A model generated the notes under the pieces. It searched no databases. It had not been told where the DNA came from and worked only from the letters and a program-made list of their open reading frames with translations. A stretch of 64,000 bases of DNA, from NCBI RefSeq assembly GCF_014207635.1, contig NZ_JACHIE010000001.1, positions 558,001-622,000 of the forward strand, read 5' to 3'. A program made the position numbers and the translations under genes. Positions 1-64,000 of the stretch are shown piece by piece; the first letter of the stretch is position 1, and the number at the start of each line of letters is the position of its first letter. Source of the DNA: Acetobacter lovaniensis. Its GTDB lineage: Bacteria > Pseudomonadota > Alphaproteobacteria > Acetobacterales > Acetobacteraceae.

Positions 1-52
1 GCAACAGGGGCACGCCGGGACGGGTATCCTCAAACACACTCAGGCTGCTCAT
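1..52 (-). CDS. mtnD: Acireductone dioxygenase, N-terminal fragment (runs off the window edge)
   Basis: Only the first 17 codons lie in the window (MSSLSVFEDTRPGVPLL). This start resembles bacterial acireductone dioxygenases, the metal enzymes that cleave acireductone to the 2-keto acid precursor of methionine in the methionine salvage pathway. The ATG overlaps the stop of mtnB in an ATGA arrangement (bases 52 to 49), so the two are almost certainly translationally coupled. The assignment rests on this short N-terminus plus the pathway neighbour, so it is probable rather than certain. Confidence 0.65.
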   Translation of the reverse strand, partial: MSSLSVFEDTRPGVPLL

Positions 53-672
53 ATCCCCAGCTTCCTTCTTTCCAGAACACAGGCGAGCAGGAACTCCAAC
101 CCTTCCAGCCGGGCAAGGGCTGCGGCCATGTCCCTGCCCCACACATACACACCATGGCCACGGATAATGTAGCCTGCGGGCATGTCGGCAAAAAACGGCT
201 CTACCTCACGCGCCAGACGGGCAATATCCTGATCATTGGCAAAAAGCGGTATGCGCACGGCCGCATCATGCGTGTCCTGCCCCTCAAACACTTTCTGAAC
301 CTCGTACCCTTCCACAACAAGGGCTGGGGAAGGCTCGGTCATGGACAGAACGGTGGAGGCAACGGAATGGCCGTGCAGCACGGCCCCCACATCGGGCAGC
401 AGGCGGTAAACCTGACAGTGCAGAAGCGTTTCCGCGCTCGGTCTGTTATCCGGCTGGTGGGGCTGACCCGCCAGATCCACGGTAATCACGTCATTCCGGG
501 TTAAAAAACCCTTGTGACAGCCAGAGCGTGTAATGGCTATGCGCCCATCGGGCAGCCTGCAACTGATGTTACCTGCCGTGGCGGGCACCCAGCCGCGCGC
601 ATCCAGCCGCTGTCCCGCATGCACAATATCCTGCGCGCCGCGGACAAAATCCGTGGTGGCGTTATCCGTCAT
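49..672 (-). CDS. mtnB: Methylthioribulose-1-phosphate dehydratase
   Basis: The 207-residue product belongs to the class II aldolase/adducin family. It should dehydrate 5-methylthioribulose-1-phosphate to the diketo intermediate of methionine salvage, in the cytoplasm with a divalent metal. The metal site is visible as the HGH motif at residues 100-102, with a third histidine in the GHGVYVWG motif near residue 175; the ATAGNIS motif lies near residues 31-37. The length is normal for MtnB. The gene overlaps the start of an mtnD-like reading frame by four bases, which favours MtnB over other class II aldolases. tatA ends 27 bases upstream on the same strand, so the two may share a transcript. 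Confidence 0.9.
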   Translation of the reverse strand: MTDNATTDFVRGAQDIVHAGQRLDARGWVPATAGNISCRLPDGRIAITRSGCHKGFLTRNDVITVDLAGQPHQPDNRPSAETLLHCQVYRLLPDVGAVLHGHSVASTVLSMTEPSPALVVEGYEVQKVFEGQDTHDAAVRIPLFANDQDIARLAREVEPFFADMPAGYIIRGHGVYVWGRDMAAALARLEGLEFLLACVLERRKLGI

Positions 673-699
673 GATACTGCTGGCCTTCCTCGGCGTTGG

Positions 700-951
700 T
701 CAGGGCTGGGGGGCCTTGTCTGCCGGGGCGGCGGTGCGCTCGGCAGCAGCGGCAGGGGGGGGCGCAATATGGCCGGAGCCCGCACGGGGGGGGGCGTCAT
801 CCATCGGTTCGTCATCGGCCATGTGTTTCTTGAAGGATTTGATACCCTTGGCCATATCCCCCATGATGGTGCTGATCTTGCCGCCACCACCAAACAACAC
901 CAGCACGACCACCAGAACAATAAGCCAGTGCCAGATGCTCAAGCTGCCCAT
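700..951 (-). CDS. tatA: Sec-independent protein translocase subunit TatA
   Basis: An 83-residue protein with the classic TatA layout. A hydrophobic N-terminal helix (residues 5-20) is followed by the FG hinge, an amphipathic helix ([12 protein letters not shown], residues 31-42) and a polar Ala/Pro-rich tail. TatA oligomerises to form the twin-arginine export pore, which carries folded, often cofactor-containing enzymes across the inner membrane. The start was chosen because AAGGAAGAG lies just upstream of ATG 951; the open frame extends further upstream without such support. No tatB or tatC lies next to it here, unlike in many proteobacteria. The gene sits between a CHAP-domain lipoprotein gene and mtnB. 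Confidence 0.88.
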
Positions 952-1078
952 TCTACTCTTCCTTAAACCTGATGGCACGCACATGCGGCCAGTCTGCTTG
1001 CCGTAATTGGCCTTGTACATGAGGGCGAACACGCCGTGATGCAAGTTTTTCCTTTTTAACCCCGCGCAAACGCCCTGT

Positions 1079-1537
1079 TCAGCTATTTCCGGGGGCATAC
1101 GGTTCTATAAATCCGTAGGTTGGGTAAACCGTCTTGCCATAGGCATGCGTGGGGGACCACCACACGCGCACACGTGTCCAGTCATTGCGGGGAGATACGT
1201 CCTGTACCGGGGCGTGGCGTGTGACCTCACCCGGCTCCCAGTTGGCGTGGTCCACCAGTACCAGACGGCTGCTCCGCACCTCCCTGACCACCGACACATG
1301 ACCCGAAGGCAGCCTGCGGGTGGAGCGGAACACAAGCACATCCCCCGCTCTGGGGCTGGAGGCGCGCACGTACTGCCCCCGCGCCTCCCACCACCATGTT
1401 GCGGCATCTCCGCGCAGGTTGATGTCCGAATGTTCCCGCGCATAGGGCGCACACTGCACGGCTCCATGCCAGTTGCCGCCCCCCGCGCAGGCCGCCAGCA
1501 GCGGCAGCAGGGCAAGGCATGACCAGCCCGCCTTCAC
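1079..1537 (-). CDS. CHAP-domain (NlpC/P60-like) putative lipoprotein
   Basis: The 152-residue product starts with a lipoprotein signal peptide ending in a lipobox (LLAAC, Cys 17). A CHAP/cysteine-peptidase-like domain follows, with the likely catalytic Cys at residue 29 ([11 protein letters not shown]) and His at residue 80 (SGHVSVV). Such domains usually cleave peptidoglycan stem peptides or amide bonds at the cell envelope. I chose the GTG start at 1537 because it overlaps the recX stop (GTGA) and gives a sensible signal peptide; an ATG at 1564 inside recX is the alternative. Acetic acid bacteria carry similar small CHAP proteins, but the exact substrate cannot be read from sequence. Confidence 0.72.
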
Positions 1538-2196
1538 GACTCGGCCCTCAGGCGGTCCATCCACTCCTCCGCTTCCTCATGCTGCATTTCCAGCACACGC
1601 TGGGCCACATCGCGCGCAAAACCTGCCCGGGCGAGCACACCCAGCGCCCTGTTCCGCCGGGCCGTGCCTGTGGCGTCGTCCTCATCTTCCGTGGCGGGTT
1701 CGGTGGCAAAGGGGCCAAGCCTGCGCTTGCGCGACAGCACCAGTGCGGCACAGAGCTCCTGCTCGGCTGCACTCAGGGTGCCTACGGCCATATCCAGCGC
1801 TTCACCCCGCACCTGTGGCGCCACACCTTTTGCGGCCAGATGCGCCTGCACCGCACGGGCCGAACGCCCCGAGCGCACAAGCCTGCGCACGCGTGAGCGG
1901 GCAAACACCGCATCATCCACCGCACCAAGGCGCACCATATCCTCCACCACCGCGCTCACAACGGAGTGCAGCCCGGCGGCGTGTTCTGCCACGCTCTCCG
2001 CGCAGTCCCCTGCCCTCTGGGCTTTTTGTGCCCAGCGGGCAACGCGGCGCAGCAGAACCTGCTCCAGCCCCTGCCGGGTCGTGCCAAACCGGGCCAGATG
2101 CGCCAAGGCGGCCTCCCGCAGAGTAGAACGCTGCGGAGGTGGGCAGGTAAAGGAAGGAGGCACGGTCTTGTCCATTACGGAAGATAGTATGCCCAT
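1534..2196 (-). CDS. recX: Regulatory protein RecX
   Basis: The 220-residue product matches the RecX family: small, helical and Arg/Ala-rich, with the typical ARxRVRRLVRSGRS and HLAAKGV segments in the middle and a GFARDVAQRVL segment near the C-terminus. RecX binds the RecA filament and modulates strand exchange and the SOS response. The start at 2196 is preceded by AAAGGTG at good spacing; an internal ATG at 2175 has no ribosome binding site. recA is not adjacent in this window. The stop overlaps the GTG start of the CHAP lipoprotein gene, so both are probably co-transcribed. Confidence 0.85.
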   Translation of the reverse strand: MGILSSVMDKTVPPSFTCPPPQRSTLREAALAHLARFGTTRQGLEQVLLRRVARWAQKAQRAGDCAESVAEHAAGLHSVVSAVVEDMVRLGAVDDAVFARSRVRRLVRSGRSARAVQAHLAAKGVAPQVRGEALDMAVGTLSAAEQELCAALVLSRKRRLGPFATEPATEDEDDATGTARRNRALGVLARAGFARDVAQRVLEMQHEEAEEWMDRLRAES

Positions 2197-2291
2197 GTCG
2201 CACCTTTGCGCCACTACGCGCTCGCGCTTAAATTGCCATGCTGCATACTTGACATGCAAAGTATTCAATACAGAAGTTTGACACCCGCAAC

Positions 2292-2351
2292 ATGAACACG
2301 GCATTATGCCGCCATGCGCAACGGGCCGCCCGCTCCACCCTTGTACGGTAG
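2292..2351 (+). CDS. Candidate arginine leader peptide upstream of argD
   Basis: A 19-codon open frame, MNTALCRHAQRAARSTLVR, contains four arginine codons (CGC, CGG, CGC, CGG; positions 7, 11, 14 and 19). Its last codons and its stop lie inside the terminator-like hairpin at 2327-2368, and argD begins 76 bases downstream. This is the layout expected of a transcription-attenuation leader that senses charged tRNA-Arg. There is no strong ribosome binding site in front of the ATG and Arg codons are common in GC-rich DNA, so this is a hypothesis. A TTGACA element lies upstream at 2249-2254 but I see no well-placed -10 box. Confidence 0.4.
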   Translation: MNTALCRHAQRAARSTLVR

Positions 2352-2368
2352 CGGGCGTTTTCTGTTTT
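2327..2368 (+). terminator. Terminator-like hairpin upstream of argD (possible attenuator)
   Basis: An 8-bp perfect stem (CGCCCGCT at 2327-2334 with AGCGGGCG at 2350-2357) closes a 15-base loop and is followed by TTTTCTGTTTT. No plus-strand gene ends nearby, because recX runs the other way, so a plain end-of-gene terminator is not needed here. Together with the Arg-rich mini-ORF this suggests premature termination in the argD leader. Confidence 0.55.
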
Positions 2369-2427
2369 GCGCTGTTCCAGATTCCCTCATTCAGGTTTGA
2401 TAACCACCAACGTAAAGACCGGATTCC

Positions 2428-3642
2428 ATGATTCCTCCCCTGATGCCGACCTATAAGCGTGCCGACCTCGCCTTTGAGCGGGGCGAAGGCTCCTGGCTGT
2501 ACGCATCGGACGGGCGACGATTCCTGGACTTTGCGGCGGGCATTGCCACCTGCTCCATTGGTCACGCGCACCCACATCTGGTGGAAACCATAAGCCAGCA
2601 GGCCGGGCGGGTTATGCATGTGTCCAACCTGTTCCGCATTCCGCAGGCGGAAAAACTGGCCGAACGGCTTGTGGCCAACACGTTTGCCGATAGCGTGTTC
2701 TTCTGCAATTCCGGCGCGGAAGCCAACGAAGGCATGGTCAAGATGGCCCGCCGCGCCCAGATGCTGGCAGGCCACCCCGAGCGGACCCAGATCATCTGCA
2801 TGGATGGTGCATTCCATGGCCGGACACTGGCCATGCTCTCCGCCACCGGCAACCCGAAATATCTGGAAGGGTTTGGCACGCCGGTCACTGACTTTGTGCA
2901 TGTGCCCTTTAATGACCTCGAAGCCGTAAAGGCCGCCATTACCCCGCGCACCGCAGCGGTTATGCTGGAGCCCATTCAGGGGGAAAGCGGCATCAAGCGT
3001 GCCAGCGTGGAATATCTGCGTGCCCTGCGCGCCCTGTGCGACCAGACAGGCGTGCTGCTTGCCCTTGATGAGGTGCAAAGTGGTGTTGGCCGTACAGGCC
3101 GCCTGTTTGCCCACCAGTGGGCCGGTATTACGCCCGATGTCATGAGCACGGCCAAGGGGCTTGGCGGGGGTTTTCCCATCGGGGCCATTCTGGCGACCGA
3201 GACTGTGGCCAAAGCCATGACCGCAGGCACACACGGCACCACCTTTGGCGGCAACCCGCTGGCCTGCGCTGCCGCCAACGCGGTGCTGGACGTGCTGCTC
3301 GCCCCCGGCTTTATGGATCAGGTCTGTGCCCGTGCCGCCCTGCTGGACGAACTGCTGGACAGTCTGGTGGCCGATGCGCCCGACGTGTTTGAACAGCGCC
3401 GTGGCCTTGGCCTGCTGATTGGCCTGCGCTGCGTACCCGCAGTGGGCGATGTTCAGGCTGCTGCCCAGAATGCGGGGCTCCTGTGCGTCACAGCAGGAGA
3501 CAACGTCCTGCGCCTTGTGCCGCCCCTGACCGTAACGGAAGAAGACTGCCGCAAGGCCGTAGCCATGCTGGTGCAGGCCGTAACAACGCTGCGCGCCCAT
3601 CCTGATAACAAAAACAAGACAGTTCTGGAGACAACCCCATGA
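2428..3642 (+). CDS. argD: Acetylornithine aminotransferase
   Basis: The 404-residue product is a class-III PLP-dependent aminotransferase. It converts N-acetylglutamate semialdehyde and glutamate to N-acetylornithine in arginine synthesis, and may also act as the succinyl-DAP aminotransferase for lysine. Visible motifs are NSGAEANE (94-101), LDEVQSGVGRTG (213-224) and the Schiff-base lysine K243 in STAKGLGGG. The length is normal. Its stop overlaps the argF start (ATGA, 3639-3642), so argD and argF form one operon. A candidate attenuator lies upstream. Confidence 0.95.
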   Translation: MIPPLMPTYKRADLAFERGEGSWLYASDGRRFLDFAAGIATCSIGHAHPHLVETISQQAGRVMHVSNLFRIPQAEKLAERLVANTFADSVFFCNSGAEANEGMVKMARRAQMLAGHPERTQIICMDGAFHGRTLAMLSATGNPKYLEGFGTPVTDFVHVPFNDLEAVKAAITPRTAAVMLEPIQGESGIKRASVEYLRALRALCDQTGVLLALDEVQSGVGRTGRLFAHQWAGITPDVMSTAKGLGGGFPIGAILATETVAKAMTAGTHGTTFGGNPLACAAANAVLDVLLAPGFMDQVCARAALLDELLDSLVADAPDVFEQRRGLGLLIGLRCVPAVGDVQAAAQNAGLLCVTAGDNVLRLVPPLTVTEEDCRKAVAMLVQAVTTLRAHPDNKNKTVLETTP

Positions 3643-4637
3643 GTGCGGCTCTTTCCACCTCCTCCATTACGCCGGTACAGACGGGGCTCCGCCACTTCCT
3701 CGACCTCAGGGATCTGGACGGGGCAACCCTGCGCCAGATTCTGGACGTTGCCAGCAGCATGAAGCGGATGCAGCAGAACCGCCGCTTCCCGCTCCACCCC
3801 CGCCAGCCTCTGGCGGGGCGGCAGCTTGGGCTGATCCTCTCCAAGCCTTCCACCCGTACCCGTGTCTCCTTTGAAGTGGGCATGCGCCAGCTTGGGGGGG
3901 ATGCCGTTGTGCTCAGCCCGCAGGACATGCAGATCGGGCGGGGGGAAACACTGGCCGATACAGCCCGCGTGCTCTCCCGCTTTGTGGATGCCATTGTGCT
4001 GCGGACGGGCAACACCACAAACCTGCACGAACTGGCACGCTGGAGCACAAGCCCGGTCATTAACGGGCTGACCCCGCACTCCCACCCTGTGCAGATTCTG
4101 GCCGACATCATGACCTTTGAGGAACATCGCGGCCCCGTGCGTGGCCGCACGTTTGCCTGGACGGGAGACGGCAACAACGTTCTGGTCTCCCTGATCGAAG
4201 GGGCCGTGCGCTTTGGCTTCAAACTCCGGGCAGCAACTCCTGCCAAAATGAAGCCCCCGCAGGCCGTGCTGGACTGGGCCCGGCAGGAAGGCGGCGATGT
4301 GGAATGGATGGAAGACCCCCGCGCTGCGGTGGAAAAGGCAGACTGCATTGTAACAGATACGTGGGTCAGCATGTCCGACTCGCACGAGGAAGCGGCTTCC
4401 CGCATGGCGCGGCTTGAACCTTACCGCGTGGATGCAAAATTGATGGCGCTGGCAGCCTCCGACGCCCTGTTCATGCACTGCCTGCCTGCCCATATTGGGG
4501 AGGAAGTGACGCAGGATGTGTTTGAAGGCCCGCATTCCGTTGTGTTTGACGAGGCCGAAAACCGCCTGCACGCCCAGAAGGGCATTCTGGCATGGACAAT
4601 GGGGGGGGCGAACTGGACCTCCTTTGGCAAGGAATAA
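3639..4637 (+). CDS. argF: Ornithine carbamoyltransferase
   Basis: The 332-residue enzyme transfers the carbamoyl group from carbamoyl phosphate to ornithine, giving citrulline for arginine synthesis. The carbamoyl-phosphate loop STRTR is at residues 71-75 and the HCLPAH ornithine-site motif lies near residue 280. Both domains are complete and the length is typical. It is translationally coupled to argD by a four-base overlap and is followed after four bases by a short unknown gene and then hslO. Confidence 0.96.
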   Translation: MSAALSTSSITPVQTGLRHFLDLRDLDGATLRQILDVASSMKRMQQNRRFPLHPRQPLAGRQLGLILSKPSTRTRVSFEVGMRQLGGDAVVLSPQDMQIGRGETLADTARVLSRFVDAIVLRTGNTTNLHELARWSTSPVINGLTPHSHPVQILADIMTFEEHRGPVRGRTFAWTGDGNNVLVSLIEGAVRFGFKLRAATPAKMKPPQAVLDWARQEGGDVEWMEDPRAAVEKADCIVTDTWVSMSDSHEEAASRMARLEPYRVDAKLMALAASDALFMHCLPAHIGEEVTQDVFEGPHSVVFDEAENRLHAQKGILAWTMGGANWTSFGKE

Positions 4638-4641
4638 GCAG

Positions 4642-4959
4642 ATGTGCGATACGGAAAAACCCGTAACCCCCACAACAACGGAAGAAACCCCCTCCGTTCC
4701 CGGCTGGGTTGAACCGGCGCTGGACGCCATTCTGGCCACCCTTCCCTTTGCTGCGGACAAGCTGGCCCCTTTGCGCGCGTCGTATCTGGACTGTCTGGCC
4801 GGGTGTGGCCGCGCGGGGGATCTGGATATGGAGCACGACGCATGCCGCAAGGGCTTCCTGCGCGCCTTGGTTGACACGCTGGGTCTGGCTCCCGATGCGA
4901 CCCGCACGCTTGAACAGCAGCTTGAAAAACTCGAACTGGATATTTCCGCTCAGGTCTGA
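4642..4959 (+). CDS. Conserved hypothetical protein in the argDF-hslO operon
   Basis: A 105-residue, acidic, mostly helical soluble protein that begins four bases after argF. After a Thr/Pro-rich first 20 residues it has the segment LDAILATLPFAADKLAPLRA and the cysteine-containing segment SYLDCLAGCGRAGDLDMEHDACRKG, which I cannot link to a known catalytic motif. There is no signal peptide or membrane segment. Its place between argF and hslO suggests a role linked to either arginine synthesis or redox stress, but this is only positional. Confidence 0.7.
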   Translation: MCDTEKPVTPTTTEETPSVPGWVEPALDAILATLPFAADKLAPLRASYLDCLAGCGRAGDLDMEHDACRKGFLRALVDTLGLAPDATRTLEQQLEKLELDISAQV

Positions 4960-4971
4960 GCCGCCCCTATG

Positions 4972-5005
4972 CTCCCTGCCGCAGGCCCCACCCTGCGGCA
5001 GGGAG
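4972..5005. repeat. Perfect 14-bp inverted repeat between the hypothetical gene and hslO
   Basis: CTCCCTGCCGCAGG (4972-4985) is exactly complementary to 4992-5005 around a six-base loop. No T-run follows on either strand, so it is not a standard intrinsic terminator. It could protect the upstream mRNA from 3' exonucleases or be a member of a dispersed palindromic repeat family; I see no second copy in the window. Confidence 0.6.
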
Positions 5006-5048
5006 AGGCAGGACCTTGATGTTTATGTTGGCAGGATAGAACGTTTTT

Positions 5049-6017
5049 ATGGAAAAACCGGCTTTTCTCGACCGTGACCGCCCCGATGTGCCCGGTCTGG
5101 TGGTTCCGGGCGGTGTAACGCCCTTCTATCTGGCAGGCCGTCCGGTCCGTGGGCGGCTGATCCGCCTTGGCGTGCTGGCCGACGCCATGCTGACCCGCCA
5201 TGACAACCCCGATCAGGTTACCGCCCTTGCGGGCAAGGCGCTGGCTCTGGTGGCGGCACTGGCCTCCGCCCTTAAGTTTCAGGGATCATTCTCCCTCCAG
5301 ATCAAGGGCGATGGCCCGGTTTCCATGCTGGTGGCAGACTGCACGCATGATGGCGCCCTGCGCTTTTATGCCCGCCCGGATGAAGATGTACTGAACGCCC
5401 TGCTGGCCCGGAACCCCACCCCCACGGACAGGGAACTGCTGGGGAATGGCTACCTTGCCCTGACTGTTGACCAGGGGGCGGACATGGAGCGCCATCAAGG
5501 TATTGTGGAAATTGCGGGTGATGACCTGTCCGCCATGGCCACCCATTACTTTGCCACCAGCGAGCAACATGCCTGCTGGATCATGCTGGCGTGCAAAATG
5601 ACCGATGCGGGCTGGCGTTCTGGCGCGCTCGTGCTTGAACGCATTGCGGGGGAAGGAGGCACAGCCGAAGCCGAACTGACCACGCCTGACGGCACAACCC
5701 GTGGCGACACGGCATGGGAGACAGCGACCATTCTGGCAACCACGCTCAGTGTGGGCGAACTGCTTGATGACACTCTGCCCGCCCCCCAGCTTCTGCACCG
5801 CCTGTTCCATGAAGAAGATCTGCGTGTCAGCCACTCCCGCGCTCTGGCGTTTGGCTGCCGCTGCTCGCGCGCACGGCTGGTGGAGGTGCTCCAGCACTTC
5901 CCTGAAGATGATCTGGACCACATGTGCGTGAACAATGACACCATCGTTATGACCTGTGAGTTCTGTAACAAGGATTTTCATTTTCCACGCAGGGACATCG
6001 CCTCCGCTACAAGCTGA
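5049..6017 (+). CDS. hslO: Redox-regulated chaperone Hsp33
   Basis: The 322-residue product is the cytosolic holdase Hsp33, which is switched on by oxidative unfolding. The zinc-binding redox switch is intact: CRC at residues 270-272 and CEFC at 303-306, with the normal spacing of about 30 residues. The N-terminal substrate-binding domain is complete. It lies downstream of argDF on the same strand, an order also seen in other alphaproteobacteria. A perfect hairpin in the gap upstream may give it separate expression. Confidence 0.95.
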   Translation: MEKPAFLDRDRPDVPGLVVPGGVTPFYLAGRPVRGRLIRLGVLADAMLTRHDNPDQVTALAGKALALVAALASALKFQGSFSLQIKGDGPVSMLVADCTHDGALRFYARPDEDVLNALLARNPTPTDRELLGNGYLALTVDQGADMERHQGIVEIAGDDLSAMATHYFATSEQHACWIMLACKMTDAGWRSGALVLERIAGEGGTAEAELTTPDGTTRGDTAWETATILATTLSVGELLDDTLPAPQLLHRLFHEEDLRVSHSRALAFGCRCSRARLVEVLQHFPEDDLDHMCVNNDTIVMTCEFCNKDFHFPRRDIASATS

Positions 6018-6103
6018 GCGCCCTGCCCGTAACGCACGGTTGACGCAGCCCCATGCCGGGGCCCGCGTTGGCTTATTTCAGTCGGCTGTTCAAGAGGTTG
6101 TGC

Positions 6104-7054
6104 ATGATGCCGTTCCCCCGTATGCGCCTTTCCCATCTGGTTGCCGCTTTTGTTCTGCCAGCAGCACTTGCCGGGTGTGCGGACCAGCCCAAGCCAACCC
6201 GGTTTGCGCCGCTGAGCTATGAGTATCTGGGCCAGATTCACCTGAACGTGGCCACGCTGGATGTGGTGGACAATTCCGTAGCCAACCCCGAGCCGGGGGA
6301 TATCGGTTACAAATCCCCCTCTCCGCCCGACCACACGCTACGGCAGATGGCGGCAGACCGGCTGATCGCAACGGGTAATGCGACAGCTACCAGCACCGCC
6401 CATTTTGTTATTGACCGTGCATTTATCCTGCACCAGCCCGGCGGCACGCTGGACGGGCAGATGGATATTCATCTGGACATCCTCAACCCCGAAGGCAGGC
6501 GCGTGGCCACCGCCTCCGCACAGGCGACCCAGACCCTCCACCCCGATCCTTCGCAGACTGTGGAAAGCCCGGCCAACCTGTACGAAATTACAAAAGCCAT
6601 GATGCAGACCATCAATGTCGAATTCGAGTACCAGATCCGGCGTTCCCTGAACAAATGGCTGGTGGATGCAGGGGGCACCCCCATGAACAACGCCATCCAG
6701 ACCCAGCCCCTGACTGGCGCACCCGATGCCACGGCCCCTGCGGCCGCTTCCCCTGAAGCACTCTCTCCTGCCGTACCCTCCCCTGCGGCAGGCACAATGT
6801 CTGACACCAGAAGCCTGACCGAACTGCCATCCGCAGGGGCCACCTCTGCAAATACGGGTGTGGACGCCGCCAGCACAGGCACCTCATCCAGCGCGGCAGC
6901 ACCCGCCATGCCAGCGCCCACACAGGCAGCGCCACAGGAGAGTGAACCCAGCGTCATCTTCCCCGCAGGCGTGGATGACACTCCGGCTCCGGCCAAAACC
7001 CTTTCCCCTAAAGCGGGTTTTCTAACCCTGCCCGCCAGCAAAAAAACACGCTAA
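6104..7054 (+). CDS. Putative lipoprotein with Ala/Pro/Ser/Thr-rich C-terminal half
   Basis: The 316-residue product has a lipoprotein signal peptide (AALAGC lipobox, Cys near residue 24) and should be anchored in the envelope. Residues 25-200 form a globular domain with no motif I can name. Residues 205-316 are low-complexity Ala/Pro/Ser/Thr-rich sequence, suited to spanning the periplasm or cell wall. The start at 6104 is preceded by AAGAGG at proper spacing; an upstream in-frame ATG at 6053 lacks a binding site. It follows hslO closely on the same strand. Function unknown. Confidence 0.75.
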   Translation: MMPFPRMRLSHLVAAFVLPAALAGCADQPKPTRFAPLSYEYLGQIHLNVATLDVVDNSVANPEPGDIGYKSPSPPDHTLRQMAADRLIATGNATATSTAHFVIDRAFILHQPGGTLDGQMDIHLDILNPEGRRVATASAQATQTLHPDPSQTVESPANLYEITKAMMQTINVEFEYQIRRSLNKWLVDAGGTPMNNAIQTQPLTGAPDATAPAAASPEALSPAVPSPAAGTMSDTRSLTELPSAGATSANTGVDAASTGTSSSAAAPAMPAPTQAAPQESEPSVIFPAGVDDTPAPAKTLSPKAGFLTLPASKKTR

Positions 7055-7159
7055 CTCCGGCTCCACCGGCATCTGGCCTGCCCCCATGCACCGCAGAGGT
7101 CATGGGGGATGTGAGCAACCGTGCAGCCAGCCCGCCAGAGCAACATAAAAGGCGGCACG

Positions 7160-9739
7160 ATGCCCCAGACCTTTTTTTCCGACCCTGATGACATTGCAAA
7201 CGGACTGCCGGTCAAGGAGATTCTCCCCCAGCTCCGCGCGGTTCTGGCGGCAGAGCCCACAGCCGAGCGCCCTGCCAGCGCCATTGTGGTGGCACCTCCG
7301 GGGGCTGGCAAAACCACGTCCATTCCCCCCGTGCTGGCCGCCAGCGCGTGGCGGGGCGAGAGCGGACGGATTATCATGCTCGAACCCCGCAGGCTGGCCG
7401 CCCGCGCCGCCGCCCAGCGCATTGCCAGCCTTATGGGGGAGGAGGCAGGCGGGTTTGTAGGCTACCGCACCCGCATAGACAGTGCCGTTTCTGCCCGCAC
7501 CCGGATTGAGGTGCTGACCGAAGGACTGTTCCTGCGCCGCCTGCTGGGAGACCCCATGCTGGAGGATGTCGCCTGCGTTATTCTGGACGAGGTGCATGAA
7601 CGTTCCCTGGAGGCGGATCTCGCCCTTGCGTTCTGTCTGGACCTGCAACGTACCTTGCGGCCCGACCTGCGGCTTGTTGCCATGTCCGCCACCGCCGAAA
7701 CCGAACGGCTGGCCAGCCTGATGAACGCCCCCGTGCTGACCAGCGAGGGCCGCATGTTCGCGCTGGAAGTCCACCATGCCAAAACGGACATTCCCACCCT
7801 GCGCGACATAGCCCCCGCCACGGCTGCGGGCATACGGCAGGCGCTAGCGGAAACCACGGGGGATATTCTGGCCTTTTTGCCCGGCACGGGGGAAATCCGG
7901 CGCACGGCCCAGTTGCTGGACGGCATCAGTGCGACTGTCCTGCCCCTGCATGGAGAGTTGCACCCCGCAGAACAGGCCCGTGTGCTGCGCCCGGCCGATA
8001 ACGGGGAGCGCCGCGTTATTTTGGCCACATCCATTGCGGAAACATCGCTGACCGTACCGGGTGTACGTGTGGTGGTGGATTGCGGTTACCGCCGCGCGCC
8101 ACGGTTTGATGCCGGGGCCGGGCTTTCCCGTCTGGATACACTGCGTATTTCCCGGGCAGCGGCACGCCAGCGGGCAGGCCGCGCGGGGCGTGAGGCACCG
8201 GGCACGGCCTATTGCCTGTGGAGCGCCAGCACACAGCGCGCCATGCCCCAGCATGACCGCCCCGAAATTCTGGAAGCTGATCTGGCAGATTATGTTCTGG
8301 CCACAGCCCTGTGGGCTGATACGGTTGGAACAAGTGAGCCGTTACCCCTGCCCGACCAGCCCCCCGGCAGCGCAGTTGCCGCCGCGCGGGAGCTGCTGGA
8401 ACATCTGGGAGCGCTGGATCAGGCAGGGCATATTACCTTGCTTGGCAAACGCATGGCCCAGCTTGGCACACACCCGCGCCTTGCCGCCATGCTTTTGGCG
8501 GCGCGCACGGGGGAGGAGGCCGCCATGGCAGCCGACCTTGCCGCCCTGCTTGAAGAGCGCGACCCCCTGCGCCCACGCCATGCAGCACACGGCAAGCCTC
8601 CCATAACACCCCCTGCCGATATCGGGTTAAGGCTGGACCTGATCGCAGGCGAAGACCACCCTGATGCGGACCGCGCCGCCCTGAGCCGCATACGGCTAGC
8701 GGCAAAGCGGTTCCGCTCCCGGCTGCATGTTCCCCAGCACCTGCCTGCACAGGGCAACCCCGCCGCCCTGCTGGCAGCCGGGTTCCCAGATCGGATTGCC
8801 CTGTGCCGGGGCGAACCGGGCAGCTACCGGCTGGCCAATGGCAGCAATGCGCGCCTCAGGCGTGATGATGGGCTAAGCCCCCACCGCCTGCTGGCCGTGG
8901 CCGGGCTGCACCTGCGCACCGCAGCCGAAATACGGCTGGCAGCACCGCTGGACCTGAACGACCTGCCCCCCTCCCTGCTGGCGCGTACGCAAGAACAGGT
9001 TGAAACCACGCTCGACCCCGTATCTGGCAATATTCTGGCCCGCAGGCGCACGCGCATTGGCTGCCTTGTGCTCAAGGACAGAACCGAAAAAGTCAAGCCG
9101 GAGGAAGCCGCAACCCTTCTGCTGGTCCATGTACGCGATAACCTGGAAAACGCCCTGAACTGGACAGAAACCGTCAGGCAGTTGCAGGCCCGTGTTGCTC
9201 TGGCCCGGAGTGTGCACACCACGCCTGAATCCGCTGGCGGCACGCAGGAGGAAGAACCGGTCTGGCCTGATTTTTCCTCCCCCGCTCTGGCGCAGACTGT
9301 GACGGACTGGCTGGCCCCTTATATGGAGGGCCGCAACTCCGTTGCCGCCATGAAGGAACTGGATGTGCCCACCCTGCTGCGCAACCTGCTGACATACACC
9401 CAGTCCCAGTGGCTGGAGCGGGAACTGCCAACCCATCTGCCCTTCCCCGGTGGACGGGCAGAGGTGGATTACACCCAGCCCGTACCCGTGGCCTCGGCCC
9501 GTGCGCAGGTTTTTTATGGCACGGAGCAGACACCCCTCCTGGCAGGCGGGCGGGTACCCCTGCGGCTGGCTCTGCTGTCCCCCGCCGGGCGGCCACAGGC
9601 CATTACGGCGGACCTTGGCGGGTTCTGGCAGGGCGGATGGGCGGATATGCGCAGGGACATGCGCGGCCGCTACCCGCGCCACGACTGGCCCGAAAACCCG
9701 GCCCTTGCCCCGGCAAAACCACGCCCGCGCCCAAGCTGA
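7160..9739 (+). CDS. hrpB: ATP-dependent RNA helicase HrpB
   Basis: The 859-residue product is a DEAH/DExH-box helicase of the HrpB family. Motifs are in order: Walker A APPGAGKTTS near residue 47, LDEVHERS (motif II) near residue 142, SATAE (motif III), and QRAGRAGR (motif VI) near residue 337. The HA2 and HrpB C-terminal regions follow. Its role in bacteria is poorly defined; it is thought to act on RNA. The start was set at 7160 because AAAAGGCGG precedes it; an in-frame ATG at 7121 lacks support. Confidence 0.93.
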   Translation: MPQTFFSDPDDIANGLPVKEILPQLRAVLAAEPTAERPASAIVVAPPGAGKTTSIPPVLAASAWRGESGRIIMLEPRRLAARAAAQRIASLMGEEAGGFVGYRTRIDSAVSARTRIEVLTEGLFLRRLLGDPMLEDVACVILDEVHERSLEADLALAFCLDLQRTLRPDLRLVAMSATAETERLASLMNAPVLTSEGRMFALEVHHAKTDIPTLRDIAPATAAGIRQALAETTGDILAFLPGTGEIRRTAQLLDGISATVLPLHGELHPAEQARVLRPADNGERRVILATSIAETSLTVPGVRVVVDCGYRRAPRFDAGAGLSRLDTLRISRAAARQRAGRAGREAPGTAYCLWSASTQRAMPQHDRPEILEADLADYVLATALWADTVGTSEPLPLPDQPPGSAVAAARELLEHLGALDQAGHITLLGKRMAQLGTHPRLAAMLLAARTGEEAAMAADLAALLEERDPLRPRHAAHGKPPITPPADIGLRLDLIAGEDHPDADRAALSRIRLAAKRFRSRLHVPQHLPAQGNPAALLAAGFPDRIALCRGEPGSYRLANGSNARLRRDDGLSPHRLLAVAGLHLRTAAEIRLAAPLDLNDLPPSLLARTQEQVETTLDPVSGNILARRRTRIGCLVLKDRTEKVKPEEAATLLLVHVRDNLENALNWTETVRQLQARVALARSVHTTPESAGGTQEEEPVWPDFSSPALAQTVTDWLAPYMEGRNSVAAMKELDVPTLLRNLLTYTQSQWLERELPTHLPFPGGRAEVDYTQPVPVASARAQVFYGTEQTPLLAGGRVPLRLALLSPAGRPQAITADLGGFWQGGWADMRRDMRGRYPRHDWPENPALAPAKPRPRPS

Positions 9740-9774
9740 AGCAAAATTTGCAGAACAGCACGAGGCAGCAAGGG

Positions 9775-10050
9775 TTACATGCACCTGTCCTCAAGCTCTT
9801 CGAGCTTGTGCAGCGTATGTGCATCCTTCAGGTCTTCCAGAATATCCTTCAGGGTCGGCAGGAAATTATGCAAAACCCGCAGATCGTCCAGCCCCTGCGC
9901 ATGGGCTATGCTGCGCTGTTTGAGAAAGTAATCCCAGAACGGGCTGCTCCTTGTCTCAAAATGTATTTGCAGCAGGCCAAACACCTCGGCGGTCCTGCTT
10001 TCCCACTCCACATTCCTGAAACTCACGTAACGGTCAAACTCTTCGGCCAT
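9775..10050 (-). CDS. cowN: CowN-like protein (protects nitrogenase from carbon monoxide)
   Basis: The 91-residue protein resembles CowN. It has the N-terminal DRYVSF motif (residues 6-11), the central PFWDYFLKQR segment (37-46; NAFWEKF-type in known members), and a C-terminal helix ending in an acidic stretch plus Cys (EELEDRCM). Known CowN binds nitrogenase and sustains N2 fixation when CO is present. GGGGGGAGAGAC precedes the start. The gene lies downstream of a CooA-like regulator on the same strand, with a CooA-type palindrome 63 bases before its start, matching the known CooA-cowN pairing in Rhodospirillum and Azotobacter. No nif gene is in this window, so a different or relict function remains possible. 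Confidence 0.78.
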   Translation of the reverse strand: MAEEFDRYVSFRNVEWESRTAEVFGLLQIHFETRSSPFWDYFLKQRSIAHAQGLDDLRVLHNFLPTLKDILEDLKDAHTLHKLEELEDRCM

Positions 10051-10112
10051 GTCTCTCCCCCCATATCTGCCAGACCGGAAAGGGAAGTGTGAAACACCAC
10101 GCAGGCGCTGTC

Positions 10113-10128
10113 TGTCAGATGCCCGACA
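10113..10128. promoter_or_regulatory. Candidate CooA-type operator upstream of cowN
   Basis: The 16-bp element TGTCA-N6-CGACA lies 63 bases before the cowN start, in the 88-base gap between the CooA-like gene and cowN. As I recall it, the CooA consensus at the R. rubrum coo promoters has this same two-fold TGTCR-N6-YGACA form. The spacing suits activation of a sigma-70-type promoter. No convincing -10 box and no -24/-12 sigma-54 element is visible. Confidence 0.6.
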
Positions 10129-10138
10129 TAAAACGCTT

Positions 10139-10816
10139 TCAGGTGTTCCTTATGCCATCTCCGCTGGCCCAGTTTTCAAGCAGGGAGACATCCTTCAGCC
10201 GCAGATAACCCCGGCGTTCGCGCGCAAATGCGCCCTCGCGGATCATGGCATTGAATTCGGTGGAAACAGTCTGCCGGGTTGTACCCAGTAGCGCCGCCAT
10301 TTCCTCCATACCCAATGCAAGCGGCACCATCTGGCCCGGTTGCAATGCAATACCGGCCTGAGCCGCGCTGCGGACAACATAGCGGGCAATCCGCCCTCTG
10401 GCATGATGGAAGGCAAGGTCTTCCAGCAAGGTCATGGTCTGGCCCAGCACTTTTGCCAGACCACGAACAAGAGCCTGCTGGAATGCAGGGTGGACCGCCA
10501 GCACCTGCTCCACGGCGGTCCGTTGGGCAATAAAAAGTCTGGTGGGTTCACTCGCCTGCATGTGCAACCGTGTATGGGTGCTGAACATGTCGCCCGGCCG
10601 CAGATAGGCAAGACTCAACTCCCGATCAAACGCCAGCCAGAACGCACGCAGGCATCCGGTTTTGATAATAAGAATATAATCCGCATCATCCGGGTGCGTG
10701 AGCAGTTGCCCGCGCTCGAACGCCATCTTCTGGAACACCCCGCGCGGCAGGTGTGACCCTTCTGTTTCCAGCAGTGCCAAAATAGAGGAGTGAGCAGGAC
10801 TGTGTGGTGGCATCAT
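10139..10816 (-). CDS. CRP/FNR-family regulator resembling the CO sensor CooA
   Basis: The 225-residue protein has an N-terminal cyclic-nucleotide-type sensor domain, a long dimer helix and a C-terminal winged helix-turn-helix (EEMAALLGTTRQTVSTEFN). The sensor segment DRELSLAYLRPGDMFSTH aligns well with the heme pocket of CooA, where GDMFCMH supplies Cys75 and His77. Here the histidine is kept (H81) but the cysteine is replaced by serine (S79). The TRQTVST recognition helix is close to the SRQTTST of CooA. It has no FNR-type N-terminal cysteine cluster. The most likely target is the adjacent cowN. An ordinary CRP/FNR regulator without heme is the alternative. Confidence 0.72.
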   Translation of the reverse strand: MMPPHSPAHSSILALLETEGSHLPRGVFQKMAFERGQLLTHPDDADYILIIKTGCLRAFWLAFDRELSLAYLRPGDMFSTHTRLHMQASEPTRLFIAQRTAVEQVLAVHPAFQQALVRGLAKVLGQTMTLLEDLAFHHARGRIARYVVRSAAQAGIALQPGQMVPLALGMEEMAALLGTTRQTVSTEFNAMIREGAFARERRGYLRLKDVSLLENWASGDGIRNT

Positions 10817-11025
10817 TCAGACCCATGTCGCAAAGACCATGCCACATCCCCGGCCCACTCTCCCATGAACATGCCACAACCGGAGAAAGGGCGTGTTCAA
10901 CCCGCCTTTGCGCCCCACAACATGAAAAAGAAGAGGAAAACAGGGTTCGACCCAGCAGCATGGTTGCGCAACCGCGCCAAACATGGCCTAAAGTTCATAT
11001 GCTTGGCTCCAAGGCACCGCACCTT

Positions 11026-12144
11026 ATGAACAGACTGTTGCAAGGCCTGCCCTGTGTGGCCGTGATCTACCTGTGCTGCACATCCCCCCTGTGCGCTGGA
11101 GACGCGTGGGCTGGCACGCTGCCATCTTTTGCGCCCGCAACACCCCTTGTGACCTCTGGCCCGGTCAGCTTTGCCCCACTTGTGCGCAAGGTTGTGCCCG
11201 CAGTGGTCAATATTGCCGTCACACGCGATGATTCTGCCGCAGACAGCCACCACAAGCTGCCTTCCTCCGTCAAGGGCACGCCACTGGAGCGGCGTTACCG
11301 CGAACGCATGCGCCACCATGGGGATGAACTACTGGAGGCCGGGTCCGGCTTCTTGATCGACCCCAGCGGTTTTATCGTAACCAACGGCCATGTGGTGGAA
11401 GATGCGGACACCATTACCGTCTCACTCGTCAGTGGCAAGGAGTTTACCGCAACGCTGGTGGGCATGGACCCGCTGACGGATATTGCCGTTATCAAGATTA
11501 CCAGCGCCGAGGCCCTGCCCTATGTGGAATGGGGGGATAGCCGACAGGTACAGGTAGGAGACTGGATTATGGCGGCGGGCAACCCGTTTGGTCTGGGGTC
11601 CTCCGTAACGGCTGGCATAGTCTCCGCCCGCGGGCGCGATATAGGCAGCAGCCCGTTTGATGACTTTTTACAGCTTGATGCGCCCATAAACCCCGGCAAT
11701 TCCGGCGGCCCGACCTTTAACCTTGCGGGGCAGGTTGTCGCACTCAACACCGCCATTGTTTCCCCCACCGGGGGGTCTGTGGGGCTCGGGTTTTCCATTC
11801 CGTCCGAAATTGTGATTCCCATTGTGGAAACCCTGCGCCAGACCGGGCACATAGACCGCGGCTGGCTGGGCGCAACGCTGGATGATGTTCTGACCCATAA
11901 TGGCGCCAAGGTTACCGAGGTGGACCGCAACAGCCCCGCAGCGCATGGCGGGCTCCGCAAAGGCGATGTTATTACCATGCTCAACGGGGAGCATGTGGAT
12001 ACCGCCCGCGCCATGATCCGCGCCATTGCTGCCGCCAGACCGGGGAGCGAGGCCGCCTTGGCCATCATGCGCAATACCCGCCCGCAAACGCTGACCATCC
12101 ATGTCGGCCTGCGCCCTTTGTCAGAGGATGGCGGGTTCCACTAG
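11026..12144 (+). CDS. DegP/DegQ-family periplasmic serine protease with one PDZ domain
   Basis: A 372-residue trypsin-like protease with an N-terminal signal peptide (cleavage near DAWA, residue 29). The catalytic triad is His122 (NGHVVEDAD), Asp152 (PLTDIAV) and Ser226 (GNSGGP). A single PDZ domain follows (about residues 280-365), as in DegS-like or short HtrA proteins, where E. coli DegP has two. It should degrade misfolded envelope proteins. The start at 11026 was chosen for the signal peptide; the frame stays open upstream to 10804, overlapping the CooA-like gene, and an in-frame ATG exists at 10999. Confidence 0.88.
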   Translation: MNRLLQGLPCVAVIYLCCTSPLCAGDAWAGTLPSFAPATPLVTSGPVSFAPLVRKVVPAVVNIAVTRDDSAADSHHKLPSSVKGTPLERRYRERMRHHGDELLEAGSGFLIDPSGFIVTNGHVVEDADTITVSLVSGKEFTATLVGMDPLTDIAVIKITSAEALPYVEWGDSRQVQVGDWIMAAGNPFGLGSSVTAGIVSARGRDIGSSPFDDFLQLDAPINPGNSGGPTFNLAGQVVALNTAIVSPTGGSVGLGFSIPSEIVIPIVETLRQTGHIDRGWLGATLDDVLTHNGAKVTEVDRNSPAAHGGLRKGDVITMLNGEHVDTARAMIRAIAAARPGSEAALAIMRNTRPQTLTIHVGLRPLSEDGGFH

Positions 12145-12185
12145 ACCCGCAATCAGGCCGTGCAGCACAGGGTTGGGCATGATCG

Positions 12186-13040
12186 TCAGATCATGGCCAG
12201 TGGCTCCTTGCTGGCAGGGGGCGCAAAGGCGGCATCCAGTTCCGCCAGATCCTGCGGCTCCAGCCTGAGGTCCGCCACAGCCACATTCAGGCGCATATGC
12301 GCAGGGCTGCCTGCCTTGGGAATGGCGAGCACATTGGGCTGGCGCAGCACCCAGGCCAGTGCAACCTGCGCAGGCGTTGCCGCACCAAGTGATGTTGTAT
12401 GCCGCGCCGCCACCCGCGCCAGCGCAGGATGGGCCAGCAGCGCACCCCCCTGCCCTATGGGGGAATAAGCCATGGTGACAACCTTGCGCTGCCTGTCCGC
12501 CTGTAGCAGGTCATACTCCACGCCCCGGTGTTCCAGACTGTACAGCACCTGATTGGCCGCGCACTCCCCGGGTCCGGAGCAGCCTTCAAGGTCGCGCATA
12601 TCGTCGGTATCAAAGTTGGAAACGCCCCAGTAGCGGATCAGCCCTTCACGCTGGAGGGTGCGGAAGGCCTCCACGGTTTCGGCCAGTGGCACGCTGCCGC
12701 GCCAGTGCAGGAGGTACAGGTCCAGCCTGTCTGTGCCCAGATGTGTGAGCGAACGGCGGCAGCTTTGCGCAACCCCTTGGGCGGAAGCATTGCCCGGCAG
12801 CACCTTGCTGACCAGAAAAACCTGTTCACGCAAAGGGGCTATGGCCTCCCCCACCAGTTTTTCCGACCGGCCATTGCCATACATTTCCGCCGTATCCACA
12901 ACCTGTATGCCCTGCTCCACCGCGTAACGCAGGCTTGCTATTTCCTCCTCCCGGCGGGCGGGGGTGTCGCCCATATTCCATGTTCCAACTCCCAATGCGG
13001 GCAGGGGTGTGCCATCTGGCAGGGTTATGGTTGGGACCAT
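12186..13040 (-). CDS. Aldo/keto reductase
   Basis: The 284-residue NADPH-dependent oxidoreductase has the aldo/keto-reductase TIM barrel and an intact tetrad: Asp49, Tyr54 (DTAEMYGNG), Lys79 (LVSKVLP) and His112 (LLHW). The C-terminal cofactor motif IPKAGS is present. It resembles the 2,5-diketo-gluconate/YeaE group, but the real substrate cannot be fixed; acetic acid bacteria reduce many aldehydes and ketones. AAGGAG sits nine bases before the ATG. The gene is convergent with the DegP-type gene. Confidence 0.85.
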   Translation of the reverse strand: MVPTITLPDGTPLPALGVGTWNMGDTPARREEEIASLRYAVEQGIQVVDTAEMYGNGRSEKLVGEAIAPLREQVFLVSKVLPGNASAQGVAQSCRRSLTHLGTDRLDLYLLHWRGSVPLAETVEAFRTLQREGLIRYWGVSNFDTDDMRDLEGCSGPGECAANQVLYSLEHRGVEYDLLQADRQRKVVTMAYSPIGQGGALLAHPALARVAARHTTSLGAATPAQVALAWVLRQPNVLAIPKAGSPAHMRLNVAVADLRLEPQDLAELDAAFAPPASKEPLAMI

Positions 13041-13136
13041 TGCGGGTTTCTCCTTGTATCCTCGGGCCATCAGGCAGCATAAAACAGCGCAGGACCATGC
13101 TGTTCCACCCCACGGCAAGACTGTTATAGTGGATAT

Positions 13137-13583
13137 ATGACCCAGATCGGCTTTTACCACCTGACCCGCACCAGCCTGACAGAAGCCTTGCCCATGCTGC
13201 TGACCCGCACGCTGGACAGTGGACAGAAAGCGGTTGTGTGGTGCACGGACAAACCCGCGCTGGATGAACTGGACAAAACGCTCTGGCAGATTGCCACCCC
13301 GCGCTGGCTGCCCCATGGCAGTGCGGGCATAGCCTGCCCCGACCTTCAACCCATATGGCTGAGCACTGGGGATGACTGCCCGAACGAGGCGCGTTTTCTG
13401 TTTTTAACGCAAAACCGGCACTGCGCGGACCCGGCCCGCTTTGAGCGGATATTCGACCTGTTTGACGGGCATGACGAAAGTGCCGTTACCGCCGCCCGCG
13501 CACGCTGGGCACAGGCCCACAAGGCAGGACATGACCTTGCATACTGGCGGCAGGAAGATAAGGGCTGGAAGCGCGCCCGCTAA
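13137..13583 (+). CDS. holC: DNA polymerase III chi subunit
   Basis: The 148-residue product matches the HolC family: IGFYHLTRTSLTEALPMLL at the N-terminus, then the VVWCTDKPALDELDKTLW and PHG segments typical of chi. Chi links the clamp loader to single-strand binding protein during replication. It stands alone on the plus strand, convergent with pepA; in many alphaproteobacteria holC lies next to pepA, as here. Confidence 0.88.
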   Translation: MTQIGFYHLTRTSLTEALPMLLTRTLDSGQKAVVWCTDKPALDELDKTLWQIATPRWLPHGSAGIACPDLQPIWLSTGDDCPNEARFLFLTQNRHCADPARFERIFDLFDGHDESAVTAARARWAQAHKAGHDLAYWRQEDKGWKRAR

Positions 13584-13615
13584 AAACCCGCCTGCCCGTA
13601 TAACCGGGCAGGCGG
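13582..13615 (-). terminator. Intrinsic terminator between holC and pepA
   Basis: An 11-bp perfect stem (13588-13598 with 13605-13615) has a six-base loop. On the minus strand it is followed by a run of five T residues, so it best serves pepA. Confidence 0.75.
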
Positions 13616-13628
13616 AAGCAGAAACTAC

Positions 13629-15101
13629 TCAGCCCTGCTCAAACCCGTTACGCACAAAGCGGTCAAGCAGGCGTACACCAAAGCCGGTTGCCCCTTTGGG
13701 CTGACCGTTTTTGGCCTTGCTGGCCCAGGCAACCCCGGCAATATCCAGATGTGCCCAGGGGGTTTCACCCACAAAGCGCTTGAGGAACTGTGCTGCGGTA
13801 ATGGAACCACCAGCCCGGCCACCGCTAATGTTCTGCATGTCCGCAATATCGGACTTCAGCAGGGCATCGTATTCCTTGCCCAAAGGCATGCGCCACAGCT
13901 TTTCACCCGTAAAGGCACCGGCATCAGCCAGCCCTACGGCCAGATCATCATCATTGGAGAACAGGCCCGCGTATTCGTGGCCAAGCCCCACAATGATCGC
14001 CCCGGTCAGGGTTGCAAGGTCTACCATCAGGCGCGGAGCAAACCGGTCCCGCGCGTACCACAGCACATCGGCCAGAACCAGACGGCCCTCGGCATCGGTG
14101 TTGAGCACCTCGATTGTCTGGCCAGAGGCGCTGCGCACCACATCCCCCGGGCGCTGGGCCGTGCCGGACACCATGTTTTCCACCAGCCCCACAACACCCA
14201 CAGCATTAACCGGGGCCTTGCGCAGCGCAAGCGAGGCCATAAGCCCGGTTACCGTTGCGGCACCGGCCATATCCCACTTCATGTCTTCCATACCGGCGGC
14301 GGGCTTGATGGAAATACCACCCGAGTCAAAGGTCACGCCCTTGCCAATAAAGACTACGGGGGCGTCCCCTTCCTTGCCGCCATTCCAGCGCATGACCACT
14401 GTACGCGGCTCGTTAGCACTCCCCTGCGCCACACCCAGCAGGGCCCCAAAGCCCAGTTCGGTCATGGCGGCAACGTCAAGTACCTCTACCTCCAGCCCAT
14501 GCGCACGCAGGGTTGTGGCGCGCTCGGCAAACTCGACCGGATTGAGCACATTGGCCGGTTCGCTCACCAGATCACGCGTCAGCACAACGCCACGGGCAAC
14601 GGCCTGCAGGGACGGCCAGAGGTCCTCCGCCGCACCCACATGCGCGCCCAGCACGGACAGTTCGGCCAGCTGGTGTTTTTTGTCATCTTCTTTTTTGGTC
14701 TGGTAGAGACCAAAATGGTAGGCACCCAGCACGGCACCCAAAGCCACATGGGCCGCCAGTGCGCCAGAAAGGTCGCCTACAGCCACAGCCGCTTCTGGCG
14801 CACGCGCCAGCAGGGAGGCCGCAAGCCCGCCTGCTTTTTCCGCCCCCCATGCATCCACATCACCAGCCTTGCCAAGGCCGACCAGCACAATGCGTTCAAA
14901 ACTGGCAGATGGCGCCAGCACAACACAGCTTGTGCCGTCCTTGCCCTTAAACCCCTCTGCCTTGGCCGCACGGCTGAGAGCGCCCTGCGTTGCGGCATCA
15001 AATGTCTGAAAAACAGTTGGGTATGCATCCCCTTCGGGCACCAGAATGGCCAGCGCGCCCGCCGTGGGCTCTATCTGGGTGGAAAACGAAATCTGTAGCA
15101 T
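13629..15101 (-). CDS. pepA: Leucyl aminopeptidase (M17 family)
   Basis: The 490-residue cytosolic metallopeptidase removes N-terminal residues from peptides. The M17 signature NTDAEGRL is present, as are the metal-binding GKGVTFDSGG and KWDMAGAA segments that carry the di-metal ligands. The N-terminal macro-like domain is complete. The start at 15101 gives MLQISFS, a common PepA N-terminus; the frame is open far upstream without support. E. coli PepA also binds DNA in Xer recombination and carAB control, which cannot be judged here. Confidence 0.94.
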   Translation of the reverse strand: MLQISFSTQIEPTAGALAILVPEGDAYPTVFQTFDAATQGALSRAAKAEGFKGKDGTSCVVLAPSASFERIVLVGLGKAGDVDAWGAEKAGGLAASLLARAPEAAVAVGDLSGALAAHVALGAVLGAYHFGLYQTKKEDDKKHQLAELSVLGAHVGAAEDLWPSLQAVARGVVLTRDLVSEPANVLNPVEFAERATTLRAHGLEVEVLDVAAMTELGFGALLGVAQGSANEPRTVVMRWNGGKEGDAPVVFIGKGVTFDSGGISIKPAAGMEDMKWDMAGAATVTGLMASLALRKAPVNAVGVVGLVENMVSGTAQRPGDVVRSASGQTIEVLNTDAEGRLVLADVLWYARDRFAPRLMVDLATLTGAIIVGLGHEYAGLFSNDDDLAVGLADAGAFTGEKLWRMPLGKEYDALLKSDIADMQNISGGRAGGSITAAQFLKRFVGETPWAHLDIAGVAWASKAKNGQPKGATGFGVRLLDRFVRNGFEQG

Positions 15102-15260
15102 GATTTGACCAATCTCCCTGAAAACCACATCTATTCTGCCTAAGTCCCCCACCCTGTCTTGGCAATAGCCAGAGCCGCCCCCACGCCCCGATTGCACGAT
15201 AAACACCAACACCACACCACAGGGCATGACGGCAGCCCCAAGCTGGCGTATGCTAGGCCC

Positions 15261-16031
15261 ATGAGCACCCTTGCAGATACAGACCTGCTGGCCCTTGCCG
15301 CCAGACTGGCCAACGAAGCCGCCGAAATCATCCGCACCATTCGCGCGCGGGGGTTTGAGACCGTGACCAAAACCGACTCCTCCCCCGTAACGGAGGCGGA
15401 CCACGCGGCAGAAGCCCATATTCTGCGCGGGCTGCGCGCGGCCACACCCGATATTCCCGTTATTGCGGAAGAAGAAGTTGCCGCAGGCCTGCAAGCCTAC
15501 GCCACCCCGGCCTACTGGCTGGTGGACCCGCTGGACGGCACGCGGGAGTTTGCCGCCGGGCGGGACGATTTTACCGTCAATATCGGCCTTGTCCGCAATG
15601 GCCATGCCGCACTGGGGGCCATGGCCCTGCCAGCCTACCACCAGCTTTACACGGGGGGCGTGGGTCTGGGCGCGCACCGGCTGGACAAAAACGGGCTACA
15701 GGCCATTCATGTCCGCACGGCTCCTGCTGAGGGACTGAGCGTTCTGGCATCCCGCCATCATGCGGATGACACCCGTCTGGCCGAATATCTGAATGGCAAA
15801 AAAATTGCGCATCTGGGCAATATCGGATCAGCCGTAAAGTTTGCCCGCGTGGCGGAAGGGCTGGTTGATCTGTACCCCCGCCTCGGCCCCACCATGGAGT
15901 GGGACACAGCCGCCCCGCAGGCCATTGTGGAAGCCGCGGGTGGCCAGATTACGCTGCTGGATGGTTCCCCCCTCGTTTATGGCAAAACAGGCTGGAAAAA
16001 CCCTCCCTTTGTCTGTACCGGAACGCTATAA
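15261..16031 (+). CDS. cysQ: 3'(2'),5'-bisphosphate nucleotidase
   Basis: The 256-residue product is an inositol-monophosphatase-fold phosphatase of the CysQ branch. It hydrolyses 3'-phosphoadenosine-5'-phosphate to AMP in sulfur assimilation. The metal-binding motif DPLDGTREF is near residue 92 and the second signature EWDTAAPQAI near residue 213. The start was chosen at 15261 (MSTLADTD); the ribosome binding site is weak. The next gene, a Sua5-type enzyme, follows after 107 bases on the same strand. Confidence 0.9.
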   Translation: MSTLADTDLLALAARLANEAAEIIRTIRARGFETVTKTDSSPVTEADHAAEAHILRGLRAATPDIPVIAEEEVAAGLQAYATPAYWLVDPLDGTREFAAGRDDFTVNIGLVRNGHAALGAMALPAYHQLYTGGVGLGAHRLDKNGLQAIHVRTAPAEGLSVLASRHHADDTRLAEYLNGKKIAHLGNIGSAVKFARVAEGLVDLYPRLGPTMEWDTAAPQAIVEAAGGQITLLDGSPLVYGKTGWKNPPFVCTGTL

Positions 16032-16138
16032 ACAGGGCAGGCCAACCGTGGCCCCTTTACGCAGGGGCCTCCTGTTGCCAAAACATTGCAGCCTCACTGA
16101 TCGGCCTACGGATTGCGCCCTGTTGCCATGAGAACACC

Positions 16139-17140
16139 ATGACCAGACGTCTGGATGCCACCCAAAGCGGCATTGCTACTGCTGCCAGCATTCTGCGGGC
16201 TGGCGGGCTTGTGGCCTTTGGCACGGAAACCGTTTACGGCCTTGGGGCAGATGCCAGCCAGCCACAGGCTGTCGCCCGGATTTTTGAAGCCAAGAACCGC
16301 CCGCGCTTTAACCCGCTGATCAGCCATTTTGCCAATGCACAGGCGGCGTTTACGCAGGTGGTGCCCAATGCCATGGCCCACAGGCTGGTACAGGCGTTCT
16401 GGCCGGGGCCACTTACGCTCATCCTCCCCCGCGCGCCGGGGGCAAGCATTAGCGATCTGGCGGCAGATGGCCTTGCCAGCCTTGCCGTGCGCGTACCCGC
16501 CAATGCCACAGCCCTTGCACTGCTGGAACAGGCGGGCCGCCCCATAGCCGCTCCTTCGGCCAACCGCTCCGGCCGTATCAGCCCCGTGGACGCGGCCCAT
16601 GTGCTGGAGGAACTGGACGGCCGGATAGACGCCGTGCTGGACAGTGGCCCCTGCACCGTGGGGGTGGAAAGTACCGTGGTGGACCTGACAGACCCGGACA
16701 CCCCCACCCTGCTGCGCCCTGGTGGTATAACGCTGGAAGAGCTTGTCGCCATCTGCCCGCACATAAGCCTGCCGCAAACCACGAGTGATGCAGCACCACA
16801 TTCCCCCGGTCGCATGGTCTCGCATTACGCGCCACACCTGCCTGTGCGGCTGAACGCCTTGCAGGCCCGGCCGGACGAGGCCCTGCTGGCGTTTGGCGCC
16901 ACCCGTCCCACCCTTGCCCCGCTGGTATGGAACCTGAGTAGCACTGGAAATCTGGAAGAAGCCGCAGCAAGGTTGTTTACCGGCCTGCGCACACTGGACC
17001 GCGAAGGGCAGACCCTTGGGTTGCGTCGCATTGCCGTGCAACCCATACCCCAGCACGGTCTGGGCCGTGCCATACAGGACCGCCTGAACCGCGCGGCAGC
17101 CCCCCGCCCGCAGGACGGAACAGAAGACATGGCACCATGA
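16139..17140 (+). CDS. Threonylcarbamoyl-AMP synthase, long Sua5 type
   Basis: The 333-residue enzyme makes threonylcarbamoyl-AMP from threonine, bicarbonate and ATP, the first step of t6A37 modification of ANN-decoding tRNAs. The N-terminal YrdC domain shows TETVYGLGADA, the KNRPRFNPL lysine-arginine motif and PSANRSGRISP. The C-terminal Sua5 domain (about residues 215-333) includes SPGRMVSHYAPHLP. The length identifies the Sua5 form as opposed to the short TsaC. Its stop overlaps the next gene's start (ATGA). Confidence 0.93.
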   Translation: MTRRLDATQSGIATAASILRAGGLVAFGTETVYGLGADASQPQAVARIFEAKNRPRFNPLISHFANAQAAFTQVVPNAMAHRLVQAFWPGPLTLILPRAPGASISDLAADGLASLAVRVPANATALALLEQAGRPIAAPSANRSGRISPVDAAHVLEELDGRIDAVLDSGPCTVGVESTVVDLTDPDTPTLLRPGGITLEELVAICPHISLPQTTSDAAPHSPGRMVSHYAPHLPVRLNALQARPDEALLAFGATRPTLAPLVWNLSSTGNLEEAAARLFTGLRTLDREGQTLGLRRIAVQPIPQHGLGRAIQDRLNRAAAPRPQDGTEDMAP

Positions 17141-17703
17141 CCGAGATTGATCCCAAGGAACTCAAAATCCTGTCGGACATTCTGGCGCTGGTGCTTGAAG
17201 ATCACCCCGGCCAGTCGGACACGGCCCTGCAGGCCCTGCGCAACCGTGCCCGCAAGAACAGCACAACCGGGGGAGCGCTCAAAAACCTGTTCCAGACCAT
17301 TGCGGTCAATCCATCCAAGGCCAAAAGCACAACCCGCCAGACTGGCGCGCGTGCCTCCGCCAGCAAGCCCAGAACAACGGACATGCCGGACCAGTACCGC
17401 GTACAGCTGCGCGAAATGGCCGACAGCATTACCCGGCTGGACCGCAACCTGCGCGTTGCCCACTCCCAGAACGAAACACTCAAATCCGAACTTTATCTGA
17501 CCCAGAAATCCCGGGCGGAACTCCAGACCCATCTGGCGACACTTCAGGCCGCCAAACGTGCCCAGAAGCCGCTAACCATTGCCATTGGCCTGCTGGTTGG
17601 CATGCTGGTGGGGGTTGCGGGGTCGCAGGCCGTGCATGCCCTGTGGCCTGCGACACCACCTCCAGCCCATACCATGGCCGACAACACCCATTATCTTTAC
17701 TGA
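17137..17703 (+). CDS. Hypothetical coiled-coil protein with a C-terminal membrane anchor
   Basis: The 188-residue product starts inside the sua5 stop codon (four-base overlap), so it is translationally coupled. Residues 1-60 are helical and polar, residues 85-145 look like a coiled coil with many Leu, Glu and Gln, and residues 150-168 form one transmembrane helix (LTIAIGLLVGMLVGVAG). This suggests a tail-anchored inner-membrane protein with a cytoplasmic N-terminal region. I do not recognise the family. No catalytic motif is visible. Confidence 0.72.
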   Translation: MTEIDPKELKILSDILALVLEDHPGQSDTALQALRNRARKNSTTGGALKNLFQTIAVNPSKAKSTTRQTGARASASKPRTTDMPDQYRVQLREMADSITRLDRNLRVAHSQNETLKSELYLTQKSRAELQTHLATLQAAKRAQKPLTIAIGLLVGMLVGVAGSQAVHALWPATPPPAHTMADNTHYLY

Positions 17704-17765
17704 CGGGTCACCCACCCGCGCGTTCAATTTTGTCTTTTTGTGCTTTTGCAGGGAAAACCAGAGCC

Positions 17766-19205
17766 ATGCCACAAACGTCCCTCCCCCCGTCCTTACATGA
17801 TGCGCTGGTGCAGATCCTTGGCCCTTCGGGTGTTCTGACCAACCCTGCGGATACAGAGGCGTTCTGTGTGGACTGGCGCGCCCTCTACCACGGCCATTGT
17901 GCCGCAGTGCTACGCCCGGCCAACACGGAGGAGTGTGCAAAAGCCGTGGCCCTGTGCCACGCACACAACGTGCCCATGGTGCCTCAGGGGGGCAATACCA
18001 GCATGGTAGGGGGAGCCACGCCGGATTCGAGCGGGCGGGCCGTTGTCATTTCCACCACCCGCATGAACCAGATCCACACGATTGACCATGCGGACCTGAC
18101 CATGACCGTGGATGCAGGGGTCACCCTTAAAGCGGCACAGGATGCGGCAAGTGCTCAGGGGCTATTGCTCCCGCTTTCCATCTCGTCCGAAGGATCGGCT
18201 GATATTGGCGGGATTCTGGCCACCAATGCAGGCGGCAACAACACGGTGCGCTACGGCAATGCCCGCGAACTGGCTCTGGGACTACAGGCCGTGCTGCCCG
18301 ATGGCAATGTGCTCAACCTGATGCGCAAGCTCCGCAAGGACAACACAGGGTATGCCCTGCGCCAGCTTCTGGTTGGCTCGGAAGGCACTCTGGGCATTAT
18401 TACGCAGGCGGTCATCCAGCTTCAGCCTGCCCCGCGCTCGCGCGAGACGGCACTTTGCGCGGTGGAAAACCCGCAGGGGGCACTCAACCTGTTTGCGGCC
18501 TTCCGCAAGCAGGACCCCTCCGCCATTCATGCGTTCGAGTTCATGTCCGGCACGTCCATGGCGCTGGTCAATGGGCTGATTGATGGTGCCACCCTGCCGC
18601 TGGAAGCCCCGGCCCCGGCCTATGTGCTGGTGGAACTGGCCAGCCCCCGCGCCGATGACAGCCTGCGCAGCCTGATGGAAGATGTACTGGGAAGCGCACT
18701 GGAAGACGGGCTGGTAACCGACGCCGTTCTGGCCGAAAGCGAAAGCCAGCGCCAGAGCCTGTGGATGATCCGCGAAGAACATGCCGAGGCACAAAAACGC
18801 GCAGGGGCGTCGGTCAAGAACGATGTCTCCGTACCACTGGCAGCCATACCGGAGTTTATTGAAGCGGCCACCAAAGCCTGCGAAGCCCTTATTCCGGGTA
18901 TTCGGGTTGCGCCCTTTGGCCATATTGGCGACGGCAACATCCACTTTAATCTGGTGCAGCCTGAAGGTGCGGACCCCGCAGCATTTCTGGCGCAGGACCA
19001 CGCCATGATGGATACGGTGGCCGAAATCGTGCGCAAACTGGGCGGGTCTTTCTCGGCCGAGCATGGGGTCGGCCAGCTTAAAACCTACATGATGCCATCC
19101 TGGCGTGGGGGTGCGGAACTGCAAGCCATGCGCCGGATCAAAGCGGCACTGGACCCGCAGGACCTTATGAACCCCGGCAAGGTTTTACCCCCCGCTCAGG
19201 CATAA
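17766..19205 (+). CDS. FAD-linked D-2-hydroxyacid dehydrogenase (GlcD/D-2-hydroxyglutarate type)
   Basis: A 479-residue flavoprotein with an N-terminal FAD-binding type-4 (VAO/PCMH-like) domain, containing PQGGNTSMVGGA and SSEGSADIGGILATNAGG. A C-terminal FAD-oxidase domain carries the metal-ligand motifs GHIGDGNIHFN and EHGVGQLK. This family oxidises D-2-hydroxyglutarate, D-lactate or glycolate and passes electrons to an acceptor other than O2. The absence of Fe-S motifs argues against fused D-lactate dehydrogenases of the Dld3/GlcDF type. The exact substrate is open, with D-2-hydroxyglutarate or D-lactate most likely. Confidence 0.88.
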   Translation: MPQTSLPPSLHDALVQILGPSGVLTNPADTEAFCVDWRALYHGHCAAVLRPANTEECAKAVALCHAHNVPMVPQGGNTSMVGGATPDSSGRAVVISTTRMNQIHTIDHADLTMTVDAGVTLKAAQDAASAQGLLLPLSISSEGSADIGGILATNAGGNNTVRYGNARELALGLQAVLPDGNVLNLMRKLRKDNTGYALRQLLVGSEGTLGIITQAVIQLQPAPRSRETALCAVENPQGALNLFAAFRKQDPSAIHAFEFMSGTSMALVNGLIDGATLPLEAPAPAYVLVELASPRADDSLRSLMEDVLGSALEDGLVTDAVLAESESQRQSLWMIREEHAEAQKRAGASVKNDVSVPLAAIPEFIEAATKACEALIPGIRVAPFGHIGDGNIHFNLVQPEGADPAAFLAQDHAMMDTVAEIVRKLGGSFSAEHGVGQLKTYMMPSWRGGAELQAMRRIKAALDPQDLMNPGKVLPPAQA

Positions 19206-19310
19206 TCCGTTACAGGACCGGGTGCATGGCAACCCGCGCCTCCGGTCCATCCCGGCACGGGCCTGCGGCCCACGCAGGCATAAACACTGCCCCCGCACGG
19301 AATAAGGGCT

Positions 19311-19778
19311 TTATTGCCCCCGTGAAGAAAAAGACAGTGTTGGATACCAAAAGCACAGTATTTGTAAAATAAAAGCGGGTAGAACAATCAGGCCGGGGTC
19401 AAACCCCACCATGAGCATTGCAAGGCCCGTGAGTATAGGGGCCGCAGCCCGTTCAACTCTGGCCCCCTGCGGTGTATTGCACGCCAGAACGGAGCATACG
19501 CCCCCCACACCCAGCGCCACGGCAGCCATAACCGCATAAAGCGGATGGCTTGTGGCCTGCGGCACCAGACCGTCATGCACACTGGAAAGGGAGGACAGAT
19601 CAGATGACCAGCCCGCCAGCCCGAACAGGAAGCTGAATGGCAGCACCAGCACACCAAACACATCACGCAGCAGGCCGACAAACCCCATGACAACAGGGGG
19701 AAGCACAACACACGCCACCCCCAGAGCCACGTCCAGAACCAGAAGGGCCAGAGTAGGGGTGGCCGTATTATTTTTCAT
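19311..19778 (-). CDS. Hypothetical membrane protein
   Basis: A 155-residue very hydrophobic protein with about four predicted membrane helices (residues 8-35, 38-57, 80-100 and 115-145) and short loops. It shows no motif I can name. It lies directly downstream of the AT-hook coiled-coil gene on the same strand (31-base gap), so both may be transcribed together. Confidence 0.6.
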   Translation of the reverse strand: MKNNTATPTLALLVLDVALGVACVVLPPVVMGFVGLLRDVFGVLVLPFSFLFGLAGWSSDLSSLSSVHDGLVPQATSHPLYAVMAAVALGVGGVCSVLACNTPQGARVERAAAPILTGLAMLMVGFDPGLIVLPAFILQILCFWYPTLSFSSRGQ

Positions 19779-19809
19779 ACCGGGAAACCCTCTGACGCAA
19801 GGTCAGGGA

Positions 19810-20469
19810 TTAATCCTTCCACCACTTGACGGGCTGGGGCTCTTCCACATTCGCCTCAGCGTCAACCTGCTCAGGTTCCTTGCGAGGGCGGCCACGCGGC
19901 TTGGCGTCCAGTTGCCGACGCAGGGCGGCTATTTCGGCCTCCTGCTCTTCTATCTGGCGGCGACCGGCACGAATTTCGCGCCCGGCAAGAGCCAGTTCGG
20001 CTTCCCGTTCGGCCAGTTTGTTTTTCTGTTCGGCAATCAGGGCATCAGCATGGCCGATGCGTGTCGTCAGCCCACGCTGGACAGCCTGCATGTCCGCCAA
20101 CTGACGGTCATTTTCTTCCGCCCGCAGCTTTTCTTCCGCCAACTGGCGACGCAGACGGGACAGTTCGCTGTTGTCTTCTTCATTAAAATGCACGGCGCGG
20201 GAGGTGCCTGCAATCCGTGGTGCGGCAACCGTACGCGGCGTTGTGCGCGCAAGGGAGTGTTTTTCCACCTGCACCTCACCATCGCGCACAAAGCGGCGGC
20301 GCTTGTTGTTGGCATTCTCGACGGCAGGACGGGTTTGCGGAGCAGCGGGAGAGCGGGGACGGGCGGAATGTCCAATACGTTCAAGCGCATTGCGCATGGA
20401 CGCTTCTTCAAGCCCTTCCTCATGATCCCTGTCCACTACGGGGGCAGAGAGAAAAGATGATGTATTCAT
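19810..20469 (-). CDS. Coiled-coil protein with a C-terminal AT-hook-like motif
   Basis: The product is 219 residues from ATG 20469; an in-frame GTG at 20484 would add five residues. Residues 85-185 form one long heptad-rich coiled coil. Immediately after it comes KPRGRPRKEPEQ, an AT-hook core (GRP flanked by basic residues) that can bind the minor groove of AT-rich DNA, and the chain ends in KWWKD. The Arg/Pro-rich N-terminal region looks disordered. A DNA-binding or nucleoid-associated role is plausible but inferred from the motif alone. I do not recognise the family. Confidence 0.68.
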   Translation of the reverse strand: MNTSSFLSAPVVDRDHEEGLEEASMRNALERIGHSARPRSPAAPQTRPAVENANNKRRRFVRDGEVQVEKHSLARTTPRTVAAPRIAGTSRAVHFNEEDNSELSRLRRQLAEEKLRAEENDRQLADMQAVQRGLTTRIGHADALIAEQKNKLAEREAELALAGREIRAGRRQIEEQEAEIAALRRQLDAKPRGRPRKEPEQVDAEANVEEPQPVKWWKD

Positions 20470-20722
20470 GAATTCAGATGTCACGTTTCAGATATATTAT
20501 GGACTGTATTAAAAGCTGCCAGAAAACCAATTATGTTTTTATGGCGTCCGCACAGGACAGATGCAGAGCATCTATGGTCATAGCCGGACGGTATAATAAA
20601 AACAGAGATATGGCCGCAGCACCGGCAGCAGGGTATTTTGCACACTGCCATACAGGCAACGTCTGCTGTGGTCCTCCATAACATATCCCCCCTCTTTTTC
20701 CAAGAGGTTGTACCGCAGAGCA

Positions 20723-21301
20723 CTATTTTTCGCCTTTTGGCACGGGTTGCCACACAATATCCGTCTGTCCGTCATGGTTGAAGTGACGGGCCAGCACAAA
20801 AAAGTAATCGGATAATCTGTTCAGTATTTTCAGCAAAACCGGGTTCACCTTTTCTACCCGCGCCAGAGCCACCATGCGGCGTTCGGCCCTGCGTACCTGT
20901 GTACGGGTCATGTGCGCCATTGCCGCTGGCACGGAACCACCGGGCAGCACAAACCCGTCAAGCGGAGACTGGCGCACCCTTAGCTCCTCTATCCTGCGCT
21001 CCAGCACCAGCAGGGCAGCCTCTTCCACACGACGGGCGCGCGCGGCCATGGGGCCATCTTCAGGCAGGCAGATATCGGCTCCCATATCAAACAGCAGATT
21101 CTGCACTTCTGTCAGTTGCCGGGCAACGCTGCCATCTGCCGGAATATGCGCCTGCACCAGACCAACCATGGCATTGACCTCATCCAGCGCACCCAGAACT
21201 TCAATACGGACTTCATCCTTGGCAACGCGTGACCCGTCACCCAGCGATGTCTGCCCGCCATCTCCGCCACGGGTTACAATTTTATCAATCCGTATGCTCA
21301 T
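20723..21301 (-). CDS. PduO-type cob(I)alamin adenosyltransferase
   Basis: The 192-residue enzyme adenosylates cob(I)alamin to form adenosylcobalamin from ATP. The ATP-binding N-terminal motif TRGGDGGQTSLGDG is at residues 9-22, the central RRAERR motif near residue 145 and the C-terminal NRLSDYFFVLAR near residue 168, all typical of the trimeric PduO/MMAB family. CAGGAG precedes the ATG at 21301. It stands alone, with no other cobalamin genes nearby. Confidence 0.93.
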   Translation of the reverse strand: MSIRIDKIVTRGGDGGQTSLGDGSRVAKDEVRIEVLGALDEVNAMVGLVQAHIPADGSVARQLTEVQNLLFDMGADICLPEDGPMAARARRVEEAALLVLERRIEELRVRQSPLDGFVLPGGSVPAAMAHMTRTQVRRAERRMVALARVEKVNPVLLKILNRLSDYFFVLARHFNHDGQTDIVWQPVPKGEK

Positions 21302-21462
21302 ATTCCGGGCTCCTGATGCTGACCTTATATTCCTGTATTCGTACAAATCGCACCACCTTACCCGGCATTGCAAAGACTAAAACCGGGAACAGGCCATGCA
21401 GTCCTATTCCCGTTTGCCACAGACGCGCCTATACAGCTTCAATGATGTTGACCGGACCTTTC

Positions 21463-21831
21463 ATGACACGTCTATGGCGGATCTGTGGAGCACTCCTTGT
21501 TGCCACAGGGACTATTATGGGCGCTTTGACCGCACACCTGCCCGATGCGCATTTTGCCGAAGGTGGGCGGGTCATGGCGCGCAGCGCCATGGATATGCAG
21601 ATGTGGCAGGGCATTGCCCTGCTGGTTCTGGGGCTTGGGCTGGCTGAACGCACCAACCGTCTCTTCATCGCGGGGGGTAGCGGGGTACTGGTGGGTACGC
21701 TCCTGTTCTGTGCCGGTGTGTACAACACGGCCTTTACCGGCCACCATGGCAGCCATATTGCCCCTATTGGCGGCAGTATTCTCATTCTTTCCTGGCTGGT
21801 GCTGGCCGCAGGCTGGGTCCGCCGGTCATGA
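21463..21831 (+). CDS. DUF423-family small membrane protein
   Basis: The 122-residue product has four membrane helices and the family pattern of an N-terminal GALLVATGTIMGALTAHLP segment, a central MWQGIALLVLGLG segment and the C-terminal IAPIGGSILILSWLVLA. This matches the DUF423 (YgdD-like) group of unknown function. The start at 21463 gives a typical N-terminus; ATG codons at 21442 and 21445 are alternatives. It overlaps the RlmM-like gene by four bases (ATGA). Confidence 0.82.
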   Translation: MTRLWRICGALLVATGTIMGALTAHLPDAHFAEGGRVMARSAMDMQMWQGIALLVLGLGLAERTNRLFIAGGSGVLVGTLLFCAGVYNTAFTGHHGSHIAPIGGSILILSWLVLAAGWVRRS

Positions 21832-22790
21832 GCACCTCCATACAGGGCGCATGGCTGGCAGCGGACGGGCTTAAACACGTTTTGCAAGAGGACCTGCTGC
21901 TCCGTGGAGTGGAGGTTGTGGCATGGCATGGCATGCTTGCCCTTTCCACCCACAAAGCACTCTACTCCCCCTGGGCGCTGGATATATGGACTGACCCGCA
22001 ACGCGCCAGCATTACCTCCATCCGCAATGCGTCAGACACACTGCGCGCCATCCAGCGCAACTGGAGCCTGTATGCGGTGGACAACTTCCGACGCTCCGGG
22101 CTGATTGTGCAAAAACTGCCCCCGGTCAAAGCCGCGGCTCTGGTTTTCCCCACCCCCGCACCGACCAGCCCGCTTGGGGCATGGACCTTGCTGGACACCT
22201 CCTCCTTGCTGTTTTCGGCCACAAAAACCAGCCCCTTTGTCAATGGCGCACCGGAGTTTGTGGAAAACCGGACAGACCCACCCTCCCGCGCCTACCTAAA
22301 GCTCTGGGAGGCCTGCACCCGGCTGGGCCGCTGGCCCGCTGCGGGTGAGCGGTGTTATGATCTGGGCGCTACACCGGGTGGGTGGACATGGGCACTGGCA
22401 AGCCTTGGCGCAGAGGTAACCGCGTTTGACCGCGCACCGCTTGCCCCATCGGTTGAGGCCATGCCGGGCGTAAGCTTCCAGCAGGCCAGCGCATTTGGGC
22501 TGGACCCAAAACAGCTCCCCGCCACGGACTGGGTTTTTTCCGACATTATTGCCTACCCCCAGCGCCTGCTGCGCCTGACCCGAGCATGGATTGATTCGGG
22601 GCAGACCAAGAACATTGTGCTGACAGTCAAGTTTCAGGGTGAAACAGACCACGAAACCGTGGCCGCCTTTGAGGCCATACCCGGCGGGGCACTCGCCCAT
22701 CTGGCGCATAACAAGCACGAACTGACATTCTTCTGGTCACAGGAGGCAGCCGACAAAGGCGTATCCCCCCTCCCCACCACCATAGCCTGA
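21828..22790 (+). CDS. RlmM-like 23S rRNA ribose 2'-O-methyltransferase
   Basis: The 320-residue SAM-dependent methyltransferase carries the motif DLGATPGGWTWAL (near residue 182), matching the SAM loop of RlmM/FtsJ enzymes. A later DWVFSDIIAYPQR and NIVLTVKFQG supply the acidic and lysine residues of the Rossmann core. E. coli RlmM modifies C2498 of 23S rRNA; the N-terminal part here fits the THUMP-like region but is shorter. The start is coupled to the DUF423 gene by an ATGA overlap. Confidence 0.82.
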   Translation: MSTSIQGAWLAADGLKHVLQEDLLLRGVEVVAWHGMLALSTHKALYSPWALDIWTDPQRASITSIRNASDTLRAIQRNWSLYAVDNFRRSGLIVQKLPPVKAAALVFPTPAPTSPLGAWTLLDTSSLLFSATKTSPFVNGAPEFVENRTDPPSRAYLKLWEACTRLGRWPAAGERCYDLGATPGGWTWALASLGAEVTAFDRAPLAPSVEAMPGVSFQQASAFGLDPKQLPATDWVFSDIIAYPQRLLRLTRAWIDSGQTKNIVLTVKFQGETDHETVAAFEAIPGGALAHLAHNKHELTFFWSQEAADKGVSPLPTTIA

Positions 22791-22841
22791 ACGTGTACAG
22801 GCATGGGGTGGCCGTAACGCCCAGCCCATGCTGCCACATGC

Positions 22842-23135
22842 CTAGCGGCTAGCCCGCCTGCGGCGGAGCAGGCGCTCAGCGCCATGCACCAGCAGCACGG
22901 CAAGCACAAAACACAGCACGATCATGACAACCGCAACTGTCTGCTGGGCCTGCGCCTGACCGTTGGAGGCCAGAAAACGCAGAATATCCCCCCCGGTGTG
23001 TCCGCCGGTCATGGCATCAAACCGGGGCAGAACACTCAATACCCAGCGCAGCAGAAAAACCAGAAGGGCCGTCAACCCGATTGTGGCCCCTGTCTTGATT
23101 ACGGTCAGCCGGATACTGCCTTCATCCTGCGCCAT
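22842..23135 (-). CDS. Hypothetical small membrane protein
   Basis: The 97-residue product has two clear membrane helices (residues 14-36 and 63-84) joined by a Gly-rich loop, and ends in a strongly basic RRRRASR tail that should stay in the cytoplasm. No family is recognised. It begins four bases after the secreted-protein gene upstream on the same strand, so the two probably form an operon. Confidence 0.6.
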   Translation of the reverse strand: MAQDEGSIRLTVIKTGATIGLTALLVFLLRWVLSVLPRFDAMTGGHTGGDILRFLASNGQAQAQQTVAVVMIVLCFVLAVLLVHGAERLLRRRRASR

Positions 23136-23139
23136 AAGG

Positions 23140-23721
23140 TTACAGGCGGTCTGCGGGCTGGTGGTTCATATGCGCCTGATGCTCCTCCACCGAAGCTTTC
23201 AGCCCCGGCACGTCCTGCGCCACCAGCGTATCCACGTAGGTGTTGTTCTTCCACACCCAGCGGTCCGAGCCATCGACCAGAATATCGCGCAGGCCCCCAT
23301 GCGTTGTGGGCAGCAGTTCAATAGGCCCGCTTACGGAATCCAGCACCTTGGTCCAAGTACCGTTGCGTTTGACATACACATCTGTCGAGCATCCGGCGGA
23401 CCCGCACAGGCTGGCTGCCTGCACCTGCACAAACAGCGCCATATTCGCACCGTTGGCAGACAGGGGGGCAGACCCCACGAGCACAAGCGGTTTGTCATTA
23501 TGGCGGGCGGCGGCGGCAAGATCATCCGCGTTCAGCTCACGCGCGGCACTGTCCAGTACGCTGCCACGCTGGTCAGTCAGGGCCACGGGATCGGTTTTAC
23601 CATGGGTGAATGCGCCTTGCCGGGCAGGCTTTGCGCCCAGCACCTGTGCTGCGCCAAAAACACCGCACGGCAGGGCAGACAACCCTGCCAACACACAATA
23701 CAACCCTACACGATGCCTCAA
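23140..23721 (-). CDS. Hypothetical secreted protein
   Basis: The product has a typical export signal (hydrophobic stretch in LYCVLAGLSALPCGVFGAAQ, cleavage near VLGA). The mature domain of about 165 residues has a likely disulfide pair (SLCGSAGCSTD). The start is uncertain: TTG at 23721 is eight bases after AAGGA, a GTG at 23727 is in frame, and the frame continues to ATG 23808, which would overlap the divergent gene's start at 23780. The family is not recognised; the VYVKRNGTWTKVLDS segment looks beta-rich. Confidence 0.65.
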   Translation of the reverse strand: MRHRVGLYCVLAGLSALPCGVFGAAQVLGAKPARQGAFTHGKTDPVALTDQRGSVLDSAARELNADDLAAAARHNDKPLVLVGSAPLSANGANMALFVQVQAASLCGSAGCSTDVYVKRNGTWTKVLDSVSGPIELLPTTHGGLRDILVDGSDRWVWKNNTYVDTLVAQDVPGLKASVEEHQAHMNHQPADRL

Positions 23722-23779
23722 GCGCACATTCCTTGTTTTTCCAGACCAGAATAGTCCCTTTGTGGAGTAGAGCCCAAGC

Positions 23780-24043
23780 ATGCCCGAGCAGACAAGCCAA
23801 AATACCACGCCAGAACAGCCCCGGCATCCAAAGCCCGGCCTCTACCGCCATTATAAGGGAGGATTGTACACGCTTCTATGCGTAGGCCGCCACAGTGAGA
23901 CGGAAGAATGGCTGGTCACTTACCGGTGCGATTCACAGGGAACCTACTGGGTGCGCCCGCTGGACATGTGGCTCCAGACAGTTCAGGGCGTGCCCCGTTT
24001 TGCATTGATCGGGGATAAGCCAGAGCAAACCCGTGGCGCGTAA
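23780..24043 (+). CDS. DUF1653 domain protein
   Basis: The 87-residue product carries the DUF1653 pattern GLYRHYKGGLYTLLCVGRHS followed by TEEWLVTYRC and VRPLDMW. This small beta-rich domain is common in bacteria, sometimes fused to other domains, and has no proven function. The gene is divergent from the secreted-protein gene and convergent with acsA. Confidence 0.8.
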   Translation: MPEQTSQNTTPEQPRHPKPGLYRHYKGGLYTLLCVGRHSETEEWLVTYRCDSQGTYWVRPLDMWLQTVQGVPRFALIGDKPEQTRGA

Positions 24044-24076
24044 GGGCACCCCCTCACACGCCACGGACCGAATGCC

Positions 24077-26020
24077 CTAACCCGCCTGCCCGGCAACCTG
24101 AGCAATAATTTCTTCCACAATATCCGGATCGGACAGGGTGGAAAGGTCGCCCAGATTGCTCAGATCGTGCGAAGCGATCTTGCGCAGCAGGCGACGGACA
24201 ATTTTGCCAGAGCGGGTTTTGGGCAGGTCCCGCACAACGTAAATCTGCTCCGGCACAGCATAACGGCCAACCCCATCGGCAATGGCGCGGCGTACGGCGG
24301 CGGGGTCCAGCGTCCCTTCAGTGCGGGGCACAACAAACACCACCAGCCCCTGCCCCTTCAAATCATGGGGTACGCCAACGGCGGCACTTTCCACCACCTC
24401 GGCATCGGTTGCCACGGCATCTTCAATTTCCGCCGTGCCAATCCGGTGGCCAGAGACATTGACCACATCATCCACGCGGCCCGTGATCCAGAAATATCCG
24501 TCTGCCTCACGCCGCGCACCATCGCCCGAAAAGTAGCGCCCCGGACAGGTGGTAAAATAGGTCTGGCGGAAACGCTCATGGTCCCGCCACAGGGTCATGG
24601 CCTGACCGGGCCATGAGCGGGCCATGCACAAAAGGCCATCCCCCGCCCCTTCAACCTCCGTCTGGGTCTGTGCATCCACCAGTACGGCGTTTACACCCGG
24701 CAACGGCAGCCCTGCGGCCCCCGGTCGGCCCGGCACCTGCCCGGCACTGGAAGTCAGCATGACGCCCCCGGTTTCGGTCTGCCACCATGTGTCCACCACG
24801 GGGCAGCACGCTTTGCCGACCTCATCATGGAACCATTGCCACGCCTCGGGGCTGATCGGCTCACCCACCGTACCCAGCACACGCAGGCTGGACAGGGAGC
24901 GGCTACGCACCACATCCGCATCCTCGCGCATGACAGCACGCACCACGGTGGGAGATGTGTAAAAGACGCTCACATTGTTGCGGTCGATCACATCCCACCA
25001 CTGGCCCGGCTGCGGCCATGAGGGCAGGCCCTCATAAATCAGGATTGTCGCGCCGTTACACAGCGGGCCGTAAACAACATAGGTGTGCCCGGTAATCCAG
25101 CTTGTATCTGCCGTGCACCAGAAGACATCGTTCGGCTGGGCGGCAAAAACCACCTCATGCGTATAGGACGCCCAGACCAGATACCCTCCCGTGCCATGCA
25201 CAACCCCCTTGGGCCGCCCCGTGCTGCCAGAAGTGTACATGAGAAAGAGCGGGTCACACGCATCCATGACCTCGGGCGGGCAATCCGGGATTTCCATCGC
25301 CACTTCCGCAGCATAAGACAGATCCCGGCCGGGCTGCATGGGCACTTCCGTACCCGTAACAGGCACCACCAGCACATGGCGCACGGTGCAGGCCGCACCG
25401 CAGGCCAGCAGGGCCTCGTCCATGGTCACCTTGCTGGGGATGGACTTGGCCCCACGCCGCGCCACATCCGCGGTAATCACCACAGCAGCGCCGCTATCCA
25501 TAAGCCGCTCGGCCAGCCCTTCGGCCGAAAAACCGCCAAACAGCACTACATGGATTGCACCAATGCGCGCACAGGCCAGCATGGACACCACGCCCTCGGC
25601 CACCATGGGCAGGTGAATGGCAACACGGTCGCCCTTGCCAACGCCCAGCCTGCGCAGCGTATTGGCAAGGCGGCAGACCTGCGCATGCAGTTCGCGGTAG
25701 GTCAGGACCAGTTTCTGCCCGTCCTCCTGCCCTTCCCAGATCAGGGCGGCCTTGTCGGGCTGGGTCAGAACGTGGCGGTCAAGGCAGTTTTCGGCCACGT
25801 TAAGCTGGCCATCACCGTACCAGTCTATGCGCACATCGCCGTTAAAGTCGGAACGGGAGGCGTGAGAAGGCGCTTTATGCCAGACCAGTCTGCGCGCCTG
25901 CGATAGCCAGAAAGCCTCTGGATCGCGTTGCGCACGCTGCACTTGACCAAGGTAGCGATCAGAGACGCCTGTCTCCGTCGTGCAGGGAATATTTTCTTCC
26001 ACTCGGACTGGTCCTTTCAT
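24077..26020 (-). CDS. acsA: Acetyl-CoA synthetase
   Basis: The 647-residue AMP-forming acyl-CoA ligase converts acetate, ATP and CoA to acetyl-CoA. The P-loop-like YTSGSTGRPKG is near residue 265, the WWQTETG acyl-pocket motif near residue 415 and the adenylate motif SGDGARREADGYFWITGR near residue 500. The catalytic C-terminal lysine is K606 (KTRSGKIVRR), the residue usually controlled by acetylation. The acyl-pocket motif favours acetate. In acetic acid bacteria this enzyme helps assimilate acetate during overoxidation. Confidence 0.95.
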   Translation of the reverse strand: MKGPVRVEENIPCTTETGVSDRYLGQVQRAQRDPEAFWLSQARRLVWHKAPSHASRSDFNGDVRIDWYGDGQLNVAENCLDRHVLTQPDKAALIWEGQEDGQKLVLTYRELHAQVCRLANTLRRLGVGKGDRVAIHLPMVAEGVVSMLACARIGAIHVVLFGGFSAEGLAERLMDSGAAVVITADVARRGAKSIPSKVTMDEALLACGAACTVRHVLVVPVTGTEVPMQPGRDLSYAAEVAMEIPDCPPEVMDACDPLFLMYTSGSTGRPKGVVHGTGGYLVWASYTHEVVFAAQPNDVFWCTADTSWITGHTYVVYGPLCNGATILIYEGLPSWPQPGQWWDVIDRNNVSVFYTSPTVVRAVMREDADVVRSRSLSSLRVLGTVGEPISPEAWQWFHDEVGKACCPVVDTWWQTETGGVMLTSSAGQVPGRPGAAGLPLPGVNAVLVDAQTQTEVEGAGDGLLCMARSWPGQAMTLWRDHERFRQTYFTTCPGRYFSGDGARREADGYFWITGRVDDVVNVSGHRIGTAEIEDAVATDAEVVESAAVGVPHDLKGQGLVVFVVPRTEGTLDPAAVRRAIADGVGRYAVPEQIYVVRDLPKTRSGKIVRRLLRKIASHDLSNLGDLSTLSDPDIVEEIIAQVAGQAG

Positions 26021-26129
26021 TTACGTTCTTATTTTGCACCCGAACCAGATGGTCTTTGACCATATCACGCCGTCAGAGAAAAGACATGCACACCCCTACA
26101 GGCACATTAAAGTGACCGGGCAGGCATAA

Positions 26130-26166
26130 AAAAAGGCTGGCCACAGCAGTGACCAGCCTTTTTTGT
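26130..26166 (-). terminator. Intrinsic terminator downstream of the secreted DUF2501-like gene
   Basis: The stem AAGGCTGG (26133-26140) pairs with CCAGCCTT (26153-26160) and extends inward with one mismatch. It is flanked by an A-run on one side and a T-run on the other, so it can stop transcription in both directions. It mainly serves the minus-strand gene ending at 26229. Confidence 0.85.
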
Positions 26167-26228
26167 TATGCCGTTTTTATTCCACACCTTCATTCCGGTT
26201 GGCGCGGAACAAGGGCCTGACCCTGTTA

Positions 26229-26669
26229 TTACAGAGCAGCCTTGGCGCGTTCCAGAACGGCCTTGCAGGTCTTCTGGCGCAGCGGCAGGGTTGCCATTGC
26301 CACGGTGTAGGTATGGTCGTTCAGGCGGATCTGGCCTGCGGAGCCGATCGCATAGAACATGTTGCCATCCGCGCCATCGGACACGGCACTGGTCTTCTTG
26401 TTGTATTCAAGCAGCGTGCGGAAGGCATCGTCATAATCCGGCACGTATTCGTTCTGGACGCAGTAGTTCAGCAGACCTGCGTTTTCCTTCGGGTCAATGG
26501 AGGCCACATAACCCGATGGGTCCACGGTTGAGAGGAGAGACGTATCCCCCCCGCGGATGACCGGCATGGTGAGGGTCTTATCCTCTGCATGAGCAAGTAC
26601 TGGCACGGATGCCAGCACGGACGTGGTAAGGGCTAGCGCCGACAAGGCACGCACGGCAAACAGTTTCAT
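26229..26669 (-). CDS. Secreted protein, probably DUF2501 family
   Basis: The 146-residue product has a standard signal peptide (cleavage near VLAHA|ED, residue 28). The mature part contains NAGLLNYCVQNEYV and a C-terminal QKTCKAVLERAKAAL. The two conserved cysteines and the YCVxNxYV pattern resemble the DUF2501 (YjjA-like) family of periplasmic proteins with unknown function. It has its own terminator and a long AT-rich upstream region, so it is a single-gene unit. Confidence 0.7.
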   Translation of the reverse strand: MKLFAVRALSALALTTSVLASVPVLAHAEDKTLTMPVIRGGDTSLLSTVDPSGYVASIDPKENAGLLNYCVQNEYVPDYDDAFRTLLEYNKKTSAVSDGADGNMFYAIGSAGQIRLNDHTYTVAMATLPLRQKTCKAVLERAKAAL

Positions 26670-27132
26670 TCAGAATCTCCCAAACGGAATATGCGCCAAA
26701 CTGCCCCGTAACCCCCGCAAAGATCAAGCAGCCCCCGCGCGCACAAAAAACATGGCAGCCCACAGTCCCGTCCATGTGGAGCAGCGCCATGCCTGTCATA
26801 ACAGCAACGGTGCCCTGCTGCGCCACCATGCCGCTGGCCCCTGCGCGCCTGTGCAAACAGGCCATAAATGGTACGATAACCCTCCGGACATAAAATAAGG
26901 GTCTTGAAACATTACGATATTATCTTTGTCTTCTGTAATTTTGCTGGCCCTGTGCCACTTTTACCCAACTCAGCCCGCCTTCATGACCAAACCGTGCCCG
27001 GACAGGGAAATCCGCCTTCCACCAGACGCTCCGCACCAGGCTGGCGAGAGTGTTTTCCCGCCCGATCATGCGGCCATCACGATCAGGTGATATAACACTC
27101 AACCCCCGGTCCATCTGCCCGATACAGGCTGC

Positions 27133-27160
27133 AATCGGTCGGTCGGGTGACCGGCCGATT
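27133..27160 (+). repeat. 12-bp near-perfect hairpin upstream of the GntR gene
   Basis: AATCGGTCGGTC (27133-27144) pairs with GACCGGCCGATT (27149-27160) around the loop GGGT, with one G-U pair in RNA. No T-run follows, so it is not a terminator. It lies about 75 bases before the GntR start and could be an operator or a leader structure. Confidence 0.5.
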
Positions 27161-27190
27161 GAACAGTTCGGGCATCCATCCTATAACAAC

Positions 27191-27216
27191 CTTAACGAGT
27201 GCGTAACAAAGTTAAG
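27191..27216. promoter_or_regulatory. Inverted repeat just upstream of the GntR start
   Basis: CTTAAC (27191-27196) is inverted as GTTAAG (27211-27216), 18 bases before the ATG. The position fits an autoregulatory operator for the GntR protein, but the arms are only six bases long. Confidence 0.3.
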
Positions 27217-27233
27217 CGGGAGCTTATACCGAC

Positions 27234-27938
27234 ATGCTGCCTGCCAGCCTTTTCAAAAGTGTTGAAATTGCACCGCATGGCACCGCGTCAGAGAGCATCT
27301 GCACGGCTTTGCGCAAGGCCATACTGGAAGACCAGCTACAAGCAGGCCGCGCCCTGCCCCAGTCTGAGCTGGCCGCCGGGTTCGGGGTCAGCATTATCCC
27401 CGTGCGTGAAGCGCTCAAACACCTTGAGGCCGAAGGACTGGTGGCGTTTACACCCAACAAGGGCGCGCTGGTTATTGGTCTGGATGAAGCCGACATTCTG
27501 GAATACTCCCAGATTCGCGCAGTGCTGGAAGAACAGGCCGCCGCCGAAGGCGTACGCAACATGAGCCGCGTGGATTTTGCCCGTGTGGAAGACGCCTACG
27601 AAGCCTTTGTGACCGGTGTGGAAGGCCCACAGGGCATGATCCGCTCTGGTGTTCTTAACCGTGCGTTCCATAATGCCATCTATGCCGCAGCCCCCCGCCC
27701 GCGCCTGCTGGAAATGATAGAGGACCTGAACACCAGACTGGACCGTTACATACGCGGCCATCTGATTATTGAGGGCCGCACAACCATTACCCATGACGAG
27801 CACAAGGCTATTCTGGACGCCTGCCGTGACCGGGATGCGGATCTGTGTGCACGGCTGACGCGCATCCATATTCTGGAAGCCGCCAGAATCTCGGTGGATG
27901 TCTTCCGTCGCAGGCAGGCCGGGCACAATCCGGGCTGA
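27234..27938 (+). CDS. GntR-family (FCD/FadR-type) transcriptional regulator
   Basis: The 234-residue product has a winged helix-turn-helix at residues 18-75 (LPQSELAAGFGVSIIPVREALKHL contains the signature) and a C-terminal FCD ligand domain with metal-binding residues in RAFHNAIY and THDEHKAILDA. FCD regulators commonly sense organic acids or amino acids. It lies 181 bases upstream of putA on the same strand, with a perfect AT-rich palindrome between them. Because this PutA lacks its own DNA-binding domain, a role as the proline-catabolism regulator is likely but inferred. Confidence 0.88.
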   Translation: MLPASLFKSVEIAPHGTASESICTALRKAILEDQLQAGRALPQSELAAGFGVSIIPVREALKHLEAEGLVAFTPNKGALVIGLDEADILEYSQIRAVLEEQAAAEGVRNMSRVDFARVEDAYEAFVTGVEGPQGMIRSGVLNRAFHNAIYAAAPRPRLLEMIEDLNTRLDRYIRGHLIIEGRTTITHDEHKAILDACRDRDADLCARLTRIHILEAARISVDVFRRRQAGHNPG

Positions 27939-28010
27939 GTGTTTTCAGCTTATAAAAATCCATATTTTGCAAACACTTGTTTATTTGGCCGATGCATCAT
28001 GCCTGATTGA

Positions 28011-28041
28011 ATAATATATGATGTTGCAAATCATATATTAT
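28011..28041. promoter_or_regulatory. Perfect AT-rich palindrome upstream of putA, likely operator
   Basis: ATAATATATGAT (28011-28022) is exactly inverted as ATCATATATTAT (28030-28041) around GTTGCAA. The 24 arm bases are almost pure A/T within GC-rich DNA, and the spacer core TTGCAAA occurs again 57 bases upstream at 27967-27973. It lies about 80 bases before the putA start, between gntR and putA. It is the best candidate for the binding site of the adjacent GntR regulator. Confidence 0.6.
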
Positions 28042-28119
28042 CATGTCAGAGCGAAAAAATCATTGTGAAGCCAAAACCACCTGCGCCCCCGCAGAGGCCC
28101 GGTTTGGCGGTTGATTCGG

Positions 28120-31100
28120 ATGAACAACGCCATGTCCTCTACCAACACATTTGCCCCCAATTTTTCCTCCCGCACGCCGCTGCGCAAAGCGATTACCCAG
28201 GCAATCCGCCGCCCCGAGCAGACATGCGTGGAGGCTCTGGCCCCCGCCGCAACGCTGAGCGTGCCAGAGGACAACGCCGTAGCCGCACTGGCCACCAGAC
28301 TGGCCGAAACCCTGCGTAGCCAGCGCAACCCCGGACTGGTGGAAACACTGGTGCAGGAATTTGCCCTTTCCTCCGCCGAGGGCGTGGCGCTGATGTGTCT
28401 GGCCGAAGCCCTGCTGCGTATTCCCGACATGGCAACGCGCGATGCGCTTATTCAGGACAAGATTGGTGAGAGCGACTGGCTCTCCCACGTAGGGCGCGGC
28501 AAACCGCTCTTTGCCAACGCCGCCGCATGGGGGCTGGCCCTGACGGGCCGCGTGGTGGCCGAGCATAATGACAAAACGCTCTCTGGCGCGCTTATGGGTT
28601 TTGTGGAACGGAGCACACGCCCTGTTATTCGCAAGGCCGTGGATGCCGCCATGCGCATGATGGGCGAGCAGTTCGTGCTGGGCCAGACCATTGAGCAGGC
28701 CCGCAAGAACAGCGCAAAGCTTGAAGAAATCGGCTTCGCCTATTCCTACGACATGCTCGGGGAGGCCGCCTACACCGCAGCAGATGCCCAGCGTTACCGG
28801 CAGGATTACATTAACGCCATTAACGTTATCGGCCGCAGCGCCAAAGGGGGCAATGTTTACGAACGCCCCGGCATTTCCATCAAACTTTCCGCCCTGCACC
28901 CCCGCTATGCCCGCGCCCAGCATGCGCGGGTCATAGGGGAGCTTCTGCCGGTTGTGCAGGAACTGACCCTGCTCGCCCGCCAGTATGACATTGGCATCAA
29001 CATTGATGCCGAAGAAAGCGAACGGCTTGATCTTTCGCTCGACCTGCTGGAAGCCCTGTGCGCTACACCGGGGCTGGAAGGCTGGAACGGCATTGGCTTT
29101 GTGGTGCAGGCCTACGGCAAGCGCGCCCCCTTTGTGCTGGATTACATTATTGATCTGGCAAAGCGCACCAACCGGCGGATTATGGTCCGCCTTGTTAAAG
29201 GTGCCTACTGGGACAGCGAAATTAAAAAAGCGCAGGTCGAGGGTATGGCAGACTACCCCGTGTACACCCGCAAATGCCATACAGACATCAGCTACATTGC
29301 CTGCGCACGCAAACTGCTGAACGCGCGGGATGTGATTTTCCCCCAGTTTGCCACCCACAACGCCCGTACCCTTGCCACCATTTACACACTGGCAGGGCAA
29401 AAATACGAGATCGGGTCTTACGAGTTCCAATGCCTGCACGGCATGGGCGAACCTCTCTACCGCCAGGTTGTCGGGGCAGACAAACTCAACCGTCCCGCAC
29501 GCATTTACGCACCGGTTGGCACGCATGAGACACTGCTGGCCTATCTGGTCCGCCGCCTGCTGGAAAACGGGGCAAACTCCTCCTTTGTCAACCAGATCGG
29601 GGATAGCGCCATTGCCGTTTCTTCCCTGATTGAAAACCCCATCACATCCGCCCAGCACTACACGCCGTTTGGGGCCCCTCATTCCGAAATCCGCAAACCG
29701 CTCGACCTGTTTGCACCAGAACGCCAGAACTCCGCAGGGATTGATCTGGCCGATGACCGCGCACTTGAGGCACTGGCAGCAGGCATTGCAGCAGCGCCCC
29801 GGCAGTGGCAGGCCGCCCCCATTGTGCCCGGCGCAACACCCGGAGGCACCCAGCACCCGGTAACCAACCCCGCCGACCGGCGGGATCTGGTCGGCCACGT
29901 CACCTACGCCACGCCGGAAACCGTAAAACAGGCCGTGGACACCGCACAAAAAGGCTTTGCGGACTGGGCAGCCCAGCCCCCCACCGCACGGGCGGAATGC
30001 CTGCTCAAAGCCGCCAGACTGCTGGAAGACCGCCACCCAGCCCTTATGGCCCTGATCTGCCGTGAAGCAGGCAAATCACTCCCCAACGCTGTGGCCGAAA
30101 TCCGCGAGGCGGTGGACTTCCTGCGTTACTACGCCACCACCATCCAGCGTGATTTTAATAACACGACCCATGTTCCCCTTGGCGTTGTGGCCTGCATTAG
30201 CCCGTGGAACTTCCCGCTTGCCATTTTTATTGGCCAGATTGCCGCAGCCCTTGCCGCTGGCAACGCCGTAATTGCCAAACCGGCGGAAGAAACACCCCTG
30301 ATTGCAGCCGTGGCCGTAGCCCTTCTGCACGAAGCAGGCATACCCGCCCCTGCCCTGCAACTCCTGCCCGGTGAGGGCGACGTTGGGGCAGCCCTTGTAA
30401 GCAATGCCCGGATCATGGGGGTTATGTTCACCGGTTCCACTGCTGTGGCCCAACTGATCAACCGCCAGTTGCTCGACCGGCGCACAGCCACCGGCCAGCC
30501 CGTGCCATTTGTGGCCGAAACTGGCGGGCAGAACGCCATGATCGTGGATTCGTCCGCACTGGCAGAGCAGGTTGTGGCCGATGTTCTGGCCTCAGCGTTT
30601 GACAGTGCTGGCCAGCGCTGTTCCGCCCTGCGTATCCTGTGCGTACAGGACGACTGCGCGGACCACGTTCTGGCCATGCTGCGCGGCGCCATGCAGGAAC
30701 TGCGGCTGGGCAACCCCAGCCTTCTGGCAACCGATGTGGGGCCGGTCATTACCCCCGAAGCCGCTGCCGGTATTACCGCGCATATTGAAGCCTTCCGCAG
30801 CAGAAACGCTCCGGTCCACGCCCTGCCCGTGCCAGACCACTGTGCCAATGGCAGCTTTGTGCCGCCAACACTGATCGAGGTCATGTCCATTCGGGACGTC
30901 GGGCAGGAAGTGTTTGGCCCCGTCCTGCATGTACTGCGCTACCCACGCGCCCGGCTTGCCTCTGTGCTGGCAGACATTAACGCCACCGGTTACGGCCTGA
31001 CCTTTGGCCTGCATACCCGGCTGGATTCCACCGTGCAGAGCGTTCTGGAACAGGTGGAAGCGGGCAATCTGTACGTCAACCGCAACACCATTGGCGCGGT

Positions 31101-31767
31101 TGTAGGCGTGCAGCCTTTTGGCGGGCGTGGCCTGTCTGGCACGGGGCCAAAAGCGGGGGGACCGCTTATTCTGCGCCGCCTGCTGGCACAGGTGTCCCCC
31201 CTGCCACAGATTGCGCGCGGCACGACCCCACAGGCCATGACCGAATGGGCAGACTGGCTCCGCACGCAAGGCGAAAGCGAAGCCGCCCGGCGTGCCCATG
31301 CCCTTGCCAGCCAGCCGCTGACCAATGCCCAGATCACCCTGCCCGGCCCTGTGGGAGAACTGAACCTGTACAGGCTGGGCGCACGTGGCACGGTGCTGTG
31401 CATGGCCCAGACCATAGCGGGACTTTACGACCAGATCTCCCTCACTCTGGCGGGCGGGAACACCGCAGCCATTCTGGCGGACGCCACATTTCTGGCTGCC
31501 ATTGCAACCCTGCCAGCGTCCATTAGGCAGTTTGTGCGACCTGTTTCCTCCGCCAAATCCCTCACATGCAGCATTTTGCTGAGCGATGCGGACAACGCGG
31601 CATTCCGCGCCACGCGCGCCCTGCTGGCTGCTGGCAACGGGCCTATTGTATCGGCCTATATCACCCAGAACGGTCTGCCCTCGATCGAAGCCGTGCTGGA
31701 GGAGCAGTCCCGCAGCATCAACACCACCGCAGCAGGGGGGAACGCCAGCCTGATGACCCTGAACTAG
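28120..31767 (+). CDS. putA: Bifunctional proline dehydrogenase / P5C dehydrogenase (type-B PutA)
   Basis: The 1215-residue enzyme oxidises proline to glutamate in two steps. The FAD-dependent PRODH barrel covers about residues 80-480 (RLVKGAYWDSEIKKAQ with the flavin-site residues). The NAD-dependent aldehyde-dehydrogenase domain covers about 540-1010, with catalytic Cys834 (DSAGQRCSAL). A C-terminal type-B tail of about 190 residues ends in NTTAAGGNASLM. The N-terminal ribbon-helix-helix of E. coli PutA is absent, so it should not repress its own gene. The start was set at ATG 28120; TTG 28111 and ATG 28132 are alternatives. Confidence 0.94.
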   Translation: MNNAMSSTNTFAPNFSSRTPLRKAITQAIRRPEQTCVEALAPAATLSVPEDNAVAALATRLAETLRSQRNPGLVETLVQEFALSSAEGVALMCLAEALLRIPDMATRDALIQDKIGESDWLSHVGRGKPLFANAAAWGLALTGRVVAEHNDKTLSGALMGFVERSTRPVIRKAVDAAMRMMGEQFVLGQTIEQARKNSAKLEEIGFAYSYDMLGEAAYTAADAQRYRQDYINAINVIGRSAKGGNVYERPGISIKLSALHPRYARAQHARVIGELLPVVQELTLLARQYDIGINIDAEESERLDLSLDLLEALCATPGLEGWNGIGFVVQAYGKRAPFVLDYIIDLAKRTNRRIMVRLVKGAYWDSEIKKAQVEGMADYPVYTRKCHTDISYIACARKLLNARDVIFPQFATHNARTLATIYTLAGQKYEIGSYEFQCLHGMGEPLYRQVVGADKLNRPARIYAPVGTHETLLAYLVRRLLENGANSSFVNQIGDSAIAVSSLIENPITSAQHYTPFGAPHSEIRKPLDLFAPERQNSAGIDLADDRALEALAAGIAAAPRQWQAAPIVPGATPGGTQHPVTNPADRRDLVGHVTYATPETVKQAVDTAQKGFADWAAQPPTARAECLLKAARLLEDRHPALMALICREAGKSLPNAVAEIREAVDFLRYYATTIQRDFNNTTHVPLGVVACISPWNFPLAIFIGQIAAALAAGNAVIAKPAEETPLIAAVAVALLHEAGIPAPALQLLPGEGDVGAALVSNARIMGVMFTGSTAVAQLINRQLLDRRTATGQPVPFVAETGGQNAMIVDSSALAEQVVADVLASAFDSAGQRCSALRILCVQDDCADHVLAMLRGAMQELRLGNPSLLATDVGPVITPEAAAGITAHIEAFRSRNAPVHALPVPDHCANGSFVPPTLIEVMSIRDVGQEVFGPVLHVLRYPRARLASVLADINATGYGLTFGLHTRLDSTVQSVLEQVEAGNLYVNRNTIGAVVGVQPFGGRGLSGTGPKAGGPLILRRLLAQVSPLPQIARGTTPQAMTEWADWLRTQGESEAARRAHALASQPLTNAQITLPGPVGELNLYRLGARGTVLCMAQTIAGLYDQISLTLAGGNTAAILADATFLAAIATLPASIRQFVRPVSSAKSLTCSILLSDADNAAFRATRALLAAGNGPIVSAYITQNGLPSIEAVLEEQSRSINTTAAGGNASLMTLN

Positions 31768-31785
31768 GCCGTAGGCTCATAAGCA

Positions 31786-31818
31786 CGGAGCCATGGCCCC
31801 ATGGAGGCTATGGCTCCG
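31786..31818 (+). repeat. Inverted repeat after putA
   Basis: CGGAGCCAT (31786-31794) pairs with ATGGCTCCG (31810-31818) around a 15-base loop. It sits 19 bases after the putA stop, before the strong terminator, and may stabilise the 3' end of the message. No T-run follows. Confidence 0.4.
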
Positions 31819-31889
31819 GGCCGGAGGAGCACCCCGTAAAAACCTGTGCCGCAGTCACGGCTTGTGGGCGTAGCCCGGAGTGACCAGAA

Positions 31890-31928
31890 CCGGAAAGGCC
31901 CGCCATTACTGACGGGCCTTTCCGGTTT
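31890..31928. terminator. Strong bidirectional terminator between putA and the permease
   Basis: CCGGAAAGGCCCG (31890-31902) pairs perfectly with CGGGCCTTTCCGG (31913-31925) around a ten-base loop, followed by TTT. It separates two convergent genes, putA and the amino-acid permease. Confidence 0.85.
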
Positions 31929-31946
31929 ACAGGGTAGGGTTAAAAA

Positions 31947-33317
31947 TCAGGCGGCCTGTTTATTCTGCATGGCAAAGTAGGATGCCAGAGCGTAGCAGAC
32001 CACCGATGTACCCAGCGTTGCCAGAGCGGTCATACGCTCCTCGGGGTTGATCAACATGGCAACAAACACCAACACCACACCGGCAAGGGTTGCATAATTG
32101 CACAGCGGGAACAGGAACAGCGTGTAATTCCCTTTTTCCGTCCCATTCCGGCGGGCTGCAAAACGGGTGGTGATGTAGGCTGTCACAATCAGGCTGTAGA
32201 TCAGCAGGATAACCCCACCACTACAGCTCAGCAGAAAGGCAAAAATGGTCTGTGGCGCCAGAATGGAAGAAAACGCCACCAGAGTCCCCGCAATGCTGCT
32301 GACCGTGATGGCAAGCCTTGGCGCGGAACTGACGGAGCGGCGGGTCAGGAACGCCGGGGCATCGCCCTGTGCGGCCAGTTCGGTCAGCACGCGCGAGGTA
32401 ATATACATGGCGGAGTTAAGGCAGGAGAGAATGGCGCTCAGCACCACAATGCGCATCATCATACCCGCACCGGGAATGCCCATTGTATCCATGGCGGTTA
32501 CAAAGGGGGAACGCCCGGCCACAATGCTGCTCCACGGCACGACAAGCAGGATCATGGCGACAGAGGCCAGATAGAACAGGGTTACGCGTGTGCCAAGGCT
32601 GCGGGTGACCCGCGCCACGTTCTTGTCCGGCTCGGGGGATTCGCCTGCGGCAACCGTTGCGATTTCCGACCCCATCATGGTGAACAGAATTGTGGGAATA
32701 ATGGACAGCACCGCCACAATGCCATGCGGCATAAGGCCACCATGCCCCACAAGGTTATCCCATGCCGGTACGCCGGGACCAAAAACATGCATCACATACA
32801 GCCCGCCAACAGCCACAAAGGCCAGAATGCTGAACACCTTGACTGCGGAAAGCCAGAACTCGCATTCCCCAAACACGCGTGGTGCAGCAAAGTTGACCAG
32901 CTTCAGCAGCACGATCAGCCCGATGGACAACACCCATATTGGCAGGTGAATCCAGTCCTGAATCAAGATTGCTCCGGCTATGGCCTCGCTCCCCAGCACC
33001 ACGACCCAGAAAAACCAGTAAAGCCAGCCCGAGGTAAAACCCAGCCTGTCCCCGTGTGCGGCGCGGATATATTCCACAAACGAACCACGGCCGGGGTCCG
33101 CCACCACCATCTCGCCCAGCATGCGCATGACCAGAATGACCAGAAACCCGACCATGACAAAAGCCAGCAGAACCGCCGGGCCAGTTGCCTGAATTGCGGC
33201 CCCGCTCCCCACGAACAGGCCCGCGCCAATGGTCCCGCCCAGCGCGATCATGGCGATGTGGCGGCTCCGTAGCCCGGTGGCAGGTTTAACGGAGCACCTG
33301 ATAGTCTGCTCAGCCAT
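31947..33317 (-). CDS. Amino-acid permease (APC superfamily, AAT family; GABA/proline-type)
   Basis: The 456-residue product has 12 predicted membrane helices. The family N-terminus is clear: LRSRHIAMIALGGTIGAGLFVGSG in TM1 and GPAVLLAFVMVGFLVILVMRMLGEM in TM2. These match AAT-family symporters such as GabP, ProY and LysP. Its convergence with putA makes proline a likely substrate, though GABA or other amino acids cannot be excluded. AAAGGA precedes ATG 33317; the frame extends upstream without support. An outer-membrane barrel gene lies 69 bases upstream on the same strand. Confidence 0.88.
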   Translation of the reverse strand: MAEQTIRCSVKPATGLRSRHIAMIALGGTIGAGLFVGSGAAIQATGPAVLLAFVMVGFLVILVMRMLGEMVVADPGRGSFVEYIRAAHGDRLGFTSGWLYWFFWVVVLGSEAIAGAILIQDWIHLPIWVLSIGLIVLLKLVNFAAPRVFGECEFWLSAVKVFSILAFVAVGGLYVMHVFGPGVPAWDNLVGHGGLMPHGIVAVLSIIPTILFTMMGSEIATVAAGESPEPDKNVARVTRSLGTRVTLFYLASVAMILLVVPWSSIVAGRSPFVTAMDTMGIPGAGMMMRIVVLSAILSCLNSAMYITSRVLTELAAQGDAPAFLTRRSVSSAPRLAITVSSIAGTLVAFSSILAPQTIFAFLLSCSGGVILLIYSLIVTAYITTRFAARRNGTEKGNYTLFLFPLCNYATLAGVVLVFVAMLINPEERMTALATLGTSVVCYALASYFAMQNKQAA

Positions 33318-33386
33318 GGAGAGGTCCTTTGTTCTTGTTGGTTTGGTGCGTTCATAACTCAAGGGAAATAAACTGGGAAATGCCCC

Positions 33387-34910
33387 TTAAAAATGCTTGT
33401 AGAAATATGCCTCGACCACCCCGGCATGGTGGCCAATTCTGGGCATGGGCTGCCCCCCCGGCACCCCGGCTTTAGACAGGGCGCGCCCTGCCGGTCCGGC
33501 AAAGGCCGCCCCGCCCGCCAGTGCGGCGGATGTGTTTTCGTCCAGCGTGTATTCAACCGAGGCGTCAAGCTCGTCCGACACGTGGCGGCCAGTGTTTCTG
33601 AGCCCCATACCCGTGACATGAATAAGCGACAGGTCATAAAAATGCAGACCAAGCTTGACCTGATCACCGGGGCGGATCAGGTGCACGGGGGGGATCACGG
33701 TCAGGTCAATCTGGTGGTCCTCCAGATCGGACAGGGGGGCCAGATACATGCCCACAATTTCACCCGGCCAGTAACCGCCATAGGTGTAGCGCTTACCGTC
33801 ATACAAAAAGAACGTATCGTAGTTGTGCTTGACGCCGCCCTTGGCATTTTTGCCACCACCAAAGCGGGTGTAACGGTAAAAAACATGCGGGGTCCATGGC
33901 AGCATGGAAAACGTATAGCCCGGCTCAAAATACATTCCGTAAGCCGAAACCCCCTGATACCCATTGCCCGGATGGCTGTTCTGCTCCGAAACAAAATTGC
34001 CATAGACCGTAAAGTTCCTGGAAATACCCATGGCTTTGACCGGCAGCACCCTACCTCCCCAGCTCAGGGCGGCCACGTTCATGCCATTCCGGTCCGCGCG
34101 GGTTGAATAATCATAATGGGCGGATGTATCGGCATCACGCACGTGAAAATAGGTGAGCGTCACATAGGCGGCGCGGTCGGCATAAACCGATGCTCCATGC
34201 CCGCCAGCCTTGTTGGCAAACCATGTCACGTCAAACCCGACAAAGCTGGTTTTGGGCCGGTCAAAGCCCCGGTCAATATCATTATCCGAATTACTCTCAA
34301 GCATGAAAACATCGGCGCGGATGGGGTCGCCCTCCAGCTTGATCACACCGGGGCCGGAAAAGGCAAAACGGGGCGCATACCACCATGCCCCGCGCTCGCC
34401 CGAGCTATAGGTGCCCTTGCCAATCAAAAATCCGTCGTCCACCGCAAAAGCCTGACGCCCGCCCTGAACGGTAAAGACCTGATGCCCACCCACCAGACGC
34501 ACCGGCACCCTTATTCCGGCATAAGCCTCTTCCAGATAGACCGAGCGGGGAGTGCCTGATGTTTGCGAGACCTGCTCGGCGTCCCCATCCCCAAGGGTCG
34601 TTGCGCCAATGGCTGAGGCACTGCCTATGATGTCAAACCCCCAGCCGGTCTTCCATTCCCCTTTAAGCATGGGTTTGCCATACAGTTCGCCGTAAGTCGT
34701 GTTTGCATGGCGTGTGTATCCACCCGATGCCCGAGGGGCATAGGAGCCACTACCAAAATTGATGTGAGGGAGATGGAATGCGGATCCCCCAATATCCAGC
34801 CCGCTCTGGATGGTTACGCCACTGACCGAGACAAGCGTCTGCTCCGCCTGCGCGGGTACGCTCTCACCCAGCATGCACAGCAGCAGGGAAGAGAAGCCAA
34901 ACCTGAGCAC
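33387..34910 (-). CDS. Outer-membrane beta-barrel protein (porin, alginate-export-like)
   Basis: The mature protein of about 480 residues alternates aromatic and polar residues in short strands with Gly/Asp-rich turns and ends in VVEAYFYKHF. The terminal Phe is the usual outer-membrane insertion signal. A signal peptide is visible (LRFGFSSLLLCMLGESVPAQA). The overall look resembles alginate-export/OprD-like barrels; the substrate is unknown. The start is uncertain: GTG 34910 gives a tidy signal peptide, while the frame stays open to ATG 35129. It precedes an amino-acid permease gene, so it may supply the outer-membrane step of the same uptake route. Confidence 0.7.
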   Translation of the reverse strand: MLRFGFSSLLLCMLGESVPAQAEQTLVSVSGVTIQSGLDIGGSAFHLPHINFGSGSYAPRASGGYTRHANTTYGELYGKPMLKGEWKTGWGFDIIGSASAIGATTLGDGDAEQVSQTSGTPRSVYLEEAYAGIRVPVRLVGGHQVFTVQGGRQAFAVDDGFLIGKGTYSSGERGAWWYAPRFAFSGPGVIKLEGDPIRADVFMLESNSDNDIDRGFDRPKTSFVGFDVTWFANKAGGHGASVYADRAAYVTLTYFHVRDADTSAHYDYSTRADRNGMNVAALSWGGRVLPVKAMGISRNFTVYGNFVSEQNSHPGNGYQGVSAYGMYFEPGYTFSMLPWTPHVFYRYTRFGGGKNAKGGVKHNYDTFFLYDGKRYTYGGYWPGEIVGMYLAPLSDLEDHQIDLTVIPPVHLIRPGDQVKLGLHFYDLSLIHVTGMGLRNTGRHVSDELDASVEYTLDENTSAALAGGAAFAGPAGRALSKAGVPGGQPMPRIGHHAGVVEAYFYKHF

Positions 34911-35493
34911 ACCCGAAAGCGCGGCTTCCGCCCCCCGGGCAGAACACACACGCCGCCTGTCAGCAGGATGAGGGACCGCAGCATGACCGGAAGCATAACT
35001 GAACAGACCAACATGAGTTTTGGGTCTTTGCAGCAGACCAGTCACGCCCAGAAGCACTCCCTTTGAAAATAAGCTATAGAGCCCGCGCCCCCATAACCCG
35101 GATAAAGCAATGACATATAATGATCGCATTATCCTATAATATGTTCAAGATGATATAAGAAAAAATACGTCACATCAGCATTTATGTATTATTGAAATCA
35201 TATCCACACGGACACAAGTAATGGTGAAATTTTATATCGTTTCTTTTACGATTTATAATGAAAAATAACCTTAATATACCGATACCGAAATAATATACAC
35301 AGCAATAAATTCAGCTTCTGTTAACCATGACAGCCCAATATATTCTAATGGATACATAAAGCGCAGCCCGCCCTCCCCGCTTATTGCGTATAAAATGCAG
35401 GGACACAGCTCTGTCCGGGCCTGACATGCTCGACGGCAGGTTTGGCGTGAGCTGGAAACATTTTTATCAATGATTAGAAGGGAGAAGCACGCA
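34911..35493. other. AT-rich intergenic region between the porin gene and tRNA-Gly
   Basis: From about 35100 to 35400 the base composition falls well below that of the window, with many A/T runs. It includes the inverted repeat ATAATG-ATCG-CATTAT (35117-35132). It probably contains the porin promoter. I find no convincing gene here; the 34911-35129 part is open in the porin frame and could be an N-terminal extension. Confidence 0.5.
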
Positions 35494-35567
35494 TGGAGCG
35501 GATGAGGGGAATCGAACCCCCGTATGCAGCTTGGGAAGCTGCCGTTCTACCATTGAACTACATCCGC
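35494..35567 (-). tRNA. tRNA-Gly (anticodon CCC)
   Basis: A complete 74-base cloverleaf can be read on the minus strand. The acceptor GCGGATG pairs with CATCCGC and is followed by an encoded TCCA end. The anticodon stem GCAGC/GCTGC encloses the loop TTCCCAA, giving anticodon CCC for GGG codons. The T-loop GGTTCGATTCC is standard. It lies 56 bases downstream of radA on the same strand. Confidence 0.95.
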
Positions 35568-35623
35568 ATGGCGCGTGGGCGGCTTATAGCGCGCTCCAAC
35601 ACGACTTGCAATGCCATACGGAA

Positions 35624-37015
35624 TTATTCCGCCTCCACATCCGGGCCAACCAGATCGGAAATATGGCCCAGTTCAAGCAGACTCATGCCTTCAGGCGGGC
35701 GGGAACGTGCGCTCCCCCGTGCTATGCGGCGTGGCAGAACGGCCTGTGTAAAGCCCAGCTTGGCGGCCTCCTTGAGCCGTGCATCCGCCTGCGGCACCTG
35801 CCTGACCTCCCCCGACAGCCCGACCTCTCCAAAATACACGGCACCGGGGCTTGTGGGCACACCACTGGCAGCAGAAACCAGAGCCGCCGCCACAGCCAGA
35901 TCCGCCGCAGGCTCAACCACCCTGAGCCCGCCTGCCACGTTAAGGTAAACATCCATGCCGGACAGCTTGAGCCCGCAGCGTGTTTCCAGCACCGCCAGTA
36001 ACATGGCCAGACGCCCGCTATCCCACCCCACCACGGCACGGCGAGGCGCGCCATCCCCCCCTTTGGGGGAGAGCAGCGCCTGCACCTCCAGCAGCACAGG
36101 GCGCGACCCTTCCAGCCCCGCAAATACGGCGGAACCAGCAATATTGCCCCGCCGCTCGGCCAGAAACAGGGCAGAAGGGTTGCTGACCTCTTCCAGCCCA
36201 CGGTCTGTCATGGCGAATACGCCAATCTCATCTGTCGCGCCGTAACGGTTTTTGGCAGCGCGCAGAATACGGAACTGGTGCCCCCGGTCGCCTTCAAAAT
36301 ACATGACCGCATCCACCATGTGCTCCAGCACACGCGGGCCAGCCAGTGCGCCCTCCTTGGTCACATGCCCGACCAGAATAAGGCTGAAGCCCCGGCGCTT
36401 GGCAGCCCTGATCAGCTCAAACGCGCAGGCCCGCACCTGCGAGACTGTTCCGGGCGCGCTATCCACCGTTTCCAGCCACATGGTCTGGATGGAATCGATC
36501 ACCACCACCTTAACGTCCGGCTCGGCCTCCAGCGTTGCCACAATATCCGCAACGTTAATGGAGGCCGCCAGGTCCAGACTGGATTCCACAACCCCCAGAC
36601 GGATGGCGCGCAGGCGGATCTGGTCCACCGCCTCTTCCCCCGAAATGTAGAGAACCCGCTCCCCCTTACCCGCCAGACGGCTGGCCGCCTGCAACAGCAG
36701 GGTGGATTTGCCAATACCCGGGTCCCCCCCGACCAGCACCACAGAGGCCGGAACCAGCCCCCCGCCCAGCACCCGATCCAGCTCCGCAATACCCGTGCCC
36801 GTGCGCGGAGGCAGTTCAACCTTGCCCCCCAGCCCGTGCAACTGCACACGCCGCCCCTTGCCTGCGCGGGATGAGGCCGAGGAGGCGGCCAGAGGCTCCA
36901 CGGCCATTTCTTCCAGCGTATTCCATTCCTGACAGGCATCGCACTGGCCTGCCCACTTGGCATGAACAGCGCCGCACGCTCTGCACACATACTGGCGGGA
37001 CGTTTTTTTGGCCAC
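35624..37015 (-). CDS. radA: DNA repair protein RadA
   Basis: The 463-residue RecA-like protein has an N-terminal zinc finger (Cys 11, 14, 25 and 28), a Walker A motif GGDPGIGKST near residue 95, the RadA signature KNRYG near residue 255 and a C-terminal Lon-like domain. RadA acts in branch migration during recombinational repair. The length is normal. The only gene nearby on the same strand is tRNA-Gly, downstream. Confidence 0.96.
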   Translation of the reverse strand: MAKKTSRQYVCRACGAVHAKWAGQCDACQEWNTLEEMAVEPLAASSASSRAGKGRRVQLHGLGGKVELPPRTGTGIAELDRVLGGGLVPASVVLVGGDPGIGKSTLLLQAASRLAGKGERVLYISGEEAVDQIRLRAIRLGVVESSLDLAASINVADIVATLEAEPDVKVVVIDSIQTMWLETVDSAPGTVSQVRACAFELIRAAKRRGFSLILVGHVTKEGALAGPRVLEHMVDAVMYFEGDRGHQFRILRAAKNRYGATDEIGVFAMTDRGLEEVSNPSALFLAERRGNIAGSAVFAGLEGSRPVLLEVQALLSPKGGDGAPRRAVVGWDSGRLAMLLAVLETRCGLKLSGMDVYLNVAGGLRVVEPAADLAVAAALVSAASGVPTSPGAVYFGEVGLSGEVRQVPQADARLKEAAKLGFTQAVLPRRIARGSARSRPPEGMSLLELGHISDLVGPDVEAE

Positions 37016-37239
37016 GAAGACTCCTCTGTTCCTGCCCTGTTGGAGCCTTATAAATGGAATAAAACAAGAACAAACTCAACCCCCGGCAGCAGGCATAACC
37101 CCACCCCACACCATTACGGGCCAAACGCCTCCGGGCCGACAAAACAAAACCATGCTTTGACGAACCCGGCCCGAACGGGTTACGGCTCTCACCACAGCAG
37201 ACCCAGACCACACCCAACAGGAACAGACAGCCCGAACCC

Positions 37240-38025
37240 ATGGATATGGTGCTTGATCTTGTGGCCCGCACAGGCCGCGCCACACTCTCGCTTGTCCGCA
37301 GCGCGGGCGCTCTGGCGCTCTTTGCACTGGCGGGGCTGTCCCACATTCTGCGGCCACCGTTCTACGGGCGCGTGTTTGTACGCACGTTTCTGGAAACCGG
37401 GTTTTTCTCCCTGCCGGTTGTAGCCCTGACCGCCCTGTTCTCGGGTGGGGTTATTGCGCTGCAATCCTATACGGGTTTTGCACAGTACCACGCCCAGAGC
37501 GCCATAGCCGGTATTGTTGTGCTGGCCGTAACCCGCGAACTTGGGCCCGTGCTGGCTGGCCTTATGGTGGCTGGCCGCGTGGGGGCCGCCATGGCCGCCC
37601 AGATCGGCACCATGCGCGTGACCGACCAGATTGATGCGCTGAGCACACTCTCCACCAACCCCATGAAGTATCTGGTCGCCCCACGCCTGCTGGCGGGCAT
37701 GATCGCCCTGCCCCTGCTGGTTCTGGTGGCGGACGTACTGGGCGTGGCTGGTGGCTTTACGGTTGCCGTGGTCAAGCTCGGGTTTTCCCCCACAGCCTAT
37801 ATTACGGCAACACTTAACTCGGTTAAGGTCATGGACGTAACGGTGGGGCTGGTTAAGGCCGGGCTGTTCGGGTTCCTGATCACGCTCATGGGCTGCTATT
37901 ATGGCTATAACAGCAAGGGCGGGGCCGAGGGCGTAGGCTCTGCCACCACATCGGCCGTTGTGGTGGCGTCCATTCTGCTGCTGGCCTTTGACTACCTGAT
38001 TACAGACCTGTTCTTCTCACAATGA
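37240..38025 (+). CDS. mlaE: Phospholipid transport ABC permease MlaE
   Basis: The 261-residue inner-membrane permease has five to six helices and the MlaE signature RELGPVLAGLMVAGRVGAA followed by GTMRVTDQIDAL. With MlaF it forms the ABC core that moves phospholipids between inner and outer membrane to maintain asymmetry. The stop overlaps the mlaF start. There is no clear ribosome binding site before ATG 37240; ATG 37246 is possible. Confidence 0.9.
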   Translation: MDMVLDLVARTGRATLSLVRSAGALALFALAGLSHILRPPFYGRVFVRTFLETGFFSLPVVALTALFSGGVIALQSYTGFAQYHAQSAIAGIVVLAVTRELGPVLAGLMVAGRVGAAMAAQIGTMRVTDQIDALSTLSTNPMKYLVAPRLLAGMIALPLLVLVADVLGVAGGFTVAVVKLGFSPTAYITATLNSVKVMDVTVGLVKAGLFGFLITLMGCYYGYNSKGGAEGVGSATTSAVVVASILLLAFDYLITDLFFSQ

Positions 38026-38825
38026 GTGCCGCAGCCATGGACCAGAGCATGACCAGTGCTCCCCCCAAAATCCGTATTCGGGACCTGCACAAATCCTTCG
38101 GGGATAAAAAGGTGCTCGATGGCATTTCGCTCGATGTGCCGCAGGGAACGTCGTTTGTCATTATTGGCGGCTCAGGCTCTGGCAAGTCCGTTCTGCTCCG
38201 CTGCATTCTGGGCCTGATGACCCCGGATTCGGGCAGTATTGAAATTGATGGCGAGGACGTGCTTGCAGCCTCCGCCAGACGACGCGACCAGCTCCGTAGC
38301 GAAATTGGCATGCTGTTCCAGAACGGCGCACTGTTTGACAGTCTGCCCGTGTGGGAAAACGTGACCTTTGGCCTGCTCGCCCTCAACAAGCTGACCCGTG
38401 CCAACGCGCGCGACAAGGCCGGGGCCATTCTGGAACAGGTGGGGCTGGCCCCTTCCGTGGGGGACCTGTTCCCTTCCGAACTGTCTGGCGGCATGCAAAA
38501 GCGTGTCGGGCTGGCGCGCGCCATTGCCGCCCAGCCCAACATTCTGTTTTTTGATGAACCCACAACCGGGCTGGACCCGATTATGGGCGCGGTCATTGAC
38601 GGGCTGATTGTGGATTGCGTTAAAAAACTCGGCTCCACCGCCATTGCCATTACGCATGACATGGCCTCCGCCCAGCGGATCGGGGATGAAGCCGCCATGC
38701 TCTACAAGGGCAAACTGGTCTGGCAGGGGGCTGCGGCATCGCTCATGGATAGCGGCAACGATTACGTGGATCAGTTTACCCACGGCCGCCGTCAGGGCCC
38801 GATTACGATGGAATTAAGACGATAA
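38022..38825 (+). CDS. mlaF: Phospholipid transport ABC ATP-binding protein MlaF
   Basis: The 267-residue ATPase has Walker A GGSGSGKS, the Q-loop near MLFQNGALFDS, the ABC signature LSGGMQKRVGLARA, and Walker B ILFFDEPTTGLDP. The LFDSLPVWENV segment after the Q-loop is typical of MlaF. It is coupled to mlaE by a four-base overlap. The substrate-binding mlaD gene that usually follows is not present here; a 47-residue lipoprotein gene comes next. Confidence 0.93.
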   Translation: MSAAAMDQSMTSAPPKIRIRDLHKSFGDKKVLDGISLDVPQGTSFVIIGGSGSGKSVLLRCILGLMTPDSGSIEIDGEDVLAASARRRDQLRSEIGMLFQNGALFDSLPVWENVTFGLLALNKLTRANARDKAGAILEQVGLAPSVGDLFPSELSGGMQKRVGLARAIAAQPNILFFDEPTTGLDPIMGAVIDGLIVDCVKKLGSTAIAITHDMASAQRIGDEAAMLYKGKLVWQGAAASLMDSGNDYVDQFTHGRRQGPITMELRR

Positions 38826-38913
38826 CGATTTTAACGGCCTTCTAATTACCTTGCCCATGGCAGGCGGGAATGAGATAGAGACATTCATATCCTTCTGTGG
38901 AGAAAGACACATA

Positions 38914-39057
38914 ATGAAACGTGCGGTTCTGTTGCTGGCATGCGCGCTTGGACTTTCCGCCTGCGGAATGTTCCACCACCCTCCGCGCCAACTGACCAAA
39001 CCCGCACAGTGGGAGCCCTTGGGCTACCACGACCACCTGAGCAGCAGCGACAACTAA
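38914..39057 (+). CDS. Small lipoprotein downstream of mlaEF
   Basis: A 47-residue product with a lipoprotein signal (LLLACALGLSAC, lipobox Cys 17) and a mature part of only 31 residues containing HHPPRQLTKPAQW. GGAG lies 11 bases before the ATG. Very short lipoproteins of this kind are often missed in annotation. It lies 88 bases after mlaF on the same strand, so a link to envelope lipid transport is possible but unproven. Confidence 0.65.
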   Translation: MKRAVLLLACALGLSACGMFHHPPRQLTKPAQWEPLGYHDHLSSSDN

Positions 39058-39397
39058 CCCGCACAGGCAACCCACCGGGAACAACACAGGGCCGCCCGGG
39101 CGGCCTATCCGGGCCCGTGTAGGTATAAGCACCATGCACCTGTGGCGACTGGCGAGACGGCATGGCTGCCCTTCCTGCCATCAGGCGCAGGTCGCGCAAT
39201 GGCAGGCTGGTAATGCCAGTGCGCTTTACAGTATGGCGCTTGCTGCCGGACTGTTTTCAAAAAAGATAAACTTTTCTCACATTAATCCGACCATGGTATA
39301 AAGCGCTCCGGCTTTGCGCCATGGCGGCATGCAACCTGTTATCCGCCCTGATCGTTCCAAGCCGTCATGTTTCCTCCCCACGGCGCAAGGTTGCCTG
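39058..39397. other. Intergenic region before the MscS-type gene
   Basis: This stretch has a GC-rich palindromic segment near 39089-39104 (GCCGCCCGGGCGGC core) that could form a hairpin after the mla unit. A 55-codon open frame at 39134-39301 contains CPSCH but has no ribosome binding site and no recognisable family, so I do not call it as a gene. The AT-rich part at 39255-39300 may contain the promoter of the channel gene. Confidence 0.4.
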
Positions 39398-41830
39398 ATG
39401 CTTCGTATGCCTGTCCGCGTAGTTGTTTTACTTTCGCTCTTCCTCTTTTCCCTGCCCGGCCTGTCCGCTCCGGCGGGCGCGCAGAATACCGACCAGCCCG
39501 TAGCGGCAGGCAGTACGCTCACGCCGCTGATCATGGGCGCGCAGGATATTGTTTCTGACAAAACGCTTGATGAAATCGGGGCGGAAATCCGCTCGATCTA
39601 CACAAATGGCGTCACGGAACAGCAGGCAGGGCACAGTGCGCTGGACCTGAGCACACTACTCCAGCGTGCAACGGCTGTTTCCACCCGGACAGACAGGTTG
39701 CTGGCGCGGATCAAACCGTATCAGGACATCTACCAGAACTTTGTGGATATTCTGGGCAAGCCCCCCGCCAAGGATGACCCGCCCGAAGCCGCCTCCATTA
39801 CCGAGCAGCGCGCAAGCCTGAACCGACGGCAAAAAGATATTTCCGCCCGTATGACCCGGCTCAGGCTTTATCAGGTCGAGGCGCAGCAGCTCGTGAATGA
39901 ACTGCGCCAGCATGACAGCGCCATCCAGCAGGCCACACTGTGGCAGCAGATGCCCTCCCCGCTTGGTGTCAACTTCTGGTCGCAGTTCGTGCAAACTGCG
40001 CCACAGGATGGCCGCAGGCTGAACGCACTTGGGGCCGAAACCCTTGCCATGCTGGCAACAGCCCTGACTGGCAAACGGGTTTTTATAACACTGGCAGGTC
40101 TGTGCGCATCCATCCTGCTGCTGGTGGGGTGGCTGAACGCACGTAGGCCCGTACGCCTGCTCTGTAGCCGTTTTTTGCCCAAAGGCCGCGTGCGCCCCAT
40201 TGCCGCAACGGTGCTGTGCGGGGCAATAGGCGCGCTGGCCTGTGGCATTTCCTTTCAGGTTTTCTGGAACACGCTGGCGTTTGACAACCCCGCCGTGGGG
40301 GATGATCTGGTCCAGCTTGCCAGCATGGTCGCCACACAGGCCCCATTGTGCGGATTGGTACTTGAGCTTGGGTTCTGCTTTTTAAGCAGCAAGGCGGAAT
40401 GGCGTGTTTTCAACATGTCGGACGATCTGGCCCGCAGCCTGCGCCTGTTCCCCGCATGGCTGGCCATTGCCATGATCGCGCGGGGCATCCTGCGGTATGT
40501 GGATACGCAGAGCGGGCTTTCCCTGCTGAGTGTACAGCTTATGAATGGGCTTTATACCCTTGCGGTCAGCCCGCTCCTGTTTGCCATTCCACGCAAGCTG
40601 CGTCTGACAGCCGCACAGGATCAGGAGGAAGATGCCGAACCGGGCATAACGGAGCAGACCCCGCCACTCGCGCAGTTTCTGCGTAGCATGGCCATGGGCA
40701 TTTCCATCATCTGCTGGATTGCAGTACTTTCGGGTTATATTCCCCTCGCCTACACCCTGATCTCATGGGTGAGCGTCATGGCCCTGAGCATGACCGCGCT
40801 CTTGCTGCTGTCCATGCTCACAACCGCCATTGGGGGCGCACTGTTTGCCTCCCGCGCGCCGCTGGGCCGCCATCTGGTGGAACTGGGGCTGCCACCACGC
40901 CTGATCAATCAGGCCAGTATTCTTATCCCCGGCCTGATCAACGTGCTGCTGCTGGCTGTGGCTTATGCCGTGGCCACATCGGGCGCCAATTTTGACCCAC
41001 CCCAGATATGGCAGCAGCTTTACGCCCTGTTCCACGGCACGGAAGACAGCAATACATCCTCCGTCTCGCTCGATGCCATTCTGCTGTGCATTGCCTTGCC
41101 TCTGGTGGGGTACCAGGCCATCAAAATTGTTAAATCGTGGTTCCAGCAAAGGTTTTTCCCTGCCACCAATCTGGACATAGGCGCGCAGGCCTCCATCCTG
41201 AGCATACTGGGATATGCGGCGTGGATCCTGATCGGGCTGGCCATGTTTGCAGCCCTTGGGGTTACGGTCAAAAGCATGACATGGGTTGTCAGCGCCCTGT
41301 CGGTGGGGATTGGTTTTGGCCTGCAATCCATTGTGCAGAACTTTGTATCGGGCATTATTCTTATGGCCGAACGCCCTGTGTCTGTTGGGGATGTGGTGAC
41401 CATTGCAGGGGTTACCGGCAAGGTGGAGCGCATTAGCGTACGCTCCACGGACATAAGGCTGGACGACAAATCCACCATGATTGTCCCGAACTCGCAGTTC
41501 ATTACATCCGCGGTCAAAAACGCCACACGGGCACAAAAGCCCGGCGTGTTTACCGTGGAACTGGACCTGCCCTTTGCCTCGGACCTGAACAAGGCCAGCA
41601 GCGTGGTTATTGCCACCCTGAGCGCTTGTGCCGATACCGACCCGGACAGCCCCCCGACCGTAAGCATGACATCGGTTGCCGACGGCTCGGCCGTACTGAC
41701 CGGCTCTGCCAAAGCACGCGACGGGGTGGAAATAAAAACCGCCCGCAGCAGCGCGCTGTTTGCAATCTGGCAGGCTTTTCAGGAAAACGAGATCCCCGTC
41801 ACATTCCGCCAGACCGTGCGCGCACCCTAA
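39398..41830 (+). CDS. Large mechanosensitive channel of the MscS family (DUF3772/MscK-like)
   Basis: The 810-residue product has a signal peptide (cleavage near PAGA, residue 27) and a periplasmic coiled region of about 180 residues with RASLNRRQKDISARMTRL. Many membrane helices follow between residues 230 and 640. The MscS pore and beta domains are at the C-terminus (GFGLQSIVQNFVSGIILM, then RPVSVGDVV and VPNSQFITS). It should open under membrane tension to release solutes. AAGG lies seven bases before ATG 39398. A bidirectional terminator follows. Confidence 0.88.
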   Translation: MLRMPVRVVVLLSLFLFSLPGLSAPAGAQNTDQPVAAGSTLTPLIMGAQDIVSDKTLDEIGAEIRSIYTNGVTEQQAGHSALDLSTLLQRATAVSTRTDRLLARIKPYQDIYQNFVDILGKPPAKDDPPEAASITEQRASLNRRQKDISARMTRLRLYQVEAQQLVNELRQHDSAIQQATLWQQMPSPLGVNFWSQFVQTAPQDGRRLNALGAETLAMLATALTGKRVFITLAGLCASILLLVGWLNARRPVRLLCSRFLPKGRVRPIAATVLCGAIGALACGISFQVFWNTLAFDNPAVGDDLVQLASMVATQAPLCGLVLELGFCFLSSKAEWRVFNMSDDLARSLRLFPAWLAIAMIARGILRYVDTQSGLSLLSVQLMNGLYTLAVSPLLFAIPRKLRLTAAQDQEEDAEPGITEQTPPLAQFLRSMAMGISIICWIAVLSGYIPLAYTLISWVSVMALSMTALLLLSMLTTAIGGALFASRAPLGRHLVELGLPPRLINQASILIPGLINVLLLAVAYAVATSGANFDPPQIWQQLYALFHGTEDSNTSSVSLDAILLCIALPLVGYQAIKIVKSWFQQRFFPATNLDIGAQASILSILGYAAWILIGLAMFAALGVTVKSMTWVVSALSVGIGFGLQSIVQNFVSGIILMAERPVSVGDVVTIAGVTGKVERISVRSTDIRLDDKSTMIVPNSQFITSAVKNATRAQKPGVFTVELDLPFASDLNKASSVVIATLSACADTDPDSPPTVSMTSVADGSAVLTGSAKARDGVEIKTARSSALFAIWQAFQENEIPVTFRQTVRAP

Positions 41831-41901
41831 GCGCCAGCCCATACCCGGCTCTGTGGCGCGCACCCGCTACAGAACCGGGTTTTTAACCAGCACCCCACAG
41901 C

Positions 41902-41938
41902 AAAAAGCCCGGCCTCATGAGGGGAGCCGGGCTTTTTT
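41902..41938. terminator. Bidirectional terminator between the MscS-type gene and dnaB
   Basis: AAAAAGCCCGGC pairs with GCCGGGCTTTTTT around a loop of about 12 bases, so each strand ends in a T-run. It serves two convergent genes. Confidence 0.88.
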
Positions 41939-41972
41939 ACGTACAGGTCACGCCAGCCAGATGGGGCGGGCA

Positions 41973-43481
41973 TTACTGCTCGTGAATATTGTCCAGATCG
42001 GCAAAGCGTGTGTATTCGCCTTCGAAAAACAGGTTGATGGTGCCTGTTGGCCCATGACGCTGTTTTTCCAGAATCAGTTCGGCCTTGTTATGGACCAGCC
42101 CCATCTTGCGCTGCCATTCGTCCATGGCCACTGCGTATTTGTCCATGGAATCATAGGCTGTTTCCTTGGGCATACGCTGTTGCAGGTAATATTCGTCACG
42201 ATAGACGAACATCACCGCATCGGCGTCCTGCTCGATGGAGCCGGATTCACGCAAGTCAGACAGCATTGGCCGTTTGTCCTCGCGGCTTTCCACCTGACGG
42301 GAGAGCTGGGACAGCGCAATAACCGGCACTTCCAGTTCCTTGGCAATAGCCTTGAGGCCCTGCGTGATCATGGAAATTTCGAGCACGCGGCTTTCGGGGC
42401 GGGTGCCAACGGAGGGGCGCATAAGCTGGAGGTAATCCACCACAATCAGGCTCAGCCCCTGCGTGCGCTTGAGGCGGCGGCAGCGTGTACGCATGGCCGA
42501 GAGCGAAATGGCAGGCGTATCATCAATCAGCAGTGGCAGGCGGGACAACTCGTGGCTGACCCGCACAAACCGGTCAAACTCCTTTTGCCCGATATCACCC
42601 CGGCGGATACGCTCGCCCGATACCTCGGCCTGTTCGGACAAAATACGTGTGGCAAGCTGCTCGGCCGACATTTCGAGTGAGAAAATGGCAACAGACCCAT
42701 TGGGTTTGCCTCCTTTTTCCTCCGCGTCATCCATCAGGGAGCGCGCGGCGGAAAAGGCAATCTTGGTCGCCAGCGCCGTTTTGCCCATGGCCGGACGCCC
42801 TGCCAGAATAAGCAGATCAGACGGATGCAGCCCACCGGTCTTTTTATCCAGATCCCGCAGGCCGGATGTCAGGCCCGTGACGTGCCCTTCGCTCTGGAAG
42901 GCTAGGGCCGCCACATTGATCGCGCCTGTGAGCGCCTTGTTGAAGGCGACAAAATCGCCCTCCTTGCCTTTTTCGGTCGCCAGCTTGAACAGGGCTTCTT
43001 CCCCTGCCTCAATCTGGTCAGGGCCGGACAGGTCCCCCGTTGCCCCAAAAGCGCTGTTAACAACATTTTCGCCAATCTCAATCAACTGCCGGCGGATCCA
43101 CGCATCATGGATGGCGCGCCCGTAATCCCCGGCGTTGATAATCCCGACCATGGACGTCAGCAGTTTGGCCAGATAGGCCATGCCGCCCACGTTATCGAGC
43201 ATGCCGGAGTTTTCCAGCTCCGCGCGCATGGTAACGGGGTCGGCCAGTTGCCCGTTTTCGATCCTGCGGGCAATGGCGGCATATAACTGCCCGTTTACAC
43301 GGTTGGCAAAATGCTCACCGGCCAGAAAGTCGGATACCCGGTCATACGCCCGGTTATTGGTCAGCAACGCGCCCAGCAGCGCCTGCTCGGCCTCGATATT
43401 GGCCGGAGGCTGGCGCAGGGTCAGCCCCAGCAGGCCATCTTCCTTTGGTTTGTCGGTCTGTGTTGTCATGCTCACATTCAT
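41973..43481 (-). CDS. dnaB: Replicative DNA helicase DnaB
   Basis: The 502-residue hexameric helicase unwinds DNA at the replication fork. The N-terminal DnaG/DnaC-interaction domain (LRQPPANIEAEQALLGALL) is followed by the RecA-like motor domain with Walker A GRPAMGKTA near residue 232 and IVVDYLQLM near residue 355. Length and domain order are normal. ATG codons at 43481 and 43469 are both possible starts. Confidence 0.96.
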   Translation of the reverse strand: MNVSMTTQTDKPKEDGLLGLTLRQPPANIEAEQALLGALLTNNRAYDRVSDFLAGEHFANRVNGQLYAAIARRIENGQLADPVTMRAELENSGMLDNVGGMAYLAKLLTSMVGIINAGDYGRAIHDAWIRRQLIEIGENVVNSAFGATGDLSGPDQIEAGEEALFKLATEKGKEGDFVAFNKALTGAINVAALAFQSEGHVTGLTSGLRDLDKKTGGLHPSDLLILAGRPAMGKTALATKIAFSAARSLMDDAEEKGGKPNGSVAIFSLEMSAEQLATRILSEQAEVSGERIRRGDIGQKEFDRFVRVSHELSRLPLLIDDTPAISLSAMRTRCRRLKRTQGLSLIVVDYLQLMRPSVGTRPESRVLEISMITQGLKAIAKELEVPVIALSQLSRQVESREDKRPMLSDLRESGSIEQDADAVMFVYRDEYYLQQRMPKETAYDSMDKYAVAMDEWQRKMGLVHNKAELILEKQRHGPTGTINLFFEGEYTRFADLDNIHEQ

Positions 43482-43531
43482 GGCCTGTTACGGGTGCGGG
43501 TCTGGCATATGGCGCGGGGCAAGTCGGTCTT

Positions 43532-44182
43532 TCAGGCACCAAAGGTTGCCACAAAATCGGCAAGTCCGGTCTGCCTGCGCGTCAGCAGGCGGCCCGCCAC
43601 CAGCACGGAGCGCGCCTCGGCCACGGCCCGGTCCAGCTCTGTGTTGATGATAACATTATCAAACTCCTGCCAGTGCGAAATTTCATCCCGCGCGGCAGCC
43701 ATACGCCGGGCAATTTCGTCCGGATGGTCGGAACCGCGCCCCTTGAGACGGCGCTCCAGTTCCTCCAGAGAGGGCGGAAGCACAAACAGACCGATCACAT
43801 CCCCCGGCAGGGCCTCGCGTATCTGCCGGTGTCCCTGCCAGTCTATGTCGAACACCATGTCATGGCCTGCGGCAAGGGCCTGCTCCACCGGAGCACGGGG
43901 GGTGCCGTAGCCCCGGCCGAACACAATGGCCCATTCGAGCAGGTCACCCGCCTGCGCCATGGCCTCAAACTGCTCCATGGTCCGGAAATAGTAATGCACA
44001 CCCTCTTTTTCCCCCGGTCGGGGCTGGCGCGTGGTCACGGACACGGAATGCTTCAGTTTTGTGTCCGACGCACGCAGTGCATTGGCGATTGTTGACTTGC
44101 CAGCACCCGAAGGAGCGGAAATAACAAGGCATACGCCCCGCCGCGTTGCCTGACCCGGATGAGCCGTTCCATTGTGCGCCAT
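43532..44182 (-). CDS. gmk: Guanylate kinase
   Basis: The 216-residue enzyme phosphorylates GMP to GDP. The P-loop SAPSGAGKST is near residue 21, followed by SVSVTTRQPRPGEKEGVHYYF, the GMP-binding part, and the lid. The start at 44182 is preceded by AAAAGAG; the open frame upstream would clash with the divergent dehydrogenase gene's leader. The upstream neighbour is divergent. Confidence 0.95.
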   Translation of the reverse strand: MAHNGTAHPGQATRRGVCLVISAPSGAGKSTIANALRASDTKLKHSVSVTTRQPRPGEKEGVHYYFRTMEQFEAMAQAGDLLEWAIVFGRGYGTPRAPVEQALAAGHDMVFDIDWQGHRQIREALPGDVIGLFVLPPSLEELERRLKGRGSDHPDEIARRMAAARDEISHWQEFDNVIINTELDRAVAEARSVLVAGRLLTRRQTGLADFVATFGA

Positions 44183-44292
44183 ACTGCTCTTTTCACACCC
44201 TGCCTGTTCAAACTTACGCTCTTGCCTCTTCATGCCAGAAGCGGCCATGCTGCGCCACCGCGCTCTATGCCACAAGGAAGGCGGACCTTGCC

Positions 44293-45111
44293 ATGCAACA
44301 CAACACTGTTCTCATAACCGGCGCATCCTCTGGTCTGGGGCGCGCACTGGCCCAGACTCTGGCCCGGCCCGGCCGCACGCTCTGGCTGGGAGGGCGCAAC
44401 ACCGCACGGCTGGAAGAAACGGCACAACACTGCATAAGCCGTGGCGCTGCCGTCCACCTGAATATATGCGATGTCACAGATACCGCAGCCATGGCGCAAT
44501 GGGTGCATGGCACAGGTGGGGTGGACATGGTTCTGGCCTGTGCGGGCATTACCGGTGGCACGCGCAGGCCCACAGGCCCGGATAGCGCTGCCACCGAACC
44601 GCAGGCCCAGATCCGCCGGATTTTTGCAACCGACCTGACCGGCGTGCTCAATACCGTGCTCCCCGCACTGGAGCTGATGCAGGGCCAGCCCCGCGCCGCG
44701 GATGGCCTGCGCGGGCGCATCTGCGCCATTTCCTCCGTAGCCGGGCTTGTCTCCTTCCCCGGCACGCCCTCTTACAGTGCGGCCAAGGCGGCGGTGGACC
44801 GGTTTATGGTCGCAACCGGGGGCAACGCCAAAAAGGCGGGTATTCTGCTCAGTTCGGTTGTCTGCGGTTTTCTGGACACGCCCATGGTGGCGCACAACAC
44901 GTTCTCCATGCCCGGCCTGACCGATGTTAACAGCGCAAGCCGCCGCATTCTGCGCGGGCTTGCCCGCAATGAGCGGCGTATTACCTTCCCACTCTGGCTG
45001 GCGGCGGGCTCACGCCTTATGGACCTGTTACCTATCTCGCTGGCAGAAGCCTACTATAACAACCAGCCTGCCGGAGCCCCCGGCAGCATGCCCGAGCCCG
45101 ACCTGAGTTGA
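44293..45111 (+). CDS. Short-chain dehydrogenase/reductase
   Basis: The 272-residue NAD(P)-dependent oxidoreductase has the Rossmann motif ITGASSGLGRAL (residues 8-19), the NAG-like CAGITGG and the catalytic Ser-Tyr-Lys set (ISSVAG, then SYSAAKAAVDRF). The substrate cannot be read from the sequence; many acetic acid bacteria use such enzymes on polyols and ketones. The next gene, an NCS1 permease, begins 43 bases downstream on the same strand. Confidence 0.88.
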   Translation: MQHNTVLITGASSGLGRALAQTLARPGRTLWLGGRNTARLEETAQHCISRGAAVHLNICDVTDTAAMAQWVHGTGGVDMVLACAGITGGTRRPTGPDSAATEPQAQIRRIFATDLTGVLNTVLPALELMQGQPRAADGLRGRICAISSVAGLVSFPGTPSYSAAKAAVDRFMVATGGNAKKAGILLSSVVCGFLDTPMVAHNTFSMPGLTDVNSASRRILRGLARNERRITFPLWLAAGSRLMDLLPISLAEAYYNNQPAGAPGSMPEPDLS

Positions 45112-45154
45112 CCCCAGCCCCACCCCCCGGCCCAATGCAGAAAAAACCTCAGAC

Positions 45155-46501
45155 ATGACGCAGGACACCCCCCGGCGCGCACATGCCGTAATGGAGGACA
45201 TGTCCGCCACCGCCGTGCGCGAACCTGTGCCCGAACACCTGAAAACCATGCGAATGGACCGCGTGTTCTGGAGCCATTTTGCCCCCAATCTGGGTCTGGG
45301 CGGCTGGGTTACGGGGGCGCTGCTGGTCAGCATGGGGCTGGATTTTAAAACAGGCGTTGCCGCCGTAATACTGGGCAACCTGATTGGCGCACTCCCCGTG
45401 GCACTGGCCGCTGCCATTGGCCCTGTAACCGGGCTGACGCAAATGGAGGCATCCCGCCGTGCGCTGGGGCAGATGGGCCTGCGCCTGCCTGCGTTCCTGA
45501 ACTGGATTTACTGCGTGGGGTGGGACGCGGTGAACAACGTCCCCGCAGCAACCGCCCTGATTGCACTGCTTCTGGCTGGCGGCATACACGCCCCGTTCTG
45601 GGCGGCCCTTGGCGTGCTGGCCGGGGTGCAGATGCTGGCCTCCATTTACGGCCATCATGTGGTGCAGACCTTGCAGAAATATCTTGGCGCGTTCCTGCTG
45701 CTGGCCTTTGCGTTTATTGGCATTGTGTTTGCCCTGCGCGGGCAGGCGCCACTTGGCAGTCATCACCCCGTCAGCGTGAGCACATTCTTGCTGGCTGTGG
45801 GGGTTCTGGTCAGCTTTAACCTGTCATGGGCGTCTTATTCTTCAGATTATACGCGCTACCTGCCTGCCAGCGCCAATCCCAAAAAAGTGGTGCTGCTTGC
45901 GCTGGCCGGGTTGCTGGCTTCGGCCATTCCATTCCAGATTCTGGGCCTGATCTCAGCCGGTAGTGTGGCAGATGCTTCCCCCACAGCGGTTATTGCATCG
46001 CTCCTGCATACTCTGGGCCCACTGGGCACGTTTGCGCTGGCTGCCATTGCGCTGTCTTCCATTACCGGCAATTCATTCAATGACAACACGGCAAGTTACA
46101 GCCTTATTTCCGCCGGGGTGCATGTACCCCGCGTTGCCGCAGCCATACTGACAGCCACACTGGGCTACGTGCTGGCCGTAGCCGGTGCGGGGCGATACAC
46201 AACGCTCTACACTGACTACCTGATGGTCACCCTGTACTGGATTGCCCCGTGGATAGGCATTGTGCTGGCGGACTGGTACTGCACAGACCACGCCCCACGG
46301 CCCACGCCAAGCGGATGGACACGGGGTGCCAGCATATTTGCCATAACCACCGCCCTGACCGTTGGCCTGTTTTCCACCAGCAGCCTGTACACCGGCCCCA
46401 TTGCCCGCTGGCTGGGTGGGGCCGATATTGGGTATTATGTCGGGTTTTTTGTTGCTGCTGGCTGTTACGCGGCAGGCATGCCGCGACGCACCAGTTCGTA
46501 A
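45155..46501 (+). CDS. NCS1-family permease (cytosine/purine type, CodB-like)
   Basis: The 448-residue product has 12 predicted membrane helices. NCS1 features include WSHFAPNLGLGGWVTGALLV in TM1, the GPVTGLTQMEASRRALG motif and a later SFNLSWASYSSDYTRYLP. NCS1 carriers import cytosine, allantoin, purines, hydantoins or thiamine precursors; the true substrate is open. Its end overlaps the convergent rlmB by 37 bases. Confidence 0.88.
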   Translation: MTQDTPRRAHAVMEDMSATAVREPVPEHLKTMRMDRVFWSHFAPNLGLGGWVTGALLVSMGLDFKTGVAAVILGNLIGALPVALAAAIGPVTGLTQMEASRRALGQMGLRLPAFLNWIYCVGWDAVNNVPAATALIALLLAGGIHAPFWAALGVLAGVQMLASIYGHHVVQTLQKYLGAFLLLAFAFIGIVFALRGQAPLGSHHPVSVSTFLLAVGVLVSFNLSWASYSSDYTRYLPASANPKKVVLLALAGLLASAIPFQILGLISAGSVADASPTAVIASLLHTLGPLGTFALAAIALSSITGNSFNDNTASYSLISAGVHVPRVAAAILTATLGYVLAVAGAGRYTTLYTDYLMVTLYWIAPWIGIVLADWYCTDHAPRPTPSGWTRGASIFAITTALTVGLFSTSSLYTGPIARWLGGADIGYYVGFFVAAGCYAAGMPRRTSS

Positions 46502-47283
46502 AGCCCGAGTGCAGCCGCAACGGACACATTCAGGCTTTCCATCTCACCGGGCATGTACAGCCCGGCAATTTCATCACAGCTCTCACGCGTCAGGCGGCGC
46601 AGGCCACGCCCTTCGGCCCCCAGCACAAGGGCTACGCGTCGCCCGTCAAACCCGGCACCGTTCAGAATTGTGCCGCCAGCATCCAGCCCCACTGTCCAGC
46701 AGCCCGCCTTTTGCAGCATTTCTATTGCGCGGGAGAGGTTGACCTCGCGCACAAAAGGCACGGTTTCCAGCGCGCCGGATGCGGCCTTGGCCAGCACGGC
46801 GGTTTCTTCCGGGGCATTGCGGTCCTGCACCACAATGCAGGCCGCCCCAAAGGCTGCGGCAGAGCGCAGTATGGCGCCAACATTGCGCGGGTCTGTGACC
46901 TGATCAAGCACCAGCACGGGGCCGGGGCGTTCCAGCGCCTCCTCCAGCGAGAGCGAAGGCAGAATCTGCGCCAGCATGGCCACACCCTGATGCACCGCCT
47001 CCGGCCCCAGCAGGTCGTCCAGCCGCGCGCGCTGCACCAGTTCGGGGTTGACCTGCAAGCCCCGCCCACCGGCACGGGCGGCTTCTTCGAGCACCGGGTG
47101 TTCGGCCTCGGTCACCAGCAGGCGCTCGTACACCCTGCGCGGGTTGGCCAGAGCCGCCGCCACGGCATGTGTGCCAAACAGCCAGCATTTGCCCGCCGGA
47201 GCCGTACCATCGCGCCCACCGCCACCATGGGCGGATGAACGGGAGCGGCGTGCGGGGCGTGCGGCTTTGCGGGGGTTCTGCAT
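46465..47283 (-). CDS. rlmB: 23S rRNA (guanosine-2'-O-)-methyltransferase RlmB / TrmH family
   Basis: The 272-residue SPOUT methyltransferase has an N-terminal substrate-binding domain (WLFGTHAVAAALANPRR) and the knotted C-terminal domain with motif 1 DQVTDPRNVGAILRSA, motif 2 LVLGAEGRGLRRL and motif 3 MESLNVSVAAALGLYE. RlmB methylates G2251 in the ribosomal P-loop. The basic N-terminal 30 residues are an extension. The start was set at ATG 47283; an in-frame TTG lies at 47289. Confidence 0.92.
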   Translation of the reverse strand: MQNPRKAARPARRSRSSAHGGGGRDGTAPAGKCWLFGTHAVAAALANPRRVYERLLVTEAEHPVLEEAARAGGRGLQVNPELVQRARLDDLLGPEAVHQGVAMLAQILPSLSLEEALERPGPVLVLDQVTDPRNVGAILRSAAAFGAACIVVQDRNAPEETAVLAKAASGALETVPFVREVNLSRAIEMLQKAGCWTVGLDAGGTILNGAGFDGRRVALVLGAEGRGLRRLTRESCDEIAGLYMPGEMESLNVSVAAALGLYELVRRGMPAA

Positions 47284-47486
47284 GGACAATACGGTTCCAG
47301 GTTGGAGTCACTCTGCCTCTCCCCTAGCGCATGAGCGGGGTCTCCGCCTATCCCTGCAACAGCGCGGGGATTATCTTTAGTCTGTCGCAGGGCATGGGCG
47401 TAGCAGGGAATGGACATTCCCCCCCTGCGGCTGTAATCCGTCTGATGCAAAGCAGCCTAGACACAACAGCAGAACGGGAGCGCCCC

Positions 47487-48146
47487 ATGTCCGCAGCTCA
47501 GGGCCCATGTGCGGGCGCCATTACCCTGTATAAAAATGACCTGCCCGATGGCCTGCGCTTTACCGGCTCCATTGCCGTGGATACGGAGACAATGGGCCTG
47601 AACCCGTACCGGGACCGGCTCTGCCTTGTCCAGCTTTCCAGTGGAGATGGCACGGCCCATCTGGTCCAGCTTATGCCGCCCTCCCTTGGTGGAACCGGGT
47701 ATGACTGCCCCAACCTCAAGCGCGTTCTGGCAGACCCCACGCTGACCAAAATCATGCATTTTGCACGGTTTGATGTACGCATTCTGCAACATGCGCTGGG
47801 TATTACGGTCAGCCCCGTTGTATGCACCAAAATTGCGGCCCGGCTGGTCCGCACCTTTACGGACCGCCACGGGCTGGCCGCCCTGTGCCGGGACCTGCTG
47901 GGCGTGGACCTGAGCAAACAGCAGCAAAGTTCGGACTGGGGCGCGCCAGAACTCAAACCCGAGCAACTGGCCTATGCCGCCTCGGACGTGCTGTACCTGC
48001 ACGCGCTGTGGCACAAGCTGGACGCCCTGCTGGAGCGTGAAAACAGGCGCGATCTGGCGCAGGCATGCTATGATTTTCTGCCCACGCGCGCACGGCTGGA
48101 CATGATGGGTTACGAAGACCCGGATATTTTCTCTCACCGCGCCTGA
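47487..48146 (+). CDS. RNase D-family 3'-5' exonuclease
   Basis: The 219-residue product has the DEDDy exonuclease domain only: IAVDTETMG (first D and E), HFARFDVRIL (second D) and YAASDVLYLHALW (Y and last D). It lacks the HRDC domains of E. coli RNase D, as is usual in the short alphaproteobacterial form, which matures tRNA and other RNAs. GGGAG precedes ATG 47487. It begins the kdsD-lptCAB gene block. Confidence 0.9.
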   Translation: MSAAQGPCAGAITLYKNDLPDGLRFTGSIAVDTETMGLNPYRDRLCLVQLSSGDGTAHLVQLMPPSLGGTGYDCPNLKRVLADPTLTKIMHFARFDVRILQHALGITVSPVVCTKIAARLVRTFTDRHGLAALCRDLLGVDLSKQQQSSDWGAPELKPEQLAYAASDVLYLHALWHKLDALLERENRRDLAQACYDFLPTRARLDMMGYEDPDIFSHRA

Positions 48147-48194
48147 GCAACGGCGTATCTGGCACCCCTTTGCCACCGGACCGACCTGACACCC

Positions 48195-49199
48195 ATGACA
48201 CCCCCAGCCCACACCCCGCCCCCCACCCCCGACATGGACGCCGCAGCCACCGTGCGCATGGAACTGGCCGGGCTGAACGCACTGGCCCTTGCGCTGGAAG
48301 ACCCCTCCGGCCTTGGGGGGGCATTTGCTCAGGCTGTGGCTGTTCTGCTGGGCATTACCGGCCGGGTGGCGGTTACGGGCATTGGCAAGTCCGGCCATGT
48401 TGCGCGCAAGATACAGGCAACACTGGCCTCCACGGGCACGCCTTCGTTTTATGTGCACCCCGCCGAAGCCTCGCACGGGGATCTGGGCATGGTGTTGCCC
48501 GCAGATGCCATTCTGGCTTTTTCCAATTCGGGGGAAACCACGGAACTGGCCGATATTGCCGCCCATGCCCTGCGCACCGGCCAGCCTTTGCTGGCCGTAA
48601 CCAGCAAGGCCACCTCCACTCTGGCCACAACAGCCACACTGGCCCTGACCCTGCCCGCCATGCCAGAAGCCTGCCCCATGGGGCTGGCCCCCACCACCAG
48701 CACGCTCATGCAGCTTGCCTTTGGTGATGCACTGGCCGTGGCCCTGCTGCGGCAGCGGGGCTTTACCGCAACAGAATTTGGAGCGTTCCACCCCGGTGGC
48801 AGGCTGGGCGCACGCCTGCGCACGGTGCGCGAGGTCATGCACACAGGCAACGCCATGCCCCTGACCGCGCCTGACACGCCCATGCGGGATGTCATTATGG
48901 AAATGACACACAAGGCGCTAGGCTGCGTTGGCATTGTGGGGCAGAATGGGGAACTGGCGGGGCTGATCACGGATGGTGACCTGCGTCGCGCGCTGGACCA
49001 TGACCTTACAACCACACTGGCACAAAACATTATGAACCCACGCCCGCTCACCATAAACCCGGATGTGCTTGCCTCCGAGGCGTTGCAGGTCATGAATGCA
49101 CGTGAGCGGCCCGTTACCGCCCTTTTTGTTCTTAACCCCGCAGGCCAGCCCATTGGGGTTGTGCACCTGCATGATCTGGTCCGGGCAGGCGTTGGATGA
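48195..49199 (+). CDS. kdsD: Arabinose-5-phosphate isomerase (KpsF/GutQ family)
   Basis: The 334-residue enzyme converts ribulose-5-phosphate to arabinose-5-phosphate, the first step of Kdo synthesis for lipopolysaccharide. The SIS sugar-isomerase domain (residues 40-180) contains GIGKSGHVARK and SNSGETTEL, followed by FHPGGRLG. A CBS pair occupies residues 205-334. The stop overlaps the lptC start (ATGA), tying Kdo supply to LPS export. Confidence 0.94.
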   Translation: MTPPAHTPPPTPDMDAAATVRMELAGLNALALALEDPSGLGGAFAQAVAVLLGITGRVAVTGIGKSGHVARKIQATLASTGTPSFYVHPAEASHGDLGMVLPADAILAFSNSGETTELADIAAHALRTGQPLLAVTSKATSTLATTATLALTLPAMPEACPMGLAPTTSTLMQLAFGDALAVALLRQRGFTATEFGAFHPGGRLGARLRTVREVMHTGNAMPLTAPDTPMRDVIMEMTHKALGCVGIVGQNGELAGLITDGDLRRALDHDLTTTLAQNIMNPRPLTINPDVLASEALQVMNARERPVTALFVLNPAGQPIGVVHLHDLVRAGVG

Positions 49200-49933
49200 C
49201 AGACACCCCCGGCAAACGCCCCGAGCGTGAGGACTACGCCCGCTCGGGCGTGGATATACAGCAGCAGCGCGAACGCCTTGCGGCGTCGTCCATCCGGCGC
49301 AGGGTGCCAGATGCCGCCACACTGGCGCGCAGGCGCACCCTGCTGCGCTGGGCCAAATGGCTGCTGCCTGCCACGGCTCTACTGCTTTTATCCGCCATTG
49401 CCGTCTGGCCTGAAGTGGAGCACCTGATAAGCGCCAACCAGACCACCATGCGCGAGTTAAGCAAGGTCAAGATAGAAAGCGGCAACCTTGTCGGGGCCAC
49501 CTACCGTGGCGTGGATGAACACGACCGCCCGTTCACGATCACGGCGGATACGGTGCATCAGGCCCCCAGCAACAGGCTGGACCTGAGCAACCCCATGGCC
49601 GACATTCTGACACAGGGCGGGGACTGGCTTATGGTCCGATCGGAAAAAGGCGTTTACATGCAGCACGCACAGATTCTTGACCTGACCGGAGAAGTCACCC
49701 TGTACCGCGATGATGGTCTGATGATGCACACCCCCCTTGCCGATATTGACATCAAGGCCGGTATTATCACCTCTGACTCATGGGTCCGGGCTGAAGGTCC
49801 GTTTGGTTCGCTGGATGCGCGTGGCTTCCTGCTCAGCCAGCATGATGGTCTGGCCCAGTTCCGTGGCCCCGGCCGCCTGATCCTTAATGATGACCGCCAG
49901 AACGATGCCAGGACTGGCAAAAAGGCATCCTGA
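49196..49933 (+). CDS. lptC: LPS export protein LptC
   Basis: The 245-residue bitopic protein has one N-terminal membrane helix (residues 53-71) after a basic cytoplasmic segment, and then a periplasmic beta-jellyroll (DUF1239/LptC). It takes LPS from LptFG and passes it to LptA. It is coupled to kdsD by a four-base overlap and followed three bases later by lptA. Confidence 0.88.
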   Translation: MTDTPGKRPEREDYARSGVDIQQQRERLAASSIRRRVPDAATLARRRTLLRWAKWLLPATALLLLSAIAVWPEVEHLISANQTTMRELSKVKIESGNLVGATYRGVDEHDRPFTITADTVHQAPSNRLDLSNPMADILTQGGDWLMVRSEKGVYMQHAQILDLTGEVTLYRDDGLMMHTPLADIDIKAGIITSDSWVRAEGPFGSLDARGFLLSQHDGLAQFRGPGRLILNDDRQNDARTGKKAS

Positions 49934-49936
49934 AGC

Positions 49937-51022
49937 ATGACAACACAAGCCTCGCCCTCCCCTTCCTCCGCCATACGTTCCTTTGCGCGCTGCTGCTGCC
50001 TGCTGGCCAGTCTGCCCACAGGCAGCATGCTCTGGCATGGTGCGGCACTGGCGCAGGCGATTGACCTGTCACATGGCGGGCAGATTGCGGTAACGGCTCT
50101 GGGCGGGTTTGACTGGGACCAGAACCTTAAAAAAGTGGTCGCCTATGATCAGGCCAAAGCCGTACGGAACAACGCCACGGTCACGGCGGACAAGCTGATT
50201 GCCTATTACCGCAAAAAGCTGCCCGCAGGTGCTACGGCCACCGAACAGGCCGCTCCCCCGCCTGCCGTCCAGCCGGACCACCCCACCCCCGACCCGGCTC
50301 CATCCACCACAACGGCAACGCCGCCGGGCACCACGGCCACTGCCTCCACCGCCAGGACGGGTGAAGGCAAGACCGCTGATGATCAGGACTCCGGCTCGAA
50401 CGAAATCTACCGGCTGGAAGCCATAGGCCACGTCCATATCTTTACCGATACCGATCAGGCATGGGGGGATAAGGCGGTCTATGACATGGACAAGGCCGTG
50501 CTGGTCATGACCGGCAAAAACCTCCGGCTGACAACCCCGCAGGATGTGCTGACCGCGCGGGATTCCATGGAATACTACTCACAGCAGCATATTTCCATTG
50601 GTCGGGGAGACGCCACCGTCACTACGGATGATCACAGGCAGATCCGGGCCGATGTGCTTGTAGGGTACAGTTCTCTGGTTGACACCCCCAGGACGGACAC
50701 TTCCGGCCAGAACAAAACCGGCAGTTCGGGTGACCCCCTTGCCTCCGGCTCCAACAAGCTGGAAAAGGTCAATGCCTTCGGCCATGTGTGGGTCCGCACC
50801 CAGACCGAAATCGTAACCGGCGATCGCGGCGTGTATGTACCGGATTCGGGCATAGCCCGCATTGTTGGCAACGTGCACATTACACGCGGGCCAAACCAGA
50901 TTCAGGGGGCTGCGGCCATTATCAACATGCACACGGGTATCGCCACCATGACGGAACGGCCCGGTGGCCGGGTCAGCGGGTTGATTGTTCCCAATAATGG
51001 CGATTCATCGGACAGGAAGTAA
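49937..51022 (+). CDS. lptA: LPS transport periplasmic protein LptA (OstA domain)
   Basis: The 361-residue product has a signal peptide (cleavage near LAQA, residue 41) and two OstA-type beta-jellyroll stretches. They are interrupted by low-complexity Pro/Thr/Ala-rich segments at about 96-155 and 248-273. Typical LptA is about 180 residues, so this is roughly twice the usual length because of the insertions and extra strands. It bridges the periplasm, carrying LPS to LptD. Position between lptC and lptB confirms the role. Confidence 0.88.
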   Translation: MTTQASPSPSSAIRSFARCCCLLASLPTGSMLWHGAALAQAIDLSHGGQIAVTALGGFDWDQNLKKVVAYDQAKAVRNNATVTADKLIAYYRKKLPAGATATEQAAPPPAVQPDHPTPDPAPSTTTATPPGTTATASTARTGEGKTADDQDSGSNEIYRLEAIGHVHIFTDTDQAWGDKAVYDMDKAVLVMTGKNLRLTTPQDVLTARDSMEYYSQQHISIGRGDATVTTDDHRQIRADVLVGYSSLVDTPRTDTSGQNKTGSSGDPLASGSNKLEKVNAFGHVWVRTQTEIVTGDRGVYVPDSGIARIVGNVHITRGPNQIQGAAAIINMHTGIATMTERPGGRVSGLIVPNNGDSSDRK

Positions 51023-51024
51023 TA

Positions 51025-51846
51025 ATGAACCGGGAAGTAAGCTGGACGTCCGAAGAAACGGTGCGCGAAGAAGTTGTAAGCATTGGCCCAGAACCCATTG
51101 ACCTGAGCGCCCCCCACAAGTCAGGCCACGGCCTGATCGCCCATAACATAGGCAAAAGCTACAAAAAACGTCAGGTGGTCAAAAACGTCTCGCTCGAAGT
51201 CCATCGGGGGGAAGCCGTTGGTCTGCTTGGCCCTAACGGCGCGGGTAAAACCACCAGTTTTTACATGATTGTGGGGCTGGTCCAGCCCGATACCGGCACC
51301 ATTACGCTGGATGGGGCCGACATTACCCAACTCCCCATGTACCGGCGCGCACGCCTTGGCATTGGTTACCTGCCGCAGGAAGCCAGCATTTTTCGGGGCC
51401 TGAATGTGGAGCAGAACATTATGGCGGCACTGGAGGTGGTTGAACCCGACCCCGACCAGCGGCAGGTCATGCTGGATGGACTGCTCAACGAATTTGGCAT
51501 TACCCGCCTGCGCCACTCCCCCTCCCTCGCCCTGTCCGGTGGGGAACGCAGACGGCTGGAAATTGCACGCGCTCTGGCCAGCCAGCCACACTACATCCTG
51601 CTTGACGAACCTCTGGCCGGGATTGACCCCATTGCCGTGGGCGAAATCCGTGATCTGGTTTCCCACCTCAAGGACCGCGGGATCGGGGTGCTGATCACCG
51701 ACCACAACGTGCGTGAAACACTCGAAGTGATTGACCGCGCCTACATCATGCATAGCGGGCAGGTTCTGATGCAGGGCGTGCCGGAAGAAATTGTCGCGCA
51801 TGAAGACGTCCGGCGCGTTTATCTGGGCGACAGCTTCTCGCTCTAG
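51025..51846 (+). CDS. lptB: LPS transport ABC ATP-binding protein LptB
   Basis: The 273-residue ATPase drives LPS extraction by LptFG. Walker A is GPNGAGKTTS near residue 71, the Q-loop region is YLPQEASIFRGL, the signature is LSGGERRRLEIARAL and Walker B is ILLDEPLAGIDP. An extra acidic N-terminal segment of about 35 residues precedes the domain. It ends the operon. In many alphaproteobacteria rpoN follows lptB, but here two unrelated minus-strand genes follow instead. Confidence 0.95.
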   Translation: MNREVSWTSEETVREEVVSIGPEPIDLSAPHKSGHGLIAHNIGKSYKKRQVVKNVSLEVHRGEAVGLLGPNGAGKTTSFYMIVGLVQPDTGTITLDGADITQLPMYRRARLGIGYLPQEASIFRGLNVEQNIMAALEVVEPDPDQRQVMLDGLLNEFGITRLRHSPSLALSGGERRRLEIARALASQPHYILLDEPLAGIDPIAVGEIRDLVSHLKDRGIGVLITDHNVRETLEVIDRAYIMHSGQVLMQGVPEEIVAHEDVRRVYLGDSFSL

Positions 51847-51915
51847 CCCAGCACCCGCAGCAGGCATGGCGGAACCGGAGGGCACAGGGACTGATGCCCA
51901 CACCTCCGGCGCTGT

Positions 51916-52770
51916 TCAGGCCAGCATACCCTGCGTATCCAGCAGGTTGGAAGGGCCTTCCTCCAGCACCTGGGCCTTATCCCCCACGCTGATCAGCCCA
52001 CCTTTTTCCACCTCTGCATTCTGCGCAAACATCACCCCACCCTGCGCACGCCGGAAACTGGCCAGTGTGGCCAGTGGTTCCTTGGGGTTGGGCACCTGCG
52101 CCGTATTCTGGTCGATGGATGTGACCACACAGCGCGAGCACGGGGCAAGCACACGCACCACAACACTCCCGCCAATGGATAAACGCCGCCATCCATCCTC
52201 CGCCCAGGGTTGTGCGCCACTCAGCACAATATTGGCCCGGAAGCGGGTCATAGGCACGCCCTGCCCTGCAGGCAGGCGTGTATTCAGGTCATCCAGCGAG
52301 GCGGTGTTGGCCAGCAGCAGCGGGTAGCCATCCGCAAACGAAACAGGGCGTGGTTGCGCACCAAGCTGGCGGATACGCGCCAGCTCTGGCCGGTGCATCC
52401 ACACCAGACGGCACGGCTGCCCCAGCGCCTGTTCCAGCCATGCCGCGACCATATCGCCCGCATCGCGCGCCTGTACCTGATCCTTCCAGACCGTCACCAC
52501 CGCCATGGGGGCTTCGGAGCCGGGAAAACGCACCGGGCAGGGCTGCATACGGGCACGGGTGAGCGTAAGCCCCTCCGCCGTGGGGATAGGTGTCACCAGC
52601 GCCATGGCGCGGCAGGTGCGCTGGGTTATAAACCTGCCATCGGGGTCCACCACCATCCACCGGCGGTCACCATCCAGCCCCCACGGACTGAGCATGGCCA
52701 TGGGGGGAGAAAGCCCATGCAACCCCTTGACCGGGTAGATATGCAAGCTGGTCACGCATAGTTCACTCAC
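51916..52770 (-). CDS. MOSC-domain protein (YcbX-like, N-terminal beta-barrel plus MOSC)
   Basis: The 284-residue protein begins with the MOSC N-terminal domain (LHIYPVKGLHGL) and ends with a MOSC domain whose conserved cysteine is seen in APCSRCVVTSIDQ. Such proteins bind molybdenum cofactor and act in sulfur transfer or reduction of N-hydroxylated bases. It lacks the ferredoxin domain of E. coli YcbX. It is convergent with lptB. Confidence 0.86.
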   Translation of the reverse strand: MSELCVTSLHIYPVKGLHGLSPPMAMLSPWGLDGDRRWMVVDPDGRFITQRTCRAMALVTPIPTAEGLTLTRARMQPCPVRFPGSEAPMAVVTVWKDQVQARDAGDMVAAWLEQALGQPCRLVWMHRPELARIRQLGAQPRPVSFADGYPLLLANTASLDDLNTRLPAGQGVPMTRFRANIVLSGAQPWAEDGWRRLSIGGSVVVRVLAPCSRCVVTSIDQNTAQVPNPKEPLATLASFRRAQGGVMFAQNAEVEKGGLISVGDKAQVLEEGPSNLLDTQGMLA

Positions 52771-52793
52771 GCCCTATCTCCAGATTCAGGCAC

Positions 52794-53087
52794 TCAGGGA
52801 TGCTGCGCCGCACCCCCCGGCAGAACCGGAGGAACCACCCCAGCCAGCGGGGGCGGTGGAAGCATGGTTATGGGGGGTGCTGGCGGCGCTGCCTGTCTGG
52901 GGGTGGCCACAACGGTTACCGGAATATCCACCCGCTCCATGACCGGACGTATTTTCTGGTGTGTGACATGCCACATAAAGCCGCCATACAATGCCACAAG
53001 GGCGGCAAGACACCCCAGCTTGATCTGCCACCCCCAGCCACGCGGCATTTTGGGCATGTGCTCAGGTGGAGCGGAACGTAAAAGCAT
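52794..53087 (-). CDS. Hypothetical membrane-anchored protein with Pro-rich tail
   Basis: From ATG 53087 the product is 97 residues: one N-terminal membrane helix (CLAALVALYGGFMWHV) after a basic cytoplasmic start, then a Pro/Val-rich periplasmic tail that ends in LPGGAAQHP. The frame stays open upstream to 53219, so the start is unsure, and no ribosome binding site is evident. No family is recognised. The MOSC gene begins 23 bases downstream on the same strand. Confidence 0.5.
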   Translation of the reverse strand: MLLRSAPPEHMPKMPRGWGWQIKLGCLAALVALYGGFMWHVTHQKIRPVMERVDIPVTVVATPRQAAPPAPPITMLPPPPLAGVVPPVLPGGAAQHP

Positions 53088-53409
53088 GGTGGGCAAATAT
53101 CCGGATGACAACGTGTAAGGCCTGCACATCCTGTGTAGCCACAGGGTGGGGCTGGCGACAAGCCTGCCATGCGCCTTTATATTTTTATCCAACGCCTCGG
53201 CCATGCAACCAGCGGGCAAAGCTTTGCATTATATCTGTAACAAAGGCATGGACATAAACACCTTACCCATGCCCAAATACAGGTTGAAACATTGCAGACC
53301 CTGTCTGCAATGCCACACAGGCCAGTCCATTGCTCCGCAGTGCCGCCTGAACGCGCACGAAGCTGCTTTGAGGATGGACCGTCCTGCCAGTCGCAAGGAA
53401 CGATGTCCT
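53088..53409. other. Leader and promoter region of hpf
   Basis: This gap holds AT-rich segments (53175-53190 and 53228-53240, TTGCATTATATCTG) that may be promoter parts, and a perfect hairpin at 53290-53312. The hpf frame is open upstream from 53146, but the family N-terminus argues for the start at 53410. Confidence 0.5.
53290..53312. promoter_or_regulatory. Perfect 10-bp palindrome in the hpf leader
   Basis: CATTGCAGAC (53290-53299) is exactly inverted as GTCTGCAATG (53303-53312) around CCT, 98 bases upstream of the hpf start. There is no T-run. It could be a regulator binding site or an RNA hairpin in the leader. Confidence 0.5.
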
Positions 53410-54024
53410 ATGCATATTCAGGTTTCCGGTAAACAGATTGATCTTTCCGACGCCTTGAAACATCGGGTTAACACCCATCTGGGCAATCTTGCAGAGCGAT
53501 ATTTTGATACCGGGCTACAGGCGCAGGTCACCTTTGGTAAAGCCCGTTCCTTTTTTACATGCGACATCAACGTAAAGGCCGGTCGCGGTCTGGTCCTGCG
53601 CGGAGAGGGCGAGGCCGCGGATGCCAATGCCGCCTTTGATGACGCTGCCGAGCACATTGCCAAGCGCCTGCGCCGTTACCACAAGCGCGTAACCTCCCAC
53701 GCCCGTTCCACCACCCGGCAGGAACTGCCCGAACGCGCACGCTCCTATATTCTGCAACCCATAGAAGAAGAACTCGAAACAGACACGCCCCCCTCCGCCC
53801 CCCTGACAGCGGATGAGGAAACCTTTGCCACCATTATTGCCGAACAGCCTGCGGATATTCCCGTGCTCTCGGTCGGTGAGGCGGTGATGCGGCTGGACCT
53901 GTCGGGTCAGAACTTCCTGCTTTTCCGCAATTCGGCCAGCCGCCATATCAGCCTTGTTTACCGCCGGGACGATGGCAACATCGGCTGGCTGGACACTGCC
54001 CCGCTGGATACGCCGCCAGCCTGA
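53410..54024 (+). CDS. hpf: Ribosome hibernation promoting factor, long form
   Basis: The 204-residue product has an N-terminal S30AE/YfiA domain (MHIQVSGKQIDLSDALK through the helix AAEHIAKRLRRYHKR). A linker leads to the C-terminal dimerisation domain (PVLSVGEAVMRLDLSGQNFLLFRNS) of long HPF, which forms 100S ribosome dimers in resting cells. The family N-terminus fixes the start. In alphaproteobacteria it usually follows lptB-rpoN; here rpoN is missing and two minus-strand genes lie between. Confidence 0.94.
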   Translation: MHIQVSGKQIDLSDALKHRVNTHLGNLAERYFDTGLQAQVTFGKARSFFTCDINVKAGRGLVLRGEGEAADANAAFDDAAEHIAKRLRRYHKRVTSHARSTTRQELPERARSYILQPIEEELETDTPPSAPLTADEETFATIIAEQPADIPVLSVGEAVMRLDLSGQNFLLFRNSASRHISLVYRRDDGNIGWLDTAPLDTPPA

Positions 54025-54046
54025 ACTGGCGGGCCATGCCCCTAAC

Positions 54047-54079
54047 AAAAAAGGACCGGCGCAAACCGGTCCTTTTTTT
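54047..54079. terminator. Bidirectional terminator after hpf
   Basis: AAAAAAGGACCGG (54047-54059) pairs with CCGGTCCTTTTTT around a six-base loop. It serves hpf and the convergent DUF1150 gene. Confidence 0.9.
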
Positions 54080-54098
54080 ATAATCCCGTCATCACGGA

Positions 54099-54365
54099 TT
54101 ACTGGAGAGAGGCTGGCACCATGTCATTCTGCACAATGGCGCCCCATGCTGTTTCCATGTCATCCACCACGGCCAGCAGCGACCCGTCGGCTGCGTAAAT
54201 GGCGCAGCCTTCCTCGCCGTCCTCCAGAGTGGCCGGGCGCGTATAGGCGACCTTGCTCAGCCCAAGGGAGCGGAACTGCATATCCGAAAGTTGCCGCACA
54301 TCCGCCACACGTTCGGCCTGCGGCAGGCCAGCTGGCATGTAACCACCCTGCATGCTGCTTTTCAT
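54099..54365 (-). CDS. DUF1150 family protein
   Basis: The 88-residue product matches the small alphaproteobacterial DUF1150 family: MQFRSLGLSKVAYTRP, GEEGCAIYAADGSLLAVVDD, then a C-terminal helix. AAAGGAGG lies before ATG 54365; the frame upstream is a shadow of the hsp20 gene. It follows the small heat-shock gene after 19 bases, an order common in this class, so the two are probably heat-induced together. Function unknown. Confidence 0.85.
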   Translation of the reverse strand: MKSSMQGGYMPAGLPQAERVADVRQLSDMQFRSLGLSKVAYTRPATLEDGEEGCAIYAADGSLLAVVDDMETAWGAIVQNDMVPASLQ

Positions 54366-54384
54366 TGCGTCCTCCTTTCGGGTT

Positions 54385-54885
54385 TCAACTACCATCCACA
54401 TCCATAACCGGATGCAGCATACGCGGCGTGGGCCGGGGCTTAACGCCAGTGCTCGCACCAACCTGCCCTTTTTGCCCACCCTGCATAATTTCGATCTGCT
54501 TGACCCTGACCTCGGGCTGAGGGCGGAACAGGTCAATGTGCAGCAGTCCGTTATCCAGCCATGCACCGCCGATTTCTATGCCCTCGGCCAGCACAAACGC
54601 CTTCTGGAACTGGCGGGAGGCAATACCACGATGCAGGTAAACACGCTCCTCCCCCTCTTCCGCCTGACGCCCACGGATAACAAGCTGGTTGTCTTCTTGC
54701 GTGATCTGGAGATCTTCCATCCGAAAACCGGCAACCGCAAGGGTAATACGCAGGCCGTTGGGGGCTATCTGCTCTATGTTGTAAGGTGGATACCCGTCAC
54801 CCGAACCCTTGCTGGCGCGCTCCAGCATCTGTTCCAGATGATCAAAACCCAAAAACATGGGCGAGCCAAAAAGCCTGCCTGACAT
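54385..54885 (-). CDS. Small heat-shock protein (Hsp20/IbpA family)
   Basis: The 166-residue chaperone has the alpha-crystallin domain (about residues 35-125). Visible segments are PPYNIEQIAPNGLRITLAVA, the characteristic AFVLAEGIEIGGAWLDNGLLHIDL and the N-terminal FDHLEQMLER. It holds unfolding proteins for refolding. GAGGAGG precedes ATG 54885. A hairpin (ACCGGA/TCCGGT at 54923-54946) lies in the leader; whether it is a thermosensor is unknown. Confidence 0.92.
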   Translation of the reverse strand: MSGRLFGSPMFLGFDHLEQMLERASKGSGDGYPPYNIEQIAPNGLRITLAVAGFRMEDLQITQEDNQLVIRGRQAEEGEERVYLHRGIASRQFQKAFVLAEGIEIGGAWLDNGLLHIDLFRPQPEVRVKQIEIMQGGQKGQVGASTGVKPRPTPRMLHPVMDVDGS

Positions 54886-55134
54886 CGTACAAGCCTCCTC
54901 CTTTCTGAGCGAGACGTATAAAACCGGACCCGCCACGGCATCCGGTCTCTCCACGATATGGGATAGAAGCGGACACACGCAACCCTGTGTCCCGCTTCAT
55001 TATGGCCTGATGGGCACACACTGTGGTCTGCACGCCATATTGTGGCGGCAAAGTTACAGATTTTTTGTATCAGAAAGGCTTTTCATGCCGTTTTGTGCTG
55101 GCATCCACCACAACGGAACGCTAAATCCGGCTGT

Positions 55135-55695
55135 ATGACAAACGCAGCCCTGACAGACGCCGTATTTTCCGCTGCCTCGGATAAAGCGGCCCCCATGACC
55201 ATCCTGACGCCGCCCCACCCCGTGCTGCGCCAGAAAGCCAGACTGGTCAAACCCGAAGACATGGCGGAAATCCAGAAGATTCTCCCCGGCATGTTTGCGG
55301 CCATGTATCAGGCCCCCGGTATTGGACTGGCCGCCCCGCAGGTTGGCCTGAGCCAGCGGTTTGTTCTGATTGATCTGGGCGAAAAAGAAAACCGCGAGCC
55401 CATGATCCTGATCAATCCGGAAATTGTGGCCGAAACGGAAGAGATGGCCACACGGGAGGAAGGCTGCCTTTCCCTCCCCAGCCAGTACGCCGAAGTGGTC
55501 CGCCCCGAAAAAGTGCGTGTGCGCTGGCAGACCATTCATGGCGACAGACAGGAACGTGATGTGGAGGGTCTGCTGGCCACCTGCATCCAGCACGAGCTTG
55601 ACCACCTTGAGGGGGTTCTGTTTGTGGACCACCTGTCCGCCCTGCGCCGCAACATGATCCTGCGCCGTCTGGCCAAGGACCTGAAGCGCAACTAA
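55135..55695 (+). CDS. def: Peptide deformylase
   Basis: The 186-residue metalloenzyme removes the formyl group from new proteins. All three motifs are intact: GIGLAAPQ (62-69), EGCLS with metal ligand Cys111, and HELDHL with His153, Glu154 and His157. The start could be 55135 or the internal ATG 55195, which gives the common MTILTPPHPVLR N-terminus; neither has a clear ribosome binding site. It heads the def-fmt-truA operon. Confidence 0.95.
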   Translation: MTNAALTDAVFSAASDKAAPMTILTPPHPVLRQKARLVKPEDMAEIQKILPGMFAAMYQAPGIGLAAPQVGLSQRFVLIDLGEKENREPMILINPEIVAETEEMATREEGCLSLPSQYAEVVRPEKVRVRWQTIHGDRQERDVEGLLATCIQHELDHLEGVLFVDHLSALRRNMILRRLAKDLKRN

Positions 55696-55713
55696 GTGGA
55701 AAAATCCCGCCCG

Positions 55714-56709
55714 ATGCGTCTTGTTTTCATGGGTACGCCAGATTTTGCCGTACCCGCCCTAAAGGCACTCCATGCCGCCGGGCACGACATTGCTGCCGTC
55801 TATTCCCAGCCTCCCCGCCCGGCCGGGCGGGGCAAGGCGCTGCGTGCATCCCCCGTGCAGCAGGCCGCACAGGAGCTTGGCCTGCCTGTGCGCCACCCGC
55901 TCTCGCTGCGTAATAATCCGCAGGAATGGGAAGAGTTTGCTGCACTAGGGGCCGATGCCGCCATTGTTGCTGCGTACGGGCTGATCCTGCCCCAGACCAT
56001 GCTGGACGCTCCCCGGCTGGGCTGCCTGAACATCCATGCCAGCCTGCTGCCCCGCTGGCGGGGAGCATCCCCGATCCAGAGTTCCATTCTGGCCGGAGAT
56101 ACCCAAAGTGGTGTGACCATCATGCAGATGGAAGCCGGGCTGGACACAGGCCCCATGCTGCTGCGTGAGGCCGTTCCCATTACAGATAAAACAACCGCTT
56201 CCACCCTGCACGACGCTCTGAGCGCTCTGGGGGGAGAAATGGTGCTGCGGGTGTTGCAGGACTTCCCCCCGACCGAATCCGACACGGCGGATATACAGGC
56301 CCGCATAGCCGCAAACCGCCCGGCACGGCAGGTACAGCCAGATACGGGCGTGACCTACGCCCCCCGCCTGACGCGCGAAGACGGTCGTATTGACTGGACG
56401 CAGGACGCCACAACCATCGACCGCCAGATCCGTGCCCTCACGCCTTGGCCCGGCACCTTCACCACGCTGGAAGATGGCACCGTTATCAAAATCGGGGGGG
56501 GCGTACCTCTGCCCCGCAACCCGGTTGCACAGCAGCCCGGCACGGTTGTGGACGACCAGCTAACCGTGGCCTGTGCCACAGGCTGCATCCGCCTGACCCG
56601 GCTGCAACGCCCCGGTCGCGGCATGATGGAAGCCGATGCGTTCCTGCGCGGGCAACCCCTGCCTGTAGGCACATGCCTTGGCTCCCCTGCACCTGACAGC
56701 ACCCCATGA
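55714..56709 (+). CDS. fmt: Methionyl-tRNA formyltransferase
   Basis: The 331-residue enzyme formylates initiator Met-tRNA. The N-terminal domain starts MRLVFMGTPDFAVPAL and holds the catalytic motif LNIHASLLPRWRGASPIQ. The C-terminal tRNA-binding OB domain contains IDWTQDATTIDRQIRALTPWPG. The start was set at ATG 55714 to fit the family; a GTG at 55696 directly after the def stop is possible. Its stop overlaps the truA start (ATGA). Confidence 0.95.
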   Translation: MRLVFMGTPDFAVPALKALHAAGHDIAAVYSQPPRPAGRGKALRASPVQQAAQELGLPVRHPLSLRNNPQEWEEFAALGADAAIVAAYGLILPQTMLDAPRLGCLNIHASLLPRWRGASPIQSSILAGDTQSGVTIMQMEAGLDTGPMLLREAVPITDKTTASTLHDALSALGGEMVLRVLQDFPPTESDTADIQARIAANRPARQVQPDTGVTYAPRLTREDGRIDWTQDATTIDRQIRALTPWPGTFTTLEDGTVIKIGGGVPLPRNPVAQQPGTVVDDQLTVACATGCIRLTRLQRPGRGMMEADAFLRGQPLPVGTCLGSPAPDSTP

Positions 56710-57509
56710 CCACCCCCGCCATCCAGCGCTGGGCTGTTCAACTGGAATATGACGGGCGTGGACTTGTCGGCTGGCAAAGGCAGGCTTCAGGCCTGTCTGT
56801 TCAGGCCTTGCTGGAAGAAGCCGCTTTTCGCCTTGCCGGTGGCAGGCCCGTACCCAGCATTACAGCGGGGCGCACGGATTCGGGCGTGCATGCGCTTGCG
56901 CAGGTCGCGCATCTGGACTTCCCGGCAGATGCCAGTTTTTCCAGCTATTCCGTGCGGGAGGGGTTAAGCTACCACCTTAAACCCCACGCCGTGGTTGTGC
57001 TGGATGCGGCCCCGGTCAGTCTGGACTGGAGCGCCCGGTTTTCTGCCACATGGCGCTCTTACCGCTACCGCATTCTCAACCGGCGCACACGCCCTGCACT
57101 GGCCGAAGGCCATGTCTGGCACGTTAAATCCCCGCTGGATGTGCACCGCATGCAGCAGGCCGCCAACATGCTGCTGGGCCTGCACGATTTTACATCCTTC
57201 CGCGCCGTGGCCTGTCAGGCCAACAGCCCTGTCCGCACGCTGGACCAGCTGGACATTACGCGTGAGGGGGATGAAGTGGTGGTGTTTGCCAAGGCCCGGT
57301 CATTTTTGCACCATCAGGTCCGCAACATGGTCGGGACACTCAAAAAGGTGGGAACCGGCGCATGGGAGCCCGAACGGGTGGCTCTGGCTCTGGCTGCGCG
57401 CGACCGGAGCGCCGCTGGCCCCACAGCCCCGCCAGACGGCTTATATTTAAATGGTGTTGGCTATGAGCCAGACCCATTTGCCAGCCCGACCCCACAAAAC
57501 CGCACATAA
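56706..57509 (+). CDS. truA: tRNA pseudouridine(38-40) synthase TruA
   Basis: The 267-residue enzyme makes pseudouridine in the anticodon arm. The catalytic aspartate is D58 in AGRTDSGVHA, and the later FLHHQVRNMVGTLKKVGTG motif is typical. The length is normal. It is coupled to fmt and convergent with the membrane-protein/dapE cluster. Confidence 0.95.
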   Translation: MTTPAIQRWAVQLEYDGRGLVGWQRQASGLSVQALLEEAAFRLAGGRPVPSITAGRTDSGVHALAQVAHLDFPADASFSSYSVREGLSYHLKPHAVVVLDAAPVSLDWSARFSATWRSYRYRILNRRTRPALAEGHVWHVKSPLDVHRMQQAANMLLGLHDFTSFRAVACQANSPVRTLDQLDITREGDEVVVFAKARSFLHHQVRNMVGTLKKVGTGAWEPERVALALAARDRSAAGPTAPPDGLYLNGVGYEPDPFASPTPQNRT

Positions 57510-57561
57510 GCCACCTTACCGGCGGCTCACATCCAGCCTTAAGGCAAAAAAGGGATCCCCC

Positions 57562-58185
57562 TTACTTGGCCTTTACGTTCACCATGGGCTGAAGCAGGTC
57601 ATGAATAACCATGTAATGCGGGGGCAGCAGTGCGGCCAGCCCATAAAGCGTGGCTGATGCCACCAGAATGGACACATACAGCAACGCAGCCCGGCCGCCG
57701 GAAATACCCAGCCCCACCTTGGCCACAAACCATTGCAGCCAGAGCTCGTACGCTGCGGCACACAATGCCAGCGCCCCGATAAAAACCTGCTGGCGCGCGA
57801 TGTCCGGCGTAATAACCGCCGCAATAACCGCACAGGCCAGCGAGATCAGCACCACAACCCAGCCACACCATGTTGCTGCCGTTATGTAGCGCAGCCAGAG
57901 TGCGCCACGCCCCCAGCGTTGGGCATAAAATTGGGAAATAACCGCAGGCAGAAGCAGCACGCAAAGGGAAAGGAGCAGCTTGATCGCGGACATGACCTTA
58001 TCAGGCAGCAGGAAGATCTGAATCCCCCCCACCAGTATGCAGGCCATCTGTGGCGCAAGGGCTGCGCCAAAGGCATCTGGCGTGCCTTCAAAACAGGCCA
58101 GACCTTCCCGCTTGCCAGCGGCCAACTGCAACATGCCCTGCACTATGCGCCTGGCCGCGCCCAACTTGCCTGTATCTGGGATCAC
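57562..58185 (-). CDS. Hypothetical inner-membrane protein downstream of dapE
   Basis: The 207-residue product has about four membrane helices (residues 48-62, 66-88, 100-125 and 165-190) after a polar N-terminus. Its GTG start overlaps the dapE stop (GTGA), so it is translationally coupled to dapE. I do not recognise the family. Another possible reading is a small integral membrane protein of the DUF-type seen at this locus in other acetic acid bacteria. Confidence 0.7.
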   Translation of the reverse strand: MIPDTGKLGAARRIVQGMLQLAAGKREGLACFEGTPDAFGAALAPQMACILVGGIQIFLLPDKVMSAIKLLLSLCVLLLPAVISQFYAQRWGRGALWLRYITAATWCGWVVVLISLACAVIAAVITPDIARQQVFIGALALCAAAYELWLQWFVAKVGLGISGGRAALLYVSILVASATLYGLAALLPPHYMVIHDLLQPMVNVKAK

Positions 58186-59357
58186 ACCCCTACCCCTTTT
58201 AAAAAGGCTTCATAAATCCGGGTCAGTTTTTCCATGTCAGCAACAGCGGCATGTTCATCCACCTTGTGGATACTGGCCCCAACCAGACCAAACTCCGCAA
58301 CCGGGCAGTAACGGGCAATAAAGCGCGCATCCGACGTGCCCCCGCCCGTGTCCAGTTTGGGAGAAAGCCCGGTCACACTTGTAATGGCCTCTTGCAGCAC
58401 GGCCATTTCCGCCCCCGGGGGAGCAAAAAAGGATTCGCCGCTAATGCTGATCTCTACCTGTGCGCGCGGTGCATGCTGGGCGCATACGGTTTTGATCCAT
58501 CCACCAAGGGCCGCACCAGTGTGCAGGTCATTGAACCGGATGTTCAGCCGTGCTTCCGCCCGTGCAGGAATAAGGTTGGTGGCCGTATTCCCCACATCCA
58601 GACTGGTGACCTGAAGGCTTGAAGGCTCAAAATACTCCGAACCATGGTCCAGCGGCGCAGCCCGCAGAGCGGCCAGCACGGCAAGCAGGCGATGCACGGG
58701 ATTATCCGCCCGGTGCGGATAGGCCACATGCCCCTGCGTGCCCTCGACCACAATACGGGCGTTCAGGCTGCCACGGCGGCCTACCTTGACCATCTCACCC
58801 AATGTCTGGGGGTTTGTGGGCTCCCCCACCAGACAGTAATCGGGAATCTGACCCTGCACGGCCATCCATTCCAGCACCTTCTGGGTGCCGTAGGTGGCTG
58901 GGCCTTCCTCATCGCCTGTAATCAGCAGGCTGATGGAGCCTTGACCAACCCCGCTCTGTACCCGGCGGGCAATGGCAGCCACGCAGGCGGCAATGCCGCC
59001 TTTCATGTCGCACGCACCGCGGCCGTAGAGCACACCATCCACAACATCGGCGGCAAAGGGAGGGTGCGTCCAGTCTGCTTCGTTCCCGGCAGGCACCACA
59101 TCCGTATGGCCTGCGTAGCAGATATGGGGGGCACCTTCCCCCAGACGGGCAAACAGGTTGGGGGTGCGCACCGCCCCTTCGCCAAAAGGCAGGTGGTTTA
59201 CGGTAAAACCAAGACGCTCCAGCATAGCCCCCAACAGGTGCAGGGACTCACCGGGGTCGGGGGTAACAGACGGTTGACGGATGAGCAAACGGGCCACACC
59301 CAGCGGGTCTGTCAACGCCAGATCAGCGGGAAGGGAACCGGATGTGGCCTTTGTCAT
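58182..59357 (-). CDS. dapE: Succinyl-diaminopimelate desuccinylase
   Basis: The 391-residue M20-family zinc enzyme releases LL-diaminopimelate for lysine and peptidoglycan synthesis. The metal and catalytic motifs are AGHTDVVP (near residue 80), GRGACDMKGG (near 112) and GDEEGPATYG (near 147). It lies 31 bases after dapD on the same strand, matching the biosynthetic order. Confidence 0.95.
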   Translation of the reverse strand: MTKATSGSLPADLALTDPLGVARLLIRQPSVTPDPGESLHLLGAMLERLGFTVNHLPFGEGAVRTPNLFARLGEGAPHICYAGHTDVVPAGNEADWTHPPFAADVVDGVLYGRGACDMKGGIAACVAAIARRVQSGVGQGSISLLITGDEEGPATYGTQKVLEWMAVQGQIPDYCLVGEPTNPQTLGEMVKVGRRGSLNARIVVEGTQGHVAYPHRADNPVHRLLAVLAALRAAPLDHGSEYFEPSSLQVTSLDVGNTATNLIPARAEARLNIRFNDLHTGAALGGWIKTVCAQHAPRAQVEISISGESFFAPPGAEMAVLQEAITSVTGLSPKLDTGGGTSDARFIARYCPVAEFGLVGASIHKVDEHAAVADMEKLTRIYEAFLKGVGV

Positions 59358-59388
59358 ACGTCAGTCTCGTCCTTTACGCTTGACGTGT

Positions 59389-60237
59389 TCAGTCGCGCAG
59401 CAGGTCGTTGATGGAGGTCTTGGACCGGGTGCGCTCATCAACACGTTTGACAATAACCGCACAGGCCAGTGCCGGGTTAGGGCGACCATCCGGGCCGACC
59501 GGATTGGAAGACGGCATGGTGCCCGGCACCACAACGGAATAGGCCGGTACGCGACCCATGTAGATTTCGCCCGTTGCGCGGTCCACGATCTTGGTGGACG
59601 CCCCAAGGAACACACCCATGGACAGGACAGAACCCCGTTCAACAATAACGCCTTCGGCCACTTCGGAGCGGGCACCGATAAAGCAGTTGTCCTCGATAAT
59701 CACCGGGGCAGCCTGCAACGGCTCCAGCACGCCACCAATGCCTGCACCACCGCTGATATGGCAGTTCTTGCCAATCTGCGCACAGCTGCCAACAGTTGCC
59801 CACGTGTCCACCATGGTTCCGCTATCCACGCGGGCACCAACGTTGACAAAGCTCGGCATCAGCACAGCCCCAGGGGCGATAAAGGCAGAGCGGCGCACAA
59901 CCGCACCGGGCACAACACGGAACCCGGCCTTGTCAAAACGGGCCTGATCCCAGCCAGCGAACTTGAGAGGCACCTTATCGTAAGCCGGAGCGCCAGCAGC
60001 GCCACCGGGCTGAACAATGCTGTCATTCAGACGGAAGGAGAGCAGTACGGCTTTTTTCAGCCATTCATGCACAACCCAACCATCTTCCTGCGGGGCAGCC
60101 ACGCGCAGGCGACCTGAATCCAGCCCTTCAAGCGCTGTTTCAATGGCGTCACGGTCTTTGCCCACGGTTGCGGAAGAAATGCGATCACGCTCTTCCCACA
60201 GGGTTTCAATGTGAGCGCGGAGGGTTTCGTCTGTCAT
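59389..60237 (-). CDS. dapD: Tetrahydrodipicolinate N-succinyltransferase
   Basis: The 282-residue enzyme succinylates tetrahydrodipicolinate. It has the left-handed beta-helix of hexapeptide repeats (residues 110-235; for example [16 protein letters not shown] and [14 protein letters not shown]) and the DapD N-terminal helical domain. The length is typical. It precedes dapE on the same strand; argB lies 134 bases upstream. Confidence 0.96.
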
Positions 60238-60371
60238 GGCACACCAATCAGAAACATGAAAAATAAACCCGGGCGACAGGCCCGCCCGGCAACAAAAGAG
60301 GAAAAGACCATGCGGACAGGGGCCTGTCCTGTCAACGCAGGTCTTGTTCTGTCACCCCTGCCCGCGCAGCC

Positions 60372-61289
60372 TTATTCCGCGCGGATCAGCGTGCCCGAGC
60401 CGGAGGCCGTAAACAGTTCCAGCAGGCAGGCATGGGGCATGCGGCCATCAATGATGACAGCCCCGCTTGCGCCACCCTGCACAGCCTCGATGCAGGTTTC
60501 CACCTTGGGGATCATGCCGCCGGTAATCACCCCTTCCTCAATGGCCTGGCGCGCCTGTGCGGCGGTCAGTTCGGGAATAAGGTTGCCCTGCTTGTCCAGC
60601 ACGCCGGGAACATCGGTCAGCATCAGCAGGCGGGTCGCATGCACGGCCCCTGCCACGGCACCGGCTGCGGTGTCGGCATTGATGTTATAGGTCTCGCCAT
60701 CTTCACCAAGACCTACCGGAGCAATAACCGGAATAAGCCCCGAACCGGAGAGGGCATAGATCACACGCGGGTCAACCTTGACCGGTTCACCCACAAAACC
60801 CAGATCCAGCACGCGCTCGATCTGGCTGTCCATATCCCGCACGGTGCGCCGCATCTTGCGGGCGGTGATCATTTTGCCATCCTTGCCCGAAATCCCGACT
60901 GCAAGGGCTCCGGCCTCGCAGATCAGCTCGGCCACCTGCTTGTTGACCGAACCGGCCAGAACCATCTCGATCACATCCACCACATTGGCGTCTGTAACCC
61001 GCAGCCCGTCAATGAAGTGGGAGGGAATATCCAGCCGTTTGAGCATCTGGTTGATCTGCGGACCACCCCCATGCACCACAACCGGGTTAATGCCCACCTG
61101 CTTGAGCAGGGCAATATCCCGGCCAAAGGTTTTGGCCAGCCCTACATCCCCCATTGCGTGGCCACCGTACTTGACCACAATGGTATCCCCCGCGTAGCGC
61201 CGCAGGTACGGCAGGGCATTGGCCAGCACGGCAGCTTCATGCAAAGCATCATGCTTGTCGCCGGTAGAAGGAAGTCTCGGTTCAGTCAT
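60372..61289 (-). CDS. argB: Acetylglutamate kinase
   Basis: The 305-residue amino-acid kinase phosphorylates N-acetylglutamate, the second step of arginine synthesis and a feedback point. Motifs are [10 protein letters not shown] near residue 39, VHGGGPQIN near residue 74 and the C-terminal [13 protein letters not shown] 61289 was preferred (AGGA upstream); ATG 61319 gives ten more residues. The position between engB and dapD is a common alphaproteobacterial order and separates it from argDF. Confidence 0.95.
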
Positions 61290-61328
61290 GCTGTGAAAAT
61301 CCTGCCGTCGTCTGTCCATAATCCCTGA

Positions 61329-62000
61329 TCACGCCAGGGCAAACTCTGCCAGTTCCGCCCGCAATGCCTCAATACCCAGCCCGGTCTGGCTGCTGGTAAG
61401 AGAAAGATGCGGAAAAGCGGCTGCATGGCGTGCAATTTCAGCCTCTACATCAGCCTGCTTGCGGGCCAGTGCGGTGGGCTTAACATCATCACACTTGGTC
61501 AGCACAACCTGAAAGCTGACAGCTGCACGATCCAGAAGCTTCATAACTTCCTGATCGTGCGTTTTCATTTCCACCCGTGCATCCAGCAGCAGCACGACCC
61601 TGCGCAGGCTGGGGCGGCCACGCAGGTAATCGAACATCATCTCCTGCCAGTCTTCCTTTACGGATTTGGCAGCGCGGGCATAGCCGTAGCCGGGCATGTC
61701 CACCAGCATCAGGCGCTGTGCGAGATCAAAGAAGTTGAGCTGCTTGGTCCGCCCCGGCTCGGACGAGGCGCGGGCCAGCGTCTTACGCCCCGTGAGGGCA
61801 TTGATCAGGCTGGACTTGCCCACATTGGAGCGCCCGGCAAATGCGATTTCAGGCAGTGTCTGCGGTGGCAGTTGGCCCAGCTTCTGAGCACCAAACACAA
61901 AATCGCATGAACCGGCAAAAAGCCGCCGCCCTTCTTCCAGAGCGGCGGCGATGTCTGCTTCGTCCTTCAGTTCGCGGAAAGAAGGCTCTTGATACGTCAT
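61329..62000 (-). CDS. engB: Ribosome-associated GTPase EngB (YsxC/YihA)
   Basis: The 223-residue GTPase helps assemble the large ribosomal subunit. G1 is GRSNVGKSS, the switch-II region holds DMPGYGYA and G4 is TKCD. Its start overlaps the yidC stop (61997-62000), so the two are coupled. Confidence 0.95.
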   Translation of the reverse strand: MTYQEPSFRELKDEADIAAALEEGRRLFAGSCDFVFGAQKLGQLPPQTLPEIAFAGRSNVGKSSLINALTGRKTLARASSEPGRTKQLNFFDLAQRLMLVDMPGYGYARAAKSVKEDWQEMMFDYLRGRPSLRRVVLLLDARVEMKTHDQEVMKLLDRAAVSFQVVLTKCDDVKPTALARKQADVEAEIARHAAAFPHLSLTSSQTGLGIEALRAELAEFALA

Positions 62001-63769
62001 TTCTTGGCAACCAGTTGGGGCTTGGCGTCCGCCGCCTTAAGCCGACCCATGATGATAATCTGCTGTATGGCGGTCAGCACGTTGCTCCAGCAGTAGTAAA
62101 TGACCAGACCCACGGGCTGCCGCGCCATGAAGAAGGTGAACAGCAGCGGAATAAACATCATCACCTTCTGCTGTGCGGGGTCCATGCTGGTGGAACTCGC
62201 ACTGACCTTCTGCATGACAAACATGGTCGCACCGTAAATGATGGGCCACGCCCCAAGCGTGAGGATGGGCATGATCTGCGCCGGATCAAAGGGGATCAGA
62301 CCGAACAGATTGAAGATATTGGTCGGGTCCTGAGCAGAAAGGTCCTTCACCCAGCCAATAAAGGGCGCATGTCGCATTTCAATCGTGACATACAGATCCT
62401 TGTAAAGGCACCAGAACACGGGAGCCTGAATGAACAGGGGCAGGAAGCCGCCAAACAGACTTACATTTTCCTTGCGATACAGCATCATGATCTGCTGCTG
62501 CATCACCACCGGATCATCCTTGTGGCGTGCCCGGATCAGGTCCACCTGCGGCTTCAGGCGGGAGGTCTTCCAGGTCATGCGCATCTGCTTGATGGTCAGC
62601 GGCAGGAAGGCCACCTTCACAATAACCGTAAAGGTCAGCAGCGCCAGACCAAAGCTGCCCAGATGGCTGTTCAGCCAGTCCAGCACAAAAAACACAGGAC
62701 GGGTCAGGAAGGAAAGCCACCCGAAGTCCACGGCCTTCCAGAACATGGGAATATGCAGGTCGTGTTCGTACTGCTCAAGCAGCCGCACTTCCTTGGCGCC
62801 AGCAAACACATGCGCCTGAGTGGAAATGGTCTGCCCTGCCCCCACCTGCATGGGAGCCGTTGCCGTAAACCCGACCTGATACTGCGTCTGCGCAGCCTGC
62901 CACGCATACGTCCCCACCACGCTGGCAGCCTGATCGGGCACAATGGCCATAAGCCAGTATTTGTCGGTAATCCCGGCCCAGCCACCTGTACCCTGATGGC
63001 TCCAGGCCACGTTTTCAGGCGGCACACCGTCATTACGGACGGATTTGTAGGACCCTTCGTTCAGGCGGCCATCAATGACCGAAATCGGGCCTTCATGCAC
63101 CAGCATACCGCCGGTTTCTTCCGGGGTGTAACCACGGTTCACACGGTAGTAGGGGTACAGGGCAATGCTCTGCCCCGTTGCATTGTGCACGCGCTGGGTG
63201 ACCGTGAACATATAGTCCTTGTCCACCCCAAGAGCGACTTCAAACGTCAGCCCCGCGCCGTTGTCCCAACTCAGGGTCAGCGGGTGTTCGCCATCAAGCT
63301 GCGTGCCGGAGGCTTTCCACAATGTGTGAGCGTTCGGCAGGGCGACCGGCACATCGGACGATGCGGCGCGCCAGCCGAAATCCACATAGTCAGCCCGCTT
63401 GGTATCCACAGGGCTGAGAACGCGTACGTCCGGACTGTTGGGCTTTACGGTCTCGCGGTACTGTTTGAGCACCAGATCATCCAGCCGGGCACCACGCAGG
63501 TTGATGCTCCCCTGAACGGACGGGGCATTAATGGCAATACGGGTATCCGGCCCATCGGGCACATCCGCCACCGCCGCACTGGCGGCCTGCGCGGTTGCTG
63601 CCTGACCCGCGCCAGCCGCAGCCGCCGAGGCTGGAGCCGTCTGGCTGGCCACATTCTGAGTTACCTGCGGAGCAGGCTGATGTGCCGGAGTCTGGGGAAA
63701 GAAGTAATCAAACCCGATAAGAACCAGAGCTGACAACAGCGTTGCCAGTATGAGACGTTTTGAATCCAT
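61997..63769 (-). CDS. yidC: Membrane protein insertase YidC
   Basis: The 590-residue insertase has an N-terminal signal-anchor (LILATLLSALVLIGFDYFF), an Ala/Gln-rich linker, a large periplasmic beta-sandwich (residues 95-350) and five C-terminal membrane helices with the catalytic groove. It inserts proteins alone or with SecYEG. The start at 63769 (MDSKRLILA) fits the family. The rnpA end lies 126 bases upstream, with no recognisable yidD between. Confidence 0.95.
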   Translation of the reverse strand: MDSKRLILATLLSALVLIGFDYFFPQTPAHQPAPQVTQNVASQTAPASAAAAGAGQAATAQAASAAVADVPDGPDTRIAINAPSVQGSINLRGARLDDLVLKQYRETVKPNSPDVRVLSPVDTKRADYVDFGWRAASSDVPVALPNAHTLWKASGTQLDGEHPLTLSWDNGAGLTFEVALGVDKDYMFTVTQRVHNATGQSIALYPYYRVNRGYTPEETGGMLVHEGPISVIDGRLNEGSYKSVRNDGVPPENVAWSHQGTGGWAGITDKYWLMAIVPDQAASVVGTYAWQAAQTQYQVGFTATAPMQVGAGQTISTQAHVFAGAKEVRLLEQYEHDLHIPMFWKAVDFGWLSFLTRPVFFVLDWLNSHLGSFGLALLTFTVIVKVAFLPLTIKQMRMTWKTSRLKPQVDLIRARHKDDPVVMQQQIMMLYRKENVSLFGGFLPLFIQAPVFWCLYKDLYVTIEMRHAPFIGWVKDLSAQDPTNIFNLFGLIPFDPAQIMPILTLGAWPIIYGATMFVMQKVSASSTSMDPAQQKVMMFIPLLFTFFMARQPVGLVIYYCWSNVLTAIQQIIIMGRLKAADAKPQLVAKK

Positions 63770-63895
63770 GAGCTCTGGCCTACAGGCCCCCTGCACATAA
63801 CAAAAGTGGAAAACTCAACACCCACCCCAAGGGGCGGTCTTGAACGGCACAACCGTGTTCCAGCGCAGGATTGACAGGAATGCAAGACGGGACAT

Positions 63896-64000
63896 TCACG
63901 ACTCCCGCATACAGAGTTTCAACGCTTTCCGAAAATCGGCCACCAGTGCGTCAAAAGAGCGGTCGCGCGTGGCACCCCGCCCTATCAGCACCAGATCAAG
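63896..64000 (-). CDS. rnpA: Ribonuclease P protein component, C-terminal fragment
   Basis: The last 34 codons are in the window: LDLVLIGRGATRDRSFDAL, then VADFRKALKLCMRES. The VLIGRG-type strand and the final helix are typical of the RnpA C-terminus, and the position upstream of yidC agrees. RnpA assists the RNase P RNA in maturing tRNA 5' ends. The rest of the gene lies beyond the window. Confidence 0.85.
   Translation of the reverse strand, partial: LDLVLIGRGATRDRSFDALVADFRKALKLCMRES

What the first reader, a model, noticed from the sequence alone, without database searches (positions are those of the whole stretch)
9775..10816. CowN-like gene paired with a CooA-like CO sensor inside housekeeping DNA of an acetic acid bacterium
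The 91-residue protein has CowN hallmarks (DRYVSF start, PFWDYF core, acidic end with Cys), and the gene upstream encodes a regulator whose heme-pocket segment follows that of CooA. CowN is known to sustain nitrogenase activity under CO. Most Acetobacter are not considered nitrogen fixers, and no nif gene is in this window. Either this strain is a diazotroph or CowN/CooA serves another CO-related purpose.
Basis: partly seen in the sequence, partly recalled or inferred. Interest (0 to 1): 0.78.

Follow-up and report, generated by a model that had tools for sequence, protein, structure and literature searches.

The report
CowN with CooA in nitrogen-fixing Acetobacter
This acetic acid bacterium does carry nitrogen-fixation genes elsewhere in its genome, so the small gene pair seen here is the expected shield (CowN) and carbon-monoxide sensor (CooA) that keep nitrogenase working when carbon monoxide is present, a system already known from its relatives.

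Summary
9775-10050(-) is CowN (NCBIfam equivalog, 92.6 bits, cut-off 48). 10139-10816(-) encodes a CooA: it groups with two proven CooAs (support 93/98), and placing it with FNR/FixK is rejected (p 0.0016). The haem-ligand His is kept; the Cys ligand is Ser.

The puzzle dissolves: the same genome has a nif cluster on another contig, and no CO dehydrogenase model passes its cut-off. cooA-cowN is described in Gluconacetobacter diazotrophicus (PMC8047169).

(2) The pair fills the hrpB-degP gap in all three; the closest relative lacks nifD and CowN, and its gap holds a probable 44-bp cowN scar. (3) A CooA box precedes cowN in 17 of 17 genomes with adjacent cooA (16 strict), 0 of 11 without; 7 of those 11 have a sigma-54 promoter at cowN instead. 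(4) A sigma-54 promoter sits at exactly -31 of cooA in seven acetic acid bacteria.

Best explanation: sigma-54 (NifA) turns on cooA; CooA plus CO turns on cowN; CowN shields Mo-nitrogenase. New member of a known kind.

The parts
9775..10050 (-). cowN, 91 aa, Mo-nitrogenase CO-protection protein
   Evidence: PF20543 70.5 bits, NF033689 92.6 bits
10086..10091 (-). candidate -10 hexamer CACACT of the cowN promoter
   Evidence: CAYAYT exactly 37 bp from the box start in 7 of 10 genomes; not in the other 3, where I read TAGGAC or TAGGGT at that offset by eye; inferred
10113..10128 (-). CooA box TGTCGGGCATCTGACA (tGTCg-N6-tGACa; also fits the NifA site TGT-N10-ACA); its first base is 78 bp before the cowN start
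   Evidence: consensus from PMC8047169; in 17 of 17 genomes with adjacent CooA (16 strict), 0 of 11 without. A single match in a window this size is not unusual by itself (36 of 100 shuffles have one).
10139..10816 (-). cooA, CO-sensing CRP/FNR-type regulator; the likely true start is the second ATG (10813; MPPH...)
   Evidence: PDB CooA matches, tree and AU test, aligned starts
10830..10844 (-). sigma-54 -24/-12 promoter TGGCATGGTCTTTGC, 31 bp before the second ATG of cooA
   Evidence: same offset in 7 of 7 acetic acid bacteria of this clade; a single match is not unusual in the window (2 found, 1.14 expected)
7166..9739 (+). hrpB helicase gene, left flank of the site
   Evidence: TIGR01970 809 bits, cut-off 546; within 121-631 bp of the degP-like gene in 43 CowN-less genomes of the genus
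11029..12144 (+). Do/DegP-like serine protease gene, right flank of the site
   Evidence: best NCBIfam hit TIGR02037, 351.5 bits, under its cut-off of 416.2

Best explanation
A nitrogenase CO-protection module. Under nitrogen-fixing conditions NifA with sigma-54 transcribes cooA from the promoter at 10830-10844. The CooA dimer binds haem through the conserved His; when CO binds, it docks on the box at 10113-10128 and recruits sigma-70 polymerase to cowN. CowN binds the MoFe protein and lowers the affinity of its cofactor for CO, so N2 reduction goes on. Shown here: gene identities, the nif cluster in the same genome, co-occurrence with nif, conserved and well-placed sites. Inferred: NifA as the activator of cooA, CO binding by this CooA, sigma-70 use at cowN, and CowN action, which is carried over from G. 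diazotrophicus.
For: CowN equivalog. CooA by PDB similarity and tree. nif cluster in G000. CowN in 11 of 397 sampled family genomes, 10 of them with nifD over its cut-off, against 9 of the 386 without CowN (Fisher p 4e-14). CooA (E 1e-15 or better) in 10 of 13 CowN genomes and 0 of 55 others among 68 chosen genomes. Box in 17 of 17 against 0 of 11. Sigma-54 site at -31 of cooA in 7 of 7. In G. diazotrophicus cowN rises about 30-fold under diazotrophy and further with CO, and CowN cross-links to MoFe protein (PMC8047169, passages).
Against: No experiment in this organism. No exact NifA site (TGT-N10-ACA) within 300 bp upstream of cooA in the seven, nor within 350 bp of nifH in the four nif-bearing genomes of the genus, though 13 of 13 other nifH upstream stretches have one. 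The box at cowN also fits NifA, so the two regulators cannot be told apart by motif alone. The Cys ligand is missing. Three of 13 CowN genomes lack CooA, and 9 of 19 nifD genomes lack CowN. The cooA sigma-54 site was not found in 10 other CooA genomes. The 28 genomes are not independent lineages.
Confidence: 0.93

Rival explanations
1. The pair serves CO oxidation (CooA governing a CO dehydrogenase), with CowN incidental.
For: CooA regulates coo genes in other bacteria (passage in PMC8148161). Other matches to the box pattern exist in the genome (30 strand-matches against 6 for the reversed pattern), so more targets are possible.
Against: CooS model: no match in G000; 4 of 15 genomes have weak matches and none passes the cut-off. 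CoxL model: best G000 match 114.5 bits against a cut-off of 991; 0 of 15 pass, though five other genomes reach 475-681 bits.
Confidence: 0.02
2. The regulator answers redox or NO rather than CO (an FNR/Dnr-type sensor), and cowN is in effect a nif gene.
For: The Cys ligand of 1ft9 is Ser here. cowN is expressed under diazotrophy even without added CO in G. diazotrophicus.
Against: FNR/FixK grouping rejected, p 0.0016; the ligand His is invariant in the 20 aligned sequences; CO adds to induction in G. diazotrophicus, whose CooA homologue also has Ser (P0012).
Confidence: 0.04
3. A decayed or horizontally stranded remnant without function.
For: It lies on another contig than the nif cluster, among housekeeping genes; the closest relative lacks it.
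Against: Both frames are intact, invariant CowN residues are kept, promoter elements are conserved, and in the genus it occurs only with nifD (3 of 3).
Confidence: 0.02

Closest known systems
algH-cooA-cowN of Gluconacetobacter diazotrophicus (PMC8047169)
   Same: Same family, same cooA-cowN order; CooA box overlapping a NifA-type site upstream of cowN; sigma-54 implied for cooA. CowN 77% and CooA 66-67% identical.
   Different: Flanked by hrpB and degP rather than by algH; box first base at -78 instead of -75.
cooA-cowN of Rhodobacter capsulatus (Hoffmann 2014; not held; known to me from citations in PMC8047169 and a passage of PMC9298215, the rest recalled)
   Same: CooA activates cowN; recalled: cooA is itself activated by NifA.
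   Different: There the pair lies beside nifHDK (recalled); here it is on another contig.
CowN of Rhodospirillum rubrum and cooA-cowN of Rubrivivax gelatinosus (passages of PMC4257681)
   Same: CowN; cooA beside cowN in Rubrivivax.
   Different: R. rubrum has rcoM beside cowN, with cooA in the coo cluster.

Membership tests
CowN (NF033689 / PF20543) | Full-length score over the curated cut-off | tested here: met
   92.6 bits against 48; 70.5 against 27
CowN (NF033689 / PF20543) | Host has Mo-nitrogenase | tested here: met
   nifH, nifD, nifK over their cut-offs
CowN (NF033689 / PF20543) | Protects nitrogenase from CO | not testable with these tools
   Shown in vitro for G. diazotrophicus CowN (PMC8047169, abstract and passages)
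CooA | Closer to proven CooA than to FNR/FixK/CRP | tested here: met
   Clade support 93/98 (not starred by the tool); AU p 0.0016 and 0.0021 for the alternatives; long outgroup branches are a caveat
CooA | Haem-ligand His (His77 of R. rubrum; role recalled) | tested here: met
   GDMFSTHTR; THT invariant in 20 sequences
CooA | Cys75 ligand of the ferric form (role recalled) | tested here: not met
   Ser in 19 of 20 aligned sequences, Thr in P0025, so a subgroup trait; recalled as not required in all CooAs
CooA | Pro2 / N-terminal amine as the other ligand (role recalled) | tested here: inconclusive
   MPPH... (MPP of R. rubrum recalled), but MSAH... in G. diazotrophicus
CooA | tGTCg-N6-tGACa box at the target | tested here: met
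   Window 10113-10128; 17 of 17 (16 strict) against 0 of 11
CooA | CO-dependent DNA binding | not testable with these tools
   Needs purified protein

The most novel reading that the evidence does not exclude
cowN comes in two exchangeable control circuits: a CO-gated one (adjacent cooA, CooA box, no sigma-54 promoter) and a directly nif-gated one (no adjacent cooA, sigma-54 promoter at -48 to -50, no box). In acetic acid bacteria the CO-gated circuit is an AND gate (nitrogen starvation, then CO) run by a Cys-less CooA subgroup from a nearly leaderless cooA mRNA, and the module is deleted together with nif when a lineage gives up fixation.
Probability: 0.55. Interest if true: 0.4.

Novelty: new member of a known kind. 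Interest (0 to 1): 0.27.

Why it matters
It shows by gene content that some Acetobacter species, usually seen as non-fixers, carry a nif cluster with a CO-shield module, so CO tolerance of nitrogenase may be a selectable trait in this group. The two-circuit pattern makes a simple question testable: when does a diazotroph pay for a CO sensor instead of expressing CowN whenever it fixes N2?

Tried and rejected
CO oxidation as the purpose: rejected, no CooS or CoxL over the cut-off. FNR/FixK or CRP identity of the regulator: rejected.

NifA sites upstream of cooA: none exact in 300 bp. My first reading of the box as TGTCA-N6-CGACA at about 10119-10134 (note) was the other strand with wrong coordinates; searches corrected it. 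A first script failed because loci were not turned to the match strand; one search replaced it. In one search I loosened the box to admit R. rhenobacensis (CGTCG...) after seeing its sequence; the strict count is 16 of 17.

cowN scars in G403, G362 and G429: none. The G400 scar scores above all shuffles against G000 only (40; 500 shuffles, maximum 32); against G405 and G427 it scored 32 and 24, not above all of 200 shuffles (maximum 36 each), and against G060 and G247 it was at background.

Paper searches for nif genes in Acetobacter and Komagataeibacter: listings only, nothing specific seen and none of those papers opened. The window's species could not be named; the closest NifD is a cluster named Acetobacter peroxydans, 95% identical.

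Full report
The observation. Two genes on the minus strand, cooA (10816-10139) then cowN (10050-9775), lie between hrpB (to 9739, plus) and a DegP-like protease gene (from about 11029, plus). CowN passes both curated models over its full length. The regulator passes the Crp-type helix-turn-helix model (46.8 bits, cut-off 27) and falls just short of the cNMP-binding cut-off (24.9 against 27.5); no NCBIfam model claims it over its cut-off. Among solved structures three full-length chains named as CooA or the CO oxidation regulator come first (4e-30 to 1.5e-29), two short chains (4k8f, named only Crp/Fnr family, and 6cpb, CooA-1) follow at 2e-13 and 4e-13, and everything else is at 1e-8 or weaker. 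The source organisms of 1ft9 (R. rubrum) and 2fmy (Carboxydothermus) are recalled.

Is the regulator a CooA? In a tree of 29 proteins (the 20 rows, window included; five paralogues of the same genome; E. coli CRP and FNR; the aligned parts of two proven CooAs) the 20 rows and both proven CooAs form one group, support 93/98. Placing the window group with the FNR/FixK rows or with the CRP rows is rejected (p 0.0016 and 0.0021). The support is not starred, and several outgroup branches are long; the tool warns of both. In the alignment the ligand His is invariant; the position of Cys75 is Ser in 19 of 20 and Thr in one. The roles of those residues are recalled.

Is the host a diazotroph? Yes by gene content. 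Contig C4 holds nifH, nifD, nifK, nifN, nifB, nifA, nifU, nifS and nifV over their cut-offs. nifE was scanned as a piece cut by the locus edge (362.7 bits, cut-off 505). NifW, a DUF269 protein (recalled as nifX-linked), two electron-transfer flavoprotein genes, an FAD oxidoreductase and a ferredoxin-like gene (the last four read here as fixABCX) also match Pfam models. nifH has a sigma-54 promoter at -81. The nifD model finds three places in G000, all in this cluster, so no alternative nitrogenase was seen. CO dehydrogenase: the CooS model has no match in G000; four of 15 genomes have weak matches and none passes the cut-off. The CoxL model matches in 15 of 15, in G000 at 114.5 bits, in five other genomes at 475-681 bits, and passes its cut-off of 991 in none.

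Distribution. CowN: 11 of 397 genomes drawn evenly from the family. nifD over its cut-off: 19 of the same 397. Ten have both; the eleventh, G258, is a 410-contig draft with matches of 140-288 bits but no nifD over the cut-off; nine nifD genomes lack CowN (Fisher p 4e-14). In the genus: CowN 3 of 49, nifD 4 of 49. CooA, sought at E 1e-15 in 68 chosen genomes (all 49 of the genus plus 19 family genomes with nifD or CowN): found in 10, all with CowN and beside it, divergent in two (G143 has a second, 26% identical match elsewhere); 0 of 55 CowN-less genomes; three CowN genomes lack it.

Promoters. Upstream of cowN, TGTC-N8-GACA occurs at -71 to -83 in 10 of 10 CowN genomes with CooA and in 0 of 3 without. 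In 23 loci of named genomes: 12 of 13 with CooA in the flank, 0 of 10 without; eight of these 23 are genomes already counted. Over 28 distinct genomes: 16 of 17 against 0 of 11, or 17 of 17 when one differing outer base is allowed for R. rhenobacensis. A sigma-54 promoter at cowN shows the reverse: 0 of 17 against 7 of 11, all seven in Rhodopseudomonas. The 28 genomes are related, so the Fisher values (5e-8 and 3e-4) overstate the case, and 'no CooA' for the named loci means none in the flank held (about 3-4 kb upstream, 1-4 kb downstream). Upstream of cooA a sigma-54 promoter lies at exactly -31 in 7 of 7 genomes of the acetic acid clade; a strict match was absent in three other Acetobacteraceae, whose start codons are unsure, and in seven other CooA genomes. 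With polymerase starting about 12 bases after the GC of that promoter, the cooA mRNA would have a leader of about 5 bases (inference). Downstream of the box a CAYAYT hexamer lies at a constant 37 bp in 7 of 10, the place of a -10 element in class II activation (recalled geometry); in the other three I read TAGGAC or TAGGGT at that offset by eye.

Genomic site. hrpB and the degP-like gene were both found on one contig in 46 of the 49 genomes, 121-631 bp apart in 43 CowN-less genomes and 1289, 1292 and 3154 bp apart in the three with CowN. Some matches are partial or broken (G411, G415, G417, G427) or contain an in-frame stop (seven further degP matches), so single gap lengths are approximate. 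The extra 2 kb in A. lambici is an aldehyde dehydrogenase gene. In the seven stretches examined outside the genus (20 kb each; six from the Komagataeibacter and Gluconacetobacter handles, and G143) neither neighbour was found. On a tree of hrpB plus degP (27 of 49 genomes) the order is G427 (94/92), G405 (83/77), then G000 with G400 (100/100); forcing the three CowN genomes together without G400 is rejected (p 1e-7), and two changes of cowN and three of nif suffice. G400 has neither nifD nor CowN, and its gap holds a 44-bp ungapped stretch, 32 of 44 identical, to the end of cowN at nearly the same distance from the hrpB stop (34 against 36 bases; score 40; 500 shuffles mean 19.3, sd 2.8, maximum 32). 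I read this as a deletion scar: nif and the shield were lost together. It rests on one genome and one short match.

Literature. PMC8047169 (opening part and passages read) describes algH-cooA-cowN in G. diazotrophicus, the CooA consensus, its overlap with a NifA site, likely RpoN control of cooA, 30-fold cowN induction under diazotrophy with more under CO, binding to MoFe protein and a roughly tenfold weaker CO affinity. PMC4257681 (passages) notes cooA beside cowN in Rubrivivax. PMC9298215 (passage) reviews R. capsulatus; PMC12903952 (passages) lists cooA and cowN among protection genes; PMC8148161 (passages) covers CooA only. The primary R. capsulatus and R. rubrum papers are not held. I did not see the two-circuit pattern in the passages read of the four opened papers that name CowN; the other papers listed were not opened, and the two unheld papers may discuss it.

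Verdict. A well-founded observation with an ordinary explanation: the expected CO-protection module of a diazotrophic acetic acid bacterium. The added value is the nif cluster, the mapped site with a probable scar, and the two-circuit pattern.

Noticed in passing
L098, L102, L103, L105-L107, L112 (cowN upstream): Rhodopseudomonas cowN genes without adjacent cooA have a sigma-54 promoter at -48 to -50 and no CooA box: an alternative wiring of cowN.
   Followed up: partly
L176 (G400:C1:515501-516700): Probable 44-bp scar of the cowN 3' end in the hrpB-degP gap of the closest relative, which lacks nifD.
   Followed up: yes
L064:4949-5824 (G000:C4:84949-85824): A SIR2-like (PF13289) gene lies directly upstream of nifH; a TGTCG-N6-TGACA match at C4:85213-85228 falls inside it.
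   Followed up: no
L063:2578-6347 (G000:C4): A protoglobin-chemoreceptor gene and a PAS-GGDEF-EAL gene lie at the far end of the nif cluster.
   Followed up: no
L047 (G416:C10): G416 is a nifD-bearing genome of the genus with neither CowN nor CooA; its hrpB-degP gap is 385 bp.
   Followed up: partly
window 10813-10844: The distance from the sigma-54 site to the cooA start is constant (31 bp) in seven genomes and would leave about 5 nt of leader, with no room for a Shine-Dalgarno site (inference).
   Followed up: partly
L181:1528-3045: A. lambici has an aldehyde dehydrogenase gene (ExaC-like, 884.8 bits, just under the cut-off of 900) between degP and cooA.
   Followed up: no
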